Positions 1 through 64,000 of a stretch of DNA of 64,000 bases are shown piece after piece. Position 1 is the stretch's first letter. Every line of letters starts with the position of its first letter. This stretch comes from Actinopolyspora mortivallis DSM 44261 (GTDB taxonomy: Bacteria; Actinomycetota; Actinomycetes; Mycobacteriales; Pseudonocardiaceae). The position numbers and the translations under genes were made by a program. The stretch covers positions 2,714,405 through 2,778,404 of the forward strand of contig NZ_KB913024.1 in assembly GCF_000384035.1 (NCBI RefSeq), given 5' to 3'. The notes under the pieces were generated by a model that did not search any database, was not told the origin of the DNA, and saw nothing but the letters and a program-made list of their open reading frames with translations.

Positions 1-94
1 CGACCTCGACGCAGGTGGTGCCGCCGTTACTTCCACCGGTGGAGTAACTGCTTCTCCGCCAGATAAGAGCTTCTGACTTGCGTTGCGTACTCAT
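1..94 (-). CDS. DUF397 domain protein, cut by the window edge
   Basis: Reading the minus strand from the ATG at 94 gives an open frame of 31 codons that runs off the left edge. It starts MSTQRKSEALIWRRSSYS and reaches a CVEV motif, the pattern of DUF397 proteins (W..SSyS...G.CVEVA). These short proteins sit beside Scr1-type XRE regulators in actinomycetes and are thought to act as the second half of a toxin/antitoxin-like or developmental regulatory pair; no activity can be read from the sequence. It lies downstream of a second DUF397 gene and an XRE gene in the same direction, so the three are probably one operon. The C-terminal half is outside the window. Confidence 0.8.
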   Translation of the reverse strand, partial: MSTQRKSEALIWRRSSYSTGGSNGGTTCVEV

Positions 95-228
95 CTCGAA
101 ACCCTCAAGGATCAGTAGGCTTTCATCGCTCGGTCGATTTCCTCGGAGACCTCCGGGTTGGTTCACCGATAGACTCTGCGGAGCTCTCCACGACAGCTCG
201 ACCGTATGCACGCGGTTCCACGAGCCGA

Positions 229-438
229 CTATTCTCCGGCACGGACGCTCGCCACGAAGGACCGCCACCGGCCAGTTGGCACCGTCAGCACACCCGCCTC
301 GGGCGCCTTGGAGTCCCGCACAGCGGTAAAACCCTCCCCGAAAGCGACCTCGACGCAGTTGCCACTGCCGCTTCCCGCGCCTCCCGAACGAGTGCTCTTG
401 CGCCACACCAAAGAGCTAGTAGAGATGTCGTTACTCAC
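229..438 (-). CDS. DUF397 domain protein
   Basis: A 69-residue protein with the DUF397 signature: WRKSTRSGG near residue 12, NCVEVAF near 27, and VRDSKAPE near 40 followed by W/F near the end. The GTG start at 438 is 12 nt after the stop of the XRE gene and is preceded by GGGAG, so the two are probably translated from one message. By family knowledge, DUF397 proteins work with Scr1/WhiJ-like XRE proteins, and the pair may control development or secondary metabolism; the target here is unknown. A second DUF397 gene follows at 1-94. Length is normal for the family (60-80 aa). Confidence 0.88.
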   Translation of the reverse strand: MSNDISTSSLVWRKSTRSGGAGSGSGNCVEVAFGEGFTAVRDSKAPEAGVLTVPTGRWRSFVASVRAGE

Positions 439-450
439 GGTATGTGCTCC

Positions 451-1347
451 CTATACAGCGGCTTTCGCGAATTGCTGCACGGCCCGTTCAATCCTCGCGG
501 TGGACTCTTCTGGAGACCATGCTCGCTCAGTGAGGATACCGAATCGAAGTGTGTAGTTTCGTACCTCATCACGATCTTCGATATACAACGTTCCGCCCGG
601 TGCTTCGGCATAGCCGAAGTCGGGTATCGGATCGGGCAGGGTGAGAATGGAGAACGAACCGTCGACAGCAGGTGTGGCTCCTGCCGACCTGGGAAGCACC
701 TGGATGGTGATGTGCTCTCGCTGCGCCTGTTCGACGAGTCGCTGGAGCTGGTCCCGCATGATGGTGTCGCTGCCCACGGGACGTTCTAGGACAGGTTCGT
801 CGATGATCACGTGCAGTTTGAGCGGTTCCTCCCTGGTGAGAACCTGTTGACGCGCCATCCTGGCCATGACCCGACGTTCGATGGCCTCAGCGGACAGATC
901 CGGACTTCCTCCGCTCATCACAGCACGTGCCCAGTCCGGGGTCTGCAACAGACCGGGAACGACCATGGTCTCCAGTTGGCGCTGAGCGACAAGTGCTCCC
1001 TCGACTTCCAACACATTACGAAAGTCAGGTGGAAACTCCTTCCGGATAGCCAGCCAGTAGCCACGCTCATTTGCGGTGGAGGCAAGATCCAACAGCCATG
1101 TTCGTAGTTCGGTGTCCGTAACCTTGTACAGATCAAGGAGTTGCTCGACTTCCCGGTACCTGACCTTCTGGTCCCGGGTCTCGATGCGCTGCAACTTGGA
1201 CCGAGACCACTTTCCTGGTTGTTTTCGCAGTTCGTCAGCGGCTTCGTGCATCGTGAAACCGGCCTGCTCACGGAGCTGACGCAAGCTCTCCGTCAATTGC
1301 CATCGCCGAACAGTACTACTCACCGCGTCGCTGCCCGCTGTAGTCAT
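451..1347 (-). CDS. Scr1-type XRE family transcriptional regulator (HTH + DUF5753)
   Basis: A 298-residue protein with an N-terminal helix-turn-helix of about 60 residues (LREQAGFTMHEAADEL, then WSRSKLQRIE) and a long C-terminal DUF5753 domain (VVPGLLQTPDWARAV, LHVIIDEPVLERPVG, ITIQVLPRSAG, LYIEDRDEV). This is the standard layout of Scr1/WhiJ-like actinomycete regulators, which act on DNA in the cytoplasm and are paired with DUF397 proteins. I chose the ATG at 1347 because AGGTGA lies 6 nt upstream; the GTG at 1350 is possible. Two copies of a 13-bp sequence in the upstream divergent promoter are a good candidate operator. Downstream are two DUF397 genes. Confidence 0.92.
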   Translation of the reverse strand: MTTAGSDAVSSTVRRWQLTESLRQLREQAGFTMHEAADELRKQPGKWSRSKLQRIETRDQKVRYREVEQLLDLYKVTDTELRTWLLDLASTANERGYWLAIRKEFPPDFRNVLEVEGALVAQRQLETMVVPGLLQTPDWARAVMSGGSPDLSAEAIERRVMARMARQQVLTREEPLKLHVIIDEPVLERPVGSDTIMRDQLQRLVEQAQREHITIQVLPRSAGATPAVDGSFSILTLPDPIPDFGYAEAPGGTLYIEDRDEVRNYTLRFGILTERAWSPEESTARIERAVQQFAKAAV

Positions 1348-1391
1348 CACTTATCACCTGCTACTTCCTGTACTCATCCATTCGAGTGTTT

Positions 1392-1423
1392 ATCCGGGTA
1401 CCCACTTTTCATCCGGGTACCCA
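1392..1423. promoter_or_regulatory. Direct repeat ATCCGGGTACCCA x2, candidate operator
   Basis: ATCCGGGTACCCA occurs at 1392-1404 and again, identically, at 1411-1423, 19 bp apart start to start. Each copy contains the palindrome GGGTACCC. They lie between the divergently transcribed XRE gene (start 1347) and the small gene starting at 1480. Such spaced half-palindromes upstream of an XRE gene suggest autoregulation; this is inference. Confidence 0.55.
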
Positions 1424-1479
1424 TAAAACATAGTGGTTACCACTGGCAATCGAAAGACTACTCAGTGCGGGAGGTTGCG

Positions 1480-1800
1480 ATGCGGGCAGGATCGCGTGAG
1501 GGAACGGTCACGAGTGCGACCGGGTCCACGGAGCGCCCAGCTGGACTCGTCGACCTGACGGAGCTTCTCAACGCGGCACACCGTCCCCAGGTGTTCGCCC
1601 TGCTGGAGAGAACCGACCCCGAGCTCGGGGAGCTGGAGTTGTTCGCCTGGGGTGTGGAAGTGGGTGGGAGTGCCAACGTGTTCCGGGCCGACGGTCATGT
1701 GCTGGCCCACTGCGGTTCGGCCGAGGCGGCCCAGAGCATGTTCGGCATCATCCGCGACGTCGTGCTGGTCTGGCCCGAGGAAACCAACCGGATCGGGTGA
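1480..1800 (+). CDS. Small conserved hypothetical protein next to XRE/DUF397 cluster
   Basis: A 106-residue protein that I cannot assign to a named family. The ATG at 1480 is preceded by GGGAGG at 1469-1474, which decides this start over the far longer open frame. The middle reads LLNAAHRPQVFALLERTDPELGE in pieces (leucine-rich, probably helical), and the end reads FGIIRDVVLVWPEETNRIG. It has no signal peptide or membrane segment. It is transcribed divergently from the XRE regulator across the repeat-containing promoter, so it is a likely regulatory target of that protein. Confidence 0.6.
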   Translation: MRAGSREGTVTSATGSTERPAGLVDLTELLNAAHRPQVFALLERTDPELGELELFAWGVEVGGSANVFRADGHVLAHCGSAEAAQSMFGIIRDVVLVWPEETNRIG

Positions 1801-2031
1801 AAATCGGCGTGAGCGCCTTACACACCGCGAGTTCGCCCCTACGAAGCAGCTGTACCACCCGGCGGTCCGGAACAGCGGAAACCGCCGGGATGGTTCATCG
1901 GTAACCATCGCGGAACCAGTCGGGATTGTTCGACACTCGACTGCGCGCATCGAAAATCGCTCGCCGTCATGCCCGTACCCAGTAAGCGAGGTGACACGAG
2001 CGGCACGAACGGTAATCCAGGGGCGATCGAC

Positions 2032-2493
2032 ATGATCAGCGTGTTCATCGAGCGTGTTCCCACCCGGCTCGTCGCCGATACACCCGGCGAGCTCGAACGC
2101 GTTCTCGACGAGCTGCTGTCGGGTCCCGAGGACTATCCACTCGGTACAGTGGAGGACCCCCACGTCATCGCGGACCTGTATCCCGGCGACGTGACTGGCG
2201 AGGAAGATGACGACGAGCAGAAGCTTCCGGTGGTGTGGCTACACGTCAGCGTCCAGCCGCACGACAGCATAGGCGCGATCGGCTACGTCTGGACCGACGG
2301 AACGACGACCGACTCCTGGGAAGCCTCCGCCTCCGAGCACAGCCCCGGGCTGCTGTACTCGACCCACAGCGGCGGCCGGTTCGACACCGACACCGCCCTT
2401 CCGCTGGACACCGTCGCACGCGCCGTCCGAAAGTTCGCGGAAACCGGCACTCCTCCGACGTGCGTGACCTGGCGCCAGGAAACGCTCGTCTGA
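2032..2493 (+). CDS. Imm1-like immunity protein
   Basis: A 153-residue acidic protein. The ATG at 2032 has an AGGGG site upstream, better than the longer in-frame start at 1969. The pattern resembles actinobacterial Imm1 proteins: DTPGELERVLDELLS near residue 18, a tryptophan-rich strand (VVWLHVSVQ; IGYVWTDG), LLYSTHSGG, and a C-terminal VRKFAETGTPPTCVTWRQ. Imm1 proteins bind and neutralise a polymorphic toxin made by the same cell. No toxin gene is visible next to it, so it is either an orphan immunity gene or a relative with another job. A strong hairpin follows at 2522-2555. Confidence 0.6.
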   Translation: MISVFIERVPTRLVADTPGELERVLDELLSGPEDYPLGTVEDPHVIADLYPGDVTGEEDDDEQKLPVVWLHVSVQPHDSIGAIGYVWTDGTTTDSWEASASEHSPGLLYSTHSGGRFDTDTALPLDTVARAVRKFAETGTPPTCVTWRQETLV

Positions 2494-2521
2494 ACCACGA
2501 GACACACCGCCCCACGAGTAC

Positions 2522-2555
2522 GGGCGTATCCCGCACACAATGGCGGGATACGCCC
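2522..2555 (+). terminator. Perfect 13-bp stem hairpin
   Basis: GGGCGTATCCCGC (2522-2534) pairs exactly with GCGGGATACGCCC (2543-2555) around an 8-nt loop. It sits 28 nt after the stop of the Imm1-like gene, as expected of a terminator; a T-run appears only further on (2571-2575). Confidence 0.7.
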
Positions 2556-2706
2556 TTCACGCACACCGGGTTTTTCCACCGTGAGCACACGAATCCGAGC
2601 GTGTTCACGGAGGAATCATCGTGTTACGAATCCTCCAGTGTGAAAAACACATCCGGGAAGACAGCACGGCCGCGTCACGGAAAACCCGGCCTCTTCGATC
2701 CCCCAG

Positions 2707-3285
2707 TCAGGAAGAGCACTCGGAGGATTTCACATCCACGACGATGTCGGTGTCGAGCACCTTGACGTCGTAGGAAGGCTTGCCCGGGGAATCAGTGCAG
2801 CCGTTCACCCCGATCGCGGCTTCCTGCACCTGCTCGAAACCACCCAGATAGCGCAGCTCGGAAACGGTGGGCAGGTCCTTGTCCACGACCTCGCGCACGC
2901 TTCCGTCCGTGGTGGCGTGGGTGAAGGTCACACCGAGGAAATGCTCGCCCTCCATCTCCACAGGCTTGCCCGAACCCGGCTCCTTCGGATCACCGCCCAG
3001 GTACTTCACCTCGTACTGCGGCAGCGAGTCGTTCCGCTTCGGGTCGCTGAAGTGGAACACCACACGGTCGGAATCCTCGTCGCCGGGCTTGAGCTCGATG
3101 CTCTTCAACTCGGTGGGGTCCTTCCCCGTGGCCGGATCCACCCCCTGGCTCGGCTTCCCGGAATCATCCGGAGTGGGATCACCGGAATCCTGGGACAAGG
3201 CGGTCCCCGCGCCCCATGCCGAGAGCGGGAACACCAACAACGCGGCAGCTCCCGTAAGAATCGTTCGTTTCGAGCGGAGTCGCAC
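2707..3285 (-). CDS. Secreted AMIN-like domain protein
   Basis: A 192-residue protein with an N-terminal signal peptide: positive MRLRSKR, hydrophobic ILTGAAALLVFPLSAWGAG, then a low-complexity Asp/Pro/Ser stretch typical of an exported linker. From about residue 65 the sequence matches the actinobacterial AMIN-like fold: DRVVFHFSD, YEVKYLGG, EHFLGVTFTHA, VSELRYLGGFEQV and a final DTDIVVDVK. Family knowledge places these outside the membrane, possibly at the wall, with no known enzymatic role. There is no lipobox cysteine, so it is secreted rather than a lipoprotein. The GTG start has AAAGG about 10 nt upstream. Confidence 0.75.
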   Translation of the reverse strand: MRLRSKRTILTGAAALLVFPLSAWGAGTALSQDSGDPTPDDSGKPSQGVDPATGKDPTELKSIELKPGDEDSDRVVFHFSDPKRNDSLPQYEVKYLGGDPKEPGSGKPVEMEGEHFLGVTFTHATTDGSVREVVDKDLPTVSELRYLGGFEQVQEAAIGVNGCTDSPGKPSYDVKVLDTDIVVDVKSSECSS

Positions 3286-3601
3286 AGTCGATCAGCCTTT
3301 CTTTCGCTTCGGCTGTTTGCTCCTCGCACCCCGCAAGACGCGTAGAACCGATTCGGGTTGAGTAACGAAGCGAACTTTTTTGGCCGAATTTTTCCCTCCA
3401 CCGAAGACGAGGACTCGGTCCGCGACATCCTCTGCTTCCGCTCACACCATGTCCTGCTCACTTGACGGATGCCCCGGTTCCGGCAAACAAATCGATAGTG
3501 CCCGCTCCGTTGCTACACGACCCACGCAGCGGTCCGGAAGCGTATCCTGACCAGTCCCGTCACGGATCACCGAACGAGAGACGAACGGAAGGCCCGAGCA
3601 C

Positions 3602-4486
3602 ATGGGACGGATCACGGTCCGCAGGCGAGTACGGCGCATCGACCCGAACGGCGGACGCGAGCGCCCGGACACGTTGGCCGCCGAGGAACCACTGGAGATC
3701 CGGCTGAACGGCAAACCGCTGACCGTCACCATGCGCACCCCCGGCCACGACGTGGAACTGGCCCACGGATTCCTGCTCACCGAAAGCGTGATCGCCGACC
3801 CCGGCCAGATCTCCGGCGCGCGCTACTGCGACAGTCCCGGCCCCGACGGTCGCAACACCTACAACGTGCTCGACGTGCGCCTGGCCCCCGGGGTCCGCGC
3901 CCCGGACAACTCGGTGGAGCGCAACTTCTACACCACCTCCTCCTGCGGGGTGTGCGGCAAAGCCGCTCTCGACGCGGTGCGGCTACGCAGCAGCCACCCC
4001 CCGGCGGCGGACCCGGTGCGGGTGCGGGCGGAGACGGTCACCGAGCTGCCCGAGGCACTGCGCAGTGCCCAACGCGTGTTCGACAGCACCGGTGGTCTGC
4101 ACGGGGCCGGACTGTTCACCCCGACCGGGGAAGCGCTGGTCGTCCGCGAGGACGTGGGGCGGCACAACGCGGTGGACAAGGTTCTCGGGCGGGCACTGCT
4201 CGACGGCGGCGTGCCGCTGCGCGGCACCGTGCTCATGCTGTCGGGACGGGCGTCCTTCGAACTGGTGCAGAAGGCGGCCCTGGCCGGTGTGCCGCTCGTG
4301 GCCGCCGTGTCCGCGCCCTCCTCGCTGGCCGCCGAACTCGCCGAGGAACAGGGGATCACCCTGGTCGGCTTCCTGCGCGGCTCCTCGATGAACGTCTACA
4401 CCGCCCCCGAAAGGATCTCGGAGGACGGGGGAGCCTCGGAACTCCCCCGAGACTCCTCCTCAGACCATCCGGAAGGCACCCGGTGA
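3602..4486 (+). CDS. fdhD: Formate dehydrogenase accessory sulfurtransferase FdhD
   Basis: A 294-residue cytosolic protein of normal FdhD length. FdhD takes sulfur from a cysteine desulfurase and passes it to the molybdenum cofactor of formate dehydrogenase. The sequence shows the reactive SSCGVCGKAAL loop near residue 116, LHGAGLFTPTGE near 180, VREDVGRHNAVDKVLG near 192 and LSGRASFELVQKA near 222, all characteristic. The start is ATG at 3602 with GGAAGG upstream. The formate dehydrogenase itself is not in this window. The 3' end overlaps the convergent hydrolase gene by 27 nt. Confidence 0.96.
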   Translation: MGRITVRRRVRRIDPNGGRERPDTLAAEEPLEIRLNGKPLTVTMRTPGHDVELAHGFLLTESVIADPGQISGARYCDSPGPDGRNTYNVLDVRLAPGVRAPDNSVERNFYTTSSCGVCGKAALDAVRLRSSHPPAADPVRVRAETVTELPEALRSAQRVFDSTGGLHGAGLFTPTGEALVVREDVGRHNAVDKVLGRALLDGGVPLRGTVLMLSGRASFELVQKAALAGVPLVAAVSAPSSLAAELAEEQGITLVGFLRGSSMNVYTAPERISEDGGASELPRDSSSDHPEGTR

Positions 4487-5098
4487 GGCCCCGAAGGTGT
4501 TCGGTTCGGTCTCGAACCTGTCGGCCAGCGGAGCCGTGCCGTGCAGCACCCAACGCAGCACGGCTGGCCACGGACCGTAGCCCGCGTCGGTGTTGAGGTG
4601 CTCCCCGTCCGGGATCACGTCCATCTCCACCCGCAGGGTCTCCGCAAGATAGTGGCCGTCCTGCACCGACAGGTACGGGTCACCGGAACCGATCACCAGC
4701 CGCGTGGTTCCCGCCGCCCGCCGAAGGGCGTGCGCGTCCACCGGATACGGCGCGAGCCCGCGCACGTCGGGATGGCTCCACTCCGGTCCCGGAGGGGACA
4801 CCAACAGCACCCGGTCCGCGCGCCTGTCCCTGCCGCCGATCGTCGCCGCGTGGTGCAGCCAGAGCGCGGCACCGCACGAGTGAGCGGCCACCACCAACTC
4901 CGCCTCCGCCGGAACCCGCTCCAGGCGTCGCCGCAGCGTGGCCAACCACGCGTCCAGCTCCGGATGGTCCCGGTCCGGCAGCTCGGGAAAATCACAACTC
5001 ACCCCGAGTTCGCCCAGCCGTCCGTCGAGCCACTGCTGCCAGTGCCACGGTCCCGAGCCCCCGAATCCGTGCACGAGCAGAACGCGCATATCGCTCAC
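4460..5098 (-). CDS. RBBP9/YdeN-family alpha/beta hydrolase
   Basis: A 212-residue serine hydrolase-like protein. It begins with the RBBP9/YdeN oxyanion motif VLLVHGFGGSGPWHWQQW, carries the nucleophile elbow as AHSCGAALW (family GHSxG), a possible Asp in IGSGDPYLS, and the catalytic His in PDGEHLNTDAG near the C-terminus. The substrate is unknown for most members. I start at the GTG at 5098 because GGGAGG lies six bases upstream; the ATG at 5116 would put that site inside the coding region. Its end overlaps fdhD tail to tail. Confidence 0.88.
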   Translation of the reverse strand: MSDMRVLLVHGFGGSGPWHWQQWLDGRLGELGVSCDFPELPDRDHPELDAWLATLRRRLERVPAEAELVVAAHSCGAALWLHHAATIGGRDRRADRVLLVSPPGPEWSHPDVRGLAPYPVDAHALRRAAGTTRLVIGSGDPYLSVQDGHYLAETLRVEMDVIPDGEHLNTDAGYGPWPAVLRWVLHGTAPLADRFETEPNTFGASPGAFRMV

Positions 5099-5235
5099 GG
5101 TGCCGCCTCCCAACATCGACGATCAACGACGGTCACACCGCGTCAATGATCGCCGATACCCGGCGCCCGAACGGGCAGCACACGCGGAGCCGCACACATC
5201 CGCCGCCGGAGATCACCCCGGTTGGGGGAAGGAGG

Positions 5236-6528
5236 TCAGGCGGACTTCTCCCTGCGTTCGTGCCGACTGCTCTGGCGAGCGACGATGGTGGGGTTGACGT
5301 TCTCCTGAACGGTCTGCTCGGTGATGACCACCTTGGCCACATCGGACCGGCTCGGGATGTCGTACATCACCGGAAGCAGCACTTCCTCCAGGATCGCCCG
5401 CAGTCCGCGGGCGCCCGTGCCCCGGGCGATCGCCAGCTCGGCTATGGACTCCAGCGCCGCCTGGGTGAACTCCAGCTCCACCCCGTCGAGCTCGAACAGC
5501 CGGATGTACTGCTTGACCAGCGCGTTACGCGGCTCGGTCAGGATCCGGACCAGGGCGGGCTTGTCCAGGTTGGTGACGCTGGCCACCGTGGGCAACCTGC
5601 CGATGAACTCGGGGATGAGACCGTACTTGATCAGGTCCTCCGGCAGCACCTCAGCGAAGTGGTCGGCCGAGTCGACCTCCTCCTTGGACCGCAGCTCGGC
5701 GCCGAACCCGACACTGTGCTTGCCGATCCGGTCCTCGACGATCTCCTCCAGACCACCGAAGGCCCCCGCCACGATGAACAGCACGTTGGTGGTGTCGATC
5801 TGGATGAACTCCTGGTGGGGATGCTTGCGTCCACCCTGCGGTGGGACGCTGGCCGTGGTGCCCTCCAGGATCTTCAACAGGGCCTGTTGCACGCCCTCCC
5901 CGGAAACGTCCCGGGTGATCGACGGGTTCTCGCTCTTGCGGGCGATCTTGTCCACCTCGTCGATGTAGACGATGCCGGTCTCGGCCCGCTTGACGTCGTA
6001 GTCGGCGGCCTGGATCAGCTTCAGCAGGATGTTCTCCACGTCCTCGCCGACGTAGCCCGCCTCGGTCAGTGCCGTGGCGTCGGCGATGGCGAACGGGACG
6101 TTGAGCATCTTGGCCAGGGTCTGCGCCAGGTACGTCTTGCCGCAGCCGGTGGGGCCGAGCATGAGGATGTTCGACTTGGCCAGCTCGACCTTCTCCTCGC
6201 GGCCCTCGCGGCCGCCCTCCCGCTGGTGCTCACCGGCCTGGATCCGCTTGTAGTGGTTGTAGACCGCCACCGAGAGGTTCCGCTTGGCGCTGGCCTGGCC
6301 GATGACGTACTGGTCGAGGAAGTCGTGGATCTCACCGGGCTTGGGCAGCTCGTCGAGCTTGACCTCGCCGGACTCGGCGAGCTCCTCCTCTATGATCTCG
6401 TTGCAGAGGTCGATGCACTCGTCACAGATGTACACGCCGGGGCCGGCGATGAGTTTCTTCACCTGCTTCTGGCTCTTCCCGCAGAAGGAGCACTTCAGCA
6501 GGTCGCCGCCGTCACCGATACGTGCCAT
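5236..6528 (-). CDS. clpX: ATP-dependent Clp protease ATP-binding subunit ClpX
   Basis: ClpX is the AAA+ unfoldase that feeds substrates to ClpP. The 430-residue protein shows the N-terminal zinc-binding domain (Cys13, Cys16, Cys35, Cys38 in [10 protein letters not shown] and ICDECIDLC), Walker [10 protein letters not shown] near 125, Walker [13 protein letters not shown] near 190, and the ClpP-docking loop as IGKHSVGFG. The MARIGDGG start at 6528 gives the usual length; the longer frame upstream lacks homology. It follows clpP2 and clpP1 in the same direction, separated from clpP2 by a hairpin. In M. tuberculosis clpX is also close but separated by a few genes. Confidence 0.98.
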
Positions 6529-6715
6529 GCCGCTGACCTCGTCCCCTCCGGCGCACCGCCCGGCACGCCTAGCCTGTCGTCGACGTCGGTTCCGCACCCG
6601 ACGGTACCCGCCATGTCCCCGGCACGGGGAGTTCTCCTCACCCCGCTCGCCCGGGCGGACGACCCTCCGGGCACCGACGGATCCGTCGAGCTGATCAACA
6701 TCCTGCCCCGCCACG

Positions 6716-6747
6716 GCCGAGCACGTCGACACCCCGACGTGCTCGGC
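6716..6747 (-). terminator. Hairpin between clpP2 and clpX
   Basis: GCCGAGCACGTCG (6716-6728) and CGACGTGCTCGGC (6735-6747) form a 13-bp stem with a 6-nt loop, just after the clpP2 stop on the minus strand. There is no T-run, so it may attenuate or protect the clpP message rather than fully terminate it. Confidence 0.6.
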
Positions 6748-6759
6748 GTGTCGAGATCA

Positions 6760-7392
6760 TCAGGACTTCTGCTGCGAAAGCTTGCGGTAGGGCATGACCT
6801 CGTCGATCACCCCGTACTCCTTGGCGTCCTCGGCGGGCAGGATCAGATCCCGCTCGACGTCCCGGTGAATCTGCTCCTCGGGACGGCCCGTGTGCTTGGA
6901 CAGGGTCGTCTCCATCAGTTTACGCATCCGCTGCACCTCGTTGGACTGGATCTCCAGGTCGGAGACCTGCCCGTAGATGCCCTCGGTGGCGGGCTGGTGC
7001 AGCAGCGCACGGGAGTTCGGCAAGGCCATCCGCTTGCCGGGGGTGCCCGCCGCGAGCAGCACGGCCGCCGCCGAGGCCGCCTGCCCCAGGCAGACCGTCC
7101 GGATGTCCGGACGGACGTACTGCATCGTGTCGTAGATCGCCATCAGGGCGGTGAACGATCCCCCCGGCGAGTTGATGTAGACCTGGATCTCCCGGTCCGG
7201 GTCGTCGGACTCCAGGTACAGCAGCTGCGCCATGATGTCGTTGGCCGAGACGTCGTCGACCTGCACCCCGAGGAACACGATCCGTTCCTCGAACAGCTTG
7301 TTGTACGGGTTCGACTCCTTGACGCCGTACGTCGTGCGCTCCACGAACGACGGCAGCATGTACCGGGCTTGGGGGAGCTGGAATGAGCTCAC
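6760..7392 (-). CDS. clpP2: ATP-dependent Clp protease proteolytic subunit ClpP2
   Basis: A 210-residue ClpP. Actinobacteria build the Clp protease from two different rings, ClpP1 and ClpP2. This copy is downstream and shows the ClpP2-like N-terminus (YMLPSFVERTTYGVKESNPYNKLFEERIVFLG). Catalytic Ser is in GQAASAAAVLLAAGTPGKR near residue 110 and catalytic His in LLHQPATEG near 135. The GTG start at 7392 has GGAG upstream. It follows clpP1 by 49 nt, so the two are co-transcribed. Confidence 0.96.
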   Translation of the reverse strand: MSSFQLPQARYMLPSFVERTTYGVKESNPYNKLFEERIVFLGVQVDDVSANDIMAQLLYLESDDPDREIQVYINSPGGSFTALMAIYDTMQYVRPDIRTVCLGQAASAAAVLLAAGTPGKRMALPNSRALLHQPATEGIYGQVSDLEIQSNEVQRMRKLMETTLSKHTGRPEEQIHRDVERDLILPAEDAKEYGVIDEVMPYRKLSQQKS

Positions 7393-7441
7393 TGCGGTGA
7401 CTCCTCGTGACTGTGCCGACAGGGCTCGCTGTACGGAGCGA

Positions 7442-8068
7442 TCAGTTGCTCGGCAGGTTTGCGCGGTTGGCGATGTGGTCCACGAAGCCGTACTCGAGCG
7501 CCTCGTCGGCGGTGAACCAGCGATCGCGGTCGGAATCCTCGATGATCTTCTCGACCGTCTGGCCGGTCTGGGCCGCGATCAGCTCGGCCATCTCCTGCTT
7601 CTGCCTGGAGAACACGTCGGCCTGGATCGCGATGTCCGAAGCCGTTCCCCCCAGGCCCGCGGACGGCTGGTGCATCAGCACCCGCGCGTGCGGCAGGGCG
7701 AAACGCTTGCCCTTGGCCCCGGCCGACAGCAGGAACTGCCCCATCGAAGCCGCGAAGCCCATCGCCACCGTGGCCACGTCGGGCTTGATGAGCTGCATCG
7801 TGTCGTAGATCGCCATCCCGGAGGGAACCGAACCACCGGGAGAGTTGATGTAGAGGGCGATGTCGCGTTCGGGGTCCTCGGCGGCCAACAACAGCATCTG
7901 CGAGCAGATCTGGTTGGCGATGCTGTCCTCCACCTGCGAACCGAGGACGATGATGCGTTCCCGCAGCAGCCGCTCGTAGACCGAGTCGTTGAGCGAGAGC
8001 CCGTTGCTACCGGTCCTCATCTGCGGTGACTGTGCGTCGAACGCCTGAACAGTCTCTTGCTGGGTCAC
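7442..8068 (-). CDS. clpP1: ATP-dependent Clp protease proteolytic subunit ClpP1
   Basis: A 208-residue ClpP, upstream partner of clpP2. Family features are YERLLRERIIVLGSQVED, the oxyanion glycine region YINSPGGSV, catalytic Ser in GFAASMGQFLLSAGAKG, catalytic His in LMHQPSAGLGG and an Asp in EDSDRDRWF. The GTG at 8068 follows GGGAG, so the 20-residue N-terminal extension (propeptide, probably processed) is part of the gene. Together with clpP2 and clpX it makes the mixed ClpP1P2 protease. A strong terminator separates it from tig upstream. Confidence 0.96.
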   Translation of the reverse strand: MTQQETVQAFDAQSPQMRTGSNGLSLNDSVYERLLRERIIVLGSQVEDSIANQICSQMLLLAAEDPERDIALYINSPGGSVPSGMAIYDTMQLIKPDVATVAMGFAASMGQFLLSAGAKGKRFALPHARVLMHQPSAGLGGTASDIAIQADVFSRQKQEMAELIAAQTGQTVEKIIEDSDRDRWFTADEALEYGFVDHIANRANLPSN

Positions 8069-8186
8069 GTCTCCCTGCCTTCTTCCACAATGGACCCGGT
8101 AGGCACGTCGTCTGACCGGGCCGTCCGAAAGTGTTGCCCGTTACCGAAAGTGCCGGAGTCCGGGTGATCCTTACAACCGACCCTAA

Positions 8187-8228
8187 CGAACGTGGGCGGC
8201 ACCAGCTTCCCGGTGCCGCCCACGTTCG
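8187..8228 (-). terminator. Long perfect hairpin between tig and clpP1
   Basis: CGAACGTGGGCGGCACC (8187-8203) pairs base for base with the arm ending at 8228 around an 8-nt loop: a 17-bp GC-rich stem. On the minus strand it lies downstream of tig and upstream of clpP1 and probably ends tig transcription. Apart from this hairpin I see nothing in the 408 nt between the two genes. Confidence 0.8.
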
Positions 8229-8476
8229 CTGAGAGCTTTAGGAGTCCTGACTCGCGGCCCGCTCGGGTGTCCGGTCAACCGGTACGTACGACGGATCCGA
8301 ACCCCCGGCGACCGTCCCTAGTCGTTCCACGAGGGCCCCGGAACCGCTCGTGACGTCCCCGGCGGGGCGGACAGGGATCACACCTGAGCGACCGTGGTTC
8401 CCCGCGACCCGCGGGCACGACCGCACACGAGCCCGGAACGGCCGTGGAGTCGTTCGACCTCACAGGCCGCGCACGC

Positions 8477-9889
8477 TCACTGCTGCGCGGAACTCTGCTC
8501 GGACTGTTCCTCCGTCCGGTCGGCCGTCTCCCCCTCGACCTGCTCCGGCTGCTCCTGGTCCTCCTCCTGCTGGGTACCGAGCAGCTCGTCCATGTCCAGG
8601 GTGTTGCCCTCGGAGTCCGTGACCGTGGCCTGACGGACGACCGAGAACAGGGCCTTGCTCCTCCTGATGTCGGAGTAGATACGCCCCAGCTGCCCGGACT
8701 GCTGGACCTGCTGGATGAACTGGTCCGGGCTGATCCCGGACTGCTGCGCCTGGTAGATGATCCGCTCGGTGAGCTCGTTGTCCGAGACCGAGATCTCCTC
8801 GCGGTCGGCGACGGTGTCCAACACCAGCTGGGTCTTGACCGCCTCCTCGGCCTCGCGCCGCGTCTCGGCGTCGAAGTCCTCCCGGGTCTTGCCCTGTTCC
8901 TGCAGAGCCTCGGCGAAGCGCTGCTCGTCGTGGTCGTACGGGTGGATCGCGTCGTGCTCGCGCATCTCCACCTCGGACTGGACCACGCTCTCCGGCAGCG
9001 GAACCTCGACCCGTTCCAGCAGCGCCTCCAGGACCTTGTCCCTGGCCTGCATTCCCTGCTGCATCCGCTTGACGCGACCGAGCCGCTGCCGCAGGTCCGC
9101 GGTGAGTTCCTCGATGGTGTCGAACTCACTGGCCATCTGGGCGAACTCGTCGTCGGCCTCGGGAAGCTGGCGCTCCTTGACCGAGTTCAGCGTCACCTCG
9201 ACCTCGGCGTCCCGACCGGCGTACTCCCCGGCGACGAGGCGGGTGGTGAAGTTCCTGGTCTCCCCGGCGCTCGCGCCGATCAACGCCTCGTCGATACCCT
9301 CGACGAGCTCACCCGAACCGATCTCGTAGGACAGTCCGCTGGTCTGGGCGTCCTCGACCTGTTTGCCGTCGACGGTGGCCGAAAGATCGATGCTGACGTA
9401 GTCACCGTTTGCCGCCGGGCGGTCCACCCCGGTGAGCGTTCCGAACCGGGCCCGCAGTTCGTCCAGCTGCTCCTGGACGTCCTGCTCGGTGACCTCCTGG
9501 TCGTCCACGCTCACGGCCAGCTCGTCGAAAGCGGGAACGGTCAGTTCCGGCCGCACGTCGACCTCGGCGGAGAACTCGATCTGCTCGCCGTCGACGATGT
9601 TGGTGACCTCGATCTCCGGTCGACTCAGGGGCTGGACCTCGTTGCTGGTGACGGCCTCCGTGTACTTGGAGGGAACGGCCTCGTTGACGACCTCGTCGAG
9701 CACGGGTCCACGGCCGATCCTGCTCTCCAGCACCTTGGCCGGAGCCTTGCCGGGACGAAAGCCAGGGATCCGGACCTGCTTGGCCAGTTCCTTGTACGCG
9801 CGGTCGAAGTTCGGCTTGAGCTCGTCGAACGGCACCTCGACGTTGAGCCGTACGCGCGTCGGGCTCAGGTGCTCGACGGTGCTCTTCAC
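8477..9889 (-). CDS. tig: Trigger factor (ribosome-associated chaperone, FKBP-type prolyl isomerase)
   Basis: A 470-residue trigger factor. It binds ribosomal protein L23 at the exit tunnel and shields nascent chains. The ribosome-binding motif appears as [19 protein letters not shown] near residue 40. The PPIase domain follows ([15 protein letters not shown]; the tail of this domain near [16 protein letters not shown]), then a helical C-terminal arm with an acidic, Gln/Glu-rich tail. The GTG at 9889 (product starting [14 protein letters not shown]) has GAGGAG upstream and gives the usual length; the frame open to 10363 is not coding. Its position upstream of clpP1/clpP2 matches M. tuberculosis Rv2462c. 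Confidence 0.97.
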
Positions 9890-10085
9890 GTGGTCTCCTC
9901 GTGCGAACGTTCTTGAAAGACTCCCGGCTGGTCCGTCGGAGGGAAAACCCCACGACACACCGTGGAGGGGCTCCCTCAGTGCCGGGCTGACCTCCGATTC
10001 TATGGCCCGAACTCGCGGAGGGCCCCTCCGGGTGCCAACGCGCCCGAACGGGCGAAGTTCGGCGGGCCCGTGCTTGAGTGGGGAC

Positions 10086-11009
10086 GTGCAGGAATCGCAG
10101 GAGGAGGTCGGGGGCGCACCGCGCACCTGTGCCGCGTGGTCCGAGACGTTGGACGAGCCGATGGCGGGCACGGCTCCCGTGGCCACGAGCTGGCTGTGTC
10201 TGGAACAGCCGGGGCCCTGGGGCCACGACGCGCTGCTGCGAAGCCACCTGGACCCGGAGTTGGGGAGGTGTCTGGCGGAACGGGCCTCCGCCCACGGGGT
10301 GCGCATCCAGCTGATCCGGAGCACCGGGCGACATCCCGACACGGGCGGGAAGTTCTCCCGCACGGTCTACCTGGCGCACACGACCCCCGGAGCGAGCTGG
10401 CTGCGCGGCACGGAGCTGACCGCCCCCGAGCAGCTGCTGGACCTCGACTTCGCCGCGTTCGCCGCGGGCGAGCACGGAGGGTGGGGCACCCCGCGCACGG
10501 AACCGGTGCTGCTGGTCTGCACCAACGGGAGACGGGACCGGTGCTGTGCCCTACGGGGCAGGGCGTTGCTCGAACAACTCGCGGGCAGGCACGACGGTCA
10601 ACTGTGGGAAACGACACACCTCGGCGGGCATCGCTTCGCCCCCACGGCCGTGGTGCTGCCCACCGGATACGGCTACGGAAGACTCGACCCGCACACGGTC
10701 GACGCGGTGCTCGCGGACGCGGCCGTGGGCAAGGTGGCCACCACGCACTGCCGGGGACGTTGCGCGCTGAGTCATCCCGCGCAGGTGGCGGAGCTGGCGG
10801 TGCGCGAGGCCACCGGCGAGCGTGGCGAGGACGCCCTCCGGGTCCGCGCGCGAAGCCCGGAGGGGGTGTCCCTGGAACACCGGGACGGGCGGAGCTGGCA
10901 GGTCGACCTCGACGAGACGACGCTCTCCCCGGCACGCCCGAACAGCTGTGGCAAGACGGCCGTCGAGATCGGCGCGTGGACGGCACGACGGGTCCATCGA
11001 CTGAGCTGA
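10086..11009 (+). CDS. Sucrase/ferredoxin-like family protein
   Basis: A 307-residue protein of the Suc_Fer-like family (PF06999), thioredoxin-fold proteins that often bind a [2Fe-2S] cluster. It shows [17 protein letters not shown] near the N-terminus, [16 protein letters not shown] near residue 38, the cysteine motif [16 protein letters not shown] near 145 with [15 protein letters not shown] near 190, and [16 protein letters not shown] near 230. The GTG at 10086 keeps the conserved first cysteine; the ATG at 10161 would lose it. The family is linked to redox or sucrose metabolism in old annotations; the reaction is unknown. It is divergent from tig. Confidence 0.85.
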
Positions 11010-11064
11010 GTACGTCGTGACGACGAAGGCCGGACGTCCTCGTCCGGACATCCGGCCGGAAACG

Positions 11065-11138
11065 TCGGGGTGGCGGGATTTGAACCCACGGCCCCTCGCA
11101 CCCAAAGCGAGTGCGCTACCAAGCTGCGCCACACCCCG
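11065..11138 (-). tRNA. tRNA-Pro (anticodon TGG)
   Basis: Read on the minus strand, CGGGGTG at the 5' end pairs with CACCCCG at the 3' end. The anticodon loop reads CTTTGGGT (anticodon TGG), and the T arm contains GGGTTCAAATCCC. The molecule is 74 nt without an encoded CCA. Confidence 0.96.
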
Positions 11139-11257
11139 ATGGGGTCCTCGTAGGACCCTACCGCCGTCGGCTAGAGTACGACAGCGGCGTCACCGCGATC
11201 GACGGGGACCCCCGGGGATCTTCCCCACTCGCCGTGCTGTAGCATGGTGGGCGTACT

Positions 11258-11329
11258 GCGGGTGTAGCTCAATGGTTAGAGCCCCAGCCTTCCAAGCTGG
11301 TTATGCGGGTTCGATTCCCGTCACCCGCT
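11258..11329 (+). tRNA. tRNA-Gly (anticodon TCC)
   Basis: GCGGGTG at 11258-11264 pairs with CACCCGC at 11322-11328. The D arm is TAGCTCAATGGTTAGA, the anticodon loop CTTCCAA (anticodon TCC), and the T arm GGGTTCGATTCCC. CCA is not encoded. A terminator follows directly. Confidence 0.96.
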
Positions 11330-11339
11330 CGGTTTCGGA

Positions 11340-11372
11340 CGGTGTCCGCCCTTCTGGGCGGGCACCGTTTTT
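11340..11372 (+). terminator. Rho-independent terminator of tRNA-Gly
   Basis: CGGTGTCCGCCC (11340-11351) pairs with GGGCGGGCACCG (11356-11367, one T-G mismatch) and is followed by TTTTT at 11368-11372: a textbook intrinsic terminator 10 nt after the tRNA. Confidence 0.88.
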
Positions 11373-11590
11373 CGTCGCCCCACGGGGTACTCCACTCCCT
11401 CCGTCGGCCCGGAAACGTCCCCCGCGACGAGGCCGCCCCGGTGTGGGCCCGTGAATTCGACTGGCCATCGACCGGGTGAACACCCATCCTGGTGACTCGC
11501 GCCCACCATCGGTGAAAACCCTTCGGATCCAACTCCGGACCCGTCCCGTGCGGCAGCACGGCTCGACACGTTTACGGAGGCGATGCGCCG

Positions 11591-13042
11591 TTGCGACGGC
11601 TCGAATACAAGTGGCTGGTCGGGATCACCTTCGTACTGGCCCTGGTCATGCAGATCCTGGACATGACCATCCTGAACGTGGCCCTGGCCACCCTGGGAGA
11701 ACGGTTCGACGTCGGCGCGGGAACCCTGCAGTGGGTGCTGACCTCGTACATGATCAGCCTGGCCGTATTCATCCCGGCCTCGGGATGGATCTCCGACCGT
11801 TTCGGAAGCAAACGGACCTTCCAGTTCGCGGTGTCCACCTTCACCGTGGCTTCGGTGATCTGCGGAGCCGCCCCCGGTATCGGAACACTGATCGCCGCGC
11901 GTTTCCTGCAGGGTGTCGGCGGGGGAATGCTGGTCCCCGTGGGACAGGCGATGTTGTTCCGCGCCTTCCCCGCGCGGGAACGCGCCAAGGCCTCGGCGGT
12001 GCTGGCCATTCCGATCACCGCCGCTCCCGCTCTGGGTCCGGTCCTCGGAGGCGCTTTGATCGAGGCCGCCAGTTGGCGGTGGATCTTCTTCATCAACGTT
12101 CCCGTCGGCGCGCTGGCCCTGATGTGCTCGGTGCTCTTCCTCGTGGAGGAACGCGGGAAACACCCCGGAGGGTTCGACCTGCCCGGTTTCCTGTTGGCCG
12201 GTACCGGACTGGCCACACTGCTGTTCGGACTGGACAGAGCCGCCGAACTCGGATGGACGAGCCCCGTGGTGTGGCTCTGCCTCGCCACGGCCGCGGTGCT
12301 CGTGAGCGGGCTCGTCTGGCGCGAGCTGAGCACCACGGAACCGATGCTGGAACTGCGGCTGCTCGGCGACAGGATCTTCGGCACGGGAAACCTGCTGCTG
12401 CTGTGCCAGACGGGTGCGATGTTCGGAACGCTGTTCCTCGTCCCGCTCTATCTGCAGAACCTGCGGGGGTTCTCGGCGTTGCAGGCCGGAGCCGTGCTCA
12501 TGCCGCAGGCGCTGTCCATGCTGCTGGTCACCCAGCTCGTCAGCAGGATCTACGGGCGTGTCGGCCCTCGGAGGCTGATCGCGGGTGGTTTCGTGGTGCT
12601 CGTCGCCGCGTCGGGCACCATGCAGTTCGTGGGACTGTCCAGCTCCCTGTGGGCGCTGATCGGCTCCCTGCTGCTGCTCGGATGCGCCATGGGCCTGGTG
12701 ATGACCCCGCTGCAGACGGCGGCGTTCGCGCAGACCACGGGCGCGCACATGGGACAGGCCACCTCCCTGTTCAACGTGAGCCGTCAGGTGGCCACGGCGC
12801 TGGCCACAGCGACGGTGGCCAGCGCGCTCGTCATGTTCACCGACGCCGCCACCAGCGGCCTGGCCGGGGATCCCCGGGCGCTCGCCGAGGCCAGGATGAC
12901 CGGCTTCCACGGAGCCTTCCTGGTGCCGGTGGTGTTCGGCCTGCTGGGACTGGCCCTGACCTCCCGGGTGCGTGACGGGGACGCCGCGGCCACGCTCGAC
13001 CGGCATGACACGGGCCACCGGCGTGGCTCCCCGGTCGACTGA
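11591..13042 (+). CDS. MFS drug efflux transporter, DHA2 (EmrB/QacA) family
   Basis: A 483-residue inner-membrane proton antiporter with about 14 hydrophobic segments, the DHA2 layout. Motif D1 is seen as QILDMTILNVALATLGERF near residue 20, motif A as GWISDRFGSKRTFQF near 62, and the antiporter motif region as APALGPVLGGALIEAASWR near 150, followed by WIFFINVPVG. The start is a TTG at 11591 with GGAGG at 11576-11580; the ATG at 11583 is in another frame. No TetR- or MarR-type regulator is adjacent. The substrate cannot be told from sequence. Confidence 0.92.
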   Translation: MRRLEYKWLVGITFVLALVMQILDMTILNVALATLGERFDVGAGTLQWVLTSYMISLAVFIPASGWISDRFGSKRTFQFAVSTFTVASVICGAAPGIGTLIAARFLQGVGGGMLVPVGQAMLFRAFPARERAKASAVLAIPITAAPALGPVLGGALIEAASWRWIFFINVPVGALALMCSVLFLVEERGKHPGGFDLPGFLLAGTGLATLLFGLDRAAELGWTSPVVWLCLATAAVLVSGLVWRELSTTEPMLELRLLGDRIFGTGNLLLLCQTGAMFGTLFLVPLYLQNLRGFSALQAGAVLMPQALSMLLVTQLVSRIYGRVGPRRLIAGGFVVLVAASGTMQFVGLSSSLWALIGSLLLLGCAMGLVMTPLQTAAFAQTTGAHMGQATSLFNVSRQVATALATATVASALVMFTDAATSGLAGDPRALAEARMTGFHGAFLVPVVFGLLGLALTSRVRDGDAAATLDRHDTGHRRGSPVD

Positions 13043-13184
13043 CCGCGACCGCCCGCCGGTCACCGGGACGGCAGACTTGGAGACGATGACCCACGGCCGA
13101 CGCGGGGCCGGTCCCCGCGTCGGAACAGCCGTTACCGTCTCGGGCCCGCCTCGATCGACGGTGCACTATCCGGGAGTGAACGAC

Positions 13185-13808
13185 ATGGCACACGCCGACC
13201 AGGTCCGCAAACACGTTCCCCGGGGGAACGGGACGCGTCCGGAGGAGAGCACACTGGCCTGGCTGCTTCCGCTGGGCAACAGTCCCGAACTGCGCGGATT
13301 GGCCAACCAGTACCAGTACTCGCTGCGTGACCTTCCTGGATTCGACCCGGTTCCGCTGGAGTGGATGCACATCCTGCTGCAGGAAAGCGGCGGTTACGAA
13401 CAGGCCCCCCAGGGGCGGGTCGAGGCGCTGCTGGAGGCCGCCCGACAGCGCCTGTCCTCCTTCGCCCCGCTCTCCCTGTCCTTCCACGGCGGAGTCGTCC
13501 TCTCCGAGTCGCTGGCCCTGCCCGCCGAGCCCCAGGCCACCCTCACGGACCTGCGTGGCCGCCTGCGGGAGGCCACCGCCGAGGTGCTGGGAACGCAGCC
13601 TCCGGAGGAACCGGAGGAGATCGACCGCCACGTGAGTCTGGCCTACGCCACGGCCGACGGACCGGCCGTGTTCGCCAAGGCGACGCTGGAGGCGACCCAG
13701 GTCGAGCCGGTCACCCTGACCGTGCCCGGCATAGCGCTGGTGCGGCTCTACCGGGACCACTCGGGCACCGAGTGGTCCGTGCTCGGTGAGGTGGAGCTGG
13801 CCGGCTGA
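13185..13808 (+). CDS. 2'-5' RNA ligase superfamily (2H phosphoesterase-like) protein
   Basis: A 207-residue protein with the look of the 2H phosphoesterase fold. The second HxS motif is clear (EIDRHVSLAYATADG near residue 148), and the first appears as LEWMHILLQESGGY near residue 64, where the expected HxT/S reads HIL, so activity may be reduced or altered. VEPVTLTVPGIALVRLYRD matches the terminal strand pair of the family. Substrates in this group include cyclic phosphates of RNA or nucleotides. The ATG at 13185 is chosen over a GTG at 13176. It is probably not co-transcribed with the MFS gene, 142 nt away. Confidence 0.75.
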   Translation: MAHADQVRKHVPRGNGTRPEESTLAWLLPLGNSPELRGLANQYQYSLRDLPGFDPVPLEWMHILLQESGGYEQAPQGRVEALLEAARQRLSSFAPLSLSFHGGVVLSESLALPAEPQATLTDLRGRLREATAEVLGTQPPEEPEEIDRHVSLAYATADGPAVFAKATLEATQVEPVTLTVPGIALVRLYRDHSGTEWSVLGEVELAG

Positions 13809-13915
13809 GCCGGGCGGGCGGAGTCACTCCGGTACCCGGCGGGGAGGGGACCCTCGGTGGTCGAGAGCTGGTCCGCACGCACCGCCACGACCTCCCGCCG
13901 GGTGGAGTCCTCCGG

Positions 13916-14722
13916 TCAGTCCGCCTGACAGTGGGGGCACCAGTAGAGATTGCGTCCGTGCAACCGGGCCACGGAAACCGGGGTCCCGCACACCAGACAC
14001 GGGCTGGCACCCCGGCGGTAGACGTAGACCTCGCCGCCGTGCCGGTCCCGACGGGGCAGCCGACCGGTCACCTCCGGGGAGTGCTCGTGCCGCACGGTGT
14101 CGATCCGCCCGGTACGCAGCCCCTGCGACATCAGTACCACCAGGTCCCGCCAGATCGCCTCCCACGTGTCCCGGGGCAGCGACCTGCCCGGCAGACGGGG
14201 CGGAACTCCGTGGCGGAACAGCACCTCGGCGCGGTAGGCGTTGCCCACACCGGCGAGCACGGACTGGTCCATCAGTAGCGCGGCCACGGTGGAACGGGAA
14301 CGGCTGATCCTCTCCCACGCGCGGTCGGGATCGGCGTCCTCCCGCAACGGATCGGGACCGAGCCGGTCCCGCTGTGCGGCGACCTCCTCCGGAGTGAGCA
14401 TCTCGCAGGCGGCGGGACCACGCAGATCCGTGCCGTGGGTGGGGCCCACGATCCGCATCCGTACCTTGCCCCGGGGCTGTTCGAGGGGCACGGGGGACTC
14501 GGTGAACGTTCCGTACAGCCCCAGGTGAACGTGCACCACACGGTCGGAGTCGTAGAAGTGCCAGAGGTGTTTCCCGTGTGCCTCGGCGGTCTCGAAAACC
14601 GCGCCGTTCAGTACCTCGGCAGCGGTGAACCGCCCCTGGGGGCTGTGCACCTCGACCGGCTTTCCCGCGAAACGCCGTCGGTGCAGCCGGGCGAGTCCGT
14701 GGAGTACGTGTCCCTCCGGCAC
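13916..14722 (-). CDS. nei2: Fpg/Nei family DNA glycosylase (Nei2)
   Basis: A 268-residue base-excision repair enzyme that removes oxidised bases and nicks the strand. It starts VPEGHVLHGLARLH, so after removal of the first residue Pro is N-terminal and forms the Schiff base, with Glu next as general acid. The H2TH region is MDQSVLAGVGNAYRAEVLF near residue 150, and a C-terminal zinc finger has CLVCGTP and YWCPHC. The GTG at 14722 is set by this requirement for Pro2; the longer frame would bury it. It is the counterpart of Rv2464c, next to rpiB as there. rpiB lies 115 nt upstream on the same strand. Confidence 0.94.
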   Translation of the reverse strand: MPEGHVLHGLARLHRRRFAGKPVEVHSPQGRFTAAEVLNGAVFETAEAHGKHLWHFYDSDRVVHVHLGLYGTFTESPVPLEQPRGKVRMRIVGPTHGTDLRGPAACEMLTPEEVAAQRDRLGPDPLREDADPDRAWERISRSRSTVAALLMDQSVLAGVGNAYRAEVLFRHGVPPRLPGRSLPRDTWEAIWRDLVVLMSQGLRTGRIDTVRHEHSPEVTGRLPRRDRHGGEVYVYRRGASPCLVCGTPVSVARLHGRNLYWCPHCQAD

Positions 14723-14837
14723 GGCAACGACACCAACCAATCGCGTTCTCTCGGAGACGAAGGACGGACTCCGTCGGAACACACGGAGGAACCGGCATCC
14801 CGCAGTCGAGGTCGCGCAGGCCGGTTCCCCCGGGAGC

Positions 14838-15308
14838 TCACTGCTGGGGAAGGGCGGGGGCTTGGCCGCTGCGTTCGTAGTCGGACAGCATGTCGATGCG
14901 GCGCTGGTGCCGCCCTCCCTCGAACTCCGTGGTCAGGAACACGTCCACGAACCGTTCGATCTCGGTGGCCTCGTGCATCCGGGCCCCGATCCCGGCCACC
15001 AGCGCGTTGTTGTGCCGCCTGGCCAGTTCGGCGGTCTCCTCGTTCCACACCAGAGCGGCCCGGGCACCCGGAACCTTGTTCGCGGCGATCTGCTCGCCGT
15101 TTCCGGAACCGCCGATGACCAGCCCCAGACTCCCGGCGTCGGCGACCACCCGGCGGGCGGTCTCCACACAGAACGGCGGATAGTCGTCCTCCGCGTCGTA
15201 GACGGAGGGTCCCACGTCGACCACCTCGTAGCCGAGGTTGGTCAGTCGTTCGTTCAAACGGGTCTTCAGGTCGAAACCGGCGTGATCGGAACCAAGATAG
15301 ACGCGCAC
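14838..15308 (-). CDS. rpiB: Ribose-5-phosphate isomerase B
   Basis: A 156-residue RpiB/LacA fold enzyme interconverting ribose-5-phosphate and ribulose-5-phosphate in the pentose phosphate pathway. It begins VRVYLGSDHAGFDLKTRL, the family's phosphate and substrate binding start, and has LVIGGSGNGEQIAANKVPG near residue 70, the hallmark loop. Here, as in mycobacterial RpiB, the active-site residue in GGSGNG is Ser rather than the Cys of E. coli, with Glu (GEQ) as base. The GTG at 15308 gives the family start. It is likely co-transcribed with nei2 downstream. Confidence 0.95.
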   Translation of the reverse strand: MRVYLGSDHAGFDLKTRLNERLTNLGYEVVDVGPSVYDAEDDYPPFCVETARRVVADAGSLGLVIGGSGNGEQIAANKVPGARAALVWNEETAELARRHNNALVAGIGARMHEATEIERFVDVFLTTEFEGGRHQRRIDMLSDYERSGQAPALPQQ

Positions 15309-15364
15309 TCTTGTAGTGTGCCAAACCGTTTCGCACGGACCCGTCACCCGGTCAGGGGGTAGAC

Positions 15365-16114
15365 ATGAGGCAGGAGCGTTCGAACGCGTCCTTCGTACAG
15401 TCCGGTCACGCGGTGCGTTTCGACTGGGGGATCGACGGATTACGAAGACTCGGGCGGGAATGCGCCGTGCTGGTCGTGGTGGACGTGCTCTCCTTCGCCA
15501 CGGCGGTGGACATGGCCACCGGCGCCGGCGCGCACGTGTTACCGCTGCCCCAGGAGGACGACAGGGCCCGTCAGGCGGCGGAAGCGGCCGGCGCGGTCCT
15601 CGCGGGGCCTCGCGGGGAGAGCGACCACTCGCTGAGTCCCTCCACGCTGAGCGACGTCGCCGAGGGCGCCCTGATCGGGTTGCCCTCCCCGAACGGGGCC
15701 CGCCTGTGCTCGGTCGCCGCCGAGCTCGGCGCGATCGTCTTCGCCGGCTGTCTGCGGAACGCGAGTGCGGTGGCCGGGGCCGCCGGTGCGGCCGCGCGCA
15801 ACGGACCCGTCGGTGTGGTCGCCGCCGGCGAACGACGCGGAGAGCACACCCTCCGGTTCGCCGTGGAGGACGTATTGGGGGCGGGAGCGGTCATCTCGGC
15901 GTTGCCTGCCGAGGTGGGCAGCAGGTCGGTGGAGGCCGAGACGGTCGCGCGGAGCTATCGGAACGTGAGCGACCTGCGCGGAGAGCTGCGCGGCTGCGAG
16001 TCCGGACGCGAACTCGTCGAGTGGGGCTACGGACAGGACGTGGAACTGGCCTGCCTGGCGGACGTGAGCGCGACCGCCCCACGGCTGCGCGCCGGCGTGT
16101 TCAGTCGCCGGTGA
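15365..16114 (+). CDS. 2-phosphosulfolactate phosphatase (ComB) family protein
   Basis: A 249-residue protein of the ComB family. ComB hydrolyses 2-phosphosulfolactate in coenzyme M biosynthesis in methanogens; actinobacterial members must do something else, since coenzyme M is absent, so only the fold should be transferred. Seen motifs are VVVDVLSFATAVDMATGAGA near residue 36, SPNGARLCSVAAE near 110, AGCLRNASAVA near 132 and a GERRGEHTLRFAVEDVLGAG stretch near 157. GGGGG lies 6-7 nt before the ATG. It is divergent from rpiB. Confidence 0.85.
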   Translation: MRQERSNASFVQSGHAVRFDWGIDGLRRLGRECAVLVVVDVLSFATAVDMATGAGAHVLPLPQEDDRARQAAEAAGAVLAGPRGESDHSLSPSTLSDVAEGALIGLPSPNGARLCSVAAELGAIVFAGCLRNASAVAGAAGAAARNGPVGVVAAGERRGEHTLRFAVEDVLGAGAVISALPAEVGSRSVEAETVARSYRNVSDLRGELRGCESGRELVEWGYGQDVELACLADVSATAPRLRAGVFSRR

Positions 16115-16177
16115 CCACACAGAACTACGAAGGACGTCGCGAGGACGCCCGCGCGCACGGCACCGTGAACAGAGGGG

Positions 16178-17005
16178 ATGGCTGTCACCGTGGACTCCGG
16201 AGGAACCGGTCACTGGAGGGAACTGTGCCCGGGAGTGCTGGTTCGGCGCTACGCCGAACTGGATCTGACCGTGGGCCTGGTGCTGGGCGACGAGCGGGCG
16301 CTGGTGATCGACACACGCGGCGACCGCCGGCAGGGAGCGGAGCTCGCCGAGGCGGTGCGCGGCCTCACCCGGCTGCCCACCCAGGTGGTGCTCACCCACG
16401 CCCACTTCGACCACTGTTTCGGTACCACCGCGTTCACCCCGGTACCGGTCTGGTCCCACGTGGACTTCACCGCACACCTCACCGCCACGGCGGAGCTCCA
16501 GCGCGAGGCCTGGACGAGGCACTACCGCGCCGTGGGCGAGGCGGAGACGGCCGCCGCGCTGGCCGAGACCGCGCTCGAGTTCCCCGACCGTTCCGTGGAC
16601 GAACCGGTGCTGCTCGACCTGGGAGGACGGACGGTGCGCCTCTTCCATCCGGGGCCGGGACACACCGACCACGACCTGGTGGTCCGGGTGGAGGACGCCG
16701 CGGTCTCCTTCGTGGGCGACCTGCTCGAGAACGGCGCCTGCCCCGACTTCGAGGACGCCCACCCGCTGCGCTGGCCCGACTCTCTCGAGCAGGTGCTGGG
16801 GCACTCCGACGAGCTGTTCGTCCCCGGCCACGGGGATCCGATGTCTCCGGAACAGGCCGCGCGGCAGCACACGGAACTGCGTTCCCTCGCCGAGCTGTGC
16901 GCGGGCGTCTCCCGCGGAGAACTCGGTGAGCGGGAGGCCGTCGCGCGCGGACCGTACCCGGAGGAGACCGTCCGCGCCGCCCTGAGCCGGGTCGGCGGCG
17001 GGTGA
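16178..17005 (+). CDS. MBL-fold metallo-hydrolase
   Basis: A 275-residue metallo-beta-lactamase-fold protein. The metal-binding motif is THAHFDHCFG near residue 73 (HxHxDH), with a third His in LFHPGPGHTDHDLVV near 158, an Asp in FVGDLLENG near 182, and a final His in FVPGHGDPMSPEQ near 215. Two-metal sites of this kind hydrolyse lactones, thioesters or phosphodiesters; nothing here narrows the substrate. The ATG at 16178 directly abuts GAGGGG, so an in-frame GTG at 16190 might be the true start. The gene follows the ComB-like gene by 63 nt in the same direction. Confidence 0.88.
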   Translation: MAVTVDSGGTGHWRELCPGVLVRRYAELDLTVGLVLGDERALVIDTRGDRRQGAELAEAVRGLTRLPTQVVLTHAHFDHCFGTTAFTPVPVWSHVDFTAHLTATAELQREAWTRHYRAVGEAETAAALAETALEFPDRSVDEPVLLDLGGRTVRLFHPGPGHTDHDLVVRVEDAAVSFVGDLLENGACPDFEDAHPLRWPDSLEQVLGHSDELFVPGHGDPMSPEQAARQHTELRSLAELCAGVSRGELGEREAVARGPYPEETVRAALSRVGGG

Positions 17006-17125
17006 CCCCGCCACCGATCCCTTCGCCCGGCCCCGGTGGGTCGGGCGTGGACGAGGATGCGCGGTCTTCCGAGGACCGCCTTCCGCGGACACGGGGGTGG
17101 ACGCGTCCGCGGCGAAGACGGGCTG

Positions 17126-17749
17126 TCAGTCGAACCGGGGATCCTCGGTCCTGGTCCGCTTGAGCTCGAAGAAGTACGGGTAGCCCGCCAGGGTCCGTGC
17201 GGCGTCGAACAGCTCGCCCGCCTGCTCCCCCCGCGGAATCCGCGTGGTGATCGGCCCGAAGAAGGCCACCCCGTCCACGTGGATGGTCGGCGTGCCGACC
17301 TCGTCGCCCACCGGATCCATACCCGCGTGGTGGCTGGCACGCAGCTGTTCGTCGTACTCGTCGCTGTCCCCCGCCTCGGCCAGGTTCGCGGGAAGGCCGA
17401 CCTCGGCCAGCGACTCCGAAATCACCTGATCGAAGTCCTTGTATCCCTTGTCATGGAAACGCGTCCCCATGGCGGTGTACAACGGTGCCAGTACCTCGTT
17501 GCCGTGGTTCTCGGCGGCGGCGATCGTCACCCGGACCGGTTTCCACGCCTTGTCCAGCAACTGCTTGTACTCTTCTCCCACCTCGCGGCCCGAGTTGAGC
17601 ACGGCCAGACTCATGACGCGGAAACGCAGGTCTATGTCCCGGACCTGCTCGACTTCGAGCATCCACCGGGAGGACACCCAGGCGAACGGGCAGACCGGAT
17701 CGAAATAGAAGTAGACCTCCGGGCGGTCGCTCCGCTCGGCAGTGGCCAT
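17126..17749 (-). CDS. DsbA-family protein, Rv2466c-like (mycothiol-dependent nitroreductase family)
   Basis: A 207-residue thioredoxin-fold protein. It starts with [19 protein letters not shown], where the active site reads CPFA. The second cysteine of the CPWC motif of M. tuberculosis Rv2466c is absent, so a monothiol mechanism with mycothiol would be expected, if it is active. The helical insert ([30 protein letters not shown]) fits the family. The position beside pepN, divergent from it, is exactly that of Rv2466c. GGAGG precedes the ATG at 17749. The name nitroreductase comes from prodrug activation studies; the natural role is probably redox stress. Confidence 0.87.
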
Positions 17750-18020
17750 GAACGCACCTCCGTGGTTGTCCCCCGACAGGGGGAGATTTCCTGTCCCACC
17801 GGGTCAACCACACACGGACGCGCGATGTTCCCGGCTCGTCCACCGCCGGAGGAACGGAAACGGGTTCCACTCCCCTCCGACGAAACCGTCCTCCGCGCCG
17901 GAGAACCGTCACCGCCCCCGCCACACACCGCCTGCACGCCCGGCGAACAGCATGATTGACTCTGGTTCGGGCGTTCGAACGCCCTTGCAGCCTTTCCCAC
18001 GACTACTGACGAGGTGATCC

Positions 18021-20597
18021 GTGGCTCCGCCGAACCTGACCCGTCAACAGGCGAGCGAACGCGCCGAGGTGCTGGCGGTCCAGTCCTACGAGATCGAGCT
18101 GGACCTGTCCGACGGCGCGGGCGGTGACGACGTGGAGGTCTTCGGCTCGAAGACCACCGTGAGGTTCACCACCACCCGCCCGGGTAATTCCACCTGGATC
18201 GATCTGATGGCGGCACGGGTGCACAGTGCCGTGCTCAACGGCGTGGAGCTGGACCTCTCCGACTACGACGAGGAGAAGGGCATCACCCTGCCCGATCTCG
18301 CCGAGCAGAACGAACTCGTCGTCGACGCCGAGTGCGAGTACACCAACACCGGCGAAGGACTGCACCGGTTCGTCGACCCCGTCGACGGCGGGGTGTACCT
18401 GTACAGCCAGTTCGAGACCGCCGACGCCAAGCGGATGTTCGCCTGCTTCGACCAGCCCGACCTCAAGGCGAGCTTCCGGCTGACCGTCACGGCCCCGGAC
18501 GGCTGGAAAGTCATCTCGAACTCCCCCGGGGAGATCACCGCCTCCGCCGGAGGCAGCAGCACGCACGTCTTCCGGCCCACTCCCCCGCTCTCCACCTACC
18601 TGGTCGCCCTGGTCGCCGGTCCCTACGCGGAGTGGCGCGACGTCTACAACGGACCGGAGGGGGAGATCCCGCTCGGCCTGTACTGCCGGGCCTCCCTGGC
18701 CGAGTACTTCGACCCCGAACGGCTGTTCACCGAGACCAAGCAGGGATTCGGTTTCTACCAGCGGGCCTTCGGCGTGCCGTACCCCTTCGCCAAGTACGAC
18801 CAGTGCTTCGTGCCCGAGTTCAACGCCGGTGCGATGGAGAACGCGGGGTGCGTGACCTTCCTGGAGGACTACGTCTTCCGCTCCAGGGTCACCGGCTACC
18901 TCTACGAGCGCCGTGCGGAGACGGTGCTGCACGAGATGGCCCACATGTGGTTCGGCGATCTCGTCACGATGCGGTGGTGGGACGACCTGTGGCTCAACGA
19001 GTCATTCGCCACGTGGGCGAGCGTGCTGGCCCAGTCCTCGGCCACCGAGTACACCCACGCCTGGACCACCTTCGCCAACGTGGAGAAGTCCTGGGCCTAC
19101 CGCCAGGACCAGCTGCCCTCCACCCACCCCGTGGCGGCCGACATCGTGGACCTGCAGGCCGTGGAGGTCAACTTCGACGGCATCACCTACGCCAAGGGCG
19201 CCTCGGTGCTCAAACAGCTGGTCTCCTACGTCGGTCTCGACAACTTCCTGCGGGGACTGAAGATCTACTTCGACCGCCACGCCTGGGGTAACGCCGAACT
19301 CTCCGACCTGCTCACCGCCCTGGAGGAGGCCTCGGGACGGGACCTGTCCTGGTGGAGCGCACAGTGGCTGGAGACCACGGGGCTGAACTCGATGCGCCCC
19401 GAGTTCGACACCGACGAGCGGGGACGCTTCAGCCACTTCGCCGTGGTGCAGGGGCCCGCCACGCCGGGAGCGGGTGAGTACCGCACCCACCGACTCGCGG
19501 TCGGCGTCTACGACGAGGACCCGGACTCCGGCAAACTCGTTCGCACCCACCGCAGTGAACTGGACGTATCCGGTCAGCGCACCGAGGTCGACGAGCTCCG
19601 CGGAGTACCGAGCGGCAAACTGGTGCTGGTCAACGACGACGACCTCACCTACTGCTCGATGCGGCTGGACCAGAGGTCACTGGACACCCTGGTGGAGCGG
19701 ATCGCCGATGTCGACGACTCGCTGCCACGCGCCCTGTGCTGGTCCACGGCCTGGGAGATGACCCGCGACGCCGAGATGCGGCCGCGGGACTTCGTCGACC
19801 TCGTCGTCGGCAGGAACACCGCGAACGGAATCGGAGCCGAGGCCGAGATCGGAGTGGTACAGCGTGTCCTGCTCCAGGCCAGAACCGCGCTGGGCTCCTA
19901 CAGCGACCCGGACTGGCAGCCGGAGGGCTGGCGGCGTTACACCGGCCGACTGCTCGAACTGGCCCGCGCCGCCGAGCCCGGATCGGACCACCAGCTCGCC
20001 TTCGTCAACGCGCTCGTCGGTGCGCGACTCGACGAGGACACGTTGACGGTGCTGCGTGGGTGGCTGGACGGAACCGTCCCGCTCGACGGTCTCGTGGTGG
20101 ACGCGGACCTGCGCTGGCAACTGCTGCAGGCCCTGGTGGCACACGGCGCCGCCGGGGAGGACGAGATCGACGAGGAGTTCGCCGCCGATCCCACGGCCAC
20201 CGGCAGGAGGCGAGCGGAACGCGCCCGCGCGCTGATCCCCACCGCCGAGGCCAAGGAACGTGCCTGGCAGCGCGCCGTGCACGACGACGAGCTTCCCAAC
20301 GCGATCAACGAGGCGATCATCTCCGGCTTCCAGCACCCGGCGCAGCAGCACCTGCTCACCCCCTACGTGGAGCGCTACTTCGCCGAGATCGACGACGTCT
20401 GGCGGCGGCGCTCCAGCGAACGCGCCCAGCCGACGGTGATCGGGCTGTTCCCGTCCTGGTCGGTGGACGAGGAAACCGTCCGGGCCGCCGACGCCTGGCT
20501 GGCCGAGGAGCACCCTCCCGCCCTGCGCCGACTGGTCTCCGAGGGGAAGGCGGGTGTGGTCCGCGCGCTGGCCGCCAGGGAGTGTGACCGTTCCTGA
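18021..20597 (+). CDS. pepN: Aminopeptidase N (M1 family, zinc)
   Basis: An 858-residue cytosolic M1 metallopeptidase that removes N-terminal residues from peptides, probably acting after Clp. The exopeptidase motif GAMENAG is at about residue 270, the zinc site HEMAH at 304-308 with the third ligand Glu in NESFATW near 326, and the catalytic Tyr in GITYAKGASVLKQL near 389. The remaining 450 residues form the ERAP1-like helical C-terminal domain. The GTG at 18021 gives the standard start MAPPNLTRQQASERA. It corresponds to Rv2467. A terminator hairpin follows at 20606. Confidence 0.97.
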   Translation: MAPPNLTRQQASERAEVLAVQSYEIELDLSDGAGGDDVEVFGSKTTVRFTTTRPGNSTWIDLMAARVHSAVLNGVELDLSDYDEEKGITLPDLAEQNELVVDAECEYTNTGEGLHRFVDPVDGGVYLYSQFETADAKRMFACFDQPDLKASFRLTVTAPDGWKVISNSPGEITASAGGSSTHVFRPTPPLSTYLVALVAGPYAEWRDVYNGPEGEIPLGLYCRASLAEYFDPERLFTETKQGFGFYQRAFGVPYPFAKYDQCFVPEFNAGAMENAGCVTFLEDYVFRSRVTGYLYERRAETVLHEMAHMWFGDLVTMRWWDDLWLNESFATWASVLAQSSATEYTHAWTTFANVEKSWAYRQDQLPSTHPVAADIVDLQAVEVNFDGITYAKGASVLKQLVSYVGLDNFLRGLKIYFDRHAWGNAELSDLLTALEEASGRDLSWWSAQWLETTGLNSMRPEFDTDERGRFSHFAVVQGPATPGAGEYRTHRLAVGVYDEDPDSGKLVRTHRSELDVSGQRTEVDELRGVPSGKLVLVNDDDLTYCSMRLDQRSLDTLVERIADVDDSLPRALCWSTAWEMTRDAEMRPRDFVDLVVGRNTANGIGAEAEIGVVQRVLLQARTALGSYSDPDWQPEGWRRYTGRLLELARAAEPGSDHQLAFVNALVGARLDEDTLTVLRGWLDGTVPLDGLVVDADLRWQLLQALVAHGAAGEDEIDEEFAADPTATGRRRAERARALIPTAEAKERAWQRAVHDDELPNAINEAIISGFQHPAQQHLLTPYVERYFAEIDDVWRRRSSERAQPTVIGLFPSWSVDEETVRAADAWLAEEHPPALRRLVSEGKAGVVRALAARECDRS

Positions 20598-20605
20598 CCC
20601 TCGGT

Positions 20606-20647
20606 CGCCGGAGGCACCGTACCTCCTTTGGAGTGGTGCCTCCGGCG
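20606..20647 (+). terminator. Hairpin after pepN
   Basis: CGCCGGAGGCACC (20606-20618) pairs with GGTGCCTCCGGCG (20635-20647), a 13-bp stem starting 9 nt after the pepN stop. Confidence 0.75.
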
Positions 20648-20720
20648 ATCCCTCTCGGGGAGACGATCACCGGGCGTAGGGTTGCGCCCACGGAACGTCC
20701 ACCGTGCCGTGGAGCCGCCC

Positions 20721-21479
20721 ATGCCCGAGCTGATCACCGCGATCGCCACCCTGATGTGGCCACTGATCACCCTGTTGCTGTTCCTGATGTTCCGTCGGGC
20801 CATCGGACGGGTGTTGCGCACCGCCGAAAGGCGGGAGCTCGACTTCGAAATAGGTGGCCAGCGGCTGACCTTCCACGAGCTGAACGACCAGCAGAACGAG
20901 ATGATCCAGGACCTGCAGCGTCAGCTCAGCGTGCTGAACGAGCGTCTCGACGCACAGGACCGCAGTTCCGGGGAGGCGGTCGGCTCCACCGGGCCCGCGC
21001 AGCCGCTGCCCGAGGAGGAGCTTTCCCCCCAGGGAGCGCGGCCCCCGGGGGAGGAACCGGTGGGGACGGAGCACTTCCCACCGGTGCGGGCCCCGAGCGG
21101 CGCCGAACCCTTCGCGGTGCTGTGGGTGACCGACCGGGCCCAGAGCCACGCGCTGTTGGTGGAGCAACTCCGGAACAACGGGGTGCGTGTCACCATCACG
21201 GCCACCACATCCGAGGCGGTGGCCGAGATCTCCGAGAGGCCGTACCGGCTCGTCGTCACGGACATGGCCCGGCGGGAGGACGGTCGGTGGCGCAACGACG
21301 CCGGCCTGACCCTGTTGCGCGAACTCCGTGATCTCGGGATGGAGATACCGGTGATCGTCTTCGGAACACAGCGCGGACAGGTTCAGCACGCCGACCAGGC
21401 ACGCCAGCTGGGAGCGGTGGCCGCCACCCACTCGGCCTACGAGATGTTCCGCCACTTCCAGAACTTCGGGCTGCTGTGA
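20721..21479 (+). CDS. Membrane-anchored protein with C-terminal response-regulator-like receiver domain
   Basis: A 252-residue protein with three parts: one N-terminal transmembrane helix (ITAIATLMWPLITLLLFLMF, residues 4-23), a cytoplasmic coiled coil (LNDQQNEMIQDLQRQLSVL near 58), and after a Pro/Glu-rich linker a receiver-like alpha/beta domain from about residue 133. In that domain the putative phospho-acceptor Asp is in RLVVTDMARRED, the Thr in VIVFGTQRG, and the invariant Lys position reads His (AATHSAYEMF), so classical phosphorelay is doubtful. No histidine kinase is adjacent. ATG at 20721 is chosen because the sequence before it is not protein-like. I know no named family for the whole protein. 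Confidence 0.7.
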   Translation: MPELITAIATLMWPLITLLLFLMFRRAIGRVLRTAERRELDFEIGGQRLTFHELNDQQNEMIQDLQRQLSVLNERLDAQDRSSGEAVGSTGPAQPLPEEELSPQGARPPGEEPVGTEHFPPVRAPSGAEPFAVLWVTDRAQSHALLVEQLRNNGVRVTITATTSEAVAEISERPYRLVVTDMARREDGRWRNDAGLTLLRELRDLGMEIPVIVFGTQRGQVQHADQARQLGAVAATHSAYEMFRHFQNFGLL

Positions 21480-21577
21480 ACGAGGTGCCCGTGTTCGGCG
21501 GGTCCGACACCGCCGGAACAGCCCGCCTCACCCGGAAGCTCTCCGAGCACGCCGCCCACCGGGCTCAATGCCGGTGA

Positions 21578-22078
21578 TCACTCGTGACCGGACTCGAAGT
21601 CGGTGCCGGCCGTGTCCGAGAGCATCCGCAAAGCACTGATCAGTCCCTCGATGAGGTCGCCCTCCTTGAAGGAGGCGACCATGTTCATCACGGCGAGGTT
21701 GCAGGCGCGGTCCGGAACACGCCGGTGGGAGTACTCACCGGTGACGACCTCCACCTTCCGTTGGGCCGGCGAGACCGCGATCAACACTCCGCTGGGGGCG
21801 CGGTGCCCGAGCTCGGCGTGTATCTGTTCGGCCCGCTCGCGGGTGTCCTCTCCGAGGTCACCGAGGTACACGGCGAACTCCAGGCCGGTCGTACGGGTCG
21901 ACAGCGTGAGCGCCTCGTCCAGCCTGGCGAGTTGACCGGGCGTGAACGGCAGTTTGGGGCGCTCGGGTTCGACACGCCGCGCGATGGACAGCCGTCCACC
22001 GGCGGTGAGCGCCTGGCCCGGCTCCAGCTCGCCCGGATCCGTGTTCCTCGACGTCTCGGCCATCTCACCAGTTGCCAC
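21578..22078 (-). CDS. DUF5130 family protein (Rv2468c-like)
   Basis: A 166-residue protein of the TPM-like DUF5130 group. Sequence features are LSIARRVEPERPKLPFTPGQ, a strand/helix core FAVYLGDLGEDTRERAEQIH, APSGVLIAVSPAQRKVEVVTG, then a helical C-terminus NLAVMNMVASFKEGDLIEGL. TPM domains occur in photosystem repair and in lipid-II-related proteins; function in actinobacteria is not established. GGAGG precedes the GTG at 22078. The start overlaps the end of the upstream small membrane protein gene by 14 nt, so the two are translationally coupled. It occupies the position of Rv2468c. Confidence 0.8.
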   Translation of the reverse strand: MATGEMAETSRNTDPGELEPGQALTAGGRLSIARRVEPERPKLPFTPGQLARLDEALTLSTRTTGLEFAVYLGDLGEDTRERAEQIHAELGHRAPSGVLIAVSPAQRKVEVVTGEYSHRRVPDRACNLAVMNMVASFKEGDLIEGLISALRMLSDTAGTDFESGHE

Positions 22079-22319
22079 GAGCGCCTCCCCTCGCGGTGCC
22101 GGATTCGGAGCCCGGCGCGGCTTCCGCGTCCTCGGACAGTGGGCTGCTCGGACTCACACCCGCCGGATTGGCTACCCACAGCACCGGGGGGAAGTCCCAC
22201 TGCTGATTCGCCCGTCGGCGTGAACGGACCAGTCTCGGCCACAGTACGAGCAGCATGACGAGTCCGTAGACGGCCGCCGGGATCACGGCCAGGAAGAGTA
22301 CGGTCTGCAGGACAGTCAC
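22065..22319 (-). CDS. Small single-pass membrane protein upstream of DUF5130 gene
   Basis: An 84-residue protein with one N-terminal transmembrane helix (VLFLAVIPAAVYGLVMLLVL, residues 7-26), a basic RLVRSRRRANQQW stop-transfer segment, a short conserved-looking WDFPPVLWVANPAG stretch, and a Ser/Gly/Ala tail. It matches the type of small membrane protein found beside Rv2468c in mycobacteria. It overlaps the DUF5130 gene and probably works with it at the membrane. No enzymatic motif is visible. Confidence 0.75.
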   Translation of the reverse strand: MTVLQTVLFLAVIPAAVYGLVMLLVLWPRLVRSRRRANQQWDFPPVLWVANPAGVSPSSPLSEDAEAAPGSESGTARGGARGNW

Positions 22320-22623
22320 ACCAGCACGGTATCCGATCCCCGTGGGGGATGGTCCACTACCTGGCTAACGCGCGGGCGCCGCCGCGGTGGGAGGGGCCGG
22401 TCCCGCCCCCGTGCCGCACACCCCTCCAGGCATATGAATCTTTTTCATTTCATTTTCCGCCCCCTCCTCTGACACACGCCGGAGTCGCGTCGAGCAATCA
22501 CACGCAGGGGTGAGTTGGTGGCTTGTATCGGACAGTTGTCGATTCTAGATTTCACCTGTATGGATCTTGCACAGCCGAACTGATCCACGACATGAGCAGT
22601 TCCGACCACGAAAGGCGACAAGG

Positions 22624-22959
22624 ATGCGTCAGGGAACCTGCGAAACACACGAAAAAATCACTCTTCCAGATGACACTTATGAATCGATCAAACACGAAAC
22701 GTGTAAGCATGAATCGCTGTTCGGGACAGCTCCGACTTCTCGGGAGCGCACCGGAACACACCTCCGCCACGGCGTACGGATCAGCTCCCGGTGTGGAGTA
22801 CGAATCAGCTCGCACTCGGCGGAACGGAAAACAGACGACGGAAAAAGGGACGGGCTCCGCAACCGGACACTTCCCGCCGTGCTCCGACGACGGCCACCGG
22901 CCAACCCCCACACGCCGGCGAGGGACACCGCCCGGCCACCACGTGGCCCCGTCCACTAG
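22624..22959 (+). CDS. Doubtful small ORF in a long intergenic stretch
   Basis: The 636 nt between the small membrane protein gene (start 22319) and the HNH gene (end 22956) hold no convincing gene. The best candidate begins at ATG 22624 with GAAAGG 8 nt upstream and encodes 111 residues. The N-terminal part is not of actinobacterial composition, and the C-terminal part is Arg/Pro-rich, typical of antisense frames. It contains an imperfect tandem repeat (TACGGATCAGCTC / TACGAATCAGCTC, about 22780-22815). The stretch is AT-richer around 22430-22470. I report it only as a possibility. Confidence 0.2.
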   Translation: MRQGTCETHEKITLPDDTYESIKHETCKHESLFGTAPTSRERTGTHLRHGVRISSRCGVRISSHSAERKTDDGKRDGLRNRTLPAVLRRRPPANPHTPARDTARPPRGPVH

Positions 22960-23606
22960 GGGGAGGCGGTTTCTCCCAGGTAAGGAAGCCACAGCGGATC
23001 AGGGTCGGTGGATCCGGCCAGCAGTCTCCAGTGCCTGCCGCGGGGAGCCCGCGGGGTCTCCGGCAGGGACCATCCCAGCTCACTCAGGGTGTGATCCGCC
23101 TTACGCCGGTTGCATTTCGTACAACACGCCACGCAGTTCTCCCAGGTGTGGGAACCGCCCCTGCTCCGAGGCACCACGTGGTCGATGGTCTCGGCCCGAA
23201 CACCGCAGTACACGCACCGGTGGTTGTCCCGCATCATCAACGCCGGCCGGGACAGCGGCACCCTCCCACGGTACGGAACCCGGACGAACTTGCTGAGCCT
23301 GATGACCGAGGGGACCTCGATGCTGTGCGAGGCCGAGTTCCAGGTGGACCCCGCCGAATCGCCGTGGACGACCTCGGCCTTGCCGCAGACGAGCAACACG
23401 ATGGCCCTGCGCAACGGCAGAGCGGTCAACGGCTCGAAAGTCGCGTTGAGCAGCAGCACACGTCGCTTCGACCACGTCCCCACGCCCTCGGAACGCTCGG
23501 CCGAGGTCGACGGCACGTGTCCGCGCCTGCGGCCCCCGGCACGTGCACCCCCTCGGTAGGGTGCCGGCGACGGAGCACCGCACGGAATCGGTTTTCGGTC
23601 GGGCAC
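22956..23606 (-). CDS. HNH endonuclease family protein (Rv2469c-like)
   Basis: A 216-residue protein. The conserved part begins KRRVLLLNATFEPLTALPLRR near residue 47, runs through VLLVCGKAEVVHGD, and ends with a zinc-containing HNH domain: CVYCGVRAETIDHVVPRS near residue 137 and NCVACCTKCNRRKAD near 160. These have two CxxC pairs and the catalytic His of the beta-beta-alpha metal fold. The GTG at 23606 has GGAGG 7 nt upstream, which supports the longer N-terminus even though it is basic and disordered. DNA or RNA cleavage is expected from the fold, but the role of this highly conserved actinobacterial protein is unknown. Confidence 0.85.
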   Translation of the reverse strand: MPDRKPIPCGAPSPAPYRGGARAGGRRRGHVPSTSAERSEGVGTWSKRRVLLLNATFEPLTALPLRRAIVLLVCGKAEVVHGDSAGSTWNSASHSIEVPSVIRLSKFVRVPYRGRVPLSRPALMMRDNHRCVYCGVRAETIDHVVPRSRGGSHTWENCVACCTKCNRRKADHTLSELGWSLPETPRAPRGRHWRLLAGSTDPDPLWLPYLGETASP

Positions 23607-24115
23607 TCGACCACCTCCACCGTCTGCCGAGAACAGTCGAACACAAAACCCGCCCGGAACGCACGTGTGATCCGTGCCGCACCCGAGGGGTCAAACCCAA
23701 TTCGGAAACAACATCCGGTTAATCGGTCGGAAACCACGGCCACCGAATCGATCAATGCCCGACCGTCCCGACCGGTCGGTGTCCCTCGCCGAGAAGGAGC
23801 ATCCGCCGCCGGGGGACACCCGAGGCGCGGTACTCCCCCCTGTCGGGGTCGCGTACCGTGGGGACGGCGGCCGAGCCCCTCCTGTTTCTGCCGAGGTCAC
23901 CGGCCCGGTCCGTGAACCAGAGCGGTCGAGGTGGGTGTTCTGCCACAAACACCCACCGGCGCGTCGTGGACGGCGGGGCGTTCACGAAGCGGACGAGGAT
24001 GGTCGACCGCGCCTGCCGGAACCGGCAGTCGAGCGGATCGCCGCGGCCACGTCCTCGGAGGGCCCGCGCCGTAGGCACAAGGCAGTTCCCAGCGTCCGCA
24101 TGGAGCCCCGAGACC
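23607..24115. other. Divergent intergenic region, no gene seen
   Basis: These 509 nt separate the HNH gene (minus) from the mscS-like gene (plus) and should carry both promoters. No open frame here has a convincing start or composition, and I see no strong hairpin. Confidence 0.5.
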
Positions 24116-25093
24116 ATGAACGCGTTACCACTAGCGCAGTCCCAGTGTTCCGACGACGCCAGTCAGTGGTGCAGAACCGTCCTCGACTGGACCGGCAACG
24201 CGTGGTTGGCCAACTACTCCAAACTGCTGATCATCACTCCGCTGAAGATCCTGCTGATCACGGTTCTGGCGTTCCTGCTGCGCTATGTGCTGCACAGAGT
24301 CATCACCCGACTCAGCCGCACCAACGGCACCGCCCCCAAACTGCTGCAACCACTGCGGGAACGACACGGCGACTCGGTCTCCGGTGAGACCCTGGCCGAG
24401 CAGCGCAGCCAACGCGCCAGAACGCTCGGTTCCGTCCTGAAGTCCGTGGTCAGCTTCGTGATCTTCGGATTCGCGGCCATCTACGTCCTTCAGGAGTTCG
24501 GGGTCGACCTGGCACCCCTGATCGCCTCCGCCGGAGTCGTGGGCGTGGCACTCGGCTTCGGCGCGCAGAACCTGGTCCGGGACTTCCTGTCCGGCATGTT
24601 CATGATGGTCGAGGACCAGTACGGGGTCGGCGACTGGGTCGACCTGGGAGAGGCCACCGGCACCGTGGAGACGGTGGGGCTGAGGGTGACCACCCTCCGC
24701 GACGTCAACGGAACCGTGTGGTACGTGCGCAACGGGGAGATCCTGCGGGTCGGCAACTCCAGCCAGGGCTACGCGGTGGCCGTGGTGGACCTGCCGATCG
24801 CGCACAGCAGCGACATCCGCCGCGCCCAGGAGGTCGCCGAGTCCGTCGCCGCCGCGGCGGCGCAGCGCGAACCCCTCGCCGGGGACGTGCTGACCCCGCC
24901 GGAGATGCTCGGCATCAACCAGATCACGTCGGATACGATCACGTTGCGGTTGACCGCGAAGGTCCGTCCCGGACAGCAGTGGGCCGTACAACGTCTGCTC
25001 CACGCCGAGATCAAACGGGCCTATGACGAAGCGGGCATCAAACCGCCTTATCCTGCGGGACGTCTGATGCCAGACTCGGATGAGCAGCAGTGA
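24116..25093 (+). CDS. Small-conductance mechanosensitive channel (MscS family)
   Basis: A 325-residue membrane protein. Three hydrophobic segments are seen: [20 protein letters not shown] near residue 38, [19 protein letters not shown] near 109, and the pore helix [20 protein letters not shown] near 140, which matches MscS TM3. The beta domain follows with [16 protein letters not shown] and [15 protein letters not shown], then the alpha/beta cytoplasmic cage. Such channels release solutes on osmotic downshift, in keeping with a halotolerant lifestyle, though that is only suggestive. The gene lies between the Rv2469c and glbO counterparts, an insertion relative to M. tuberculosis. The glbO start is 27 nt downstream. 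Confidence 0.93.
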
Positions 25094-25119
25094 CGTCGAC
25101 AGCCTCGCGAGGAGGGCAC

Positions 25120-25503
25120 GTGAGCACTCCGGAAACCTTCTACGACCAGGTCGGCGGCGAGGCCACCTTCCGCGCCCTCGTGGCCCGCTTCTACCGGGAA
25201 GTGGCCGAGGACGAGCTGCTGCGCCCGCTGTACCCGGAGGAGGATCTCAGCGGCGCCGAGGAACGGCTCCGTCTGTTCCTCATGCAGTACTGGGGAGGTC
25301 CGCAGACCTACTCCGAACAGCGGGGACACCCCCGGCTGCGTATGCGTCACGCGCCCTTCAAGATCGGCCTGGCCGAACGGGACGCCTGGTTACGGTGCAT
25401 GCGTATCGCCCTGGACGAGGTCGAGCTCACCGACGAACAGCGCGACCGTCTCTGGCGCTACTTCGAGATGGCCGCGCACAGCATGGTCAACTCCTGGTTC
25501 TGA
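25120..25503 (+). CDS. glbO: Truncated hemoglobin, group II (trHbO)
   Basis: A 127-residue group II globin. It starts [20 protein letters not shown] and shows [20 protein letters not shown] (Tyr B10 region and the CD corner), [19 protein letters not shown], the proximal His in [11 protein letters not shown] near residue 75, and the group II Trp G8 in RDAWLRCM near 87. Group II globins bind oxygen tightly and are tied to respiration or nitrosative stress. GGAGGG at 25111-25116 supports the GTG at 25120. It is the counterpart of Rv2470 and is likely co-transcribed with the mscS-like gene. Confidence 0.96.
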
Positions 25504-25574
25504 ACCGCAGGGCCCCGTACGGACACGACCGACGGATTCCCGCTCCTCCGTGAGGGAGCACCCCCGTCACGTCA

Positions 25575-25600
25575 CACGGTCCTTTCCGGGAAGGACCGTG
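25575..25600 (+). terminator. Hairpin after glbO
   Basis: CACGGTCCTT (25575-25584) pairs with AAGGACCGTG (25591-25600) around a 6-nt loop, 72 nt after the glbO stop. The other 230 nt of this intergenic space show nothing further. Confidence 0.65.
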
Positions 25601-25835
25601 GCGGCGGTGGCGTGCCCCGCCCCTCGCCCCTCCCCCACCACGAGATCGTCCTCCCCCACGGGACAGGACATCATCGGCCGACGTCGACACCGGTACAAGC
25701 CCGGACCGGATCTCGTCGTAGCCCGGTAACCACACGCGTGGTCCAATGATCGACCAGGCACCGTCTGAGCGCATCGACACCGTGCCCGTCTTGCCCACCG
25801 GGCCGGGAATCGGACGCAGTAAGGGGATGACCACT

Positions 25836-27119
25836 GTGCGCCGCTGGACCGAACAGAACCATGTCACCGGATCTCGTCCCCCTTGGTGGTGGAGCGCGAC
25901 TCACTACGCGGTCGACGTCCGCCTGTTCGCCGACTCGGACGCCGACGGCGTCGGGGACCTGGACGGGATGCGTCACCGACTCGGTTACCTGGAACTGATC
26001 GGCATCGACACGATATGGCTGACCGGCGTGGCGATGACGGGCATGGGGCCCAACATCGGTGATCCACGCCAGGCCGCCTCCGTGCTGGAGTCATTCGAAC
26101 GGCTGACATCGGCAGCACACGATTGCGACCTGCGGATCACTCTCGATATCGGTGTGGACGTGGCCGACCTTCGACAGCCACGTTCCCAACAGGAGCTGGT
26201 GCGGACGCTTCGTTTCTGGAACGACCTGGGAGTCGACGGTTTCCGACTGGCCCTCTCCCAACGCGGAACACCGCCGGAGTCAGACACCGGCGGTCCGGAC
26301 CCGGAGACGACCAGGGCCATCAGGGCCGCGTTGGCGGACGACTCCAACCGGCTGATCAGCTCGTTCGTGGAGGAGCAACGCGCCAGTCGCGGCGTGTGGG
26401 ACGTCGACTTCAACCGGACGCTGGCCGAGACGGACTTCGAGGCGGGCAGCATCCGCGAGGCCGTCGGCAAGGAGCTGGCCGCGTGCAGGGAGTTCGACAC
26501 CCGTCCCGGATGGCTCGTCTCCGGACGCCATTTCCCCCGGCAGGTGACCCGCTTCGGAGGTGGACGGCTCGGGCGCGCACGCGCCCACGCCATGGCCCTC
26601 GTGCTGCTCGCCCTCCCCGGCGTCGTGTGCATAGACAGCGGCGAGGAACTCGGGCTCCCCGAGGTCGTCGGGGACGAGACCGAGATGCCCACCCAGGAGC
26701 TGCTCGGGGCACGGGTCCCCATGCCATGGGAAGGTACGGCTCCCCCGTTCGGCTTCAGCGAGGCCGTGGACTCGTGTCTGCCCGCCCCACAGGACTGGGA
26801 CGGGCTCACGATCGAGGCACAGTTGGAGAGCGCGGACTCGACACTGTCGTTGTATCGTAGGGCGCTGGAGCTTCGGAGGGCCTCCATCGCCGGTGAGGAC
26901 TCCGTGCCCCCCGAGTTGTTCGCCGAGGACGAGGTGGAGTGGTACGGGGCGCCGCCGGGATGCCTGGCTTTCCGACGGGGCTCGCGGGGACTGACCTGCG
27001 CGCTGAACACCTCCGCCCACCCCGTCCCACTGCCTCCCGGAGAGGTACTGCTGTCCAGTGCCCCGCTGGAGGAGGGACAACTACCGGCCGACACGGCCGC
27101 CTGGCTGAGCACGGGCTGA
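25836..27119 (+). CDS. GH13-like pseudoenzyme, copy 1 (AglA position, catalytic residues lost)
   Basis: A 427-residue protein clearly derived from a GH13 alpha-glucosidase: WWWSATHYAVDVRLFADSDA and GVGDLDGMRHRLGYLELIGI match the barrel start, and the position after glbO is that of aglA (Rv2471). All catalytic signatures are gone. Region I reads LDIGVDVAD instead of ending in NH. Region II reads DGFRLALSQ, with Ala where the nucleophile Asp should be. Region III (RLISSFVEE) lacks the acid/base Glu at its place. Region IV reads RHFPRQVTRFGGG in place of NHD. The B domain is almost absent. The frame is intact and the start (GTG 25836, with AAGGGG 9 nt upstream; ATG 25827 possible) is normal, so the protein is probably made. 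A tandem paralogue follows. Confidence 0.85.
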   Translation: MRRWTEQNHVTGSRPPWWWSATHYAVDVRLFADSDADGVGDLDGMRHRLGYLELIGIDTIWLTGVAMTGMGPNIGDPRQAASVLESFERLTSAAHDCDLRITLDIGVDVADLRQPRSQQELVRTLRFWNDLGVDGFRLALSQRGTPPESDTGGPDPETTRAIRAALADDSNRLISSFVEEQRASRGVWDVDFNRTLAETDFEAGSIREAVGKELAACREFDTRPGWLVSGRHFPRQVTRFGGGRLGRARAHAMALVLLALPGVVCIDSGEELGLPEVVGDETEMPTQELLGARVPMPWEGTAPPFGFSEAVDSCLPAPQDWDGLTIEAQLESADSTLSLYRRALELRRASIAGEDSVPPELFAEDEVEWYGAPPGCLAFRRGSRGLTCALNTSAHPVPLPPGEVLLSSAPLEEGQLPADTAAWLSTG

Positions 27120-27423
27120 GCACGCACCCCCTCGGTTCCGAGGAGGAGGCACGTCACGCCCCCCGTCAGGCGGGTGGGAACCCCAACGAGACACGAAGGC
27201 ACCCGCGCACCACGGCGCTCCGGAGGACGGGCACACGAATTCCGCCCGGGTGGGAAAGGAGAAACGTCGCATCGCGGGCGGTTCGCGACGACACACCACG
27301 GAGAATCGGAACGGGAACGAGTTCCCGAAAGAATCGTTACCCACGTGGTCGATTCAAGATCCACTCGATCGTGGGAACATCACACCTCATCCGGTTCTCC
27401 TCGTCCTTGACAGGATGGCCGCT
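27120..27423. other. Intergenic region between the two GH13-like genes
   Basis: About 300 nt with no supported gene. The stretch nearest the second gene (27290-27420) is less GC-rich and probably carries its promoter and leader. The spacing argues that the second copy has its own promoter. Confidence 0.4.
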
Positions 27424-28671
27424 GTGCACTTGACCGACTCGAACCGCCACCCTCCCGCGACCTCTCCGGGATGGTGGCGGAACCGGATTTTCTACCGCGT
27501 CGACACCCGTGCGTTCAACGACTCCGACGCGGACGGGATCGGCGATCTCGAAGGAGTCCGTCACCGGCTCGGTTATCTGGAGCTGATCGGGATCGAGGCC
27601 GTCTGGCTGACCGGTGTGATCGCCTCCCCGGTGGGGAGGGCGGGACAGGGGCGCGACGTGGACCCTCTCGTCGGAACCGTCGAGGCGCTGGAGACGCTGG
27701 TCGCGGAAGCCCACGAGGCAGGCATCGGAATCGTGCTGGATCTGGCCGTGGACGGCTCCGTTCCGACCGATCCACGTGGGGTGGAGGAACTGGGCGCGAC
27801 ACTGCGTTACTGGACGACACACGGCATCGACGGGTTCAGAGTGGCCTCCACCCCCGGCATCACCGGACCCGTCGACGAGAACACCCACGCGATACTGCGT
27901 CTGGCACGCCAGTGCCTCGGTGAGTCCCGCATCGTACCGATCGGTGGACTCGTGCAGCACTGGCACACCGCGAGCGGACCCCTGGTGGAACTGGACCTGG
28001 GGGTGGACGACCGCTTCAGCACCACCCCCTTCGAGGCCTTACGGATCCGCCAGGTCATCGACACGGTGCTCAACGACAGCGGCAACGTCGGGAGCACACC
28101 GGTGTGGACCCTGTCCAACTGGGACCACCCGAGGCCGACCACGCGTTTCGGTGGCGGTGCCACCGGGCTGGCCCGCGCCCGTGCCATGGCACTCGTCCAG
28201 TTCGCCCTTCCCGGCGTGGCTGGAGTGGACAACGGAACCGAGCTGGGCTTACCCGAATCCGAGCGCCCGGACCGGACCAGCAGCCACCCGGTGCGGGGCA
28301 TGATCCCCTGGGAGGGTTCCGAACCCCCTTTCGGTTTCTCCTCGGCCCCCGCCGGCTGGTGGCCCACGCCCCCCAGTTGGGCGTCCAGCACGGTGGAGAC
28401 CCAGCTCGAGGACCCGGACTCCACCCTGTCGCTGCACCGCAACGCCATGGAGCTACGCCGCTCCTACGAGCTGGCCACACTGGCACCGATCCGCTGGTAC
28501 GGGGCACCCCGAGGGTGTCTGGCCTTCCGACACGACCGTGGGAAGCTCACCTGTGCGTTGAACACCTCGTCCACATCGGTACCGGCACCTCCGGGAGAGA
28601 TCGTGCTGTGCAGCTCCCCCCTCGACACCGGCGATCGACTACCCCCGAACACCGCCGTGTGGCTGGTCTGA
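27424..28671 (+). CDS. GH13-like pseudoenzyme, copy 2
   Basis: A 415-residue paralogue of the preceding gene. It shares the start (WWRNRIFYRVDTRAFNDSDA, GIGDLEGVRHRLGYLELIGI) and the C-terminal domain (RWYGAPRGCLAF, KLTCALNTSS). It too has lost the active site: region I reads LDLAVDGSV, region II DGFRVASTP (Ala for the nucleophile Asp), region III RIVPIGGLV without Glu, and region IV SNWDHPRPTTRFGGG, keeping Asp but with Trp for the substrate-binding His. The B domain is missing. Start is GTG 27424 with AGGA upstream; an ATG at 27415 is possible. A binding or regulatory role on a glycan is possible but unsupported. It overlaps the convergent membrane gene by 33 nt. Confidence 0.85.
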   Translation: MHLTDSNRHPPATSPGWWRNRIFYRVDTRAFNDSDADGIGDLEGVRHRLGYLELIGIEAVWLTGVIASPVGRAGQGRDVDPLVGTVEALETLVAEAHEAGIGIVLDLAVDGSVPTDPRGVEELGATLRYWTTHGIDGFRVASTPGITGPVDENTHAILRLARQCLGESRIVPIGGLVQHWHTASGPLVELDLGVDDRFSTTPFEALRIRQVIDTVLNDSGNVGSTPVWTLSNWDHPRPTTRFGGGATGLARARAMALVQFALPGVAGVDNGTELGLPESERPDRTSSHPVRGMIPWEGSEPPFGFSSAPAGWWPTPPSWASSTVETQLEDPDSTLSLHRNAMELRRSYELATLAPIRWYGAPRGCLAFRHDRGKLTCALNTSSTSVPAPPGEIVLCSSPLDTGDRLPPNTAVWLV

Positions 28672-29652
28672 ACGCGCTTCCGCCCCCTCACGACCGGATG
28701 AGGTGTCCTCCTCGGAACCATGCGGGGCGGCGCTCCCGCGAAGATCAGCGGTCAACCCCGCGAGGTCGTAGCCGTCGGTGTGGCGGGACAGGTCCAGATA
28801 ACGGGTGAAGTACATCGCCGCCACGACCGGCAACGACAGCACGGCAGTCGACGAGTCCCGCATCACGTTGTCGAACCAGCCGGCTTCGGCGCCTCCACTG
28901 ACCACGGTCTCCGACACGGAAGCCACCACCGTGGGAAACGTCAGCGCCACGGACACCGTGACCAGGGTGGGGAGCACCCGGCGCAACACCATGTGCACCA
29001 CCCCGCGCAACGCCTCCCGGGCCCCGGAACGTCGCACGGTGAAGGGAACGACGGCCACGCTGGCGAACACCCCGGAGACGATCCCGACCAGGGAGCCGAG
29101 TATCACGCCCACCGACAGCACCAGGATCAGCACGAGTCCGCCCGAGGAGACCGGGGCCTCCTCGGACAGCACCGGAGCCGCCCGCAGTTGGAGAAAGTAC
29201 AGCGGCAGGGCCGTGAGCACCGCGGGAAGCACCACCAGAACCAGTCCGAAGCCGCACAACCCGGCCCAGCGCCTGCTCAACAGGTGCCACACCCGACGCG
29301 GAACGGCCCGGTAGCCGGCACAGACCCAGGCCAGAGCAGCCACGCTGACCGCTATCACCGCGATCCGCGCGGGCATCACGAGCATCGCCCGTATCACCCG
29401 GCTCCAGACGTCCACCCAGCTTCCCTCGTCGACCCGCAGCAACCCGTCCCGCAGACCGACCCGTCGACACATTCCGAGGCGACAGCTCACGGCCCAGCTC
29501 ACGGCGTTGAAGGGGACCACCACGAACGCGGCCAGCGGGAAAAGCCACCACGTCCGCAACAGCAGAAACAACGCACCGCTCAGCGGCCCGGGCAGTCGGA
29601 AAGCCTCCCGGAAGGAACGACTCATGCGCAACGCGTCCGGGCTTTCCGGCAT
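28639..29652 (-). CDS. Multi-pass membrane protein of unknown function
   Basis: About 337 residues with five to seven hydrophobic segments, for example LLRTWWLFPLAAFVVVPFNA, MPARIAVIAVSVAALAWVCA, LCGFGLVLVVLPAVLTALPL and LVLILVLSVGVILGSLVGIV. The C-terminal 60 residues are hydrophilic. I do not recognise a family; similar uncharacterised membrane proteins with a short FREAFRLPG-like N-terminus occur in Pseudonocardiales. The start is uncertain: ATG 29652 (MPESPDALRM) is used, but ATG 29625 (MSRSFREAF) or the GTG at 29709 are possible and none has a good ribosome site. The neighbouring hypothetical gene is upstream on the same strand. Confidence 0.65.
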   Translation of the reverse strand: MPESPDALRMSRSFREAFRLPGPLSGALFLLLRTWWLFPLAAFVVVPFNAVSWAVSCRLGMCRRVGLRDGLLRVDEGSWVDVWSRVIRAMLVMPARIAVIAVSVAALAWVCAGYRAVPRRVWHLLSRRWAGLCGFGLVLVVLPAVLTALPLYFLQLRAAPVLSEEAPVSSGGLVLILVLSVGVILGSLVGIVSGVFASVAVVPFTVRRSGAREALRGVVHMVLRRVLPTLVTVSVALTFPTVVASVSETVVSGGAEAGWFDNVMRDSSTAVLSLPVVAAMYFTRYLDLSRHTDGYDLAGLTADLRGSAAPHGSEEDTSSGREGAEARSDQPHGGVRG

Positions 29653-29737
29653 GGAGGGATAGCCGTACACACCCCGATTCTCGGACACACGGTGTCCACG
29701 CGGGAACACCGCACGGAAGCACGTGCGAAAGACGGGA

Positions 29738-30376
29738 TCAGGTCAACAGTGGCAGCAGCGCCCTCCTGCGCCGTACCACCGCACCGAAACGGGAGTCGAT
29801 GCGCAGCCACGACTCGGTGGCACTGACCCGAACCACCTCGTCCTCCGAGGGGTCACTGACCAGGAAACCCATCCCCGTCAGGACGAACAAACACCGCAGC
29901 GGCACTGTCACCCGCAGACCGGCGCCGCTGACGGTGAACACCTCCTGGTCCATCAGCGAAGCCGGCGGGGTCCCCTTGGGACCGACGTTCTCCCGAGCGA
30001 CCCCGACTCCCCGTTCGGCCACCTCACCCACCACTCTGGCGGGGAGGTCATCCACGTGACGCCACCCCTCGGGAGGAGGGAGCTCGGAGCGCCACAGCAG
30101 ATCACGCTCCGGGCCGGGATCCATCACGGGACCGTTCGACACCGTCAACGCGGCGAGCAGTTCGTTGCCGGACACGCTCACGTCGCCGGGCTCGACCTCG
30201 CCCTGGACCGATCGGGTGCACAACGCGTCGAACGGGGTCGCCGACCACGCGTCCAACCGTCCGTCGGCCCTGGTACGCAGGCGGATCACCGCCTGCTCGT
30301 CCAGGCGTACGGCGCGGGCGACGAAAGCGCTCAGGTCGTCCCGTTCCACCGAGCGTGACATCCGCAGCTCAGGCAA
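29738..30376 (-). CDS. Conserved hypothetical protein (Rv2474c-like)
   Basis: A 212-residue soluble protein in the position and of the length of Rv2474c. It has no recognisable catalytic motif. Seen stretches are VERDDLSAFVARAVRLDEQA, DAWSATPFDALCTRSVQGE and, at the C-terminus, FLVSDPSEDEVVRVSATESW. The TTG at 30376 is preceded by GAGGAG at 7 nt and overlaps the end of the thioesterase gene by 8 nt, so the two are translationally coupled; the ATG at 30361 lacks a ribosome site. Confidence 0.75.
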   Translation of the reverse strand: MPELRMSRSVERDDLSAFVARAVRLDEQAVIRLRTRADGRLDAWSATPFDALCTRSVQGEVEPGDVSVSGNELLAALTVSNGPVMDPGPERDLLWRSELPPPEGWRHVDDLPARVVGEVAERGVGVARENVGPKGTPPASLMDQEVFTVSGAGLRVTVPLRCLFVLTGMGFLVSDPSEDEVVRVSATESWLRIDSRFGAVVRRRRALLPLLT

Positions 30377-30812
30377 TTCGACGCTCCTCGTCGGGGGCGG
30401 CCGGTTCGCGTACCCATTCTTCCAGGAAGGAGTACTCCCCCTCGGTCAGCCGGCGCGGTCGTCCGGCCCGCAGGTCGTAGGGCACCATGAGCGTCTCCGC
30501 CGTGGTCACCACCTCCTTGCCGCCGGCCGCCACCGTGTAGTCCACCACGAACGAGGAACGCCGCAGCTCACGCAGCGTGAGACTCACCCGGACACGTCCC
30601 ATCCGGTAGTCCACCGGAGCGCGGTAGTCGACCGACAGCCTGGCCACCACCAACCCCTCGGACATGCCCGCGTGCCCCCGGCGCTCCGCCTCGGTGAACA
30701 GCAGACTCGCCCGGGCCTCCTCCAGCAGCGTGACGGTTCTGGCGTGGTTGACGTGGCCGAAAGCGTCCATATCGGACCAACGCAGCGGTACCTCGGTGAC
30801 GAAGGCTCCCAC
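30369..30812 (-). CDS. Acyl-CoA thioesterase, 4-hydroxybenzoyl-CoA type hotdog fold (Rv2475c-like)
   Basis: A 147-residue hotdog-fold thioesterase. The family signature is VPLRWSDMDAFGHVNHARTVTLLEEAR near residue 8 (read in two halves), with Asp in the WSDMDAFGHVNH motif as catalytic residue, followed by VSLTLRELRRSSFVVDYTV. These enzymes cleave acyl-CoA thioesters in the cytoplasm; the acyl chain is unknown. The GTG at 30812 has GGAGGAGAGG upstream and gives the usual length. It is downstream of gdh and coupled to the Rv2474c-like gene. Confidence 0.9.
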   Translation of the reverse strand: MGAFVTEVPLRWSDMDAFGHVNHARTVTLLEEARASLLFTEAERRGHAGMSEGLVVARLSVDYRAPVDYRMGRVRVSLTLRELRRSSFVVDYTVAAGGKEVVTTAETLMVPYDLRAGRPRRLTEGEYSFLEEWVREPAAPDEERRIA

Positions 30813-30952
30813 CTTTTCCTCTCCTCCAAGGGTCGGGCCGCCGACAGGGCCGACGCGGTGCGTGACACACCCGTCCGGGTGACCCACGGTACTCCGTCAC
30901 GCTACGGACACCGCACCCGACGAGTCCTCCGTCACCGCGTCGGCCCCGCGGA

Positions 30953-33900
30953 TCAACGCACCATGCTGCGCAACTGCCTGGCGGCCACCGAGAGCGTGGC
31001 CAGATCCTGCCTACCGGCCTGCTTGATCTCCTCCAGGGAGGAGCGCGCACGACCGATTCGAGAGGCGTTGGCCGCCTCCCAGTGGGCGATCTTGTCCTCC
31101 GGAGGCTCACCCGGGTCGCCACTGCGCAGCACGTCCACCGCTATCGCCCGCAGCGAGGTGTACAGGTCGTCCCGCAACGCCAGTCGGGCCAACGCGTGCC
31201 AGCGGTTACCCCGTTCCAGCTCGCCGACCGAAACCAGCATCCGTTCCATGTCGAGATACTCCGACAGGGCGAAGTAGAGCTCGGCACTCTCCCGGGGACT
31301 GCGTTCGGTCGAGCCCCCGGCCTCACGTTCGGCCAACTCGGTGATCTCGGTGATGTCCAGCAGGGCGAAGGTGTCCAGCAACGTCCCGATACGCCGCGCC
31401 AGCTTCTCGGGCACTCCCCGTTCGACCAGCTCGTTCGCCTTCTTCGCGGCGTTCTCGGCCGCCTTGCCCTGGACCATGTCCCAGACGGACTCGGACAGTT
31501 CCACCACGACCGGACGAAAACGGTGTATCTCGGCGCTGATGGCCAGTGGCTGAGGACGGTTCGACAGCAGCCACCGGGAGGCCCGGTCCAGCAGCCTGCG
31601 GGTCTCCAGCATCATGGAGTCGACCACCTCGCTGGGCACCACGCCGTGCAGCCGCTCGATCTCGCCCCACAGTCCCGGCAGGTCGTAGACGGCGGTCACG
31701 ACCTCGAAGGCCCGCACCGCGTCGGTCGTCTCGGCGCTCATCTCCTCCAACAGCCGGTAGGCGTAGGAGATACCAGCCCCGTCGACGACCTCGTTGACCA
31801 GCAACGTGGTCGTGATCTCCCGCCGCAGCGGATGGTGTCGCACCGCGTCCGCATAGTGCTCCCGCAGGGGAGCCGGGAAGTACTCGGGAAGCCGGACCGC
31901 GAAGGACTCCGTGTCCGGCAGGTCGCTGGCCAGCACGTCCTGTTTCAACGCCAGTTTGACGTGCCCCATCAGGGTGGCCAGCTCCGGCGAGGTCAACCCC
32001 TGCCCGGCCTTCTCCAGCTCCCGGAACTGCTGGGGACTCGGCAGGGCCTCCAGCTCACGATCCAACCCGGAGCGTTTCTCCAGCTCGGCCACCTGCCTGG
32101 CGTGCACAGAGACCATCTGGGCGGCGTGCGCCCGCGAGGTTCCCAACACGGCGTTCTGCCGCTGGTTGTCGGCCAGCACGAGCTCGGAGACCTCGTCGGT
32201 CATCTCCCGCAGCAGCTGGTCACGCCGCGAGCGGTCCAACCGCCCCTCGGAGACGAGCTGGTCGAGCAGGATCTTGATGTTGACCTCGTGGTCGGAGCAG
32301 TCGACTCCACCGGAGTTGTCCAGGGCGTCGGTGTTCACCTTACCGCCCGCGCGGGCGAACTCGATCCGGCCGAGCTGGGTCATGCCGAGGTTTCCGCCCT
32401 CGCCGACCACCTTCGCCCGGAGTTCCGCCCCGTCCACCCGAACGGGATCGTTGGACTTGTCACCGACCTCGGCGTGAGTCTGGGTGCTCGCCTTGACGTA
32501 GGTGCCGATGCCGCCGTTCCACAACAGGTCCACCGGAGCCCGCAGAATCGCCTTGATCAGCTCGCTCGGAGCCAGCGCGGACACGCTCTCGTCGATGCCC
32601 AACGCCGCACGGATCCGCGGGTTCAGCGGAATCGACTTCGCCGAACGCGGCCAGACACCCCCGCCCTCACTGATCACGCTGCGGTCGTAGTCGTCCCAGG
32701 TGGACCGGGGAAGTTCGAACAACCGGGCGCGCTCGGCGTAGGACGCCGCGGGATCGGGGTCGGGGTCGACGAAGACGTGCATGTGGTTGAACGCCGCCAC
32801 CAGGCGGACGTGCTCGGAGAGCAGCATCCCGTTGCCGAACACGTCACCGGCCATGTCACCGATACCGACCACGGTGAAGTCGTCACGTTGGACGTCGGTG
32901 TCCAGCTCGCGGAAGTGCCTCTTGACGCTCTCCCAGGCACCTTTGGCCGTGATCCCCATCGCCTTGTGGTCGTAGCCCACCGAACCGCCGGAGGCGAACG
33001 CGTCGCCGAGCCAGAAACCGTAGGAGGCGGCCACCTCGTTGGCGATGTCGGAGAACGTGGCGGTGCCCTTGTCCGCGGCCACCACCAGGTACGTGTCGTC
33101 ACCGTCGTGGCGCACGACCCCCTTCGGAGCCACGACCCGTCCACCGACGAGGTTGTCCGTCACGTCGAGCATGGCCGAGATGAACATCCGGTAGCAGGCC
33201 ACACCTTCGTTACGCGTGGCCTCCCGGTCCGTCGCCGGATCCCCCGTGGGAGCCGGCGGACGTTTCAGTACGAAACCGCCCTTGGCTCCGACCGGGGCGA
33301 TCACGGCGTTCTTGACGGCCTGGGCCTTGGCCAGCCCGAGGATCTCGGTGCGGAAGTCCTCCCGACGGTCGGACCAGCGCAGCCCACCACGGGCAACGGA
33401 GCCGAACCTGAGGTGGACCCCCTCGAAGCGGGGTGAGTACACGAAGATCTCGTACTGCGGCCGTGGCTCGGGCAGACCGGGGATCTCCTGCGGTTCCAGT
33501 TTGAACGACCAGAACGAACGCGGGCTCGCCTCGGAGTCCCGGACGAAGTGGTTGGTCCGCAGCGTCGCGCGGATCAGACTGAGGTAGTTCCGCAGGATCC
33601 TGTCCGCGTCCAGGCTCGTCACCTCGTCGATCGACCGGTTCAGGGCGGCGACGAGCTCCTGCTCGTGGGAGTCGCGGACGGAGTCGGACAGCTCGGGGTC
33701 GAAGCGGGTCTCGAACAGCCTGACCAGCCGCACCGTGATGTCACCGTGCGCGATCAGCGCGTCCTCGATGTAGTCCTGGCTGTAGGCGACACCGACCTGA
33801 CGCAGGTACTTCGCGTAGGCACGCAGCACGGTGGCCTGACGCCAGGTCAGCCCGGCACGCAGTACCAGGGAGTTGAACCTGTCTACCTCCGACTCACCCT

Positions 33901-35935
33901 GCCAGGCGGCCCGGAAGGCCTCCTCGAAACGCTGCCGCAGGGTGTCGAGCCGTGCCCCTCCGGACTGTTCTGCCAGATCGCGCTCAGGCCGCAGTCCGAA
34001 GTCGAAGATCCACCGCCGGGTCGTCTCGTCCGGGGACACCTCGTAGGGACGCTCGTCGACGACCTCGACCCCCATGCTCTGCAGCACCGGAAGCACCCGG
34101 GACAGCGTCACCCGCTCGGTGAGGAACATCTTGAACCGCCGGTCACCCGGCAGCCCCTCCCGGGGCGTGTAGAACGACATCGCCAACTCACCCGGTCGGG
34201 AGAGCCCCTCCAACCGGCGCAGGTCGGCCAGCCCCTCGGCCGCGTCGAAGTCCTCCTTGTAGGCCTCCGGGAACGCCGCCGCGTAGCGCTGCCCCTCCTC
34301 GCTGGTCGTCTCCGGGCCGAAGAAGACCGCGCGCCCGTCCCGCCTGGCTTCGTTGCGGTGGCCCCGGCGTTCGGAGTCGACCTCGTCGACCATGTCGTCT
34401 TCCCAGGTGCGGGTGGCCTCGCTGAGCAGCCGCTGCACCCGGTTGAGATCCGGTTCGAGTCGGCTACCGGGTTGCGTGTGCACGACGAAGTGGATCCGCG
34501 CCAGCGCGGACTCCCCCACCCTGGTGCTGTACTCCAACCCCGTACCGTGCAGCTCCGCCAGCAGCACCTCCTGCATCGCCAGCCTCGACCGGGTCGTGTA
34601 ACGCTCTCGGGGCAGATACACCAGGCAGGAGAAGAACCTGCCGTAGGGGTCACGACGCAGGAAGGGTTTGAGCTTGCGACGCTCGGCCAGGGCCAGCACC
34701 CCGGTGATGATGTCGAGCAGCGTGTCCGGATCGGTCGCGAACAGCTCGGTACGCGGATAGCTCTGGATCTCCTCCAGCATCCGCTGCCCGGAGAAGGACT
34801 CCATCGGGAAACCGGCCCGATGGATCACCTCACGTGCGCGTCGTTCGATGACCGGGATGTCCAGGACGTTCTCGTGCAGCGCCGTGGTGGTGAACAGGCC
34901 GATGAAACGGTGTTCGCCGGTCACGACGCCGTCCCGGTCGAAGGTACGCACTCCCACGTAGAAGGGATGTCCGGCCCGGTGGACCGGGGAACCCGCGTTC
35001 GCCTGGGTGAGGACGAGCAGGTCCCCCGCGTTGGACTCGGTTTCCGTCCTCGCCGAGAGGCTCCGGGCGGTGCTGCTGTCGGAACGCAGCACACCGAGAC
35101 CGCTGGCGAGTACCCCCCGCAGTTCGGACTCTCCGGTCTCCGGGTTCACGGACACCTCGTCGTGGCGGTACCCCAGGAACACGAAGTGCCCGTCGGCCAG
35201 CCAGCGCAGCAGTGCTGCCCCGTCCCGGATCCGCTCGGCGGAGAGCGGCGGGGCGTCCTGCTCCAGAGCGTCTGCGATTCCGCGGGCGGTGGCGTGCATC
35301 CGGTCGGTGTCCTCGACGACCTCTCGCACGTCCGTGAGCACGGTCAACAGTCGCTGTTCGAGTTCACGGACCCGCGCGGACTCGGGGAGCCGGTCTATTT
35401 CGAGGAACATCCAGGACTCGGCCAGCGCGTCCTCGGGAGGATCGGAGGGGTCGGCGTCGGCCAGGACCTCACGCAGCTCACCGGCCACATCCCGCCGCAC
35501 GATCACGATCGGGTGCACGACCCGCTGCACCTGGGCTCCGGCCCTGGTGAGTTCGGCGATCACCGAGTCGACGAGGTAGGGCATGTCGTCGGTGACCAGC
35601 TGCACCACCGTGGCGGGGCTCTGCCATCCGTCGACGGAACGCTCGGGGTTGAAGATCCGCACCAAGGGGCGGCCGGGAGCCCTGTGGGCGGCGAGTTCGT
35701 GGTGGGAACGGAGCGCTCCCACGAGGTCGGCGGGTTCGTCCCCGGCCATCTCCTCGGCGGGGACGTGTCGGTAGTAGGTGCGTAGCAGGTGGCCCAGTTC
35801 CGGGGCCGTTTGTACGGCTCGCTCCACCAGATCGGTCACATGCTCAACACCATCCGCGTCGTTCTCGGACAAGGGGGCCTGGTCCGTGTTCGACGCGGTG
35901 TGTTCAGTACTCAACTGTCCGGATTCAGAGGTCAT
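30953..35935 (-). CDS. gdh: NAD-specific glutamate dehydrogenase, 180-kDa class
   Basis: A 1660-residue enzyme converting glutamate to 2-oxoglutarate and ammonium with NAD. It belongs to the large L_180 class found in Streptomyces and mycobacteria (Rv2476c). The N-terminal half is regulatory (ACT-like and helical segments). The catalytic core is in the second half, with WSDRREDFRTEILGLAKAQ, VKNAVIAPVGAKGGFVLKR (the glutamate-binding Lys region), GDMAGDVFGNGMLLSEHVRL, and WNGGIGTYVKAS. The ATG at 35935 has GGAG 9 nt upstream; the 1666-residue alternative start adds nothing conserved. It is the last large gene of an ettA - TPR protein - gdh run on the minus strand. Confidence 0.97.
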   Translation of the reverse strand: MTSESGQLSTEHTASNTDQAPLSENDADGVEHVTDLVERAVQTAPELGHLLRTYYRHVPAEEMAGDEPADLVGALRSHHELAAHRAPGRPLVRIFNPERSVDGWQSPATVVQLVTDDMPYLVDSVIAELTRAGAQVQRVVHPIVIVRRDVAGELREVLADADPSDPPEDALAESWMFLEIDRLPESARVRELEQRLLTVLTDVREVVEDTDRMHATARGIADALEQDAPPLSAERIRDGAALLRWLADGHFVFLGYRHDEVSVNPETGESELRGVLASGLGVLRSDSSTARSLSARTETESNAGDLLVLTQANAGSPVHRAGHPFYVGVRTFDRDGVVTGEHRFIGLFTTTALHENVLDIPVIERRAREVIHRAGFPMESFSGQRMLEEIQSYPRTELFATDPDTLLDIITGVLALAERRKLKPFLRRDPYGRFFSCLVYLPRERYTTRSRLAMQEVLLAELHGTGLEYSTRVGESALARIHFVVHTQPGSRLEPDLNRVQRLLSEATRTWEDDMVDEVDSERRGHRNEARRDGRAVFFGPETTSEEGQRYAAAFPEAYKEDFDAAEGLADLRRLEGLSRPGELAMSFYTPREGLPGDRRFKMFLTERVTLSRVLPVLQSMGVEVVDERPYEVSPDETTRRWIFDFGLRPERDLAEQSGGARLDTLRQRFEEAFRAAWQGESEVDRFNSLVLRAGLTWRQATVLRAYAKYLRQVGVAYSQDYIEDALIAHGDITVRLVRLFETRFDPELSDSVRDSHEQELVAALNRSIDEVTSLDADRILRNYLSLIRATLRTNHFVRDSEASPRSFWSFKLEPQEIPGLPEPRPQYEIFVYSPRFEGVHLRFGSVARGGLRWSDRREDFRTEILGLAKAQAVKNAVIAPVGAKGGFVLKRPPAPTGDPATDREATRNEGVACYRMFISAMLDVTDNLVGGRVVAPKGVVRHDGDDTYLVVAADKGTATFSDIANEVAASYGFWLGDAFASGGSVGYDHKAMGITAKGAWESVKRHFRELDTDVQRDDFTVVGIGDMAGDVFGNGMLLSEHVRLVAAFNHMHVFVDPDPDPAASYAERARLFELPRSTWDDYDRSVISEGGGVWPRSAKSIPLNPRIRAALGIDESVSALAPSELIKAILRAPVDLLWNGGIGTYVKASTQTHAEVGDKSNDPVRVDGAELRAKVVGEGGNLGMTQLGRIEFARAGGKVNTDALDNSGGVDCSDHEVNIKILLDQLVSEGRLDRSRRDQLLREMTDEVSELVLADNQRQNAVLGTSRAHAAQMVSVHARQVAELEKRSGLDRELEALPSPQQFRELEKAGQGLTSPELATLMGHVKLALKQDVLASDLPDTESFAVRLPEYFPAPLREHYADAVRHHPLRREITTTLLVNEVVDGAGISYAYRLLEEMSAETTDAVRAFEVVTAVYDLPGLWGEIERLHGVVPSEVVDSMMLETRRLLDRASRWLLSNRPQPLAISAEIHRFRPVVVELSESVWDMVQGKAAENAAKKANELVERGVPEKLARRIGTLLDTFALLDITEITELAEREAGGSTERSPRESAELYFALSEYLDMERMLVSVGELERGNRWHALARLALRDDLYTSLRAIAVDVLRSGDPGEPPEDKIAHWEAANASRIGRARSSLEEIKQAGRQDLATLSVAARQLRSMVR

Positions 35936-36042
35936 CGTCACGCAGCTCCACAACTAGCGGCACCTCGTTGTGCCAACACGAACCACCCTAGAGGCTGTGC
36001 GACTCGCTGTGGGGACGGCCTCGAGCAGAGCTCGGTGAACGT

Positions 36043-38631
36043 TCAACGAACCTGGGGGGTCCAGGTCCGGCTGCCGTCGGAGCCCTCCTCCCCCACCGCG
36101 TGGCGTCTGTGTGCGCGTCCTTCCCTTCCCGGCACGTCACTCGGGGAAGCATCGTGTGCGTCCGTGGCGGACCGGTCGAACGGAGGCTTCCGTTCCCCGG
36201 AGACGGACTCACCGTCTCCGACCGTGGAGGTGTGGGAAGTCGCACCCGTCGTGTCGTGTCTGCTGGTTTCCTGGCGTCCGTGCTGGTAGGCGACCAACGC
36301 CTCGGCCAACAGGTCCGCCAGCCCCGACTGGTCGGTGCCGTCGACCCGCTCGCTCGCGGCCTCGACCCCGGGAAGATCCCTGATCAGTTCGCGGCTCTGT
36401 TCCAACAGCTCCTCGGAAACGGCCCCTCGGGGACTCCCGTGGTCCGTCTTCTCCGGAGAGGGGCCCGCAGTGGACCCGGTGGACTGTTCCGCCGAGTCGT
36501 CCTCGGAGGCGGCACGCCGTCTGCGACCGCCGGAGCGGAATGTCTCCGGTCCGCTGTCACGAGCCGAACGCCCGCCCTGCTGCTCGGCCTCGATAGCGGC
36601 TTTGATCTCGGCGAGAGAACGCCCGTGGGAACGGCGTCCCGAGGAGGCCTCCTCGTGTTGCTCCGCGCGGTGTTCCTCCTCGGAGGCCGCTGTGGAGTTT
36701 CGGGGCGTGTGGTGTTGTCCCAGCACGGGAGTCTCCTGCCGGAAGGGAGGGTCTCCGCCCGGAGTCCGACCGGTGAGCCCTCGGAGATCCTCCGAGGGCG
36801 GAGACGACACCTCCGGTGAGGTGTCGGCGGTTTCCGGCTCGGATGGCAGCACCGGCAACACGGTCGTCGTGTCGGCCGAACCGCTCTCGGAACCGGGGAA
36901 GGTGGAAATCAGTGAGGTCTCCCCCGAAGGATCCTCCCTGGGAGCGGCGAAGTGCCACCCGTAGTCGACCCCCGAGGCGGAGACTCCGTGGCTCCGTGGG
37001 GTGGGATCCGACTCCGTCGTGGGGAAGTCCGCCGGCTGGCCCTCCCCCGTGGCCTGCTCTCCGAGGCCTGCGGGAGTGTCCCGACCACCGACCAGGTACG
37101 AGACACCGCTCGGTGTCGAAGCAGCCTCGTCCGAGCCGTGCTTGGTTTCCCCTGCCGCCGTCGCCGAGGGTGTGGACGTGCCCGGCTGGGGTGGGACGGA
37201 GGGTTCGGCCTCCCTGCGCCGTCTTCCGCCGCCTTTCGCGCCAGCCGCCGCGCGAGTACGACGTTCCCCCCGGTTCGAGGTGCCGGCCGTGTCCTCGGCC
37301 GCCACCCGCGCGGGGGACTCCCCGTGCTCCCGGCCCCGTGACGTCTCCGGGACGGAAAGGCCGGTGGGGCTCTCCCCGGGCTCGGACTCTTCCGACCGTC
37401 TCACCAGAGCGTCCAGCAGTCTCCGAGCGGCTTCGCCGGTGTCCTCGTTCGCGGCTGTGTTCGGGCTGGGGACCTCGGGAGTCCGGTGCAGGGCCGCACC
37501 CGTGTCCCCTCCGCCGGGGGAGCGGACCTCCCCCACCGACTGTTGCCGGGGAACGGCAGCCCCCTGGAACCGCTGGGCCGGGAACTCCTCGAGCAAACGC
37601 AGACGGGCGTGCTCGAGTGTCCTGCGGTACCGGTGATCGACCGAGTAGGCCTCACGCAGGCAGCGCAGGGCTTCCGGAAGCTCGGAGGCGGCCTCGTGCA
37701 GGTTCGCCAGCACGTTGAGGGTCGCGGTCTGTACGTCGAACAGCTCGTGTTTGCGCGCCCCGTCCAGCGCCTCGTGCAGGGACTCCACCGCCGTTCGTCT
37801 CCGTCCGGCGGGGAGGTGAACTCTCGTGGCCAGTGCCAGTCGCAGCCATCCCACGGGAGTGGCCGCGGCGGCCCGGGGAGGTTGGTGCAACAGCTCCTCG
37901 GAGCAACGAACAGCTTCCGCTGTTCTCCCCAGTTCGAGCAGCCCCTGGGTCTGTTCGAGCACCAGCCCGGCCCGCACACCACCGCTGTCGATCGCGGAGT
38001 CACCGAGCCGCCGCAGGTACTCCATGCCACGCAGCGCCGCGTCGATCGCCACGGTGAACTCGCCGTGCCCCCGGTGGTGGCCCGCCCGGGCCATGTCGAC
38101 CCTGGCTCGCAGTAGTCCCACCAGGTCCCGGTGGTGCTCGGACTCCGCCGCGTACAGCCGGTCCGCCTCGTCCAGGGCCCTGAGTCGTTCGGCGGAACGG
38201 CGGTGCATCGGAAGCGAGCCGCAGAACTCCACCAACGCGTGGGCTCGCAGGCGCGGAGGCACGTCCTCCTTCTCCAGCAGGGGGTCCAGCACCCGGCTGG
38301 CCACGTCGTAGCTACCGCTGCCACGCGCGCAGTGGGCGAGTTCGATCCGTAGCCGGTCGAGCAGTTCACCGGACCCGATCCGTTCCGCCTCCCGGAACAC
38401 GCCGAGTGCGCGTTCGGTCTCGGCGACCGCGTGTCCCAACCTGTTGGCGGCGAACAGCGCCACGTACTCGGCGTGGAGACGCTGTTCGGGATCACCGTTC
38501 TCTCGCGCCCACGAGGCAGCGCGGTTTCCGAGCAGCAGAGCCAGTTCCGGAACCCGCCAGCGCCACTGCCAGGCGGATTCCAACAGCTCCTGGCCAGGCC
38601 TGCTCGCCCGCGAACCGCGCTCCCTCGCCAA
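36043..38631 (-). CDS. Large TPR-like and disordered protein of unknown function
   Basis: An 862-residue protein in two very different parts. Residues 1 to about 350 are helical, Leu/Ala/Arg-rich repeats of TPR type, e.g. ALVEFCGSLPMHRRSAERLR and TLNVLANLHEAASELPEALRC. The remaining 500 residues are Ser/Glu/Pro/Gly-rich and certainly disordered (TPSGVSYLVGG; SSGRRSHGRSLAEIKAAIEA is the one helical patch near residue 665). I do not recognise it. The TTG start at 38631 lies 16 nt after the ettA stop. Its place between ettA and gdh suggests a scaffold or regulatory role tied to translation or nitrogen metabolism, which is only a guess. Confidence 0.7.
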   Translation of the reverse strand: MARERGSRASRPGQELLESAWQWRWRVPELALLLGNRAASWARENGDPEQRLHAEYVALFAANRLGHAVAETERALGVFREAERIGSGELLDRLRIELAHCARGSGSYDVASRVLDPLLEKEDVPPRLRAHALVEFCGSLPMHRRSAERLRALDEADRLYAAESEHHRDLVGLLRARVDMARAGHHRGHGEFTVAIDAALRGMEYLRRLGDSAIDSGGVRAGLVLEQTQGLLELGRTAEAVRCSEELLHQPPRAAAATPVGWLRLALATRVHLPAGRRRTAVESLHEALDGARKHELFDVQTATLNVLANLHEAASELPEALRCLREAYSVDHRYRRTLEHARLRLLEEFPAQRFQGAAVPRQQSVGEVRSPGGGDTGAALHRTPEVPSPNTAANEDTGEAARRLLDALVRRSEESEPGESPTGLSVPETSRGREHGESPARVAAEDTAGTSNRGERRTRAAAGAKGGGRRRREAEPSVPPQPGTSTPSATAAGETKHGSDEAASTPSGVSYLVGGRDTPAGLGEQATGEGQPADFPTTESDPTPRSHGVSASGVDYGWHFAAPREDPSGETSLISTFPGSESGSADTTTVLPVLPSEPETADTSPEVSSPPSEDLRGLTGRTPGGDPPFRQETPVLGQHHTPRNSTAASEEEHRAEQHEEASSGRRSHGRSLAEIKAAIEAEQQGGRSARDSGPETFRSGGRRRRAASEDDSAEQSTGSTAGPSPEKTDHGSPRGAVSEELLEQSRELIRDLPGVEAASERVDGTDQSGLADLLAEALVAYQHGRQETSRHDTTGATSHTSTVGDGESVSGERKPPFDRSATDAHDASPSDVPGREGRAHRRHAVGEEGSDGSRTWTPQVR

Positions 38632-38646
38632 GACGACTCTCCGATC

Positions 38647-40323
38647 TCAGCCGCGTGTGAGTTTGCGGTGGGTCACCCGGTGCGGACGCGCGGCCTCGAC
38701 GCCCAACCGGTCGATCTTGTTCTTTTCGTATCCCTCGAAGTTACCTTCGAACCAGAACCACTTGGCCGGATTCTCTTCGTCGCCCTCCCAGGCGAGGATG
38801 TGGGTGGCCACCCGGTCCAGGAACCAGCGGTCGTGGGAGATGACCACGGCGCAGCCGGGGAACTCCTGCAACGCGTTCTCCAGCGAGGACAACGTCTCCA
38901 CATCCAGGTCGTTGGTCGGCTCGTCCAACAGCAGCGTGTTCCCACCCTGCTTGAGAGTCAACGCCAGATTCAACCTGTTGCGTTCACCGCCGGACAGCAC
39001 TCCGGCTGGTTTCTGCTGGTCAGCACCTTTGAACCCGAACGCGCTCACGTAGGCCCGCGAGGGCATCTCCACCTGGCCCACCTGGATGTGGTCCAGCCCG
39101 TCGGACACGACCTCCCAGACACTCTTGTCCGGGTCGATGCCCGCACGGTTCTGGTCCACATAACTGAGCTTGACCGTGTCCCCGACCCGGACTTCGCCGC
39201 TGTCCGGCTGTTCGAGACCGACGATGGTTTTGAACAGGGTCGTCTTGCCGACTCCGTTGGGCCCGACCACGCCGATGATGCCGTTGGGCGGCAGCGTGAA
39301 AGACAGCCGGTCGATCAAGAGATTGTCCCCGAAGCCCTTGCTCATCTCGTTCGCCTCGACGACCAAGTTACCCAACCTGGGCCCCGGCGGGATCTGGATC
39401 TCCTCGAAATCCATCTTTCGGGTCTTCTCCGCCTCGGCGGCCATCTCCTCGTAGCGCTCCAGACGGGAACGCGACTTCTTCTGGCGCGCCTTGGTGTTCG
39501 ACCGCACCCACTCGAGTTCGTCCTTGAGCCGTTTCTGGAGCTTGGCGTCCCGCCTGCCCTGCACGGCCAGTCGCTCGGACTTCTTCTGCAGGTAGGTCGA
39601 GTAGTTGCCCTCGTAGGGGTAGGTGTTGCCGCGGTCCAGCTCCAGGATCCATCCCGCCACGTTGTCAAGGAAGTAGCGGTCGTGGGTCACGGCGAGCACG
39701 GCACCGGAGTAGTTGGACAGGAACTGCTCCAGCCACTGCACGCTCTCCGCGTCCAGGTGGTTGGTGGGCTCGTCGAGCAACAAGAGGTCGGGCCTGCTCA
39801 GCAGCAGCTTGCACAGGGCGACCCTGCGGCGTTCCCCGCCGGAGAGGTAACGAACCTCCGCGTCGGCCGGCGGACAGCGCAGCGCGTCCATGGCCTGTTC
39901 GAGCTGGGAGTCCAGCTCCCAGGCCTCGGCGTGGTCGAGCTCCTCCTGGAGCTTGCCCATCTCCTCCATGAGCTCGTCGGTGTAGTCGGTGGCGAGCTGC
40001 TCGGCGATCGTGTTGAAACGGTTCAGCTTCTGCTTGATCTCGCCGACGCCCTCCTCGACGTTGCCGAGGACGGTTTTCTCCTCGTTGAGCGGGGGCTCCT
40101 GCTGGAGAATGCCCACGCTGTAACCGGGTGACAGGAAGGCCTCACCGTTGTTCGGGTGGTCGAGTCCGGCCATGATGCGCAACACGCTCGACTTACCGGC
40201 CCCGTTCGGCCCCACCACACCGATCTTGGCGCCGGGGTAGAACTGGAGCGTGGCGTTCTCCAGTATTACCTTGTCTCCGTGCGTTTTGCGCACGTTCTTC
40301 ATGGTGTAGATGAACTCGGCCAT
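38647..40323 (-). CDS. ettA: Energy-dependent translational throttle protein EttA (ABC-F)
   Basis: A 558-residue ABC-F ATPase that binds the ribosomal E site and gates the first elongation step by ATP/ADP ratio. The first Walker A is VVGPNGAGKSSVLRIMAG near residue 38, the first signature YLSGGERRRVALC near 165, the second Walker A GVVGPNGVGKTTLFKTIVG near 355, and the second signature VLSGGERNRLNLA near 460, with the P-site tRNA interaction linker in between (RSRLERYEEMAAEAEKTRKM). The ATG at 40323 is preceded by GGAG. It is the counterpart of Rv2477c and the first gene of the run towards gdh. Confidence 0.97.
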   Translation of the reverse strand: MAEFIYTMKNVRKTHGDKVILENATLQFYPGAKIGVVGPNGAGKSSVLRIMAGLDHPNNGEAFLSPGYSVGILQQEPPLNEEKTVLGNVEEGVGEIKQKLNRFNTIAEQLATDYTDELMEEMGKLQEELDHAEAWELDSQLEQAMDALRCPPADAEVRYLSGGERRRVALCKLLLSRPDLLLLDEPTNHLDAESVQWLEQFLSNYSGAVLAVTHDRYFLDNVAGWILELDRGNTYPYEGNYSTYLQKKSERLAVQGRRDAKLQKRLKDELEWVRSNTKARQKKSRSRLERYEEMAAEAEKTRKMDFEEIQIPPGPRLGNLVVEANEMSKGFGDNLLIDRLSFTLPPNGIIGVVGPNGVGKTTLFKTIVGLEQPDSGEVRVGDTVKLSYVDQNRAGIDPDKSVWEVVSDGLDHIQVGQVEMPSRAYVSAFGFKGADQQKPAGVLSGGERNRLNLALTLKQGGNTLLLDEPTNDLDVETLSSLENALQEFPGCAVVISHDRWFLDRVATHILAWEGDEENPAKWFWFEGNFEGYEKNKIDRLGVEAARPHRVTHRKLTRG

Positions 40324-40376
40324 ATCTCCGATCGTAGATGTGTCCGCGCGTGGCGTCTGCACTGCCATCCGCACGG

Positions 40377-40409
40377 TGTGCGCTCGCCCGAGCAACGGGC
40401 GAACGCACA
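40377..40409 (-). terminator. Hairpin between ssb-like gene and ettA
   Basis: TGTGCGCTCGCCCG (40377-40390) pairs with CGGGCGAACGCACA (40396-40409) with one C-A mismatch and a 5-nt loop, between the end of the ssb-like gene and the ettA start on the same strand. Confidence 0.6.
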
Positions 40410-40454
40410 CCTCACCGCCCCGGGGGCCGGCGAATTCCGCTGGTGGGGAACTCC

Positions 40455-40943
40455 TCAGGCGCCCACCGGATGACGGGTCCGCTCATCCGTGCCGGAACCG
40501 ACGATGTTGACGGCCCGCAGATGGTACGGCAGAGCCTCCTCCTCGTTCGAGGTCTCGTCCTCCTTCGAGGTCTCCTTCGAGGTCTCGGTCGAGTCCTCAC
40601 CGGCGCGGATGTCGTAGAGCACGTCGAGCCCCACGGCGCTGGCCTCCACCTCCGCGGTGACGCGGCGCTGTCCCTCGACCTCGTACTCCCTGGTTCGCAG
40701 CTTTCCGGTCACCACCACGGGGTCCTTCTTGTCCAACGAACTCAGCACTCCCTGGGCGAGTTCCTTCCAACAGTGGACCGTGGCGTAGACACGGTCCCCG
40801 TCCACCCAGCGACGGCTGGTCCGGTCGAAACGACGGGCGATACTGACCATGCGGAAGCTCACCACCTGGTTGCCGCTGCGGGTCTGCCGCGACTTCGGCA
40901 CGCTGAGGACTTCTCCCACGAGGGTGACTGTCGTCTCGTACAC
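40455..40943 (-). CDS. Single-stranded DNA-binding protein, second actinobacterial SSB
   Basis: A 162-residue OB-fold SSB. Visible OB strands are VTLVGEVLSVPKSRQT, NQVVSFRMVSIARRFDR, YATVHCWKELAQGVLSSLDKKD in pieces, and KLRTREYEVEGQRRVTAEVE. The C-terminal tail does not end in the acidic DDDIPF-type tip of canonical SSB, so it should not recruit partners the way housekeeping SSB does. It matches Rv2478c in place and length. The GTG at 40943 has GGAAGG 7 nt upstream; the GTG at 40952 has the site too close. Confidence 0.9.
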   Translation of the reverse strand: MYETTVTLVGEVLSVPKSRQTRSGNQVVSFRMVSIARRFDRTSRRWVDGDRVYATVHCWKELAQGVLSSLDKKDPVVVTGKLRTREYEVEGQRRVTAEVEASAVGLDVLYDIRAGEDSTETSKETSKEDETSNEEEALPYHLRAVNIVGSGTDERTRHPVGA

Positions 40944-41404
40944 GAGTTCCACCTTCCGATCGAACTACGGTTGCCGCGCCGAACGGCGCTGATCACAGCC
41001 TGCCGTCGGAGAACGCGGGAAGCGATAGCTTTCTCACTGTCTGTGCACAACTGCCGTGGTTGTGGACAACTTCGCGAGGCGGAACGGGCGTCGCTCCCAA
41101 CGGACACGAACACCGTTAGATTACGAATCGATACAGCAAGCACAGCGAACACGAAAGAATGCAGATCGAGTTCACGTTAATCGAGATGTACTACAATGGC
41201 TGGTCAGAGCCTCGGGGAAGCACCCGAAGTCGTGCCGGGAAGCGATCCGGACGCGGGGAACCGGCCGCGTCCGATTATGATCCGCTTGCCGTTCGATAGC
41301 GTCTCGGCAACACCGGCCGTGTGGGTTCCCCGCGACCCGCCCACGAGCGATAGTCTCCCCGTGCGACGCGCTACGCACCGGCAGGTGCGGAGACGGGTCG
41401 TCGA
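40944..41404. other. Intergenic region before tRNA-Arg
   Basis: 460 nt between the ssb-like gene (minus) and tRNA-Arg (plus). The middle (41100-41200) is AT-richer than the backbone. I see no supported gene; promoters of both flanking genes must lie here. Confidence 0.4.
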
Positions 41405-41478
41405 GCCCTCGTAGCTCAGACGGATAGAGCAAGAGACTTCTAATCTCTAGGTCGCAGGTTCGAATCCTGCCGGGGGCG
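41405..41478 (+). tRNA. tRNA-Arg (anticodon TCT), probable integration site
   Basis: GCCCTCG (41405-41411) pairs with CGGGGGC (41471-41477). The D arm is TAGCTCAGACGGATAGAGCA, the anticodon loop CTTCTAA (anticodon TCT), and the T arm CAGGTTCGAATCCTG. CCA is encoded directly after the discriminator G. A tyrosine-integrase remnant points at its 3' end only 10 nt away, so it is probably the attB of the island that fills the rest of the window. Confidence 0.95.
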
Positions 41479-41487
41479 CCACCACCA

Positions 41488-41830
41488 TTATCCCGTTGAC
41501 CTGCGACGGGAGGCCAGATCGACGACCTTGCCGTGATCGTCGTCATCGGCCACGTGGGGCAGATGTGGGGCACCATCGTGGTGCGAGTGCCCCTCCCCTT
41601 CGAATCCTGCCCCACTCAGTGCCCCACGAACGGCGTCCCACTGGGTGTCGGCGAGGTGGGCGTACCGCTGGGTCATCGTGATCGTCGAGTGCCCGAGCAG
41701 CTCCGAAACCTGCTCGACCGTCACACCCCGCCGGAGCAGCCACGAGACATACGCGTGACGTGGGTCATGCGGAGTCAGGCCGTCGAGTCCGGCGGCCTGA
41801 ACCGCCGGGTTCCACCGGTCCCTTCGGAGA
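41488..41830 (-). pseudogene. Tyrosine integrase, C-terminal remnant
   Basis: Read on the minus strand from 41830, the frame is RWNPAVQAAGLDGLTPHDPR, then HAYVSWLLRRG, VSELLGHSTITMTQRYAHLA and a His/Asp-rich tail ending at 41488. These contain the catalytic HxxRH (as HDPRH), the second His region (LGHST) and the nucleophile Tyr (QRYAHL) of phage-type integrases. All sequence N-terminal to this, including the first catalytic Arg, is gone, replaced at exactly 41831 by a type I-E CRISPR repeat. The orientation towards tRNA-Arg is that of pSAM2/SLP1-like elements. It cannot integrate or excise by itself. Confidence 0.88.
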
Positions 41831-41858
41831 GATCCATCCCCACGCCTGCGGGGAGCAC
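41831..41858 (-). repeat. Solitary type I-E CRISPR repeat
   Basis: CATCCCCACGCCTGCGGGGA plus AGCAC-type flanks at 41831-41858 differ from the repeats of the type I-E array at 42480-42812 in only a few positions. It is followed on the plus strand by a copy of the type I-E leader-proximal sequence, so it is the leader-end repeat of a lost array. Confidence 0.85.
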
Positions 41859-41859
41859 G

Positions 41860-41903
41860 GTGACCTGCGATCTTAACAGCACTTTCCCGCTGTGAGAATC
41901 ACT
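41860..41903 (-). repeat. Copy 1 of the type I-E leader segment
   Basis: GTGACCTGCGATCTTAACA at 41860-41878 and ACTTTCCCGCTGTG near 41881 recur at 42818-42861 with about four mismatches in 44 nt. Both copies directly adjoin a type I-E repeat at the end where a leader is expected (repeats transcribed on the minus strand). Confidence 0.85.
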
Positions 41904-41972
41904 GTTGTCCCCGGGCAGGGAGCTCGTCCACGGAGTCAACGACTTCCCGAACCAGCGTGTTCGACACGAACC

Positions 41973-42304
41973 CCTTCGATCTTCGCCAGCCCCGAAGGGC
42001 TGGCGCCACGGCCGCGATCACGTCCGACAGCTCGGGCTCGGCGTCGTTGCGATCCTCGCCAGCCCCGAAGGGCTGGCGCCACCTGCCGCAGCTTCCGGAA
42101 GATCCTGCCCAGCCGCTGGTTGCGATCCTCGCCAGCCCCGAAGGGCTGGCGCCACCCGTATCCGGGGGCCGTTCGGGATACCGGGTCGGGCTCGTTGCGA
42201 TCCTCGCCAGCCCCGAAGGGCTGGCGCCACCCGACCAAGTCGTCGCCGACATGCTCGGCAAAAGTGCGTTGCGATCCTCGCCAGCCCCGAAGGGCTGGCG
42301 CCAC
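41973..42304 (-). CRISPR. CRISPR array A, type I-C repeat family, 5 repeats and 4 spacers
   Basis: 37-nt repeats at 41973-42009 (degenerate, distal end), 42046-42082, 42119-42155, 42194-42230 and 42268-42304; spacers of 36, 36, 38 and 37 nt. In crRNA sense the repeat begins GTGGCGCCAGCCCTTCGGGG and ends GGATCGCAAC, with a 10-bp stem. It differs from the repeats next to the cas operon mainly in the loop (TTCG instead of TGCG). The intact leader-side end at 42304 adjoins a leader shared with arrays B and C. It is about 10 kb from the cas genes but should be served by them. Confidence 0.95.
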
Positions 42305-42430
42305 GGCAGATGAGCAGGGATGTCCGGGATATCCACACCCCGGCTGTGACCGATCCGTGACCGACACGCCGAGCAGAGGCTTGGGAACCTCCCGGCGTGT
42401 CGCCACACACTTCCCCTCCCCAACCACCGA
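42305..42430 (-). promoter_or_regulatory. Leader of CRISPR array A
   Basis: On the plus strand this reads GGCAGATGAGCAGGGATGTC, then CTGTGACCGATCCGTGACC, GACACGCCGAGCA and GGGAACCTCCCGGCGTGTCG. The same blocks occur next to arrays B and C. GACACGCCG and CGGCGTGTC form an inverted repeat, a candidate adaptation or promoter element. Confidence 0.8.
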
Positions 42431-42479
42431 GCCCCGCCTACGCGGGGGTGCGTGACCCGATTTTGCCTAAAACCGGCCC

Positions 42480-42812
42480 AGCACGGCCCCGCGCCTGCGG
42501 GGAGCACGTCATCGTCATGATTGACGGAGACATCCAGTACGGACCATCCCCGCGCCTGCAGGGAGCACTGTTCAGGCTAGCTGGCACTCCGCACATCATG
42601 GGGACCATCCCCGCGCCTGCGGGGAGCACGATTACACGTGAGGTGTTAAATGGCTACGATGGGGACCATCCCCGCGCCTGCGGGGAGCACTCACCCTTAA
42701 TACGATTAATTAGGGAATATGCCGGACCATCCCCGCGCCTGCGGGAAGCACATTAGCAGATTTCATACCTGTTCTCACAAGTTGGGACCATCCCCGCGCC
42801 TGCGGGAAGCAC
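42480..42812 (-). CRISPR. Orphan type I-E CRISPR array, 6 repeats and 5 spacers
   Basis: 28-nt repeats begin at 42480, 42541, 42602, 42663, 42724 and 42785, with a constant period of 61 nt and 33-nt spacers. In crRNA sense the repeat is GTGCTCCCCGCAGGCGCGGG followed by GATGGTCC, the classic type I-E form of actinobacteria. The two repeats nearest the leader carry one change (GCGGGAAGCAC on the plus strand). The spacers near the leader are AT-rich (for example 42691-42723), unlike the genome. No type I-E cas genes (cse1, cse2, cas6e) are in this window. Confidence 0.96.
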
Positions 42813-42817
42813 ACTTC

Positions 42818-42861
42818 GTGACCTGCGATCTTAACAATACTTTCCCGCTGTGGGAATCACT
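42818..42861 (-). promoter_or_regulatory. Type I-E leader segment, copy 2 (functional position)
   Basis: Lies 5 nt outside the leader-end repeat of the type I-E array. It is about 90% identical to 41860-41903. The transcript of the array runs on the minus strand from here. Confidence 0.75.
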
Positions 42862-42920
42862 TTTGGTTCGGAAAGCAGCGGCAGTCAGTACCAGTAGCCG
42901 GATCGCTGACCAGCGAGCCG

Positions 42921-42957
42921 GTTGCGGTCCTCGCCAGCCCCGCAGAGCTGGCGCCAC
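42921..42957 (-). repeat. Solitary type I-C-type repeat, left copy
   Basis: 37 nt matching the type I-C repeat family with two variant positions (GCGGTCC for GCGATCC, and GCAGAG for GCAGGG). The same variants occur in the copy at 43704-43740. The bases GAGCCG precede both. No second repeat lies within spacer distance. Confidence 0.85.
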
Positions 42958-43065
42958 GCGCATCATAGTCGGACAACCGGCTGTTCGTTGTGCGGAATAA
43001 TGATCACCGACAAGGATACGTGTACGCTCGCAGCGCCTCTCGGTCCAGACCAGCGCTTTCGCACG

Positions 43066-43602
43066 TCACAGGCGGTTCATGATCTCGCTCTTCTTGGCGG
43101 CGAACTCCTCTTCGGAGAGCACGCCCTGCTCGCGCAGCTCCCCAAGCTTTTTCAGCTGCTCATACGGATCGCTGCTCGGCTGGGAAGCTGCAGGAGCAGC
43201 AGAAGTCGAAGTGGATTCATCCGCCGAGAGACGTTGGCGGATAGCGTCGGAAATCATCTTTCCGTTGTCCTTCTCGACCTGTTTGATCTCGGCCTTGTTG
43301 CCCGAGGCGTATACGGTCAGCGATCCGAACATCAGTCCCGCCGACCACTGCACCGACGAAATCTTGCCAAGTGGGAAGTCCTCGATCGTCTGCGAGGTCC
43401 AACCATCTTTGAGGAACAGCAGACGCCTGTCTGTCAGCGCAACCAGCCCCATCCCCGGGCCGTAGCTGCCGCTCGACAACATGTCGACGCGCTCGCCCTC
43501 CCACAGGTAACTTTCAAGCTTCTTGACCTCACGACCAGAGCCGAAACTGGCCGCCATCCGACTCTTCGCAGCCGCGATGTCGTCACGCAATTCATTGCTC
43601 AC
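43066..43602 (-). CDS. PH-like/SHOCT domain protein
   Basis: A 178-residue protein. The middle has a bacterial PH-like pattern (LLSSGSYGPGMGLVALTDRR, LLFLKDGWTSQTIEDFPLGK, SLTVYASGNKAEIKQ), and the C-terminus ends in a SHOCT motif (LKKLGELREQGVLSEEEFAA, then KKSEIMNRL), separated by an Ala/Ser-rich linker. Such proteins are common in phages, plasmids and islands; SHOCT is thought to mediate oligomerisation or partner binding. AGGAG 7 nt upstream fixes the GTG at 43602. The gene sits between two identical-variant CRISPR-type repeats, with no other gene between them. Confidence 0.82.
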   Translation of the reverse strand: MSNELRDDIAAAKSRMAASFGSGREVKKLESYLWEGERVDMLSSGSYGPGMGLVALTDRRLLFLKDGWTSQTIEDFPLGKISSVQWSAGLMFGSLTVYASGNKAEIKQVEKDNGKMISDAIRQRLSADESTSTSAAPAASQPSSDPYEQLKKLGELREQGVLSEEEFAAKKSEIMNRL

Positions 43603-43703
43603 GATTGCTCCTGGCAAACAGAGAAACACAATCCAGTTGAAGCGTATCGGAAACCACAACGTGCCACGGCCCACGCACGGCAGTCACCGCACCAACTGAG
43701 CCG

Positions 43704-43740
43704 GTTGCGGTCCTCGCCAGCCCCGCAGAGCTGGCGTCAC
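43704..43740 (-). repeat. Solitary type I-C-type repeat, right copy
   Basis: Identical to the copy at 42921-42957 except one base (GGCGTCAC for GGCGCCAC) and likewise preceded by GAGCCG. The two copies are 783 nt apart start to start and enclose the PH/SHOCT gene. Confidence 0.85.
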
Positions 43741-43813
43741 CGTGCACATCGTTATCCGTGTCGAGGCAGCGCACACGAAGCGCCCCGGACTCTTCGGGGC
43801 GCTTCTTTCGTGG

Positions 43814-44968
43814 TTACAGCGGCCAGTGGACAGCGCTGTCAGGGTGGTCGATCCAGAGCCACTGGTGGTGGGCGGTGGCGGTGAGGCCGAGGCGGGGCCA
43901 GTCGGGCTGGTCGTGCTCAAGCCAGGTGTGGTGAGCCTGTTCGACGGGCTCCCACAGCGGGGTCGGCCCCGTTTCGGTGACGTCGTAGCGGCCGGCGGTG
44001 GAGTCGGTGAGGCTCACCTCGGCGGTGGAGCCATCGGGGGCGGTCATCGTAGCCGCTGCCGGTTGCCGAGTGTGTGGGTCCAGGCGCATGCCGACGGTGA
44101 CGCCGTCGGGCAGGCCGTGGACCTGGGCGAGCAGCCAGACCACGCGGTTGTCCCACCAGGGGCTCGGTGGCGTGGTGGTGCTGCGGGTCCGTGGTTCGGT
44201 GGTCGACCGTGGTGCGGGTGGTTCCTGGTTGTGGGTGTGGTGGCGCATGGTCATGAACGCCACCCACCGGTCGGTGAAGCGTCCTTCCAGCCGGTCCGGA
44301 TGCCGGTGCAGCAGAACCAGGTTGCCCGCGTGGACGGTGGGTTTGACGTTGACGAGCACGGCCCCGCCGGGGGCGAGCTGCTCGGCCCAGGTCCACGGCA
44401 CGCGGGGCACCGAGCAGGTGGCGATGATGCGCTCGTAGGGCGCGTACTCGGCCAGCCCGTCCGCGCCGTCGCGGGCGGCCAGGGTGGGGTGGTACCCGAG
44501 GCTGGCCAACCGGGTGCGGGCGGCCTCGACCAGTTCCGGGTCGATGTCGACGGAACACACGTTGCGGTCGCCGAGCCGGTGGGACAGCAGCGCGGTGGTG
44601 TAGCCGGTTCCGGTGCCGATGGCCAGCACCCGGTGTCCGTCGTGGATGTCGAGGGTTTCGAGCATCCGCACGATCAGGTCGGGTTTGGTGCCGCTCGAGG
44701 TGGATTCCCTGTGGGTGCTGCGGTCGGTGAGTTGGGTGACCAGGGTAGTGGGGGAGTAGGCCAGGTCCAGCCCTTCCGCTGAATCCGTGGTGAGGTGGTG
44801 CCAGGTTCCGGTGCTGTCCTGTTGGTGTGCTTCGGGAACGAGTACGTGCCGGGGCACGGCGGCCACGGCGGTTTTCCACGCCGGGTCGGTGAGGTCGCCG
44901 CGGGTTTCGAGGTCGTCGGCGAGTCGGCGTGCTCGCCAGGTCCAGTCGGTGTCGAGGTGTGTGGTCAC
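43814..44968 (-). CDS. tgmC: PIMT-like methyltransferase of graspetide cluster (TgmC type)
   Basis: A 384-residue SAM-dependent methyltransferase related to protein-L-isoaspartate O-methyltransferase. The N-terminal lid is VTTHLDTDWTWRARRLADDL. The SAM site is HRVLAIGTGTGYTTALLSHR near residue 108, then VCSVDIDPELVEAARTRL and YERIIATCSVPRVPWTWAEQ, as in PIMT. A C-terminal extension of about 150 residues follows, typical of the RiPP-associated form. In characterised graspetide clusters such enzymes methylate an Asp side chain, leading to aspartimide in the product. Its GTG overlaps the tgmB stop by 4 nt (GTGA), and AAGGGG lies upstream. Confidence 0.85.
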   Translation of the reverse strand: MTTHLDTDWTWRARRLADDLETRGDLTDPAWKTAVAAVPRHVLVPEAHQQDSTGTWHHLTTDSAEGLDLAYSPTTLVTQLTDRSTHRESTSSGTKPDLIVRMLETLDIHDGHRVLAIGTGTGYTTALLSHRLGDRNVCSVDIDPELVEAARTRLASLGYHPTLAARDGADGLAEYAPYERIIATCSVPRVPWTWAEQLAPGGAVLVNVKPTVHAGNLVLLHRHPDRLEGRFTDRWVAFMTMRHHTHNQEPPAPRSTTEPRTRSTTTPPSPWWDNRVVWLLAQVHGLPDGVTVGMRLDPHTRQPAAATMTAPDGSTAEVSLTDSTAGRYDVTETGPTPLWEPVEQAHHTWLEHDQPDWPRLGLTATAHHQWLWIDHPDSAVHWPL

Positions 44969-45915
44969 GAGGGCCCCTTGCTCAGTAGGTCGGCCAGGGT
45001 GCTGGTCAGTGGGTGGCCGGTGGCGGCTTCGAGCCAGCCATACTGCCCGCCCGGGTTGATTTCCAGGAAGGCCCACTCACCGTCCGGGGTGACGACGAAG
45101 TCCAGCGCGCCGTAGACCAGCCCGAAGCTGTCCAGCAGCGTCCGGATCCCGGTGGCGACGGGTTCGGGAGTTTCGATCGGTGCGTAGGACAGCGCGTCGT
45201 AGTCGGAGCGCCAGTCGACGTAGGTGCTTGTGCTGCCCGCGTGGATCGCGGCGGCGAACAGCTGCCCGCCGATGGCGATCACCCGTGTTTCGAACGCTTT
45301 GGGCACCCACCGTTGCAGCAGGTGCGTAGTGGTCTCGATGCCGCGCAGATCGTCCAGCTCGGCCTGGTCGAGCAGCCGGGACCAGGAGACCTTGCGGGTG
45401 CCGTCCTCGGAGATCGTGTTCGAACCGAGCAGTTTCGTGATCGTCGGCTCCGTGGCGAACTCGCGCACCGGCTCTGTTTCGTTGGTGATCAGCGTGTCCG
45501 GCACCGTCAGCCCGCACTGCTGGGCACGGACGAGCTGCACGGGCTTGTAGGCCGCATCGGCCATCCGCGAGGGGTGGTTGACCCACAGCACGTCCAGACT
45601 GGACAGCACGCCGCCGAGCCCGTACTTGGCTTCCAGGAACGCGTGGTGGCGTTCCGCGTCGGACAGTTCACTCGGCATCCGGTACGCCTCGGGGCTGCGG
45701 TACCACACGGCGTGGATGTCATCGAGGGAGACGAGTTGACCAGGTGTGTGCAGGTGTCCGGACCACCGGCCCCGGCGCAGCCCAGCCGAGAGGTTGAGCT
45801 ACGCGGGAAACCATCCGGTGTTCACCCGAGCCACCGCCGTGCCGCGTTCGGAAAGCGCGGTTATCATCGCGTCCGCAGTCGGATCGAGATCACGAGCCAG
45901 GATGAGAACGGTCAT
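44965..45915 (-). pseudogene. tgmB: ATP-grasp RiPP maturase (TgmB type) interrupted by an in-frame TAG
   Basis: The full frame starts at ATG 45915, overlapping the precursor stop as ATGA, and begins MTVLILARDLDPTADAMITA, then SERGTAVARVNTGWFPA. A TAG follows at 45801-45799 (codon 39), after which the same frame continues LNLSAGLRRGRWSGHLHTPG and runs without shift to 44965. Later parts are typical of the SAV_5884-like ATP-grasp family: RQ-free VWYRSPEAYRMP, VNHPSRMADAAYKPVQLVRA, TVPDTLITNETEPV, LQRWVPKAFETRVIAIGG and FLEINPGGQYGWLE, the last with metal-binding Glu/Asn. It should form ester or amide links in the precursor. Unless the TAG is read through or the remainder reinitiates (GTG 45708), the enzyme lacks its N-terminal domain. 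Confidence 0.88.
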
Positions 45916-46241
45916 GCCGGCGGCCCCGGAAAGTCCGGCGCGAAGTCGTACATCCAGTCTTCGACTCGTCCTTCGTCACCGTCACTGACCGAGTCGGCGC
46001 TGGGGTCCATCCGCAAATCATGGAACGAGTTCCCCTCGCGGTCGACGGCCACCTGCCGCTCGTGGTCGTAGTGCCACTCCGAGGGCAGGCCACGGCCCGT
46101 GGACGGCACGGTGTGCATGCCTCGCAGTCCCCACGGCCGTACCCCTTCGGGTGAAGCGGTGTCGGTGTTCTCGGCGAGCCCGCTCGGCCGGGCGAGCGGG
46201 AACTGAGAGCTGTCTGGGGCCAGCGGATCAGCCACTGTCAT
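45912..46241 (-). CDS. tgmA: Graspetide precursor peptide (TgmA type)
   Basis: A 109-residue precursor of the ATP-grasp-target RiPP family. The leader has a FPLARPSGLAE start and the recognition-like PEGVRPWGLRGMHTV near residue 33. The C-terminal core region is rich in Ser/Asp/Glu with aromatic residues (SFHDLRMDPSADSVSDGDEG, then RVEDWMYDFAPDF), suited to side-chain ester or amide rings. AGGAGG 5 nt before the ATG at 46241 decides the start. The stop overlaps the tgmB start (ATGA). The exact core boundary cannot be told from one sequence. Confidence 0.85.
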   Translation of the reverse strand: MTVADPLAPDSSQFPLARPSGLAENTDTASPEGVRPWGLRGMHTVPSTGRGLPSEWHYDHERQVAVDREGNSFHDLRMDPSADSVSDGDEGRVEDWMYDFAPDFPGPPA

Positions 46242-46500
46242 TGCTACCTCCTGTTGGTCCATCGGCCGTGTGGCCGGATGATCACCGCTCCAGTCTCAGG
46301 CTCCGACAGGAGCGGTGGATACCACCAGACCGGCGAGTACCGGCCCGGCGGTGCGGTTCGGCGACGGCCGGGGCGGTGTCGCCGAACCGTGGTCGTGGGG
46401 TGGACGCTCGGCCGATGCCGTCGGGGCAGGCACCGGCCGGGCAGGACGGCCCGATGCCGGGTGGAGGCGCGGCACCGGGCCGTGGTCTCTACGGAGCTGG

Positions 46501-46746
46501 TTACAGGCGGCGCAGCCCGGCCAGCACACGGGCCAACAGCGCCGGCTCACACGACCACCCGCGGGGCTGTGCCCCGTGACCGCTCGCCGGGCAGATATCT
46601 CCGTCACGGCGGTAACCGCCAGGGCACCGCACCGGGTGCGGCCCCGGTGCCGCGAGGTCGCCGGACAGAGCGAGCACGTGCCCCGGTAGCCGACACGGCC
46701 GGAACCCGTGCCCTCCGAGACAGGGTCGGGACCGGTCGGCACTCAC
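46501..46746 (-). pseudogene. Probable decayed Cys-rich small gene upstream of tgmA
   Basis: Two overlapping frames each look half real: one reads GYRGTCSLCPATSRHRGRTR C-wards from a GTG at 46742, and the other, ending at 46501, reads CPGGYRRDGDICPASGHGAQ and PRGWSCEPALLARVLAGLRR. Joined by one frameshift near 46625-46640 they would give a single Cys-rich protein of about 80 residues. It follows the interrupted gene at 46743-46998. I cannot name it. Confidence 0.35.
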
Positions 46747-46998
46747 CGTCCGGTCTCCACGACCGTGGGCCGCTCGCCCTGCCCGGCGGACAGCTCGCCC
46801 GGTTCGTCGGTGTACTCGCGCAACGCGGCGGCCAGCTCGTCCAACGCCTCGGCCAGGGCGTGCCGATCTTCGGTGGGAAACCGTTTGCCGCCGAGGGCCT
46901 AGGCGACCTCGTCCCCCATCCACGGGCCTCGACCCAGCAACATCGCCAGTCGCGTGTGCGGCCGGCTCACCGGGCACCACCACCACGGGTTCGTGCAT
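46743..46998 (-). pseudogene. Small regulatory-operon gene with frameshift and in-frame TAG
   Basis: ATG 46998 has a strong GGAGGTGA site and starts MHEPVVVVPGEPAAH. The continuation in protein-like sequence is in the next frame: TRLAMLLGRGPWMGDEVA, then a TAG at 46901-46899, then ALGGKRFPTEDRHALAEALD and ELAAALREYTDEPGELSAGQ to a TGA at 46743. The 256-nt length confirms the shift, which fits loss of one AC unit in a CACAC run near 46953. The intact ancestor would be about 85 residues with a helical C-terminus. It lies between the XRE regulator and tgmA on the same strand. Confidence 0.55.
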
Positions 46999-47081
46999 AG
47001 CGTCACCTCCAGTATCCGAAGCGACGCTATGCGTGTTTGATCAGTAGGTAGTAGGACACAGCGTCCTACTGCTCGAACGGA

Positions 47082-48269
47082 TTAGGTGACGTTCAATCGG
47101 TCGGCCAAGTTCCGCAGCCGGGGGTCTCGTGTGCGGCTGCCACGTAGCAAGTCCCGTGTGACTGACTTGAGCAACTGTTGCCGCTTGGCCCACTCTGGTG
47201 CCATCTGCTCGGCAGTGAGTACGAGTGTGCTCGCCTGTTCGTGGTGGCCGAGTCGAGAATGGGCGAGCGCTCGGTCAGTCAGGTGACGGGCACGGGCCGC
47301 GATTGGCAACCCTGCGGCATTGTGCGGCATGATGCGCGCCGACTCGAGCGCTTGCCCGTACTCGCCGGTCTGCACGTTAACGTCGACCGATTGCATCGCT
47401 ACTTGCGACGGTCCGAAAACGCTGTTGTAGTCGTCGCGGTCCCCTCCGATCCGGTGGGCTACCTCGGCGCTCGTGTCGATCAGTGAGCGCGCCTGAGCCC
47501 GGTTGCCACGGCGAGCGGCAGCGGTCGCCGCAGTCACAATCAGAGAGCCATACGTCGACAAGTGTGGGAAGAAGCTCTCCCCACTCGGTTCGACCCGTTC
47601 GGCCATGCGCAGAGCTACCGCTTCGGATTCTGTGAACCGTCCCGCAGTGAGTAGTTGCCAGGCCATCGAACCACGCAGCGCGGCAGCGAGCAGCTGGTCA
47701 TTTCCGTACCCGGCGAGTTCAATCGCGTGGCGCAGCGCGATGTAAGCCGCATCTGACTGGTGCAGGTGAATCAGCGTGGAGCCGGCTGCCCAGAATCCCT
47801 GTGCCACCAACTCCGAGGCACGCGGCGATCCCGTGGCGCGAGCGGTCGCACGGAGCGAAGCCAACGCCGGAGGGAGCAGCGCGGTCAGCCGGTCATACTT
47901 TCCGGACCAGTAAGTCCCCCACAAGTAAGTGAGCTCCCGCTCGGCTTCGGCCAGGGACAGCGGTTCGCCCGCTTCCGACTCCCCGGTCAGATCATCGACG
48001 TTAGCAACCGCGAATCGTAGAGCGGCCACACCTTCAGCGGGAGCCTGCTCCGGCATCCGTGCCGGGCCGATGAGATCGCCGAGCGGCACGTCCAGCGCTC
48101 GGGCGATCTGGTGCAAGCTCGCCACACTGGCCGTGTTACGTCGCCCCTGCTCAAGTTTGCGCACCAGGTCCACCGACACGCCCGCAGCGGTCGCAAGATC
48201 CTGTTGCGTCATCACCCCGTCCCGAAACCGCCGAATACGCCCCCCGAGGGGCACATCATGACGAGTCAC
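47082..48269 (-). CDS. XRE family regulator with C-terminal TPR-like domain
   Basis: A 395-residue protein. The N-terminal HTH is RIRRFRDGVMTQQDLATAAG with VSVDLVRKLEQGRR, then a long helical TPR-like region (LATRAS-like segments such as AYIALRHAIELAGYGNDQLL and YGQALESARIMPHNAAGLPI). Such regulators often accompany graspetide and other peptide clusters in actinomycetes and may sense a peptide. GAGAGG about 9 nt upstream supports the GTG at 48269; the ORF can be extended to 48419, but that covers a large palindrome and is not protein-like. It is upstream of tgmA in the same direction. Confidence 0.85.
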   Translation of the reverse strand: MTRHDVPLGGRIRRFRDGVMTQQDLATAAGVSVDLVRKLEQGRRNTASVASLHQIARALDVPLGDLIGPARMPEQAPAEGVAALRFAVANVDDLTGESEAGEPLSLAEAERELTYLWGTYWSGKYDRLTALLPPALASLRATARATGSPRASELVAQGFWAAGSTLIHLHQSDAAYIALRHAIELAGYGNDQLLAAALRGSMAWQLLTAGRFTESEAVALRMAERVEPSGESFFPHLSTYGSLIVTAATAAARRGNRAQARSLIDTSAEVAHRIGGDRDDYNSVFGPSQVAMQSVDVNVQTGEYGQALESARIMPHNAAGLPIAARARHLTDRALAHSRLGHHEQASTLVLTAEQMAPEWAKRQQLLKSVTRDLLRGSRTRDPRLRNLADRLNVT

Positions 48270-48281
48270 AAGACATCGCCT

Positions 48282-48350
48282 CTCTTCGCGGAAGTCGTCC
48301 TCTTCGCGAACCCCCGGCCCGTCGACCGGGGGCAAAACCTCCGCGAAGAG
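48282..48350. promoter_or_regulatory. Triple CTCTTCGCG element with nested palindrome
   Basis: CTCTTCGCG occurs at 48282-48290 and 48300-48308, and inverted (CGCGAAGAG) at 48342-48350. The second and third copies form a CCTCTTCGCG/CGCGAAGAGG stem that encloses another stem, CCCCCGG/CCGGGGG, around a short loop. It lies directly upstream of the XRE/TPR regulator start. It is either a multi-site operator for that regulator or a structured 5' leader RNA. Confidence 0.6.
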
Positions 48351-48412
48351 GTACGCACCGAGGATAGCGGGAACACGATCAGGTGACGAGACGCTGGGTA
48401 TCTCGTCCGCTC

Positions 48413-48535
48413 CGGTCACTGGCCGACGGCGCCGCCGTCCGCGATACCAAGGACCGCTCGGCCGGGTACTTCACCACCACCCGCCAGCAGTGGACCGCGT
48501 TCCTGGACGCGGTGAAGAACAACCGCTTCGAATGA
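48413..48535 (+). pseudogene. DUF397 gene, C-terminal remnant
   Basis: The plus-strand frame ending at TGA 48533-48535 reads DGAAVRDTKDRSAGYFTTTR and QQWTAFLDAVKNNRFE, the exact C-terminal half of a DUF397 protein (VRDTKD...F....W..F). The N-terminal half is missing and no start is present. It is probably debris of an XRE/DUF397 pair. Confidence 0.75.
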
Positions 48536-48599
48536 TCCCGTAGCGACAGCGCGGCGCCCCCATTACCTTCTTGTGGTGGCCCCGCAAGGGGGCTCCCGG

Positions 48600-48796
48600 C
48601 CTGTGGGTCCGGCAGGACTTGCCCCCCCTGTCCTGGATGATCCGGGGGGTGGTGTCACCGGGCCTGCAGGCACCGCATGACCGCTGATAGAGGCTGGAGC
48701 GTCGTCCTTGTATGGCGGCAGGCTCTGCGTCATGTGGATGCTGGCTGGACGGTGCCGCCTGGCAGGCCGGAATGACCTGCGACGGACAGAAGCATC
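48600..48796 (+). other. Left non-coding end of IS110-family element (possible bridge RNA region)
   Basis: The 200 nt before the transposase frame hold no ORF but several short GC-rich inverted repeats (for example GGTGCCGCCTGGCAGGCCGG around 48750). IS110-family elements carry a structured bridge RNA gene in this place. I can only point to the location; the exact element end is not visible because IS110 elements lack long terminal inverted repeats. Confidence 0.35.
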
Positions 48797-50030
48797 GTGG
48801 TCGAGCCCAACGAGATTGGCGCTTTCGTCGGCTTGGATGTCGGTCAGAGCGAACACCACGCCCGTGCCCTCACCCCGGACGGCACGAAGGTCCTGGATAA
48901 ACGACTTCCCAACAACGAGGCGAAGCTACGGGCGATCGTCGACAAGCTGCAGGCCAAGCATGGCACCGTGCTGGTGGTGGTCGACCAGCCCGCCTCCATC
49001 GGGGCGCTGCCGCTGGCAATCGCCCGTGACACCGGCTGTCAGGTGGCAGTCCCTGCCCGGTCTGACCATGCGGCGTATCGCCGACCTCTATCCCGGGGAA
49101 GCGAAAACCGATTCCCGGGATGCGGCGGTGATCGCCGACGCTGCCCGCACCACGGGCACACACCCTGCGGGATCTGGCCCCCGATGACGAAACCGTGGCC
49201 GCGTTGAGCATGCTGTGTGGCCACGACGATGACCTCGCCGCCGAGGCCACCCGGGTGCGCAACCGGCTACGCGGACTGCTCACCCAGATCCACCCGCACC
49301 TCGAACGCGTCCTGGGGCCGCGCCTGGACCACCCCGCCGTGCTGAAGCTGCTGTCTGACCACGACACCCCGGCCTCGCTACAAGATACCGGGCACGACGG
49401 CCTGGTCGAGCTGCTGCAACCACACGCTCCACGCATGGCCGAACGTCTCGCCACAGAAATCTGCACCGCACTGGCCGAGCAGACCGTGGTCGTGGCAGGC
49501 ACCGACGCCGCAGGTCTGGTCATCCCCAACCTCGCGGCCAGCCTGCGCACCGTGCTGGAACAGCGCCGCGACGTGGAAAGCCAGATCGAGGCCCTGCTGC
49601 AGGCCCACCCTCTTTCCACGGTCGGAGACGTCGATGCCCGACATTGGTGTCTCCGACCGCAGCCCGCATCCTCATCGACGTCGGCGACGCCAGCCAATTC
49701 CCCACCGCCGCCCACCTGGCCGCCTACGCCGGACTCGCTCCCGCCACCCGCAGTTCAGGCTCATCCATCCGCGGCGAACACCCCGCCCGACGCGGCAACA
49801 AGCAGCTCAAACGGGCCTTCTTCCTGGCCGCGTTCGCCTCGCTGCACCACCCACCCTCACGGGCCTACTACGCCAAAAAGACAGCCCAAGGCAAACGCCA
49901 CACTCAAGCCCTCCTCTGCCTCGCACGACGCCGCTGCGACGTCCTCCACGCCATGCTCAAAAACACCCACCACCCACACCCCCTTGACCCAACCCATAGA
50001 GGCACCCCCGACGAGGACCTGCGCTGCGAA
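48797..50030 (+). pseudogene. IS110-family transposase, frameshifted
   Basis: The N-terminal DEDD domain is seen as VEPNEIGAFVGLDVGQSEHH (first Asp), then RRIADLYPGEAKTDSRDAAV in another frame. A third frame holds LSMLCGHDDDLAAEATRVRN and RLRGLLTQIHPHLERVLGPR. The C-terminal Tnp_20 domain (TAARILIDVGDASQFPTAAH, LAAYAGLAPATRSSGSS, RGNKQLKRAFFLAAFASL) is in yet another frame. Frame changes are near 49050, 49165, 49625 and 49645. The family uses a DEDD/Ser active site and a bridge RNA. The copy is dead; relics of about 400 residues remain. Confidence 0.9.
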
Positions 50031-50279
50031 GGGGGCGTCCTCGCCCGGAAACGGGCCGCTCGGACTGGGCGGGGAACCTGCGAGGGGACGTGCTCGCGCG
50101 TCCTCACGCAGGACGAACAGGAACTTCTTGTGCCGTACATCATATCTGGCACTGGTGGTCATGTGTCCGTTTGACCCCATGTTGCGTGAGAGGCTGGCAT
50201 ACTCGTGATCACGAGTTCACTGGGGGCTCTGCCCGAAACTGACGTTTTCAGTACGTGTGATCTGGGGAGGTAACCGATC

Positions 50280-50720
50280 ATGAGTGATGGTTTGTCCTCC
50301 AAGCTTGAGAGTATTCCCGAAAAGGCAAGCCCGGAGGAAGCCGCACGGATCCTGTTCCCGGACGACGAGCAGGCACAGCAGGAGTACGTGCAGCAGGCCA
50401 ACACGCTGTAGGAGGCTTACGACCAGGCCCGACGCGAGGCCGCCGATGTCGGAGAGGCCGAACCGATGGCGTTGCCCGCGTTCGTCGCCGCGGCCCTGCC
50501 GATCATCGCCCGATGTGTCATCAGCGGCCTCGGGGCTGCCGGAGTCAACGAGATCATCAACCTGGTCCACAAAGGCGAGCAGGCCACAGCGGAGTCACGT
50601 GTCTATGCACTCGTCGGCGGCTGCATTCAGAGCATCATTCCGTGGAAGTGGATGGCTAACAAGCTGAGGAAACCGATCGCTACTGCCGTGCTGTGGATCA
50701 TAATCAAATGGAACACCTGA
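50280..50720 (+). CDS. Possible bacteriocin-like hydrophobic peptide gene with internal TAG
   Basis: A strong GGGAGG precedes ATG 50280. The frame reads MSDGLSSKLESIPEKASPEE, then AARILFPDDEQAQQEYVQQA and NTL, and meets TAG at 50409-50411. The same frame goes on EAYDQARREAADVGEAEP into MALPAFVAAALPIIARCVIS and ends IPWKWMANKLRKPIATAVLW and IIIKWNT at 50720. If read through, it is a 146-residue precursor with a hydrophilic leader and a hydrophobic, cationic C-terminal part with two Cys, like a bacteriocin precursor. Alternatively the ATG at 50466, with GGAGAGG 7 nt upstream, makes an 84-residue protein by itself and the first 43 codons are a separate ORF. A small membrane protein gene follows. 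Confidence 0.55.
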
Positions 50721-50764
50721 TGTTCGGCATGCGCGTGTACGCGTGAACATCAAACGAGGGGAAC

Positions 50765-50995
50765 ATGGCTAAGGCGAAACGTGCTCGGCGGCGGCACGTG
50801 TCCGCGTTCGGCTCGGCGGCCGGTATGACGGCGCTGCTCGGACTGCTAGATGTGGCCGAGTTGTCCCAGCAACCACCACTGATCCACATGCTGGGGTTGC
50901 TGCTGGTATTCGTGCTGGCGGTGGGATTCTGGGAGGTAGTCCACCTGCTCACCCGCGACAAGCTGCTCGGCGGCAACCGGGACACCGAACAGTGA
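50765..50995 (+). CDS. Small two-helix membrane protein, immunity-like
   Basis: A 76-residue protein with a basic start (MAKAKRARRRHVSAF), a weak first hydrophobic stretch (GSAAGMTALLGLLDV) and a clear transmembrane helix (MLGLLLVFVLAVGFWEVVHL, residues 41-60), ending with a charged tail. GAGGGG is just before the ATG. It starts 44 nt after the hydrophobic peptide gene, an arrangement typical of bacteriocin and immunity protein pairs, though no family is recognised. Confidence 0.6.
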   Translation: MAKAKRARRRHVSAFGSAAGMTALLGLLDVAELSQQPPLIHMLGLLLVFVLAVGFWEVVHLLTRDKLLGGNRDTEQ

Positions 50996-51179
50996 CCCCG
51001 ACGAGCCGCTGTGGCAGCAAGGACCAGCGAGCTGGCGCTCGATGATTCAGCCTCCATGATCCTCTTCACACACGACCTCTCGGGAACGTCTTCCCGGGGT
51101 CGTTCTGTCTCGATGCGTGTGAATCCGTTGGTGATCCCGGTTTCCCGGGAGCACCAACGGTTAGCTGTATTGCAGCACC

Positions 51180-51503
51180 TCAGCGGCTCGTGTTGCCGTC
51201 CGCATCGTCGGCCTGGTGTTCATCGTCTGCCGGTGGTGGGTAGCTCGGCAGGTTGGGTACCCCGTTTTCCTCGCTCCAGAGTGACCACCGTCCAGTGGCT
51301 GGCACGTAGGGCTGGCCTTCCCGTCGCGCGATCGGCCGGATCAAGCGCCCGCGGCACGAGACCGGCTGGTCGTAGACCGGGGTGAGGGCCTCGTCGCCGT
51401 CCGGGCAGTCGTGGCTCTGGTGGCACTCCGGAGCCGGCTGGGAGATCCCGTCGCGACGTTGCCACATCGGACAGTAAATACACAGGTTGATCCGATCGGC
51501 CAC
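51180..51503 (-). CDS. Small hypothetical protein with CxxC-type cysteines
   Basis: A 107-residue frame from GTG 51503: MADRINLCIYCPMWQRRDGI, then PECHQSHDCPDGDEALTPVY and a Pro/Asp-rich tail. Cys8 and Cys11 form CxxC, with two more Cys near 27 and 32, so metal binding is possible. No good ribosome site is seen and no family is recognised. It lies in the debris between the small membrane gene and CRISPR array B. Confidence 0.4.
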   Translation of the reverse strand: MADRINLCIYCPMWQRRDGISQPAPECHQSHDCPDGDEALTPVYDQPVSCRGRLIRPIARREGQPYVPATGRWSLWSEENGVPNLPSYPPPADDEHQADDADGNTSR

Positions 51504-51751
51504 CCGATCGGATCAAGCGGGCGAGTTCGCCTACACCCCTCTCGCTCCCACTGCCGGAACCTAGGTCTGATCGGTCCCGCCGCATCCGCGCTACGCACCG
51601 ATACCTACTGGTCACAGGATGGCGTTGTGGCACGGTTCATGGTCGAAACTGGTGGTTCGATCTCGCATATATGTCGAACTGCTGTTCGAATGGCCGTATG
51701 TGCGGTGGTCAGGGTGATCAGCAGGAGCAATCGAACTCGGGGCCGGTGGTG

Positions 51752-51931
51752 CCGGCCGGGTTCGCCAGCCCCGCAGGGCTGGCGCCACCAGATACCGGGC
51801 CAGCGGTCGGCGGCCCACCGGATGTTGCGATCCTCGCCAGCCCCGCAGGGCTGGCGCCACTCCGTTCAACTCGCAGATGTGGCGCGAGTATCGAGTTGCG
51901 ATCCTCGCCAGCCCCGCAGGGCTGGCGCCAC
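51752..51931 (-). CRISPR. CRISPR array B, type I-C, 3 repeats and 2 spacers
   Basis: 37-nt repeats at 51752-51788 (degenerate distal copy), 51824-51860 and 51895-51931, with spacers of 35 and 34 nt. In crRNA sense the repeat is GTGGCGCCAGCCCTGCGGGG then CTGGCGAGGATCGCAAC, identical to copies in array C. The leader lies to the right, between the array and cas3, so the array points away from the cas operon. Confidence 0.95.
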
Positions 51932-52060
51932 GGCAGATGAGCAGGGACGTCCCGAACAGCCACCTCGCCGCTGTGACCATCCCGTGACCGACACGCCGAA
52001 CAAACGCTTCGGAACCCCCCGGTGTGTCGGCACACGCTTCCACCTCCGAAGCCGGCGCGG
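51932..52060 (-). promoter_or_regulatory. Leader of CRISPR array B
   Basis: Plus-strand blocks GGCAGATGAGCAGGGACGTC, CTGTGACCATCCCGTGACC and GACACGCCGAACA, then CGGTGTGTCGGCACACGCTT, match those beside arrays A and C. CGACACGCCGA and TCGGTGTGTC-like arms form the same inverted repeat as in leader A. Confidence 0.8.
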
Positions 52061-52197
52061 TCGTCGTTCCGTTCGCCCGAGATGACCTCGAAATCACATC
52101 CCCTCTCTGTTCACCACGCGATCAATATTGGCACACCCCACCACCTTCTTGGCGCCTCAACCTCCAAGCACCGGCTCTCCCACCAGATCCGGCAATC

Positions 52198-52246
52198 CAC
52201 TTGGGAACCTCCCGGGGTTTCGGGACACGCTTGGGGTTCCCAAGTG
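52198..52246. repeat. 12-bp inverted repeat with leader-like sequence before cas3
   Basis: CACTTGGGAACC (52198-52209) and GGTTCCCAAGTG (52235-52246) are perfect inverted arms around 25 nt. The left arm and what follows (TTGGGAACCTCCCGGGGT) closely match part of CRISPR leader A. It lies 110 nt upstream of the cas3 start, so it may be an operator for the cas operon that shares a binding motif with the leaders. Confidence 0.6.
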
Positions 52247-52356
52247 ACTCGACGGCTTTTCGGTACCCCCGGATCGGGGCCGGGTAATAGCTGTCGGTTG
52301 CTCGCGATACGTTCCTGACCGATTCCGGTGAGTGATGTAACCGACTGGGGTGAGAG

Positions 52357-54570
52357 GTGTACGCACACAGCGTCAACGTCAACGGCGACAGGCACGGCTT
52401 CTCGGAACACGCGCGTGCCACCGCGGAGCTGGCCGCCCGGTTCGCGGAACCGTTCGGGTACTCCGAGTTGGCACACGCCCTCGGGCTGTTCCACGACTGC
52501 GGGAAAGCTCGGTGCGCGTGGCAGGAAAGGCTGCTGCGAGTCGAGGGCACCGACGAACCCGTCGGCGTTCCCCACAAAGATCTGGGCGCGCACCTGCTGA
52601 AACCAGCGGCGGGTATCGCCGCGATGGCGATCCACGGCCACCACGGCGGACTCTCCAACCGGGAAGAGCTGAAGGAGTTGGATCCGGAGGACGGTGACCT
52701 CACCGACGAGCCGGTGAAACGCTTCCTCGAAGCCCTCCCCGAGGCGAAGGAATTCCTCGACCTGCCGGTGAACTCACTGCTTCCACCGGAGTGGGCCGGC
52801 TCCCGACTGCTGGCCGAACTGGGGATGCGGCTGGTGTTCTCCGCCCTGGTGGACGCCGACCACCTCGACACCTCGGCACACTTCGACGGTCTCGGGGCAC
52901 CACGGATCTCACCCGAGTCCGACATGTCCGCCCTCCGCGACACCTTCGAACGAGCCCGTCAGTGGAAACTCGCGGACAGCGAGGACTCCCCGATCAACCG
53001 GGTCCGCGAGGAGGTCTACCGCACGGCGATCTCACACGCGACGGGACCGACAGGCATCTACGGCATGCCCGCCCCGACCGGGATCGGCAAGACCCTCACC
53101 AGTGCCGGTTTCGGGCTGCACCACGCGGCCGCGCACGGCAAGAAGCGGGTGATCGTGGCGGTTCCGTTCACCACCGTCACCGCTCAGAACGCGGCCGACT
53201 ACCGGGAAATGCTCGGGGCGGAGAACGTGCTGGAGCACCACTCGGCCGTCCGCATGCCGGAGGAGGGCCGGCAGGCGCTGCAGTACCGACACGCCACGGA
53301 GAACTGGGACAGCCCGTTCATCGTGACCACCACGGTGCAGCTGTTCGACTCGTTGTTCTCCCACAAGCCCGCCAGGATGCGCAAGCTGCACCGCCTCGCC
53401 GATTCGGTGATCATTCTCGACGAGGTGCAGGCCCTGCCGCTGCCCGTGCTCACTCCGATTCTCGATGCGCTGCGCACCCTCTCGGAACACTTCGGAACGA
53501 CCGTGCTGCTCACCTCGGCCACCCTGCCCTCGTTCCAGACCCTCGACGTCTGGCGGGACCTGAAAGTTCCCGAGATCGTCGACGCCCCGACCGAACTGTT
53601 CGAGCGGATGCGCCGGGTGAATTACGAGTGGTGGATCGACCCGCGGCCCACGTTGTCGGAGGTCGCCGACCACGCCGCCGAGCACGAACAAGTCTTGCTG
53701 GTCGTGAACACGACCGATGACGCGAGAAAGATCTACCAACACTGGGAGGAGTCCGGCCTCGAGAACATCGTCCACCTCTCGAACAGGATGTGCGGAGCAC
53801 ACCTGAAAACCGAGCTCGACGGAATGCGTGCCCGGCTGGCATCAGGCGAACCGGTCCGCGTGGTGTCCACGCAGCTCATCGAGGCCGGTGTGGACATCGA
53901 CAGCCCGGTGGTCTACCGCGCCATGGCACCAGCCGACTCGTTGCAGCAGGCAGCGGGGCGAGCCAACCGGGAGGGCAAGGGAGCGGAGTTCGGACGGGTG
54001 ATTATCTTCGATGCTTCGGACATGTCGCAGCCCGCTGGCTACCGGATCGGAAGCGATATCACGCGCCAGTACTTCGGTCCGCAGCCCGACGGCTCGATGA
54101 TCGATCCGGACAACCTACAGGTCCTGGACAGCTACTACCAGGTGCTGTACCGGCGTTCCAACACGGAAAACGCCGACCGGGCCACCGCGATTCAGGAAAA
54201 CCGCTCGAAGCTGGATTTCCAGGCCGTGGCGGAAGGACCGAAGCGACCATCCCCGGCGGGTGGACAAGCACGCGAGCCTTCCCTGGCGTTCCGGATGCTC
54301 GACGACGACACCGTTCCGGTGGTGGCGATCAAGTACGACCCCGAGGCCGATCGGCGCCTCAGCCGTCTGCTCAGCGAACCGGAGCGGAGCGGACCACTGC
54401 TGCGCGAACTTCAACCCTACGTCGTGTCGCTGCCGCGTCGACTCCTGCAGGATCCGGGGATCCAGGCGCTCTGCAGGCCCGTACTCGGTGATCTGCACGT
54501 GTGGGACCACGAGTACCACCCGGCCTACGGCATCGACACCTCGACCCTGATCGAAAGGAACGTCTTTTGA
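52357..54570 (+). CDS. cas3: CRISPR-associated helicase/nuclease Cas3 (type I-C)
   Basis: A 737-residue Cas3 with N-terminal HD nuclease and SF2 helicase domains. HD features are YAHSVNVNG at the start, GLFHDCGKARCAW near residue 45 and AIHGHHGGL near 90. The helicase has Walker A PAPTGIGKTLTSAG near 240, DEVQALPLP at 355, VLLTSATLP near 385, and motif VI QQAAGRANREGKG near 530. It unwinds and degrades target DNA after Cascade binding. The GTG at 52357 starts immediately before YAHS. The next gene overlaps its stop. Confidence 0.97.
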   Translation: MYAHSVNVNGDRHGFSEHARATAELAARFAEPFGYSELAHALGLFHDCGKARCAWQERLLRVEGTDEPVGVPHKDLGAHLLKPAAGIAAMAIHGHHGGLSNREELKELDPEDGDLTDEPVKRFLEALPEAKEFLDLPVNSLLPPEWAGSRLLAELGMRLVFSALVDADHLDTSAHFDGLGAPRISPESDMSALRDTFERARQWKLADSEDSPINRVREEVYRTAISHATGPTGIYGMPAPTGIGKTLTSAGFGLHHAAAHGKKRVIVAVPFTTVTAQNAADYREMLGAENVLEHHSAVRMPEEGRQALQYRHATENWDSPFIVTTTVQLFDSLFSHKPARMRKLHRLADSVIILDEVQALPLPVLTPILDALRTLSEHFGTTVLLTSATLPSFQTLDVWRDLKVPEIVDAPTELFERMRRVNYEWWIDPRPTLSEVADHAAEHEQVLLVVNTTDDARKIYQHWEESGLENIVHLSNRMCGAHLKTELDGMRARLASGEPVRVVSTQLIEAGVDIDSPVVYRAMAPADSLQQAAGRANREGKGAEFGRVIIFDASDMSQPAGYRIGSDITRQYFGPQPDGSMIDPDNLQVLDSYYQVLYRRSNTENADRATAIQENRSKLDFQAVAEGPKRPSPAGGQAREPSLAFRMLDDDTVPVVAIKYDPEADRRLSRLLSEPERSGPLLRELQPYVVSLPRRLLQDPGIQALCRPVLGDLHVWDHEYHPAYGIDTSTLIERNVF

Positions 54571-55235
54571 ATCGGGAACTGCCGAAATCTCCCGAGGGAG
54601 CCCCACCTCTGACCGTTCAGGTCTGGGGCCAGGGGGCGCTGTTCACCCGTCCGGAGCTCAAGGTGGAACGAGTCACCTACCCCGTGATGACACCGACCGC
54701 CGCCATCGGTGTGCTCGAAGCGATCTTCTGGAAGCCGGAGTTCGGTTGGCGACCGGTGGCCATCGACGTGCTCGAGCCGATCCACCAGTTCACCCAGAAA
54801 CGCAACGAGACCACCGACCTGGTCATGCTGGAGGACGCGGTCAAGCACGAAACCACGGTGGACTCGCCGGGAAACCGGACCCAGCGGAACTCGATATGCC
54901 TACGCGACGTGGCATACCGCATCCACGCCCACGTGGAGCTCCGGGAACACGCAACCAAACCGGAGGCGGCTTACCGCGACCAGTTCCGGCGGCGGGTGGA
55001 ACGTGGCCAGTGCTTCCACCAGCCCTACCTCGGGACACGCGAGTTCAGCGCGCACTTCGGCCCCGCGGACGACAGCGAACCGCAGCCGATCACCGAGGAC
55101 CTGGGGATCATGCTGCACAGCGTGCACTACGGCGCGAAGTCCCCGTCGTTCTCCTGGTTCACCGCCAGGCTGGAATCCGGCCGGATGCACATTCCTCGCA
55201 CCGGCATCAACGCGGGTGTCCCGGTGGAGGCGTGA
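54567..55235 (+). CDS. cas5c: Cas5c (Cas5d), type I-C Cascade subunit and crRNA endoribonuclease
   Basis: A 222-residue RAMP protein. In type I-C, which lacks cas6, Cas5c cuts the pre-crRNA and stays on the 5' handle. Features are LTVQVWGQGALFTRPELKVE near residue 14, RVTYPVMTPTAAIGVLEAIF near 33, and the tail RQCFHQPYLGTREF-like segment (CFHQPYLGTREFSAHFGPAD near 150). The TTG start overlaps the cas3 stop (TTGA) and has AAAGGA 7 nt upstream; no later start is as good. It is followed by cas8c with a 1-nt overlap. Confidence 0.95.
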   Translation: MNRELPKSPEGAPPLTVQVWGQGALFTRPELKVERVTYPVMTPTAAIGVLEAIFWKPEFGWRPVAIDVLEPIHQFTQKRNETTDLVMLEDAVKHETTVDSPGNRTQRNSICLRDVAYRIHAHVELREHATKPEAAYRDQFRRRVERGQCFHQPYLGTREFSAHFGPADDSEPQPITEDLGIMLHSVHYGAKSPSFSWFTARLESGRMHIPRTGINAGVPVEA

Positions 55236-57019
55236 TGCTGCTACAACGACTGGTCGAGTACACGAAACAACACACCACCACACAACCCTTCCACCGACGG
55301 CGTGAGTTCCGCTGGCAACTCGCGTTGTACAGCGACAACCACCGCGAGCCCCGACTCGCTTCCCTCGTGGATCCGGACGACAGGAAGTCGCGCGGCCCGG
55401 CACATCTGACTCCGGCCGTGACCCGCACCGTCGGCGTCGCACCGCAGCTGGGCGCCGACGACGTGCAGTACGTGCTCGGATGGGGCGACGACAATACCGA
55501 CCCCGAACGGGTGCGCCAGTGCCACGAGGCCTTCGTGCGGCTCATCGAGGAGTGGGCGAACAGCGCGGCCGAGACGGACGCTGCCGCCCGTGTCGTGCGG
55601 GAGTTCTACGCCAACGGCGGAGTGGACGAGCTGGCGGTTCCGCAGGAGCCGTACACCGCGAAGCAGGGCGTGCTCATCACCGTGGACGAGGTTCCGATCA
55701 TCGAGCACGAGTCGCTGCGCCGGTTCTGGGTGCAGGAAGTGGCCAGGCGCAAGAGCGGCGGCAACGAGGGGCTATGTCTGGTGTGCGGCCATCACGCCCC
55801 GTTGGCCGAGACCATCCCCGGCAAACTGGCCAAACGGCTCGTCCCTGGAGCGGGTAACGATCCTGCGCTGGTCAGCGTCAACGAGATGGTGTTCGGCTAC
55901 GGACTGACGAAGGGGCTGCGCAACACGCCGATCTGCTTCGACTGCGGCGACGCTGTCAACACCGGCCTCACCCACCTGCTCGACTCCGAGCACGTCGTGC
56001 GCTTTCCACGGCAGGACAGCGCCATGGCGTGGTGGACGCTCGGGGAGCCCGACGACGACTTCCTGTCTGCGATGTCTACTCGACCGAACGCCGACTCGGT
56101 CACCAGGTTGATCAGCCGGATGCACAACGGGCGGCTCGGTGCTGCCGGCAAGCGTGCCGAGGAGTTCTCCGGGGACCGGTTCTGCTCGGTCACACTGGGC
56201 GGGAATTCCTCGCGGGTCGTGATCCGCGACTGGATCGACAGACCGCTCGAGGAGGTCATGAACAACCTCGCCCGGTGGTACGAGGACATTCTCGTAACTT
56301 CCCGATGGGAAGCGGGAGAGGTGCCCAGCGGCTACTGGAGCTTGGTGCTGGCCACCGGCAGGTGGGACTCGGAACGCAGAACGTATGCCGACCTGACCTC
56401 GAACTCGGCTCGTCGCCCCGAGCACGTGCAGCGTGACCTGTTGAGCACCTGCCTCCGGGGCAGCCCCCTCCCGACCTCGGTGCTGCACCACGTGCTGGGA
56501 CGTGTCGCCGCGGACGGTCACCTCGATGTTCCGCGAGCAGCGCTGCTGCGGCTGGCGCTGCGTCGTCATCCTTCCAAGGAGGTTCACATGTCACCAGGTC
56601 TGGACGACAACCGCACGGACACGCCGTACGTGTCCGGCAGGATCTTCGCCCATCTCGAACAGATCCAGTACCACGCCAGCGACGGGCAGCTGAACGCCAC
56701 CTTCGGCGACAGGTTCCTGTCCTCGGCGATCGGCAATCCGACCCCGGCCATCCTCGCGGGTGAAAAACTCGCCACTTCGTGGCTGGCCAAACTGCGGCGT
56801 CGCGGGGACACCAAGGCCAAGGCCAACGCGCTCGGACAGAAGTTGTCCGAGCTCCGCAAGCTGATCGATCCGGGGCGTAGCACGACCGGCTACCTCTCGC
56901 CCGATCAGCAGGCGATGTTCCTGCTGGGCTACCACCACCAGAAGGCCCACGACATGGACCAGGCCCGCAAACACAAAGCCGAGAAGGGATCGGACTCGGA
57001 CTCCGAGACCGAAAACTGA
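55235..57019 (+). CDS. cas8c: Cas8c (Csd1), type I-C Cascade large subunit
   Basis: A 594-residue Cas8c, the subunit that recognises the PAM and recruits Cas3. It starts MLLQRLVEYTKQHTTTQPFH. The family motifs ENGLCLVCG-like (GGNEGLCLVCGHHAPLAETI near residue 175) and LVSVNEMVFGYGLTKGLRNT near 207 are present, with a CxxC pair, and the C-terminus is helical (SPDQQAMFLLGYHHQKAHDM). ATG 55235 overlaps the cas5c stop (TGATG), with GGAGG upstream. In type I-C systems an internal start also yields a small Cas11-like subunit; a candidate is the ATG at 56588 preceded by AAGGAGG. Confidence 0.95.
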   Translation: MLLQRLVEYTKQHTTTQPFHRRREFRWQLALYSDNHREPRLASLVDPDDRKSRGPAHLTPAVTRTVGVAPQLGADDVQYVLGWGDDNTDPERVRQCHEAFVRLIEEWANSAAETDAAARVVREFYANGGVDELAVPQEPYTAKQGVLITVDEVPIIEHESLRRFWVQEVARRKSGGNEGLCLVCGHHAPLAETIPGKLAKRLVPGAGNDPALVSVNEMVFGYGLTKGLRNTPICFDCGDAVNTGLTHLLDSEHVVRFPRQDSAMAWWTLGEPDDDFLSAMSTRPNADSVTRLISRMHNGRLGAAGKRAEEFSGDRFCSVTLGGNSSRVVIRDWIDRPLEEVMNNLARWYEDILVTSRWEAGEVPSGYWSLVLATGRWDSERRTYADLTSNSARRPEHVQRDLLSTCLRGSPLPTSVLHHVLGRVAADGHLDVPRAALLRLALRRHPSKEVHMSPGLDDNRTDTPYVSGRIFAHLEQIQYHASDGQLNATFGDRFLSSAIGNPTPAILAGEKLATSWLAKLRRRGDTKAKANALGQKLSELRKLIDPGRSTTGYLSPDQQAMFLLGYHHQKAHDMDQARKHKAEKGSDSDSETEN

Positions 57020-57050
57020 CCCCCACTACTTCCCGGGAAAGGAACCAGCA

Positions 57051-57947
57051 ATGGCCATCGAACCGCACCTCGACCCGACCGTGCGCCACGACATGGTGTT
57101 CCTGTTCGACGTCGCCGACGGCAACCCCAACGGCGACCCCGACTTCGACAACCGGCCCCGCATGGACGAGGAAACCGGACACGGCCTGGTCAGCGACGTG
57201 GCGATCAAGCGCAAGGTGCGCGACAGCCTGCCCATGGCCGCCCAGGGTGTCGACAACGAAGACCGCTACGGCATCTTCGTCGAAGCCGGTCACGCGCTGA
57301 ACACCAAGCTGGGCGCCTCCAAGACCGAGACCGGTTTGGACAAGAAGAAGTCCCTCACCGACGAGGACCGCAGAACGGCGCGCTCCTGGCTGACCGAGCG
57401 CTACGCGGACATGCGCCTGTTCGGGGCCGTGCTCAACACCGGAACCACCAAGGACCTCGGCCAGATCTACGGCCCGGTGCAGGTGACCAACGCCCGGAGC
57501 GTCGATCCGGTGATGCCGCAGCACCACGCCATCACCCGCATCACCCAGACCAAGCAGGAGGACATCGACAAGGGCGAGACCACCGAGATGGGCGGCAAGT
57601 GGACCGTTCCCTACGCCCTCTACCGTGCCGAGATCTACTACTCGGCCAGCCGCGGCCAGCAGACCGGTGTGGACAGCAAGGACCTGGAGCTGTTCTACCG
57701 CACGCTGGCCATGATGTTCGATCACGATCGTTCCTCCGCGCGCGGAACCATGACCGCCCGTGGGCTGTACGTGTTCAGCCACGACAACGCGTTCGGCAGT
57801 GCCCCCGCGCACACCCTGCTCAGCAGGGTGGAGGTCCCCTCGGCCACGGCGGCCGGGAAAGTTCCCCGCGGTTTCGGCGACTACACCGTCAGCGTGGCCG
57901 ACGACGACCTGCCGCGCGGAGTGACGATGACCAAGGTTGTCGCCTGA
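57051..57947 (+). CDS. cas7c: Cas7c (Csd2), type I-C Cascade backbone
   Basis: A 298-residue Cas7 that forms the helical backbone along the crRNA spacer. The family start is HDMVFLFDVADGNPNGDPDF (residues 11-30), followed by NRPRMDEETGHGLVSDVAIK, VQVTNARSVDPVMPQHHAIT and a glycine-rich ARGTMTARGLYVFSHDNAFG. GGGAAAGGA precedes the ATG at 57051. The gap to cas8c is 31 nt, the largest in the operon. Confidence 0.97.
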   Translation: MAIEPHLDPTVRHDMVFLFDVADGNPNGDPDFDNRPRMDEETGHGLVSDVAIKRKVRDSLPMAAQGVDNEDRYGIFVEAGHALNTKLGASKTETGLDKKKSLTDEDRRTARSWLTERYADMRLFGAVLNTGTTKDLGQIYGPVQVTNARSVDPVMPQHHAITRITQTKQEDIDKGETTEMGGKWTVPYALYRAEIYYSASRGQQTGVDSKDLELFYRTLAMMFDHDRSSARGTMTARGLYVFSHDNAFGSAPAHTLLSRVEVPSATAAGKVPRGFGDYTVSVADDDLPRGVTMTKVVA

Positions 57948-58583
57948 TGTACCCGGCGGAAAGAGCGGACGAACCAGCGTGGTCGAGCATTCCGATCGCC
58001 GCGATCGAGCACTACGCCTACTGCCCCAGGCAGGCCGCGCTGATTCACCTCGAACGCTACTTCGAGGACAGCGCGGAGACGGCGCGAGGGCAGATCGCCC
58101 ACAGCGCCGTCGATCGCGGCGATTCGAGAACGAGCAGATCGGGACAGAGACGGTGGACCGCCTTACCGGTGTGGGACGACGACCTCGGCATCCACGGCAT
58201 CTGTGACGTGGTGGAGTTCGGTGCCGACGGGCCCGTGCCGGTGGAGCACAAGTCCGGCAGCTACCGCCCGAAAAGCGCGGCGGATCTGCAGGTGGCCGCG
58301 CAGGTGCTGTGCCTGCGCGGCATGTTCGACTCCCCTGTTCCGAAGGGCATCGTCTTCGCGGGCAAGCACCGACGGCGCTACGAGGTGACTGTCGACGACT
58401 CGCTCGGGAACCGACTGCGCGAAACCGTGAGCGAACTGCGCGAAACGCTGCGCTCCGAAGTGGTTCCCGAGGCGGTCAACGACTCGCGATGCGATCGGTG
58501 TTCGTTGCGTGCGGGGTGCATGCCCGAAGCGAACGTTCGGCCTTCCGCCTCGTTGTTCACACCACTACCCCTGGGGGAATGGG

Positions 58584-58591
<8 letters not shown>
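57947..58591 (+). CDS. cas4: Cas4 nuclease
   Basis: A 214-residue Fe-S nuclease that trims prespacers and fixes PAM orientation with Cas1-Cas2. Cysteines of the cluster are in EHYAYCPRQAALIHLER near residue 21 and in CDRCSLRAGC near 182. The RecB-like nuclease motifs are ICDVVEFGADGPVPVEHKSG (residues 82-101, with the catalytic D...E.K) and LQVAAQVLCLRG. ATG 57947 overlaps the cas7c stop (TGATG). Confidence 0.96.
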
Positions 58592-59896
<1,305 letters not shown>

Positions 59897-60053
59897 GTTT
59901 CCGGCAAGAACGTGATCGAGTGTCGTTGTACGACTTCGGAGGTGCAAGCGTGTCTCGACACGCCGCGAGGTTCCCAAGCAGCTGCTCGGCGTGTCGGTCA
60001 CGGGATGGTCACAGTGGCGAGGTGGCTACCCTGGAAATCCCTGCTCAATCGCC
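59897..60053 (+). promoter_or_regulatory. Leader of CRISPR array C
   Basis: Read on the minus strand it contains CTGTGACCATCCCGTGACC, GACACGCCGAGCA, TTGGGAACCTCGCGGCGTGT and CACGCTTGCACCTCCGAAG, matching leaders A and B block by block. It separates cas2 from the first repeat. Confidence 0.82.
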
Positions 60054-60384
60054 GTGGCGCCAGTCCTGCGGGGCTGGCGAGGATCGCAACCCACGAGGAC
60101 GTAGCGGGGTCGAGCCACGCGAAGCAGTGGCGCCAGCCCTGCGGGGCTGGCGAGGATCGCAACCTGCAGGACTCGACAGCGCACCTGCTCACCGAGGCCG
60201 TGGCGCCAGCCCTGCGGGGCTGGCGAGGATCGCAACAGGCCCGGACGGACGTGGTGCTTGATGTGCTTGCCGAGTGGCGCCAGTCCTTCGGGGCTGGCGA
60301 GGATCGCAACACCGTCCACGGGTGGGCGGCTTCGCCGCCTCCGCGGAGTGGCGCCAGCCCTCCGGGAGCTGGCGCCACTTCGGT
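60054..60384 (+). CRISPR. CRISPR array C, type I-C, 5 repeats and 4 spacers
   Basis: 37-nt repeats at 60054-60090, 60127-60163, 60200-60236, 60274-60310 and a degenerate terminal one at 60348-60384, with spacers of 36, 36, 37 and 37 nt. The first repeat has GTCC for GCCC, the fourth has the TTCG loop seen in array A. Transcription runs on the plus strand away from cas2. The last repeat touches the end of the convergent flavoprotein gene. Confidence 0.96.
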
Positions 60385-60914
60385 CACCTCGGCTGCAGGA
60401 ACTCGGTGGTTGCCGTGTTCCAGTCGAAGGTGGCCAGGCCGTCGGTGCCGCGGCTGGTGAAGGCATCCGAGTCGAGCAGGCGGAGCCCGGCATCAGTCAG
60501 CAGGCGCGTGTTGGCCGAATAGGCGGGGTGCTGGCGCAGCACGGGTTTCACGCAGGGAACGGCGGTGGTGGGCACACCGCTGACCAGCAGTTCGTTGACC
60601 AGGCTGACCGCCAGGGTGTCGCTGATACCGGCCGCGATCTTGTTGAGGCTGTTGAACGTCACCGGCGCGGCCAGCACGGCATCGGCCCGGGGCAACGGAT
60701 CCCGCTCACTGGGCAGCCGGGGCCGCACACGAACAGGGTGGCCGGTCCGATCGGCCAACACGTCGACCTCGACCCAGCTCGCGGCGGTCGGGCTCAGCAC
60801 CACGCACACCTCCCACCCGGCCTCGTGCAGCAGCCCGACCGGTTCGGCCAGCTCCCGCACCGGCGGTGCGGCCGTACCGATCAGATACACCACCGGTTCG
60901 TCCGATCCGGTCAT
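60384..60914 (-). CDS. Flavoprotein domain protein (phosphopantothenoylcysteine decarboxylase-like)
   Basis: A 176-residue flavoprotein of the PPC-decarboxylase/LanD-like fold: VVYLIGTAAPPVRELAEPVG, VCVVLSPTAASWVEVDVLAD, then LPRADAVLAAPVTFNSLNKI near residue 80 and LAVSLVNELLVSGVPTTAVP, the FMN-binding region with Asn as in TFNSLNK. Housekeeping coaBC is usually a bifunctional fusion; this stand-alone copy is on the island, and such proteins also act in peptide (cysteine decarboxylase) or cofactor pathways. No precursor peptide is adjacent. The ATG at 60914 fits; the frame extending upstream is antisense to a DnaB fragment. Confidence 0.85.
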   Translation of the reverse strand: MTGSDEPVVYLIGTAAPPVRELAEPVGLLHEAGWEVCVVLSPTAASWVEVDVLADRTGHPVRVRPRLPSERDPLPRADAVLAAPVTFNSLNKIAAGISDTLAVSLVNELLVSGVPTTAVPCVKPVLRQHPAYSANTRLLTDAGLRLLDSDAFTSRGTDGLATFDWNTATTEFLQPR

Positions 60915-60941
60915 GGCAGCACCCCCGCACGTTGGGCCAAC

Positions 60942-61067
60942 GGCCGCAGCCCCGGCGAGGCCGACCTGATCCTGGCCAAACAGCGATCCGGACCGACCGG
61001 GGTAGTCACCGTGGCCCACCAGCTGCACTACAGCCGCTTCGTCGACATGGCCCCCGAGCCCGGCTGA
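60942..61067 (+). pseudogene. Replicative helicase DnaB, C-terminal remnant
   Basis: The plus-strand frame reads GRSPGEADLILAKQRSGPTG and VVTVAHQLHYSRFVDMAPEP to a TGA at 61065-61067. This is the typical C-terminal end of DnaB (GEADLILAKHRNGPT...H..H.SRF.DM). The rest of the gene is gone. A DnaB-like gene fits a former plasmid or phage origin of this part of the island. Confidence 0.82.
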
Positions 61068-61345
61068 ACCGCGTCCGGATATGCCCGAATGGTGGGTGCG
61101 GCCAGGGCCACCAGGGTGCGGCCAGTGCCCACCCCGCCGCCGCGACCAGCAACAGGCGGACGTCGACATGCTCGGCCAACGAGCCGACGGTGACCAAGCT
61201 CAGCAGCACGAGCACCAAGTTGCCGAGCTGGAAGCAGGACGCCACCCGGGCAGGCTGCCGCTCGGGCACGTACCGCTGCAGTAGCCAGGCCTGAGTGGCC
61301 AGGTAGTACGAGCCCTCTAGCCCGAAACCGAGCGCGACCACCATC
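61006..61345 (-). pseudogene. Membrane transporter remnant, MFS-like
   Basis: The minus-strand frame reads VMVVALGFGLEGSYYLATQA, WLLQRYVPERQPARVASCFQ and LGNLVLVLLSLVTVGSLAEH, then LLLVAAAGWALAAPWWPW: two or three transmembrane helices with a hydrophilic loop like the end of an MFS carrier. No start or N-terminal part is found. It overlaps the DnaB remnant tail in antisense. Confidence 0.4.
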
Positions 61346-61953
61346 ACCCACCGTCGCTCGCACACATCCCCAGCACCGGCAACCGATTCCCCAACAGCAC
61401 CCCACTGTCCCCGAACGACGACAACACCCGCCCCCACGACCAACCACCGAAATCCCCGCACACACAGCGACGAAGCGGACGAAGACCGGCAGCCGACTCG
61501 GTGACGATCATCCACACATGGAACACACATGAACATGACACACGAAAGGGTCCGCGTTTTACCACGTCATCGCGCTAATGATTGCGATGACCGACTGCTG
61601 CTCACCACCAGGAACAAGCAGGCCGACACGAGCCACGGTTCGACAGGTAGCCGCTCCTGCACATAACTTCTAATCCCCATCAAGAAAATTCACAGTATCA
61701 ACACATTACTCTTTTCAGATTCCAGTAAAAACTTATCATATTTTTATCCTTTTTGCCCGAAAGGATCAATTAGTCGAACAATCGACCGTCAACCGGCCAC
61801 GGCGCCATGTGATGATCATCATTGTTTATTGCCCGACCTCCTGGCGAAAATTAGTGTGATCAACACTGTGTAAGCTATCCGGGAAATCAACAAAACAGGT
61901 TTCTGAGATAAGTTCCACAGTACAGAAAACGCACCCCTGGGAATTAATTGATT
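61346..61953. other. AT-rich intergenic region
   Basis: No supported gene in about 600 nt. The part from 61660 to 61945 is strikingly AT-rich for this genome (for example TTTTATCCTTTTTG near 61741), with runs of A and T, and lies just upstream of the signal-peptide gene at 61954. It may hold its promoter and marks recently acquired DNA. Confidence 0.5.
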
Positions 61954-62350
61954 ATGCGAATGAGAACTCGTTCTGTCGCGGTAGCGGCCATGGCGACTAT
62001 GGCCATGGGACTTGCCTCGCCGATGGCCACGGCCTCCGAATTCGATCGTCAGCGGCAGAAAGAAACAACACAGGCGGTCGAGGTACTGCAGGCGTCCGAT
62101 CAAGTTGACAGGAATGAGCACAGCCGGATTTTGGGATCAGACATGGAAGTACACCAAGTGCGCCGCGTACGTATCCATGATTTTCGTACCAGAAGTCAAA
62201 GCCTATCGGGCAATCAAGGCGTTGGGCGGTGTCGCCGAAACTGCCCGACTGCTGATCGGCGCTGGTAATGCTGCGGAATTCCTTGAGATCGCCGGTGGCG
62301 TTGGATCTCAGATTATCGGTGCAGGCGGCATAGCAAAAAACTGTTTCTAA
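61954..62350 (+). pseudogene. Secreted bacteriocin-like peptide gene, apparently frameshifted
   Basis: ATG 61954 begins MRMRTRSVAVAAMATMAMGL and ASPMATASEF, a clear Sec signal peptide with cleavage at ATA-S, followed by about 25 hydrophilic residues. Near 62098-62112 protein-like sequence passes to the next frame: MSTAGFWDQTWKYTKCAAYV, SMIFVPEVKAYRAIKALGGV, and a Gly/Ile/Ala-rich end GGVGSQIIGAGGIAKNCF at 62350. Two Cys bracket the hydrophobic part. Joined, it would be a 131-residue exported peptide precursor. The ATG at 62114 could instead start a separate 78-residue leaderless peptide. A small membrane protein gene follows 35 nt later. Confidence 0.55.
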
Positions 62351-62385
62351 CACGATAGTATCATTTCGCCGGGAAAGTGAGTGGT

Positions 62386-62649
62386 ATGACTTCGCAAGAA
62401 GGATCACGGGTCCCTGACGGCTGGAAAGCACCGACGCAGATCGCGCTCGCATACGGCATCTTGTATGTCGCGATCACTCTTGCCATCGGACATACCGTTC
62501 AACTCGCCTGGCTGGCGTTGCCGTTCATCGCCCTGTGGGCACTGACCGCTGTGCTGACCCGGTTCGGGCTGCTGCAACGACGTCCCGTTTTCCTGGGGCT
62601 AGCAGGGGTGGCGGTTGTGGCGAGTGTCCTAGCGGCTGTCGCTTCGTAA
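62386..62649 (+). CDS. Small three-helix membrane protein, immunity-like
   Basis: An 87-residue protein: hydrophilic start MTSQEGSRVPDGWKAPTQ, then three hydrophobic helices (IALAYGILYVAITLAIGHTV, LAWLALPFIALWALTAVLTR and PVFLGLAGVAVVASVLAAVA). Its place directly after the secreted peptide gene is that of a self-immunity or export-partner protein. ATG 62386 is used; a GTG at 62377 is in frame. Confidence 0.65.
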   Translation: MTSQEGSRVPDGWKAPTQIALAYGILYVAITLAIGHTVQLAWLALPFIALWALTAVLTRFGLLQRRPVFLGLAGVAVVASVLAAVAS

Positions 62650-62759
62650 CTGTCGAAGGGTGTCTGTCCGATGAGCTACGGGCAGCCACCCCTTCGAGCG
62701 AACACACAGGCAGGCATGGCATTAATCGTGGTGCGGAACGGAGTCAACGGGGGCGGTTG

Positions 62760-62981
62760 ATGTGGCTCATGTGGTCGATCGAAAGTGGGGGCGGATCCGG
62801 AACAGGATCCCTCCCCACTTTGCCCCCGCTCTTGGTCAGCATTCCCGATGCAAGTCAGCCAGGGCTCTGCCGCAGGTTGTACGCGATAGCTCGTCGACCC
62901 ACTGCTGTGCCCGTTCGAGTGATGCCGACGAGCCTCAATCGGACACCCGATCCGCTGATGGACCCGGACAAGGGGTACTGA
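62760..62981 (+). CDS. Small hypothetical island protein
   Basis: A 73-residue frame from ATG 62760: MWLMWSIESGGGSGTGSLPT, LPPLLVSIPDASQPGLCRRL and on to MDPDKGY. It has no membrane helix or known domain. GGGGGCGG lies just upstream, and the stop overlaps the next start as TGATG, the arrangement of a co-translated pair, which is the main support for it being real. Confidence 0.5.
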   Translation: MWLMWSIESGGGSGTGSLPTLPPLLVSIPDASQPGLCRRLYAIARRPTAVPVRVMPTSLNRTPDPLMDPDKGY

Positions 62982-63331
62982 TGGCCGACCACGAAAACCG
63001 CTGGGGCGACAGCGGCATGTCGCCACGCCTAGACCACCGCGGCCACGGCTACCCGTCTCGGCCGCAGGGGCCGAGGGTGGCCGCTCCGCTGGTGATGGCC
63101 GGGCACACCCTCGGGTGGATCTGGACCGACCAGCAGCAGGCCGCCGGTTGGAGTCCCGCTAGCCCGACGAACGAGGTGTCCGCCGGGCTGATCTCCCGCG
63201 CCCACGCGCACGTGTACGCCCGCCTGGTGAAGCTGCACCGCCAAGGCGTGCCCGCCAGCGACGTGCTCAACGCTGAGAACTGGGCGCCGCACACGCTCGG
63301 CCCGATCGACCGCAACTACCGCGACTCGTAG
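62981..63331 (+). CDS. Hypothetical protein typical of actinobacterial mobile elements
   Basis: A 116-residue protein translated from ATG 62981 in overlap with the previous stop. It has a charged N-terminus (MADHENRWGDSGMSPRLDHR) and a helical C-terminal half (GLISRAHAHVYARLVKLHRQ, then GVPASDVLNAENWAPHTLGP). No family is recognised. Composition and codon use fit real coding sequence. Confidence 0.5.
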   Translation: MADHENRWGDSGMSPRLDHRGHGYPSRPQGPRVAAPLVMAGHTLGWIWTDQQQAAGWSPASPTNEVSAGLISRAHAHVYARLVKLHRQGVPASDVLNAENWAPHTLGPIDRNYRDS

Positions 63332-63846
63332 AAGTCTCACGCCTCTAACCCCCGGCGCGATCGCAGCGGGATTTTCATATCCCACCTTGGCCAGGCACCG
63401 TTCGCCAATGCCAGGAACGAACTCGGTCCCACGGCCGAAGACTTCGCCGAGCAGATGGACCAGCTCCTCGGACAGGCCGTGGCCAACGCCCCCCAAGCCG
63501 AAGGCGAGACAGGCGGCCGCCCGCGGCAGTTCGGCGTAACCAGCGTGACCGGTGGCAAGCCATGTTCACCAGCGGGCAGAGCGCGAGCATGTCGTCGAAA
63601 GAATGCGTGGCCGAAGTGTAGGAAATCCTCGACACTCTCATCGACAACGCCCGGAGCCGGCCCGCTCACAAGGGAGGCCGCCTTGGCGGCCGCCTACGCG
63701 CTGGCCAACCAGTACGCCGCAGGACTGTACGGCGGCGCCGGAAAACCATCGGCGGCGAGGATGTCGACGGCGGCACCAACCCGCCCCCGCGATTGCCCTA
63801 GACTCCCCCTTCTTGGAGTACCAGCGACGACGAAAGGCAAGCACCG
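63332..63846 (+). pseudogene. Remnants of a frameshifted hypothetical gene
   Basis: Plus-strand frames show protein-like pieces in different phases: NARNELGPTAEDFAEQMDQL and LGQAVANAPQAEGETGGRPR (about 63400-63535), then LTREAALAAAYALANQYAAG followed by LYGGAGKPSA (about 63665-63755). No single frame spans them and no start is clear. Probably one decayed gene of unknown function. Confidence 0.35.
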
Positions 63847-64000
63847 ATGAAACGAGTTCCTCCCACTGGGTCCTCGGCCGTGGTCTCGGTCGGGTTGTTC
63901 CTGATGTGGCTGGCGATCGGCGCTCCGAAGTGGGTGCTGTGGACACTCGGAACACTGGCCGGAACCTCTGTGGTGGTCGAAACCATGAGAATGGTGGTGA
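63847..64000 (+). CDS. Small membrane protein, cut by the window edge
   Basis: From ATG 63847, with AAAGG upstream, the frame reads MKRVPPTGSSAVVSVGLFLM, WLAIGAPKWVLWTLGTLAGT and SVVVETMRMVV to the edge: two short hydrophobic helices. It is a third small membrane protein gene in this part of the island. The 3' end is not visible. Confidence 0.5.
   Translation, partial: MKRVPPTGSSAVVSVGLFLMWLAIGAPKWVLWTLGTLAGTSVVVETMRMVV

Follow-up and report, generated by a model that had tools for sequence, protein, structure and literature searches.

The genome of Actinopolyspora mortivallis DSM 44261 carries a PIMT-containing graspetide cluster of the aspartimide type ('group 13'), in which the ATP-grasp synthetase gene has very probably been hit, recently, by a nonsense codon. 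The cluster lies within the window, by which we mean the whole stretch of 64,000 nucleotides that was analysed, numbered from its first letter.

A graspetide cluster with an interrupted synthetase gene

The three genes are encoded on the minus strand in the order tgmABC, with the following features:

45912..46241, minus strand: tgmA, graspetide precursor, 109 aa (ATG at 46241, stop codon ending at 45912; TIGR04186 match, E 5.7e-6)
44965..45915, minus strand: tgmB frame, ATP-grasp graspetide synthetase with an in-frame TAG (ATG at 45915, TGA ending at 44965)
45799..45801, minus strand: in-frame TAG, codon 39 of tgmB, within the pre-ATP-grasp domain
44965..45708, minus strand: restart ORF of tgmB, 247 aa (GTG at 45708, codon 70), without residues 1-69
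43814..44968, minus strand: tgmC, PIMT-like RiPP methyltransferase, 384 aa, open (GTG at 44968, TAA ending at 43814), with a GTGTG motif

At each junction the adjacent genes share 4 nt, ATGA (tgmA stop and tgmB start) and GTGA (tgmB stop and tgmC start), which confirms the gene order and the stop/start overlaps described in an earlier note on this DNA, and a GGAGG sequence stands just 5' of the tgmA ATG. Family profiles agree with the proposal of a graspetide cluster with a PIMT-like partner. TgmA alone among the three proteins passes its curated NCBIfam cut-off, with 26.3 bits against 25 for TIGR04186 (ATP-grasp-modified RiPP), and it aligns with eight cluster precursors. TgmB reaches 290 bits against a cut-off of 350 for TIGR04187 (ATP-grasp ribosomal peptide maturase, E 1.9e-86), probably because only the 247-aa fragment served as query, and TgmC 337 bits against 380 for TIGR04188 (ATP-grasp peptide maturase system methyltransferase, E 1.7e-100). 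The PCMT match on TgmC is confined to residues 94-223, marking TgmC as a PIMT homologue that carries an additional C-terminal domain. Judged by its predicted parts, the cluster is of the aspartimide ('group 13') graspetide type, disabled here; it is new as a (disabled) member of the graspetide class, and its kind is already known.

The TAG codon lies within a genuine TgmB frame

Reading of the sequence bears out a TAG at codon 39 of tgmB (45801-45799), after which the frame continues for 277 sense codons up to the TGA. The first in-frame ATG, GTG or TTG past the TAG is GTG 45708, the start that an ORF caller had been expected to choose, and a gene caller would present the resulting 247-aa fragment as a complete ligase, which matters for annotation. 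The pieces flanking the TAG match adjacent parts of a single Pfam domain, PF21068 (MvdD pre-ATP-grasp): the upstream 38 aa cover profile positions 1-37, with a weak E of 0.026, and the downstream 277 aa positions 41-118 (E 6.8e-7). An intact orthologue has this domain at residues 2-117, and the TAG falls within it. The entire frame aligns with TgmB proteins from residue 1; the 38 residues ahead of the TAG, whose lack of homology would have spoken against the earlier note, align with TgmB N-termini. With orthologues open across this position, the stop indeed lies within a homologous TgmB frame, and the alignments show that the frame is genuine TgmB on both sides of the TAG. Judged by sequence, tgmB is a putative pseudogene, with a disabling change in a frame that is open in relatives. 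The TAG at codon 39 therefore points to a group 13 member by descent that is disabled, not to a working one.

Translation of tgmB would be expected to end after 38 residues. That translation restarts, at GTG 45708 or elsewhere, and yields a working shortened enzyme is highly improbable: the ORF past the stop runs open for 247 codons and retains the ATP-grasp part, but residues 1-69 are missing from a domain spanning residues 2-117. As over half of the pre-ATP-grasp domain is absent, the restart ORF should not work. In all six matched homologues of solved structure the alignment begins at profile residue 1 or 3, and by eye there is no Shine-Dalgarno-like sequence 5' of 45708.

Orthologues and the codon-39 column

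Open TgmB orthologues with 86-89% identity occur in 3 of 10 Actinopolyspora genomes (the genome studied here being among the ten), and two Saccharopolyspora loci encode TgmB proteins that are 73-74% identical. The earlier note had guessed that Gln originally stood at codon 39. Among the nearest orthologues, L003 and L005 do carry Gln, but L004, which looks like the same record as L046, carries Arg. The column is variable rather than fixed, with R in 19, S in 11, Q in 6, G in 5, T in 4, A in 3, K in 3 and V in 1 of 52 rows (52 of 60, eight having been dropped beforehand, with rows cut at stops), five of which (L009, L078, L079, L087 and L090) are truncated or frameshifted at this column and unreliable there. 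The guess is thus upheld by two of the three nearest orthologues and not by the column as a whole.

The surroundings of the cluster

Three further genes lie in the neighbourhood of the cluster:

46743..46970, minus strand: short gene that follows the XRE regulator, with an in-frame TAG at 46901-46899 (codon 24)
47082..48419, minus strand: open gene upstream of the cluster for an XRE/TPR (NsdA-like) regulator of 445 aa
50280..50720, plus strand: small hydrophobic-protein gene, with an in-frame TAG at 50409-50411 (codon 44)

The small gene at 46970-46743 has matches in nine of the ten genus genomes, its own included, and codon 24 is His or Tyr in the 11 other loci translated. For the gene at 50280-50720, the homologue L159 (53% identity) is open across codon 44; it comes from one other genome, and two more gave weaker matches, among 390 genomes. 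A transposase at about 48797-50174, presumably IS110-like, is spread over several frames. With two further TAG-cut genes and a broken transposase within 5 kb, the surroundings of the cluster are also decaying. The XRE/TPR regulator possibly controls the cluster. Inverted repeats occur 5' of the cluster, whose leader region is shared in part with paralogous clusters.

The TAG-cut gene at 50409 came to light in a codon-usage scan for interrupted frames that covered the window and 20 stretches of 20 kb, and that at 46901-46899 by reading the sequence. The scan is too insensitive for its negatives to count: it gave negative scores for tgmB both before and after the stop, and is therefore no evidence of absence.

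The TAG codon is most simply an ordinary nonsense mutation

The earlier note had offered, as an alternative to loss, that the TAG is decoded. Decoding by a suppressor tRNA, or programmed or leaky readthrough, would yield full-length TgmB, and it is in keeping with this that the three interrupted frames in the window all carry TAG and are otherwise intact. However, RF1 is intact in the genome (490 bits, against a cut-off of 423). A search of the genome for PylS gave no match over the cut-off of 178 and two matches only, of 24 and 21 bits, which are non-specific because 13 of 14 control genomes match as well, just one of them over the cut-off. The suppressor tRNA search, by RF00005 and ARAGORN, found no CUA anticodon in the 50 of 51 tRNA matches assigned by ARAGORN, nor a CUA in the loop of the remaining one (L108). 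Within the window, Rfam at the gathering threshold reports three tRNAs only.

TAG also serves as an ordinary terminator elsewhere in the genome. In a 464-kb sample made up of the window and 20 stretches of 20 kb, it ends 9 of the 133 long ORFs with a stop, six further ORFs running off an end; the nine are a slightly generous count, as L147 itself looks interrupted and another, in the window, is possibly not a real gene. The mean codon log-odds falls at these TAG ends from 0.127 before to -0.204 after, and genes ending in TGA behave alike (0.174 to -0.220).

Comparison across the family points the same way. TgmB matches were obtained in 133 of 390 family genomes, and by hand count a single in-frame stop interrupts 4 of the about 150 matches listed from these genomes (frameshifted copies were not counted as stops). 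Among the matches listed, these stops fall at residues equivalent to 39 (TAG), 23 (TAG), 297 (TAG) and 60 (TGA); standing at four different residues, they are independent, and there is no conserved recoding site. When stops were read through, residues 37-41 were covered in 54 of 60 loci, the N-terminal match in the other six not extending over them, and a stop at 39 occurs solely in the window's own locus; in L087, a locus from an assembled metagenome, there is one at residue 20. Finally, TAG accounts for 62% of the single-step nonsense opportunity in the host's codon usage (at an assumed transition weight of 2.6). Three TAG codons out of three are unremarkable, since 0.62 cubed is about one in four.

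The searches thus turned up no CUA tRNA, no PylS over the cut-off, no loss of RF1 and no conserved stop, and recoding was rejected; we give decoding of the codon very little credence. From sequence, the TAG is most simply an ordinary nonsense mutation, with which a trace of leaky readthrough would still be compatible.

Selection and the age of the loss

Under a codon model, the branch leading to the interrupted tgmB has a dN/dS of 0.225 against a background of 0.088 (2dlnL 6.8), a value that lies well below 1 (2dlnL 12.4). The rise is not diagnostic, because the intact tgmB of G008 is higher still (0.32, 2dlnL 9.0); dN/dS as proof of relaxation was rejected on this ground. Conservation was also assessed over 47 rows, the five unreliable ones having been dropped: the interrupted TgmB keeps all 46 of the 46 columns that are conserved in at least 90% of rows, and intact comparators deviate at 0 to 3 of them. 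Low dN/dS and the full set of conserved columns mean that the loss is very recent, or that the protein still matters. The earlier note had proposed that the cluster was lost recently, a view supported by these data, and from sequence the loss of tgmB does look recent. The tgmC branch is unrelaxed in two codon models (0.103 and 0.115), the first including and the second excluding the tgmC of G009, whose paralogue-like sequence is a confounder. On the tgmA branch dN/dS is 0.192, which does not differ significantly from 0.115 (2dlnL 0.25).

If the TAG were an assembly or base-calling error and tgmB intact, the conserved columns and low dN/dS would need no special pleading, and close relatives do hold intact copies. 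The host genome, however, is a single contig of 4,233,350 bases, 99.97% complete; the adjoining tgmC and regulator are open, and two more TAG-cut genes and a multi-frame transposase within 5 kb fit real decay, a poor local stretch being the less likely account. We regard such an error as very unlikely.

Other damaged clusters

Interrupted synthetase genes beside tgmC recur elsewhere. G002 has a full-length tgmC match next to a C-terminal tgmB remnant (80 aligned columns), with a gene for an RHS-repeat protein just beyond and no tgmA match in 17 kb. In G009 a second tgmB lies in three frames, and its tgmC reaches the contig end without a stop. In Saccharopolyspora spinosa tgmB is truncated and frameshifted, and the neighbouring tgmC match is full-length. 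G379 (L163) and G201 (L164) give stop-free tgmC matches of nearly full length; in G189 (L165) tgmC lies in two frames, so that the PIMT is damaged too. On the G002 branch, tgmC has a dN/dS of 0.16, below 1 with a 2dlnL of 5.6. Among these damaged clusters tgmC is often kept. As the losses look recent, the persistence of tgmC does not show upkeep by selection. The A. mortivallis cluster adds a case of independent synthetase loss beside an open PIMT gene, comparable with G002, S. spinosa, G379 and G201, and not with G189.

Consequences for the pathway

By analogy with fuscimiditide and amycolimiditide, TgmB of an intact pathway would esterify hydroxyl and acidic side chains in the TgmA core, whereupon TgmC would methylate one Asp of TgmA, with closure to the aspartimide. 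Characterised graspetide PIMTs are described as inactive on the linear precursor (PMC13001092, PMC10787088); a TgmA peptide lacking ester cross-links would leave the PIMT-like TgmC without a substrate. The cluster's own pathway would be off, in a first stage of decay, unless a second synthetase acts in trans. The strain may tolerate such decay because it can do without the trait or has it partly in duplicate.

The precursor itself differs from its relatives. Its leader carries SSQFPLARP and RPWGLRGM, and in its core 7 residues separate [ST]x[ST] from EDW, against 9 in eight aligned comparators (L053, which has a related but different core, was left out of the count); L009, the precursor of a broken cluster, likewise has 9. 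The alignment allows the gap to sit ahead of the DG stretch or inside it. This core, two residues shorter, is a possible second lesion as judged from the alignment; it may impair the action of the PIMT more than the cross-linking, or have no ill effect. A WXXXGXP motif near the C-terminus is stated to be conserved in most graspetide PIMTs (PMC13001092). TgmC reads WLEHDQP at this site, retaining W and P with D in place of G. The same D occurs in G004, G008 and G002, and the motif is present in G009, in three paralogous clusters, and in S. rectivirgula and S. shandongensis.

A second tgmABC cluster elsewhere in the same genome (C1:195 kb) is open in all three genes, and its TgmB is 58% identical to the interrupted one. 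The TgmA leaders of both clusters share QFPLARP and PWGLR. The PWGLR motif resembles RPFG, which is proposed for ThfA as the putative recognition element of ThfB (PMC13003496), and trans action of the second synthetase is therefore possible. With tgmB dead, the second synthetase would cross-link TgmA and the local TgmC would then act. Besides the shared leader motifs and the open second cluster, this would be in line with the tolerance of ThfB for loops of 4 to 72 aa (PMC12291112) and with the unrelaxed tgmC. On the other side, the residue before PWG is E in the second leader and R in that of the broken cluster; the shorter TgmA core may misplace the aspartimide site, and in AmdA shifts by one or two residues are generally not tolerated (PMC13001092); and recent loss by itself accounts for the unrelaxed tgmC. 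On balance such a rescue is unlikely.

In its full form, the cluster would be alive through its paralogue, one synthetase serving two precursors and giving rise to two aspartimide graspetides; we hold this to be quite doubtful on the sequences available. If true, it would be a natural instance of enzyme sharing between paralogous graspetide clusters. More boldly, losing the synthetase while keeping precursor and PIMT, as here, or only the PIMT, as in G002, could be a route from graspetides to PIMT-only, imiditide-like peptides.

Comparison with known systems

The recently interrupted cluster is ordinary, being a disabled representative of a peptide class already known. In the open-licence literature, subscription papers being outside this scope, no paper joins Actinopolyspora with a graspetide, and none pairs a graspetide with a pseudogene or a microviridin with a nonsense mutation.

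Among the closest counterparts are the Actinopolyspora clusters L109, L110 and L111/L046 (A. xinjiangensis) and the Saccharopolyspora clusters L047 and L048, which share the gene order and encode TgmB proteins that are 72-89% identical. TgmB is open in all of them but interrupted in A. mortivallis, and L109 and L110 have an extra gene 5' of tgmA, that of L110 split over two frames. By profile comparison, TgmB is homologous over its whole length to the microviridin-type synthetases of solved structure (5ig9, 5ig8, CdnC 7mgv, AMdnB 7m4s) and to 7drm, although the precursor class of these systems differs from TgmA. They are not known to have a PIMT partner.

The cluster resembles the graspimiditides (group 13: fuscimiditide, amycolimiditide, albusimiditide and SsfA(BM)), which are actinobacterial and combine a precursor, an ATP-grasp synthetase and a PIMT homologue, with a core that contains DG and acidic and hydroxyl residues (PMC13001092). 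Unlike them, its synthetase gene is interrupted by a nonsense codon, and its TgmA core is two residues shorter than those of the relatives sharing that core. Once tgmB is dead, what remains is a precursor and a PIMT homologue, the very composition of imiditides and type I pamtides. PIMTs of imiditides act on linear peptides, whereas those of graspetides need a cross-linked one (PMC13001092, PMC10787088), and the sequence of TgmC, in contrast to imiditide enzymes, is of the graspetide type (TIGR04188).

Neighborhood of the graspetide cluster

Two small genes with an in-frame TAG, a transposase, a helicase-like frame, a small-protein C-terminus and CRISPR-like repeats lie around the cluster in the window:

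41827-42958 and 51752-51931, CRISPR-like repeats in the flanking region on both sides
46743-46970, minus strand, small gene with in-frame TAG (46901-46899), behind the XRE/TPR regulator
48423-48538, plus frame, C-terminus of a small protein (about 36 codons)
about 48797-50174, plus strand, transposase in several frames
50280-50720, plus strand, hydrophobic small-protein gene with in-frame TAG (50409-50411) and a good ribosome-binding site
from 52357, helicase-like open reading frame of 737 aa

Homologues of the small gene at 46743-46970 are located upstream of other graspetide clusters in the Actinopolyspora genomes G004 and G008 (L013, L011), and a Pfam search with one homologue returned no match. 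The hydrophobic gene is matched in 3 other genomes of the 390 searched, its product being bacteriocin-like in look only. Elsewhere in the window's own genome, a tRNA-like match of 32 bits (G000:C1:3999593-3999651) lacks most of the D arm and was not called as a tRNA by ARAGORN.

The transposase, which we take to be IS110-like, is spread across several frames and is therefore probably broken. The CRISPR-like repeats are of two kinds, with spacings of 61 nt and 71-75 nt, and the helicase-like frame is presumably cas3-like. The small-protein C-terminus, presumably DUF397-like, matches loci beside graspetide clusters of Actinopolyspora and one Saccharopolyspora at 74-90%; this stretch may mark the point at which the regulator module was inserted.

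Variation among orthologous clusters

Two orthologous clusters harbor an extra gene of about 146 aa that separates tgmA from the conserved leader region; it is absent from the window and G009 and has no Pfam match:

L109:6640-7080, extra gene in G004
L110:7025-7437, extra gene in G008, split over two frames

The damaged cluster of G002 lacks tgmA and the greater part of tgmB, and in their place begins an RHS-repeat protein with a Hint-type domain (L112:8703-13604).

The tgmC gene of G009 (L111 8713-9861) shares 85-94% identity with the paralogous type of G003 over the part of the tgmC alignment that follows nucleotide 300 or so, which suggests gene conversion. An assembly effect is possible because contigs end within tgmC in both G009 copies, although these copies are only 79% identical overall. 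Compared with the WXXXGXP motif of RiPP-associated PIMTs, tgmC of the clade formed by the window, L109, L110 and L112 carries D in place of G (WLEHD[QR]P), and the G is kept in G009 and the paralogous clusters.
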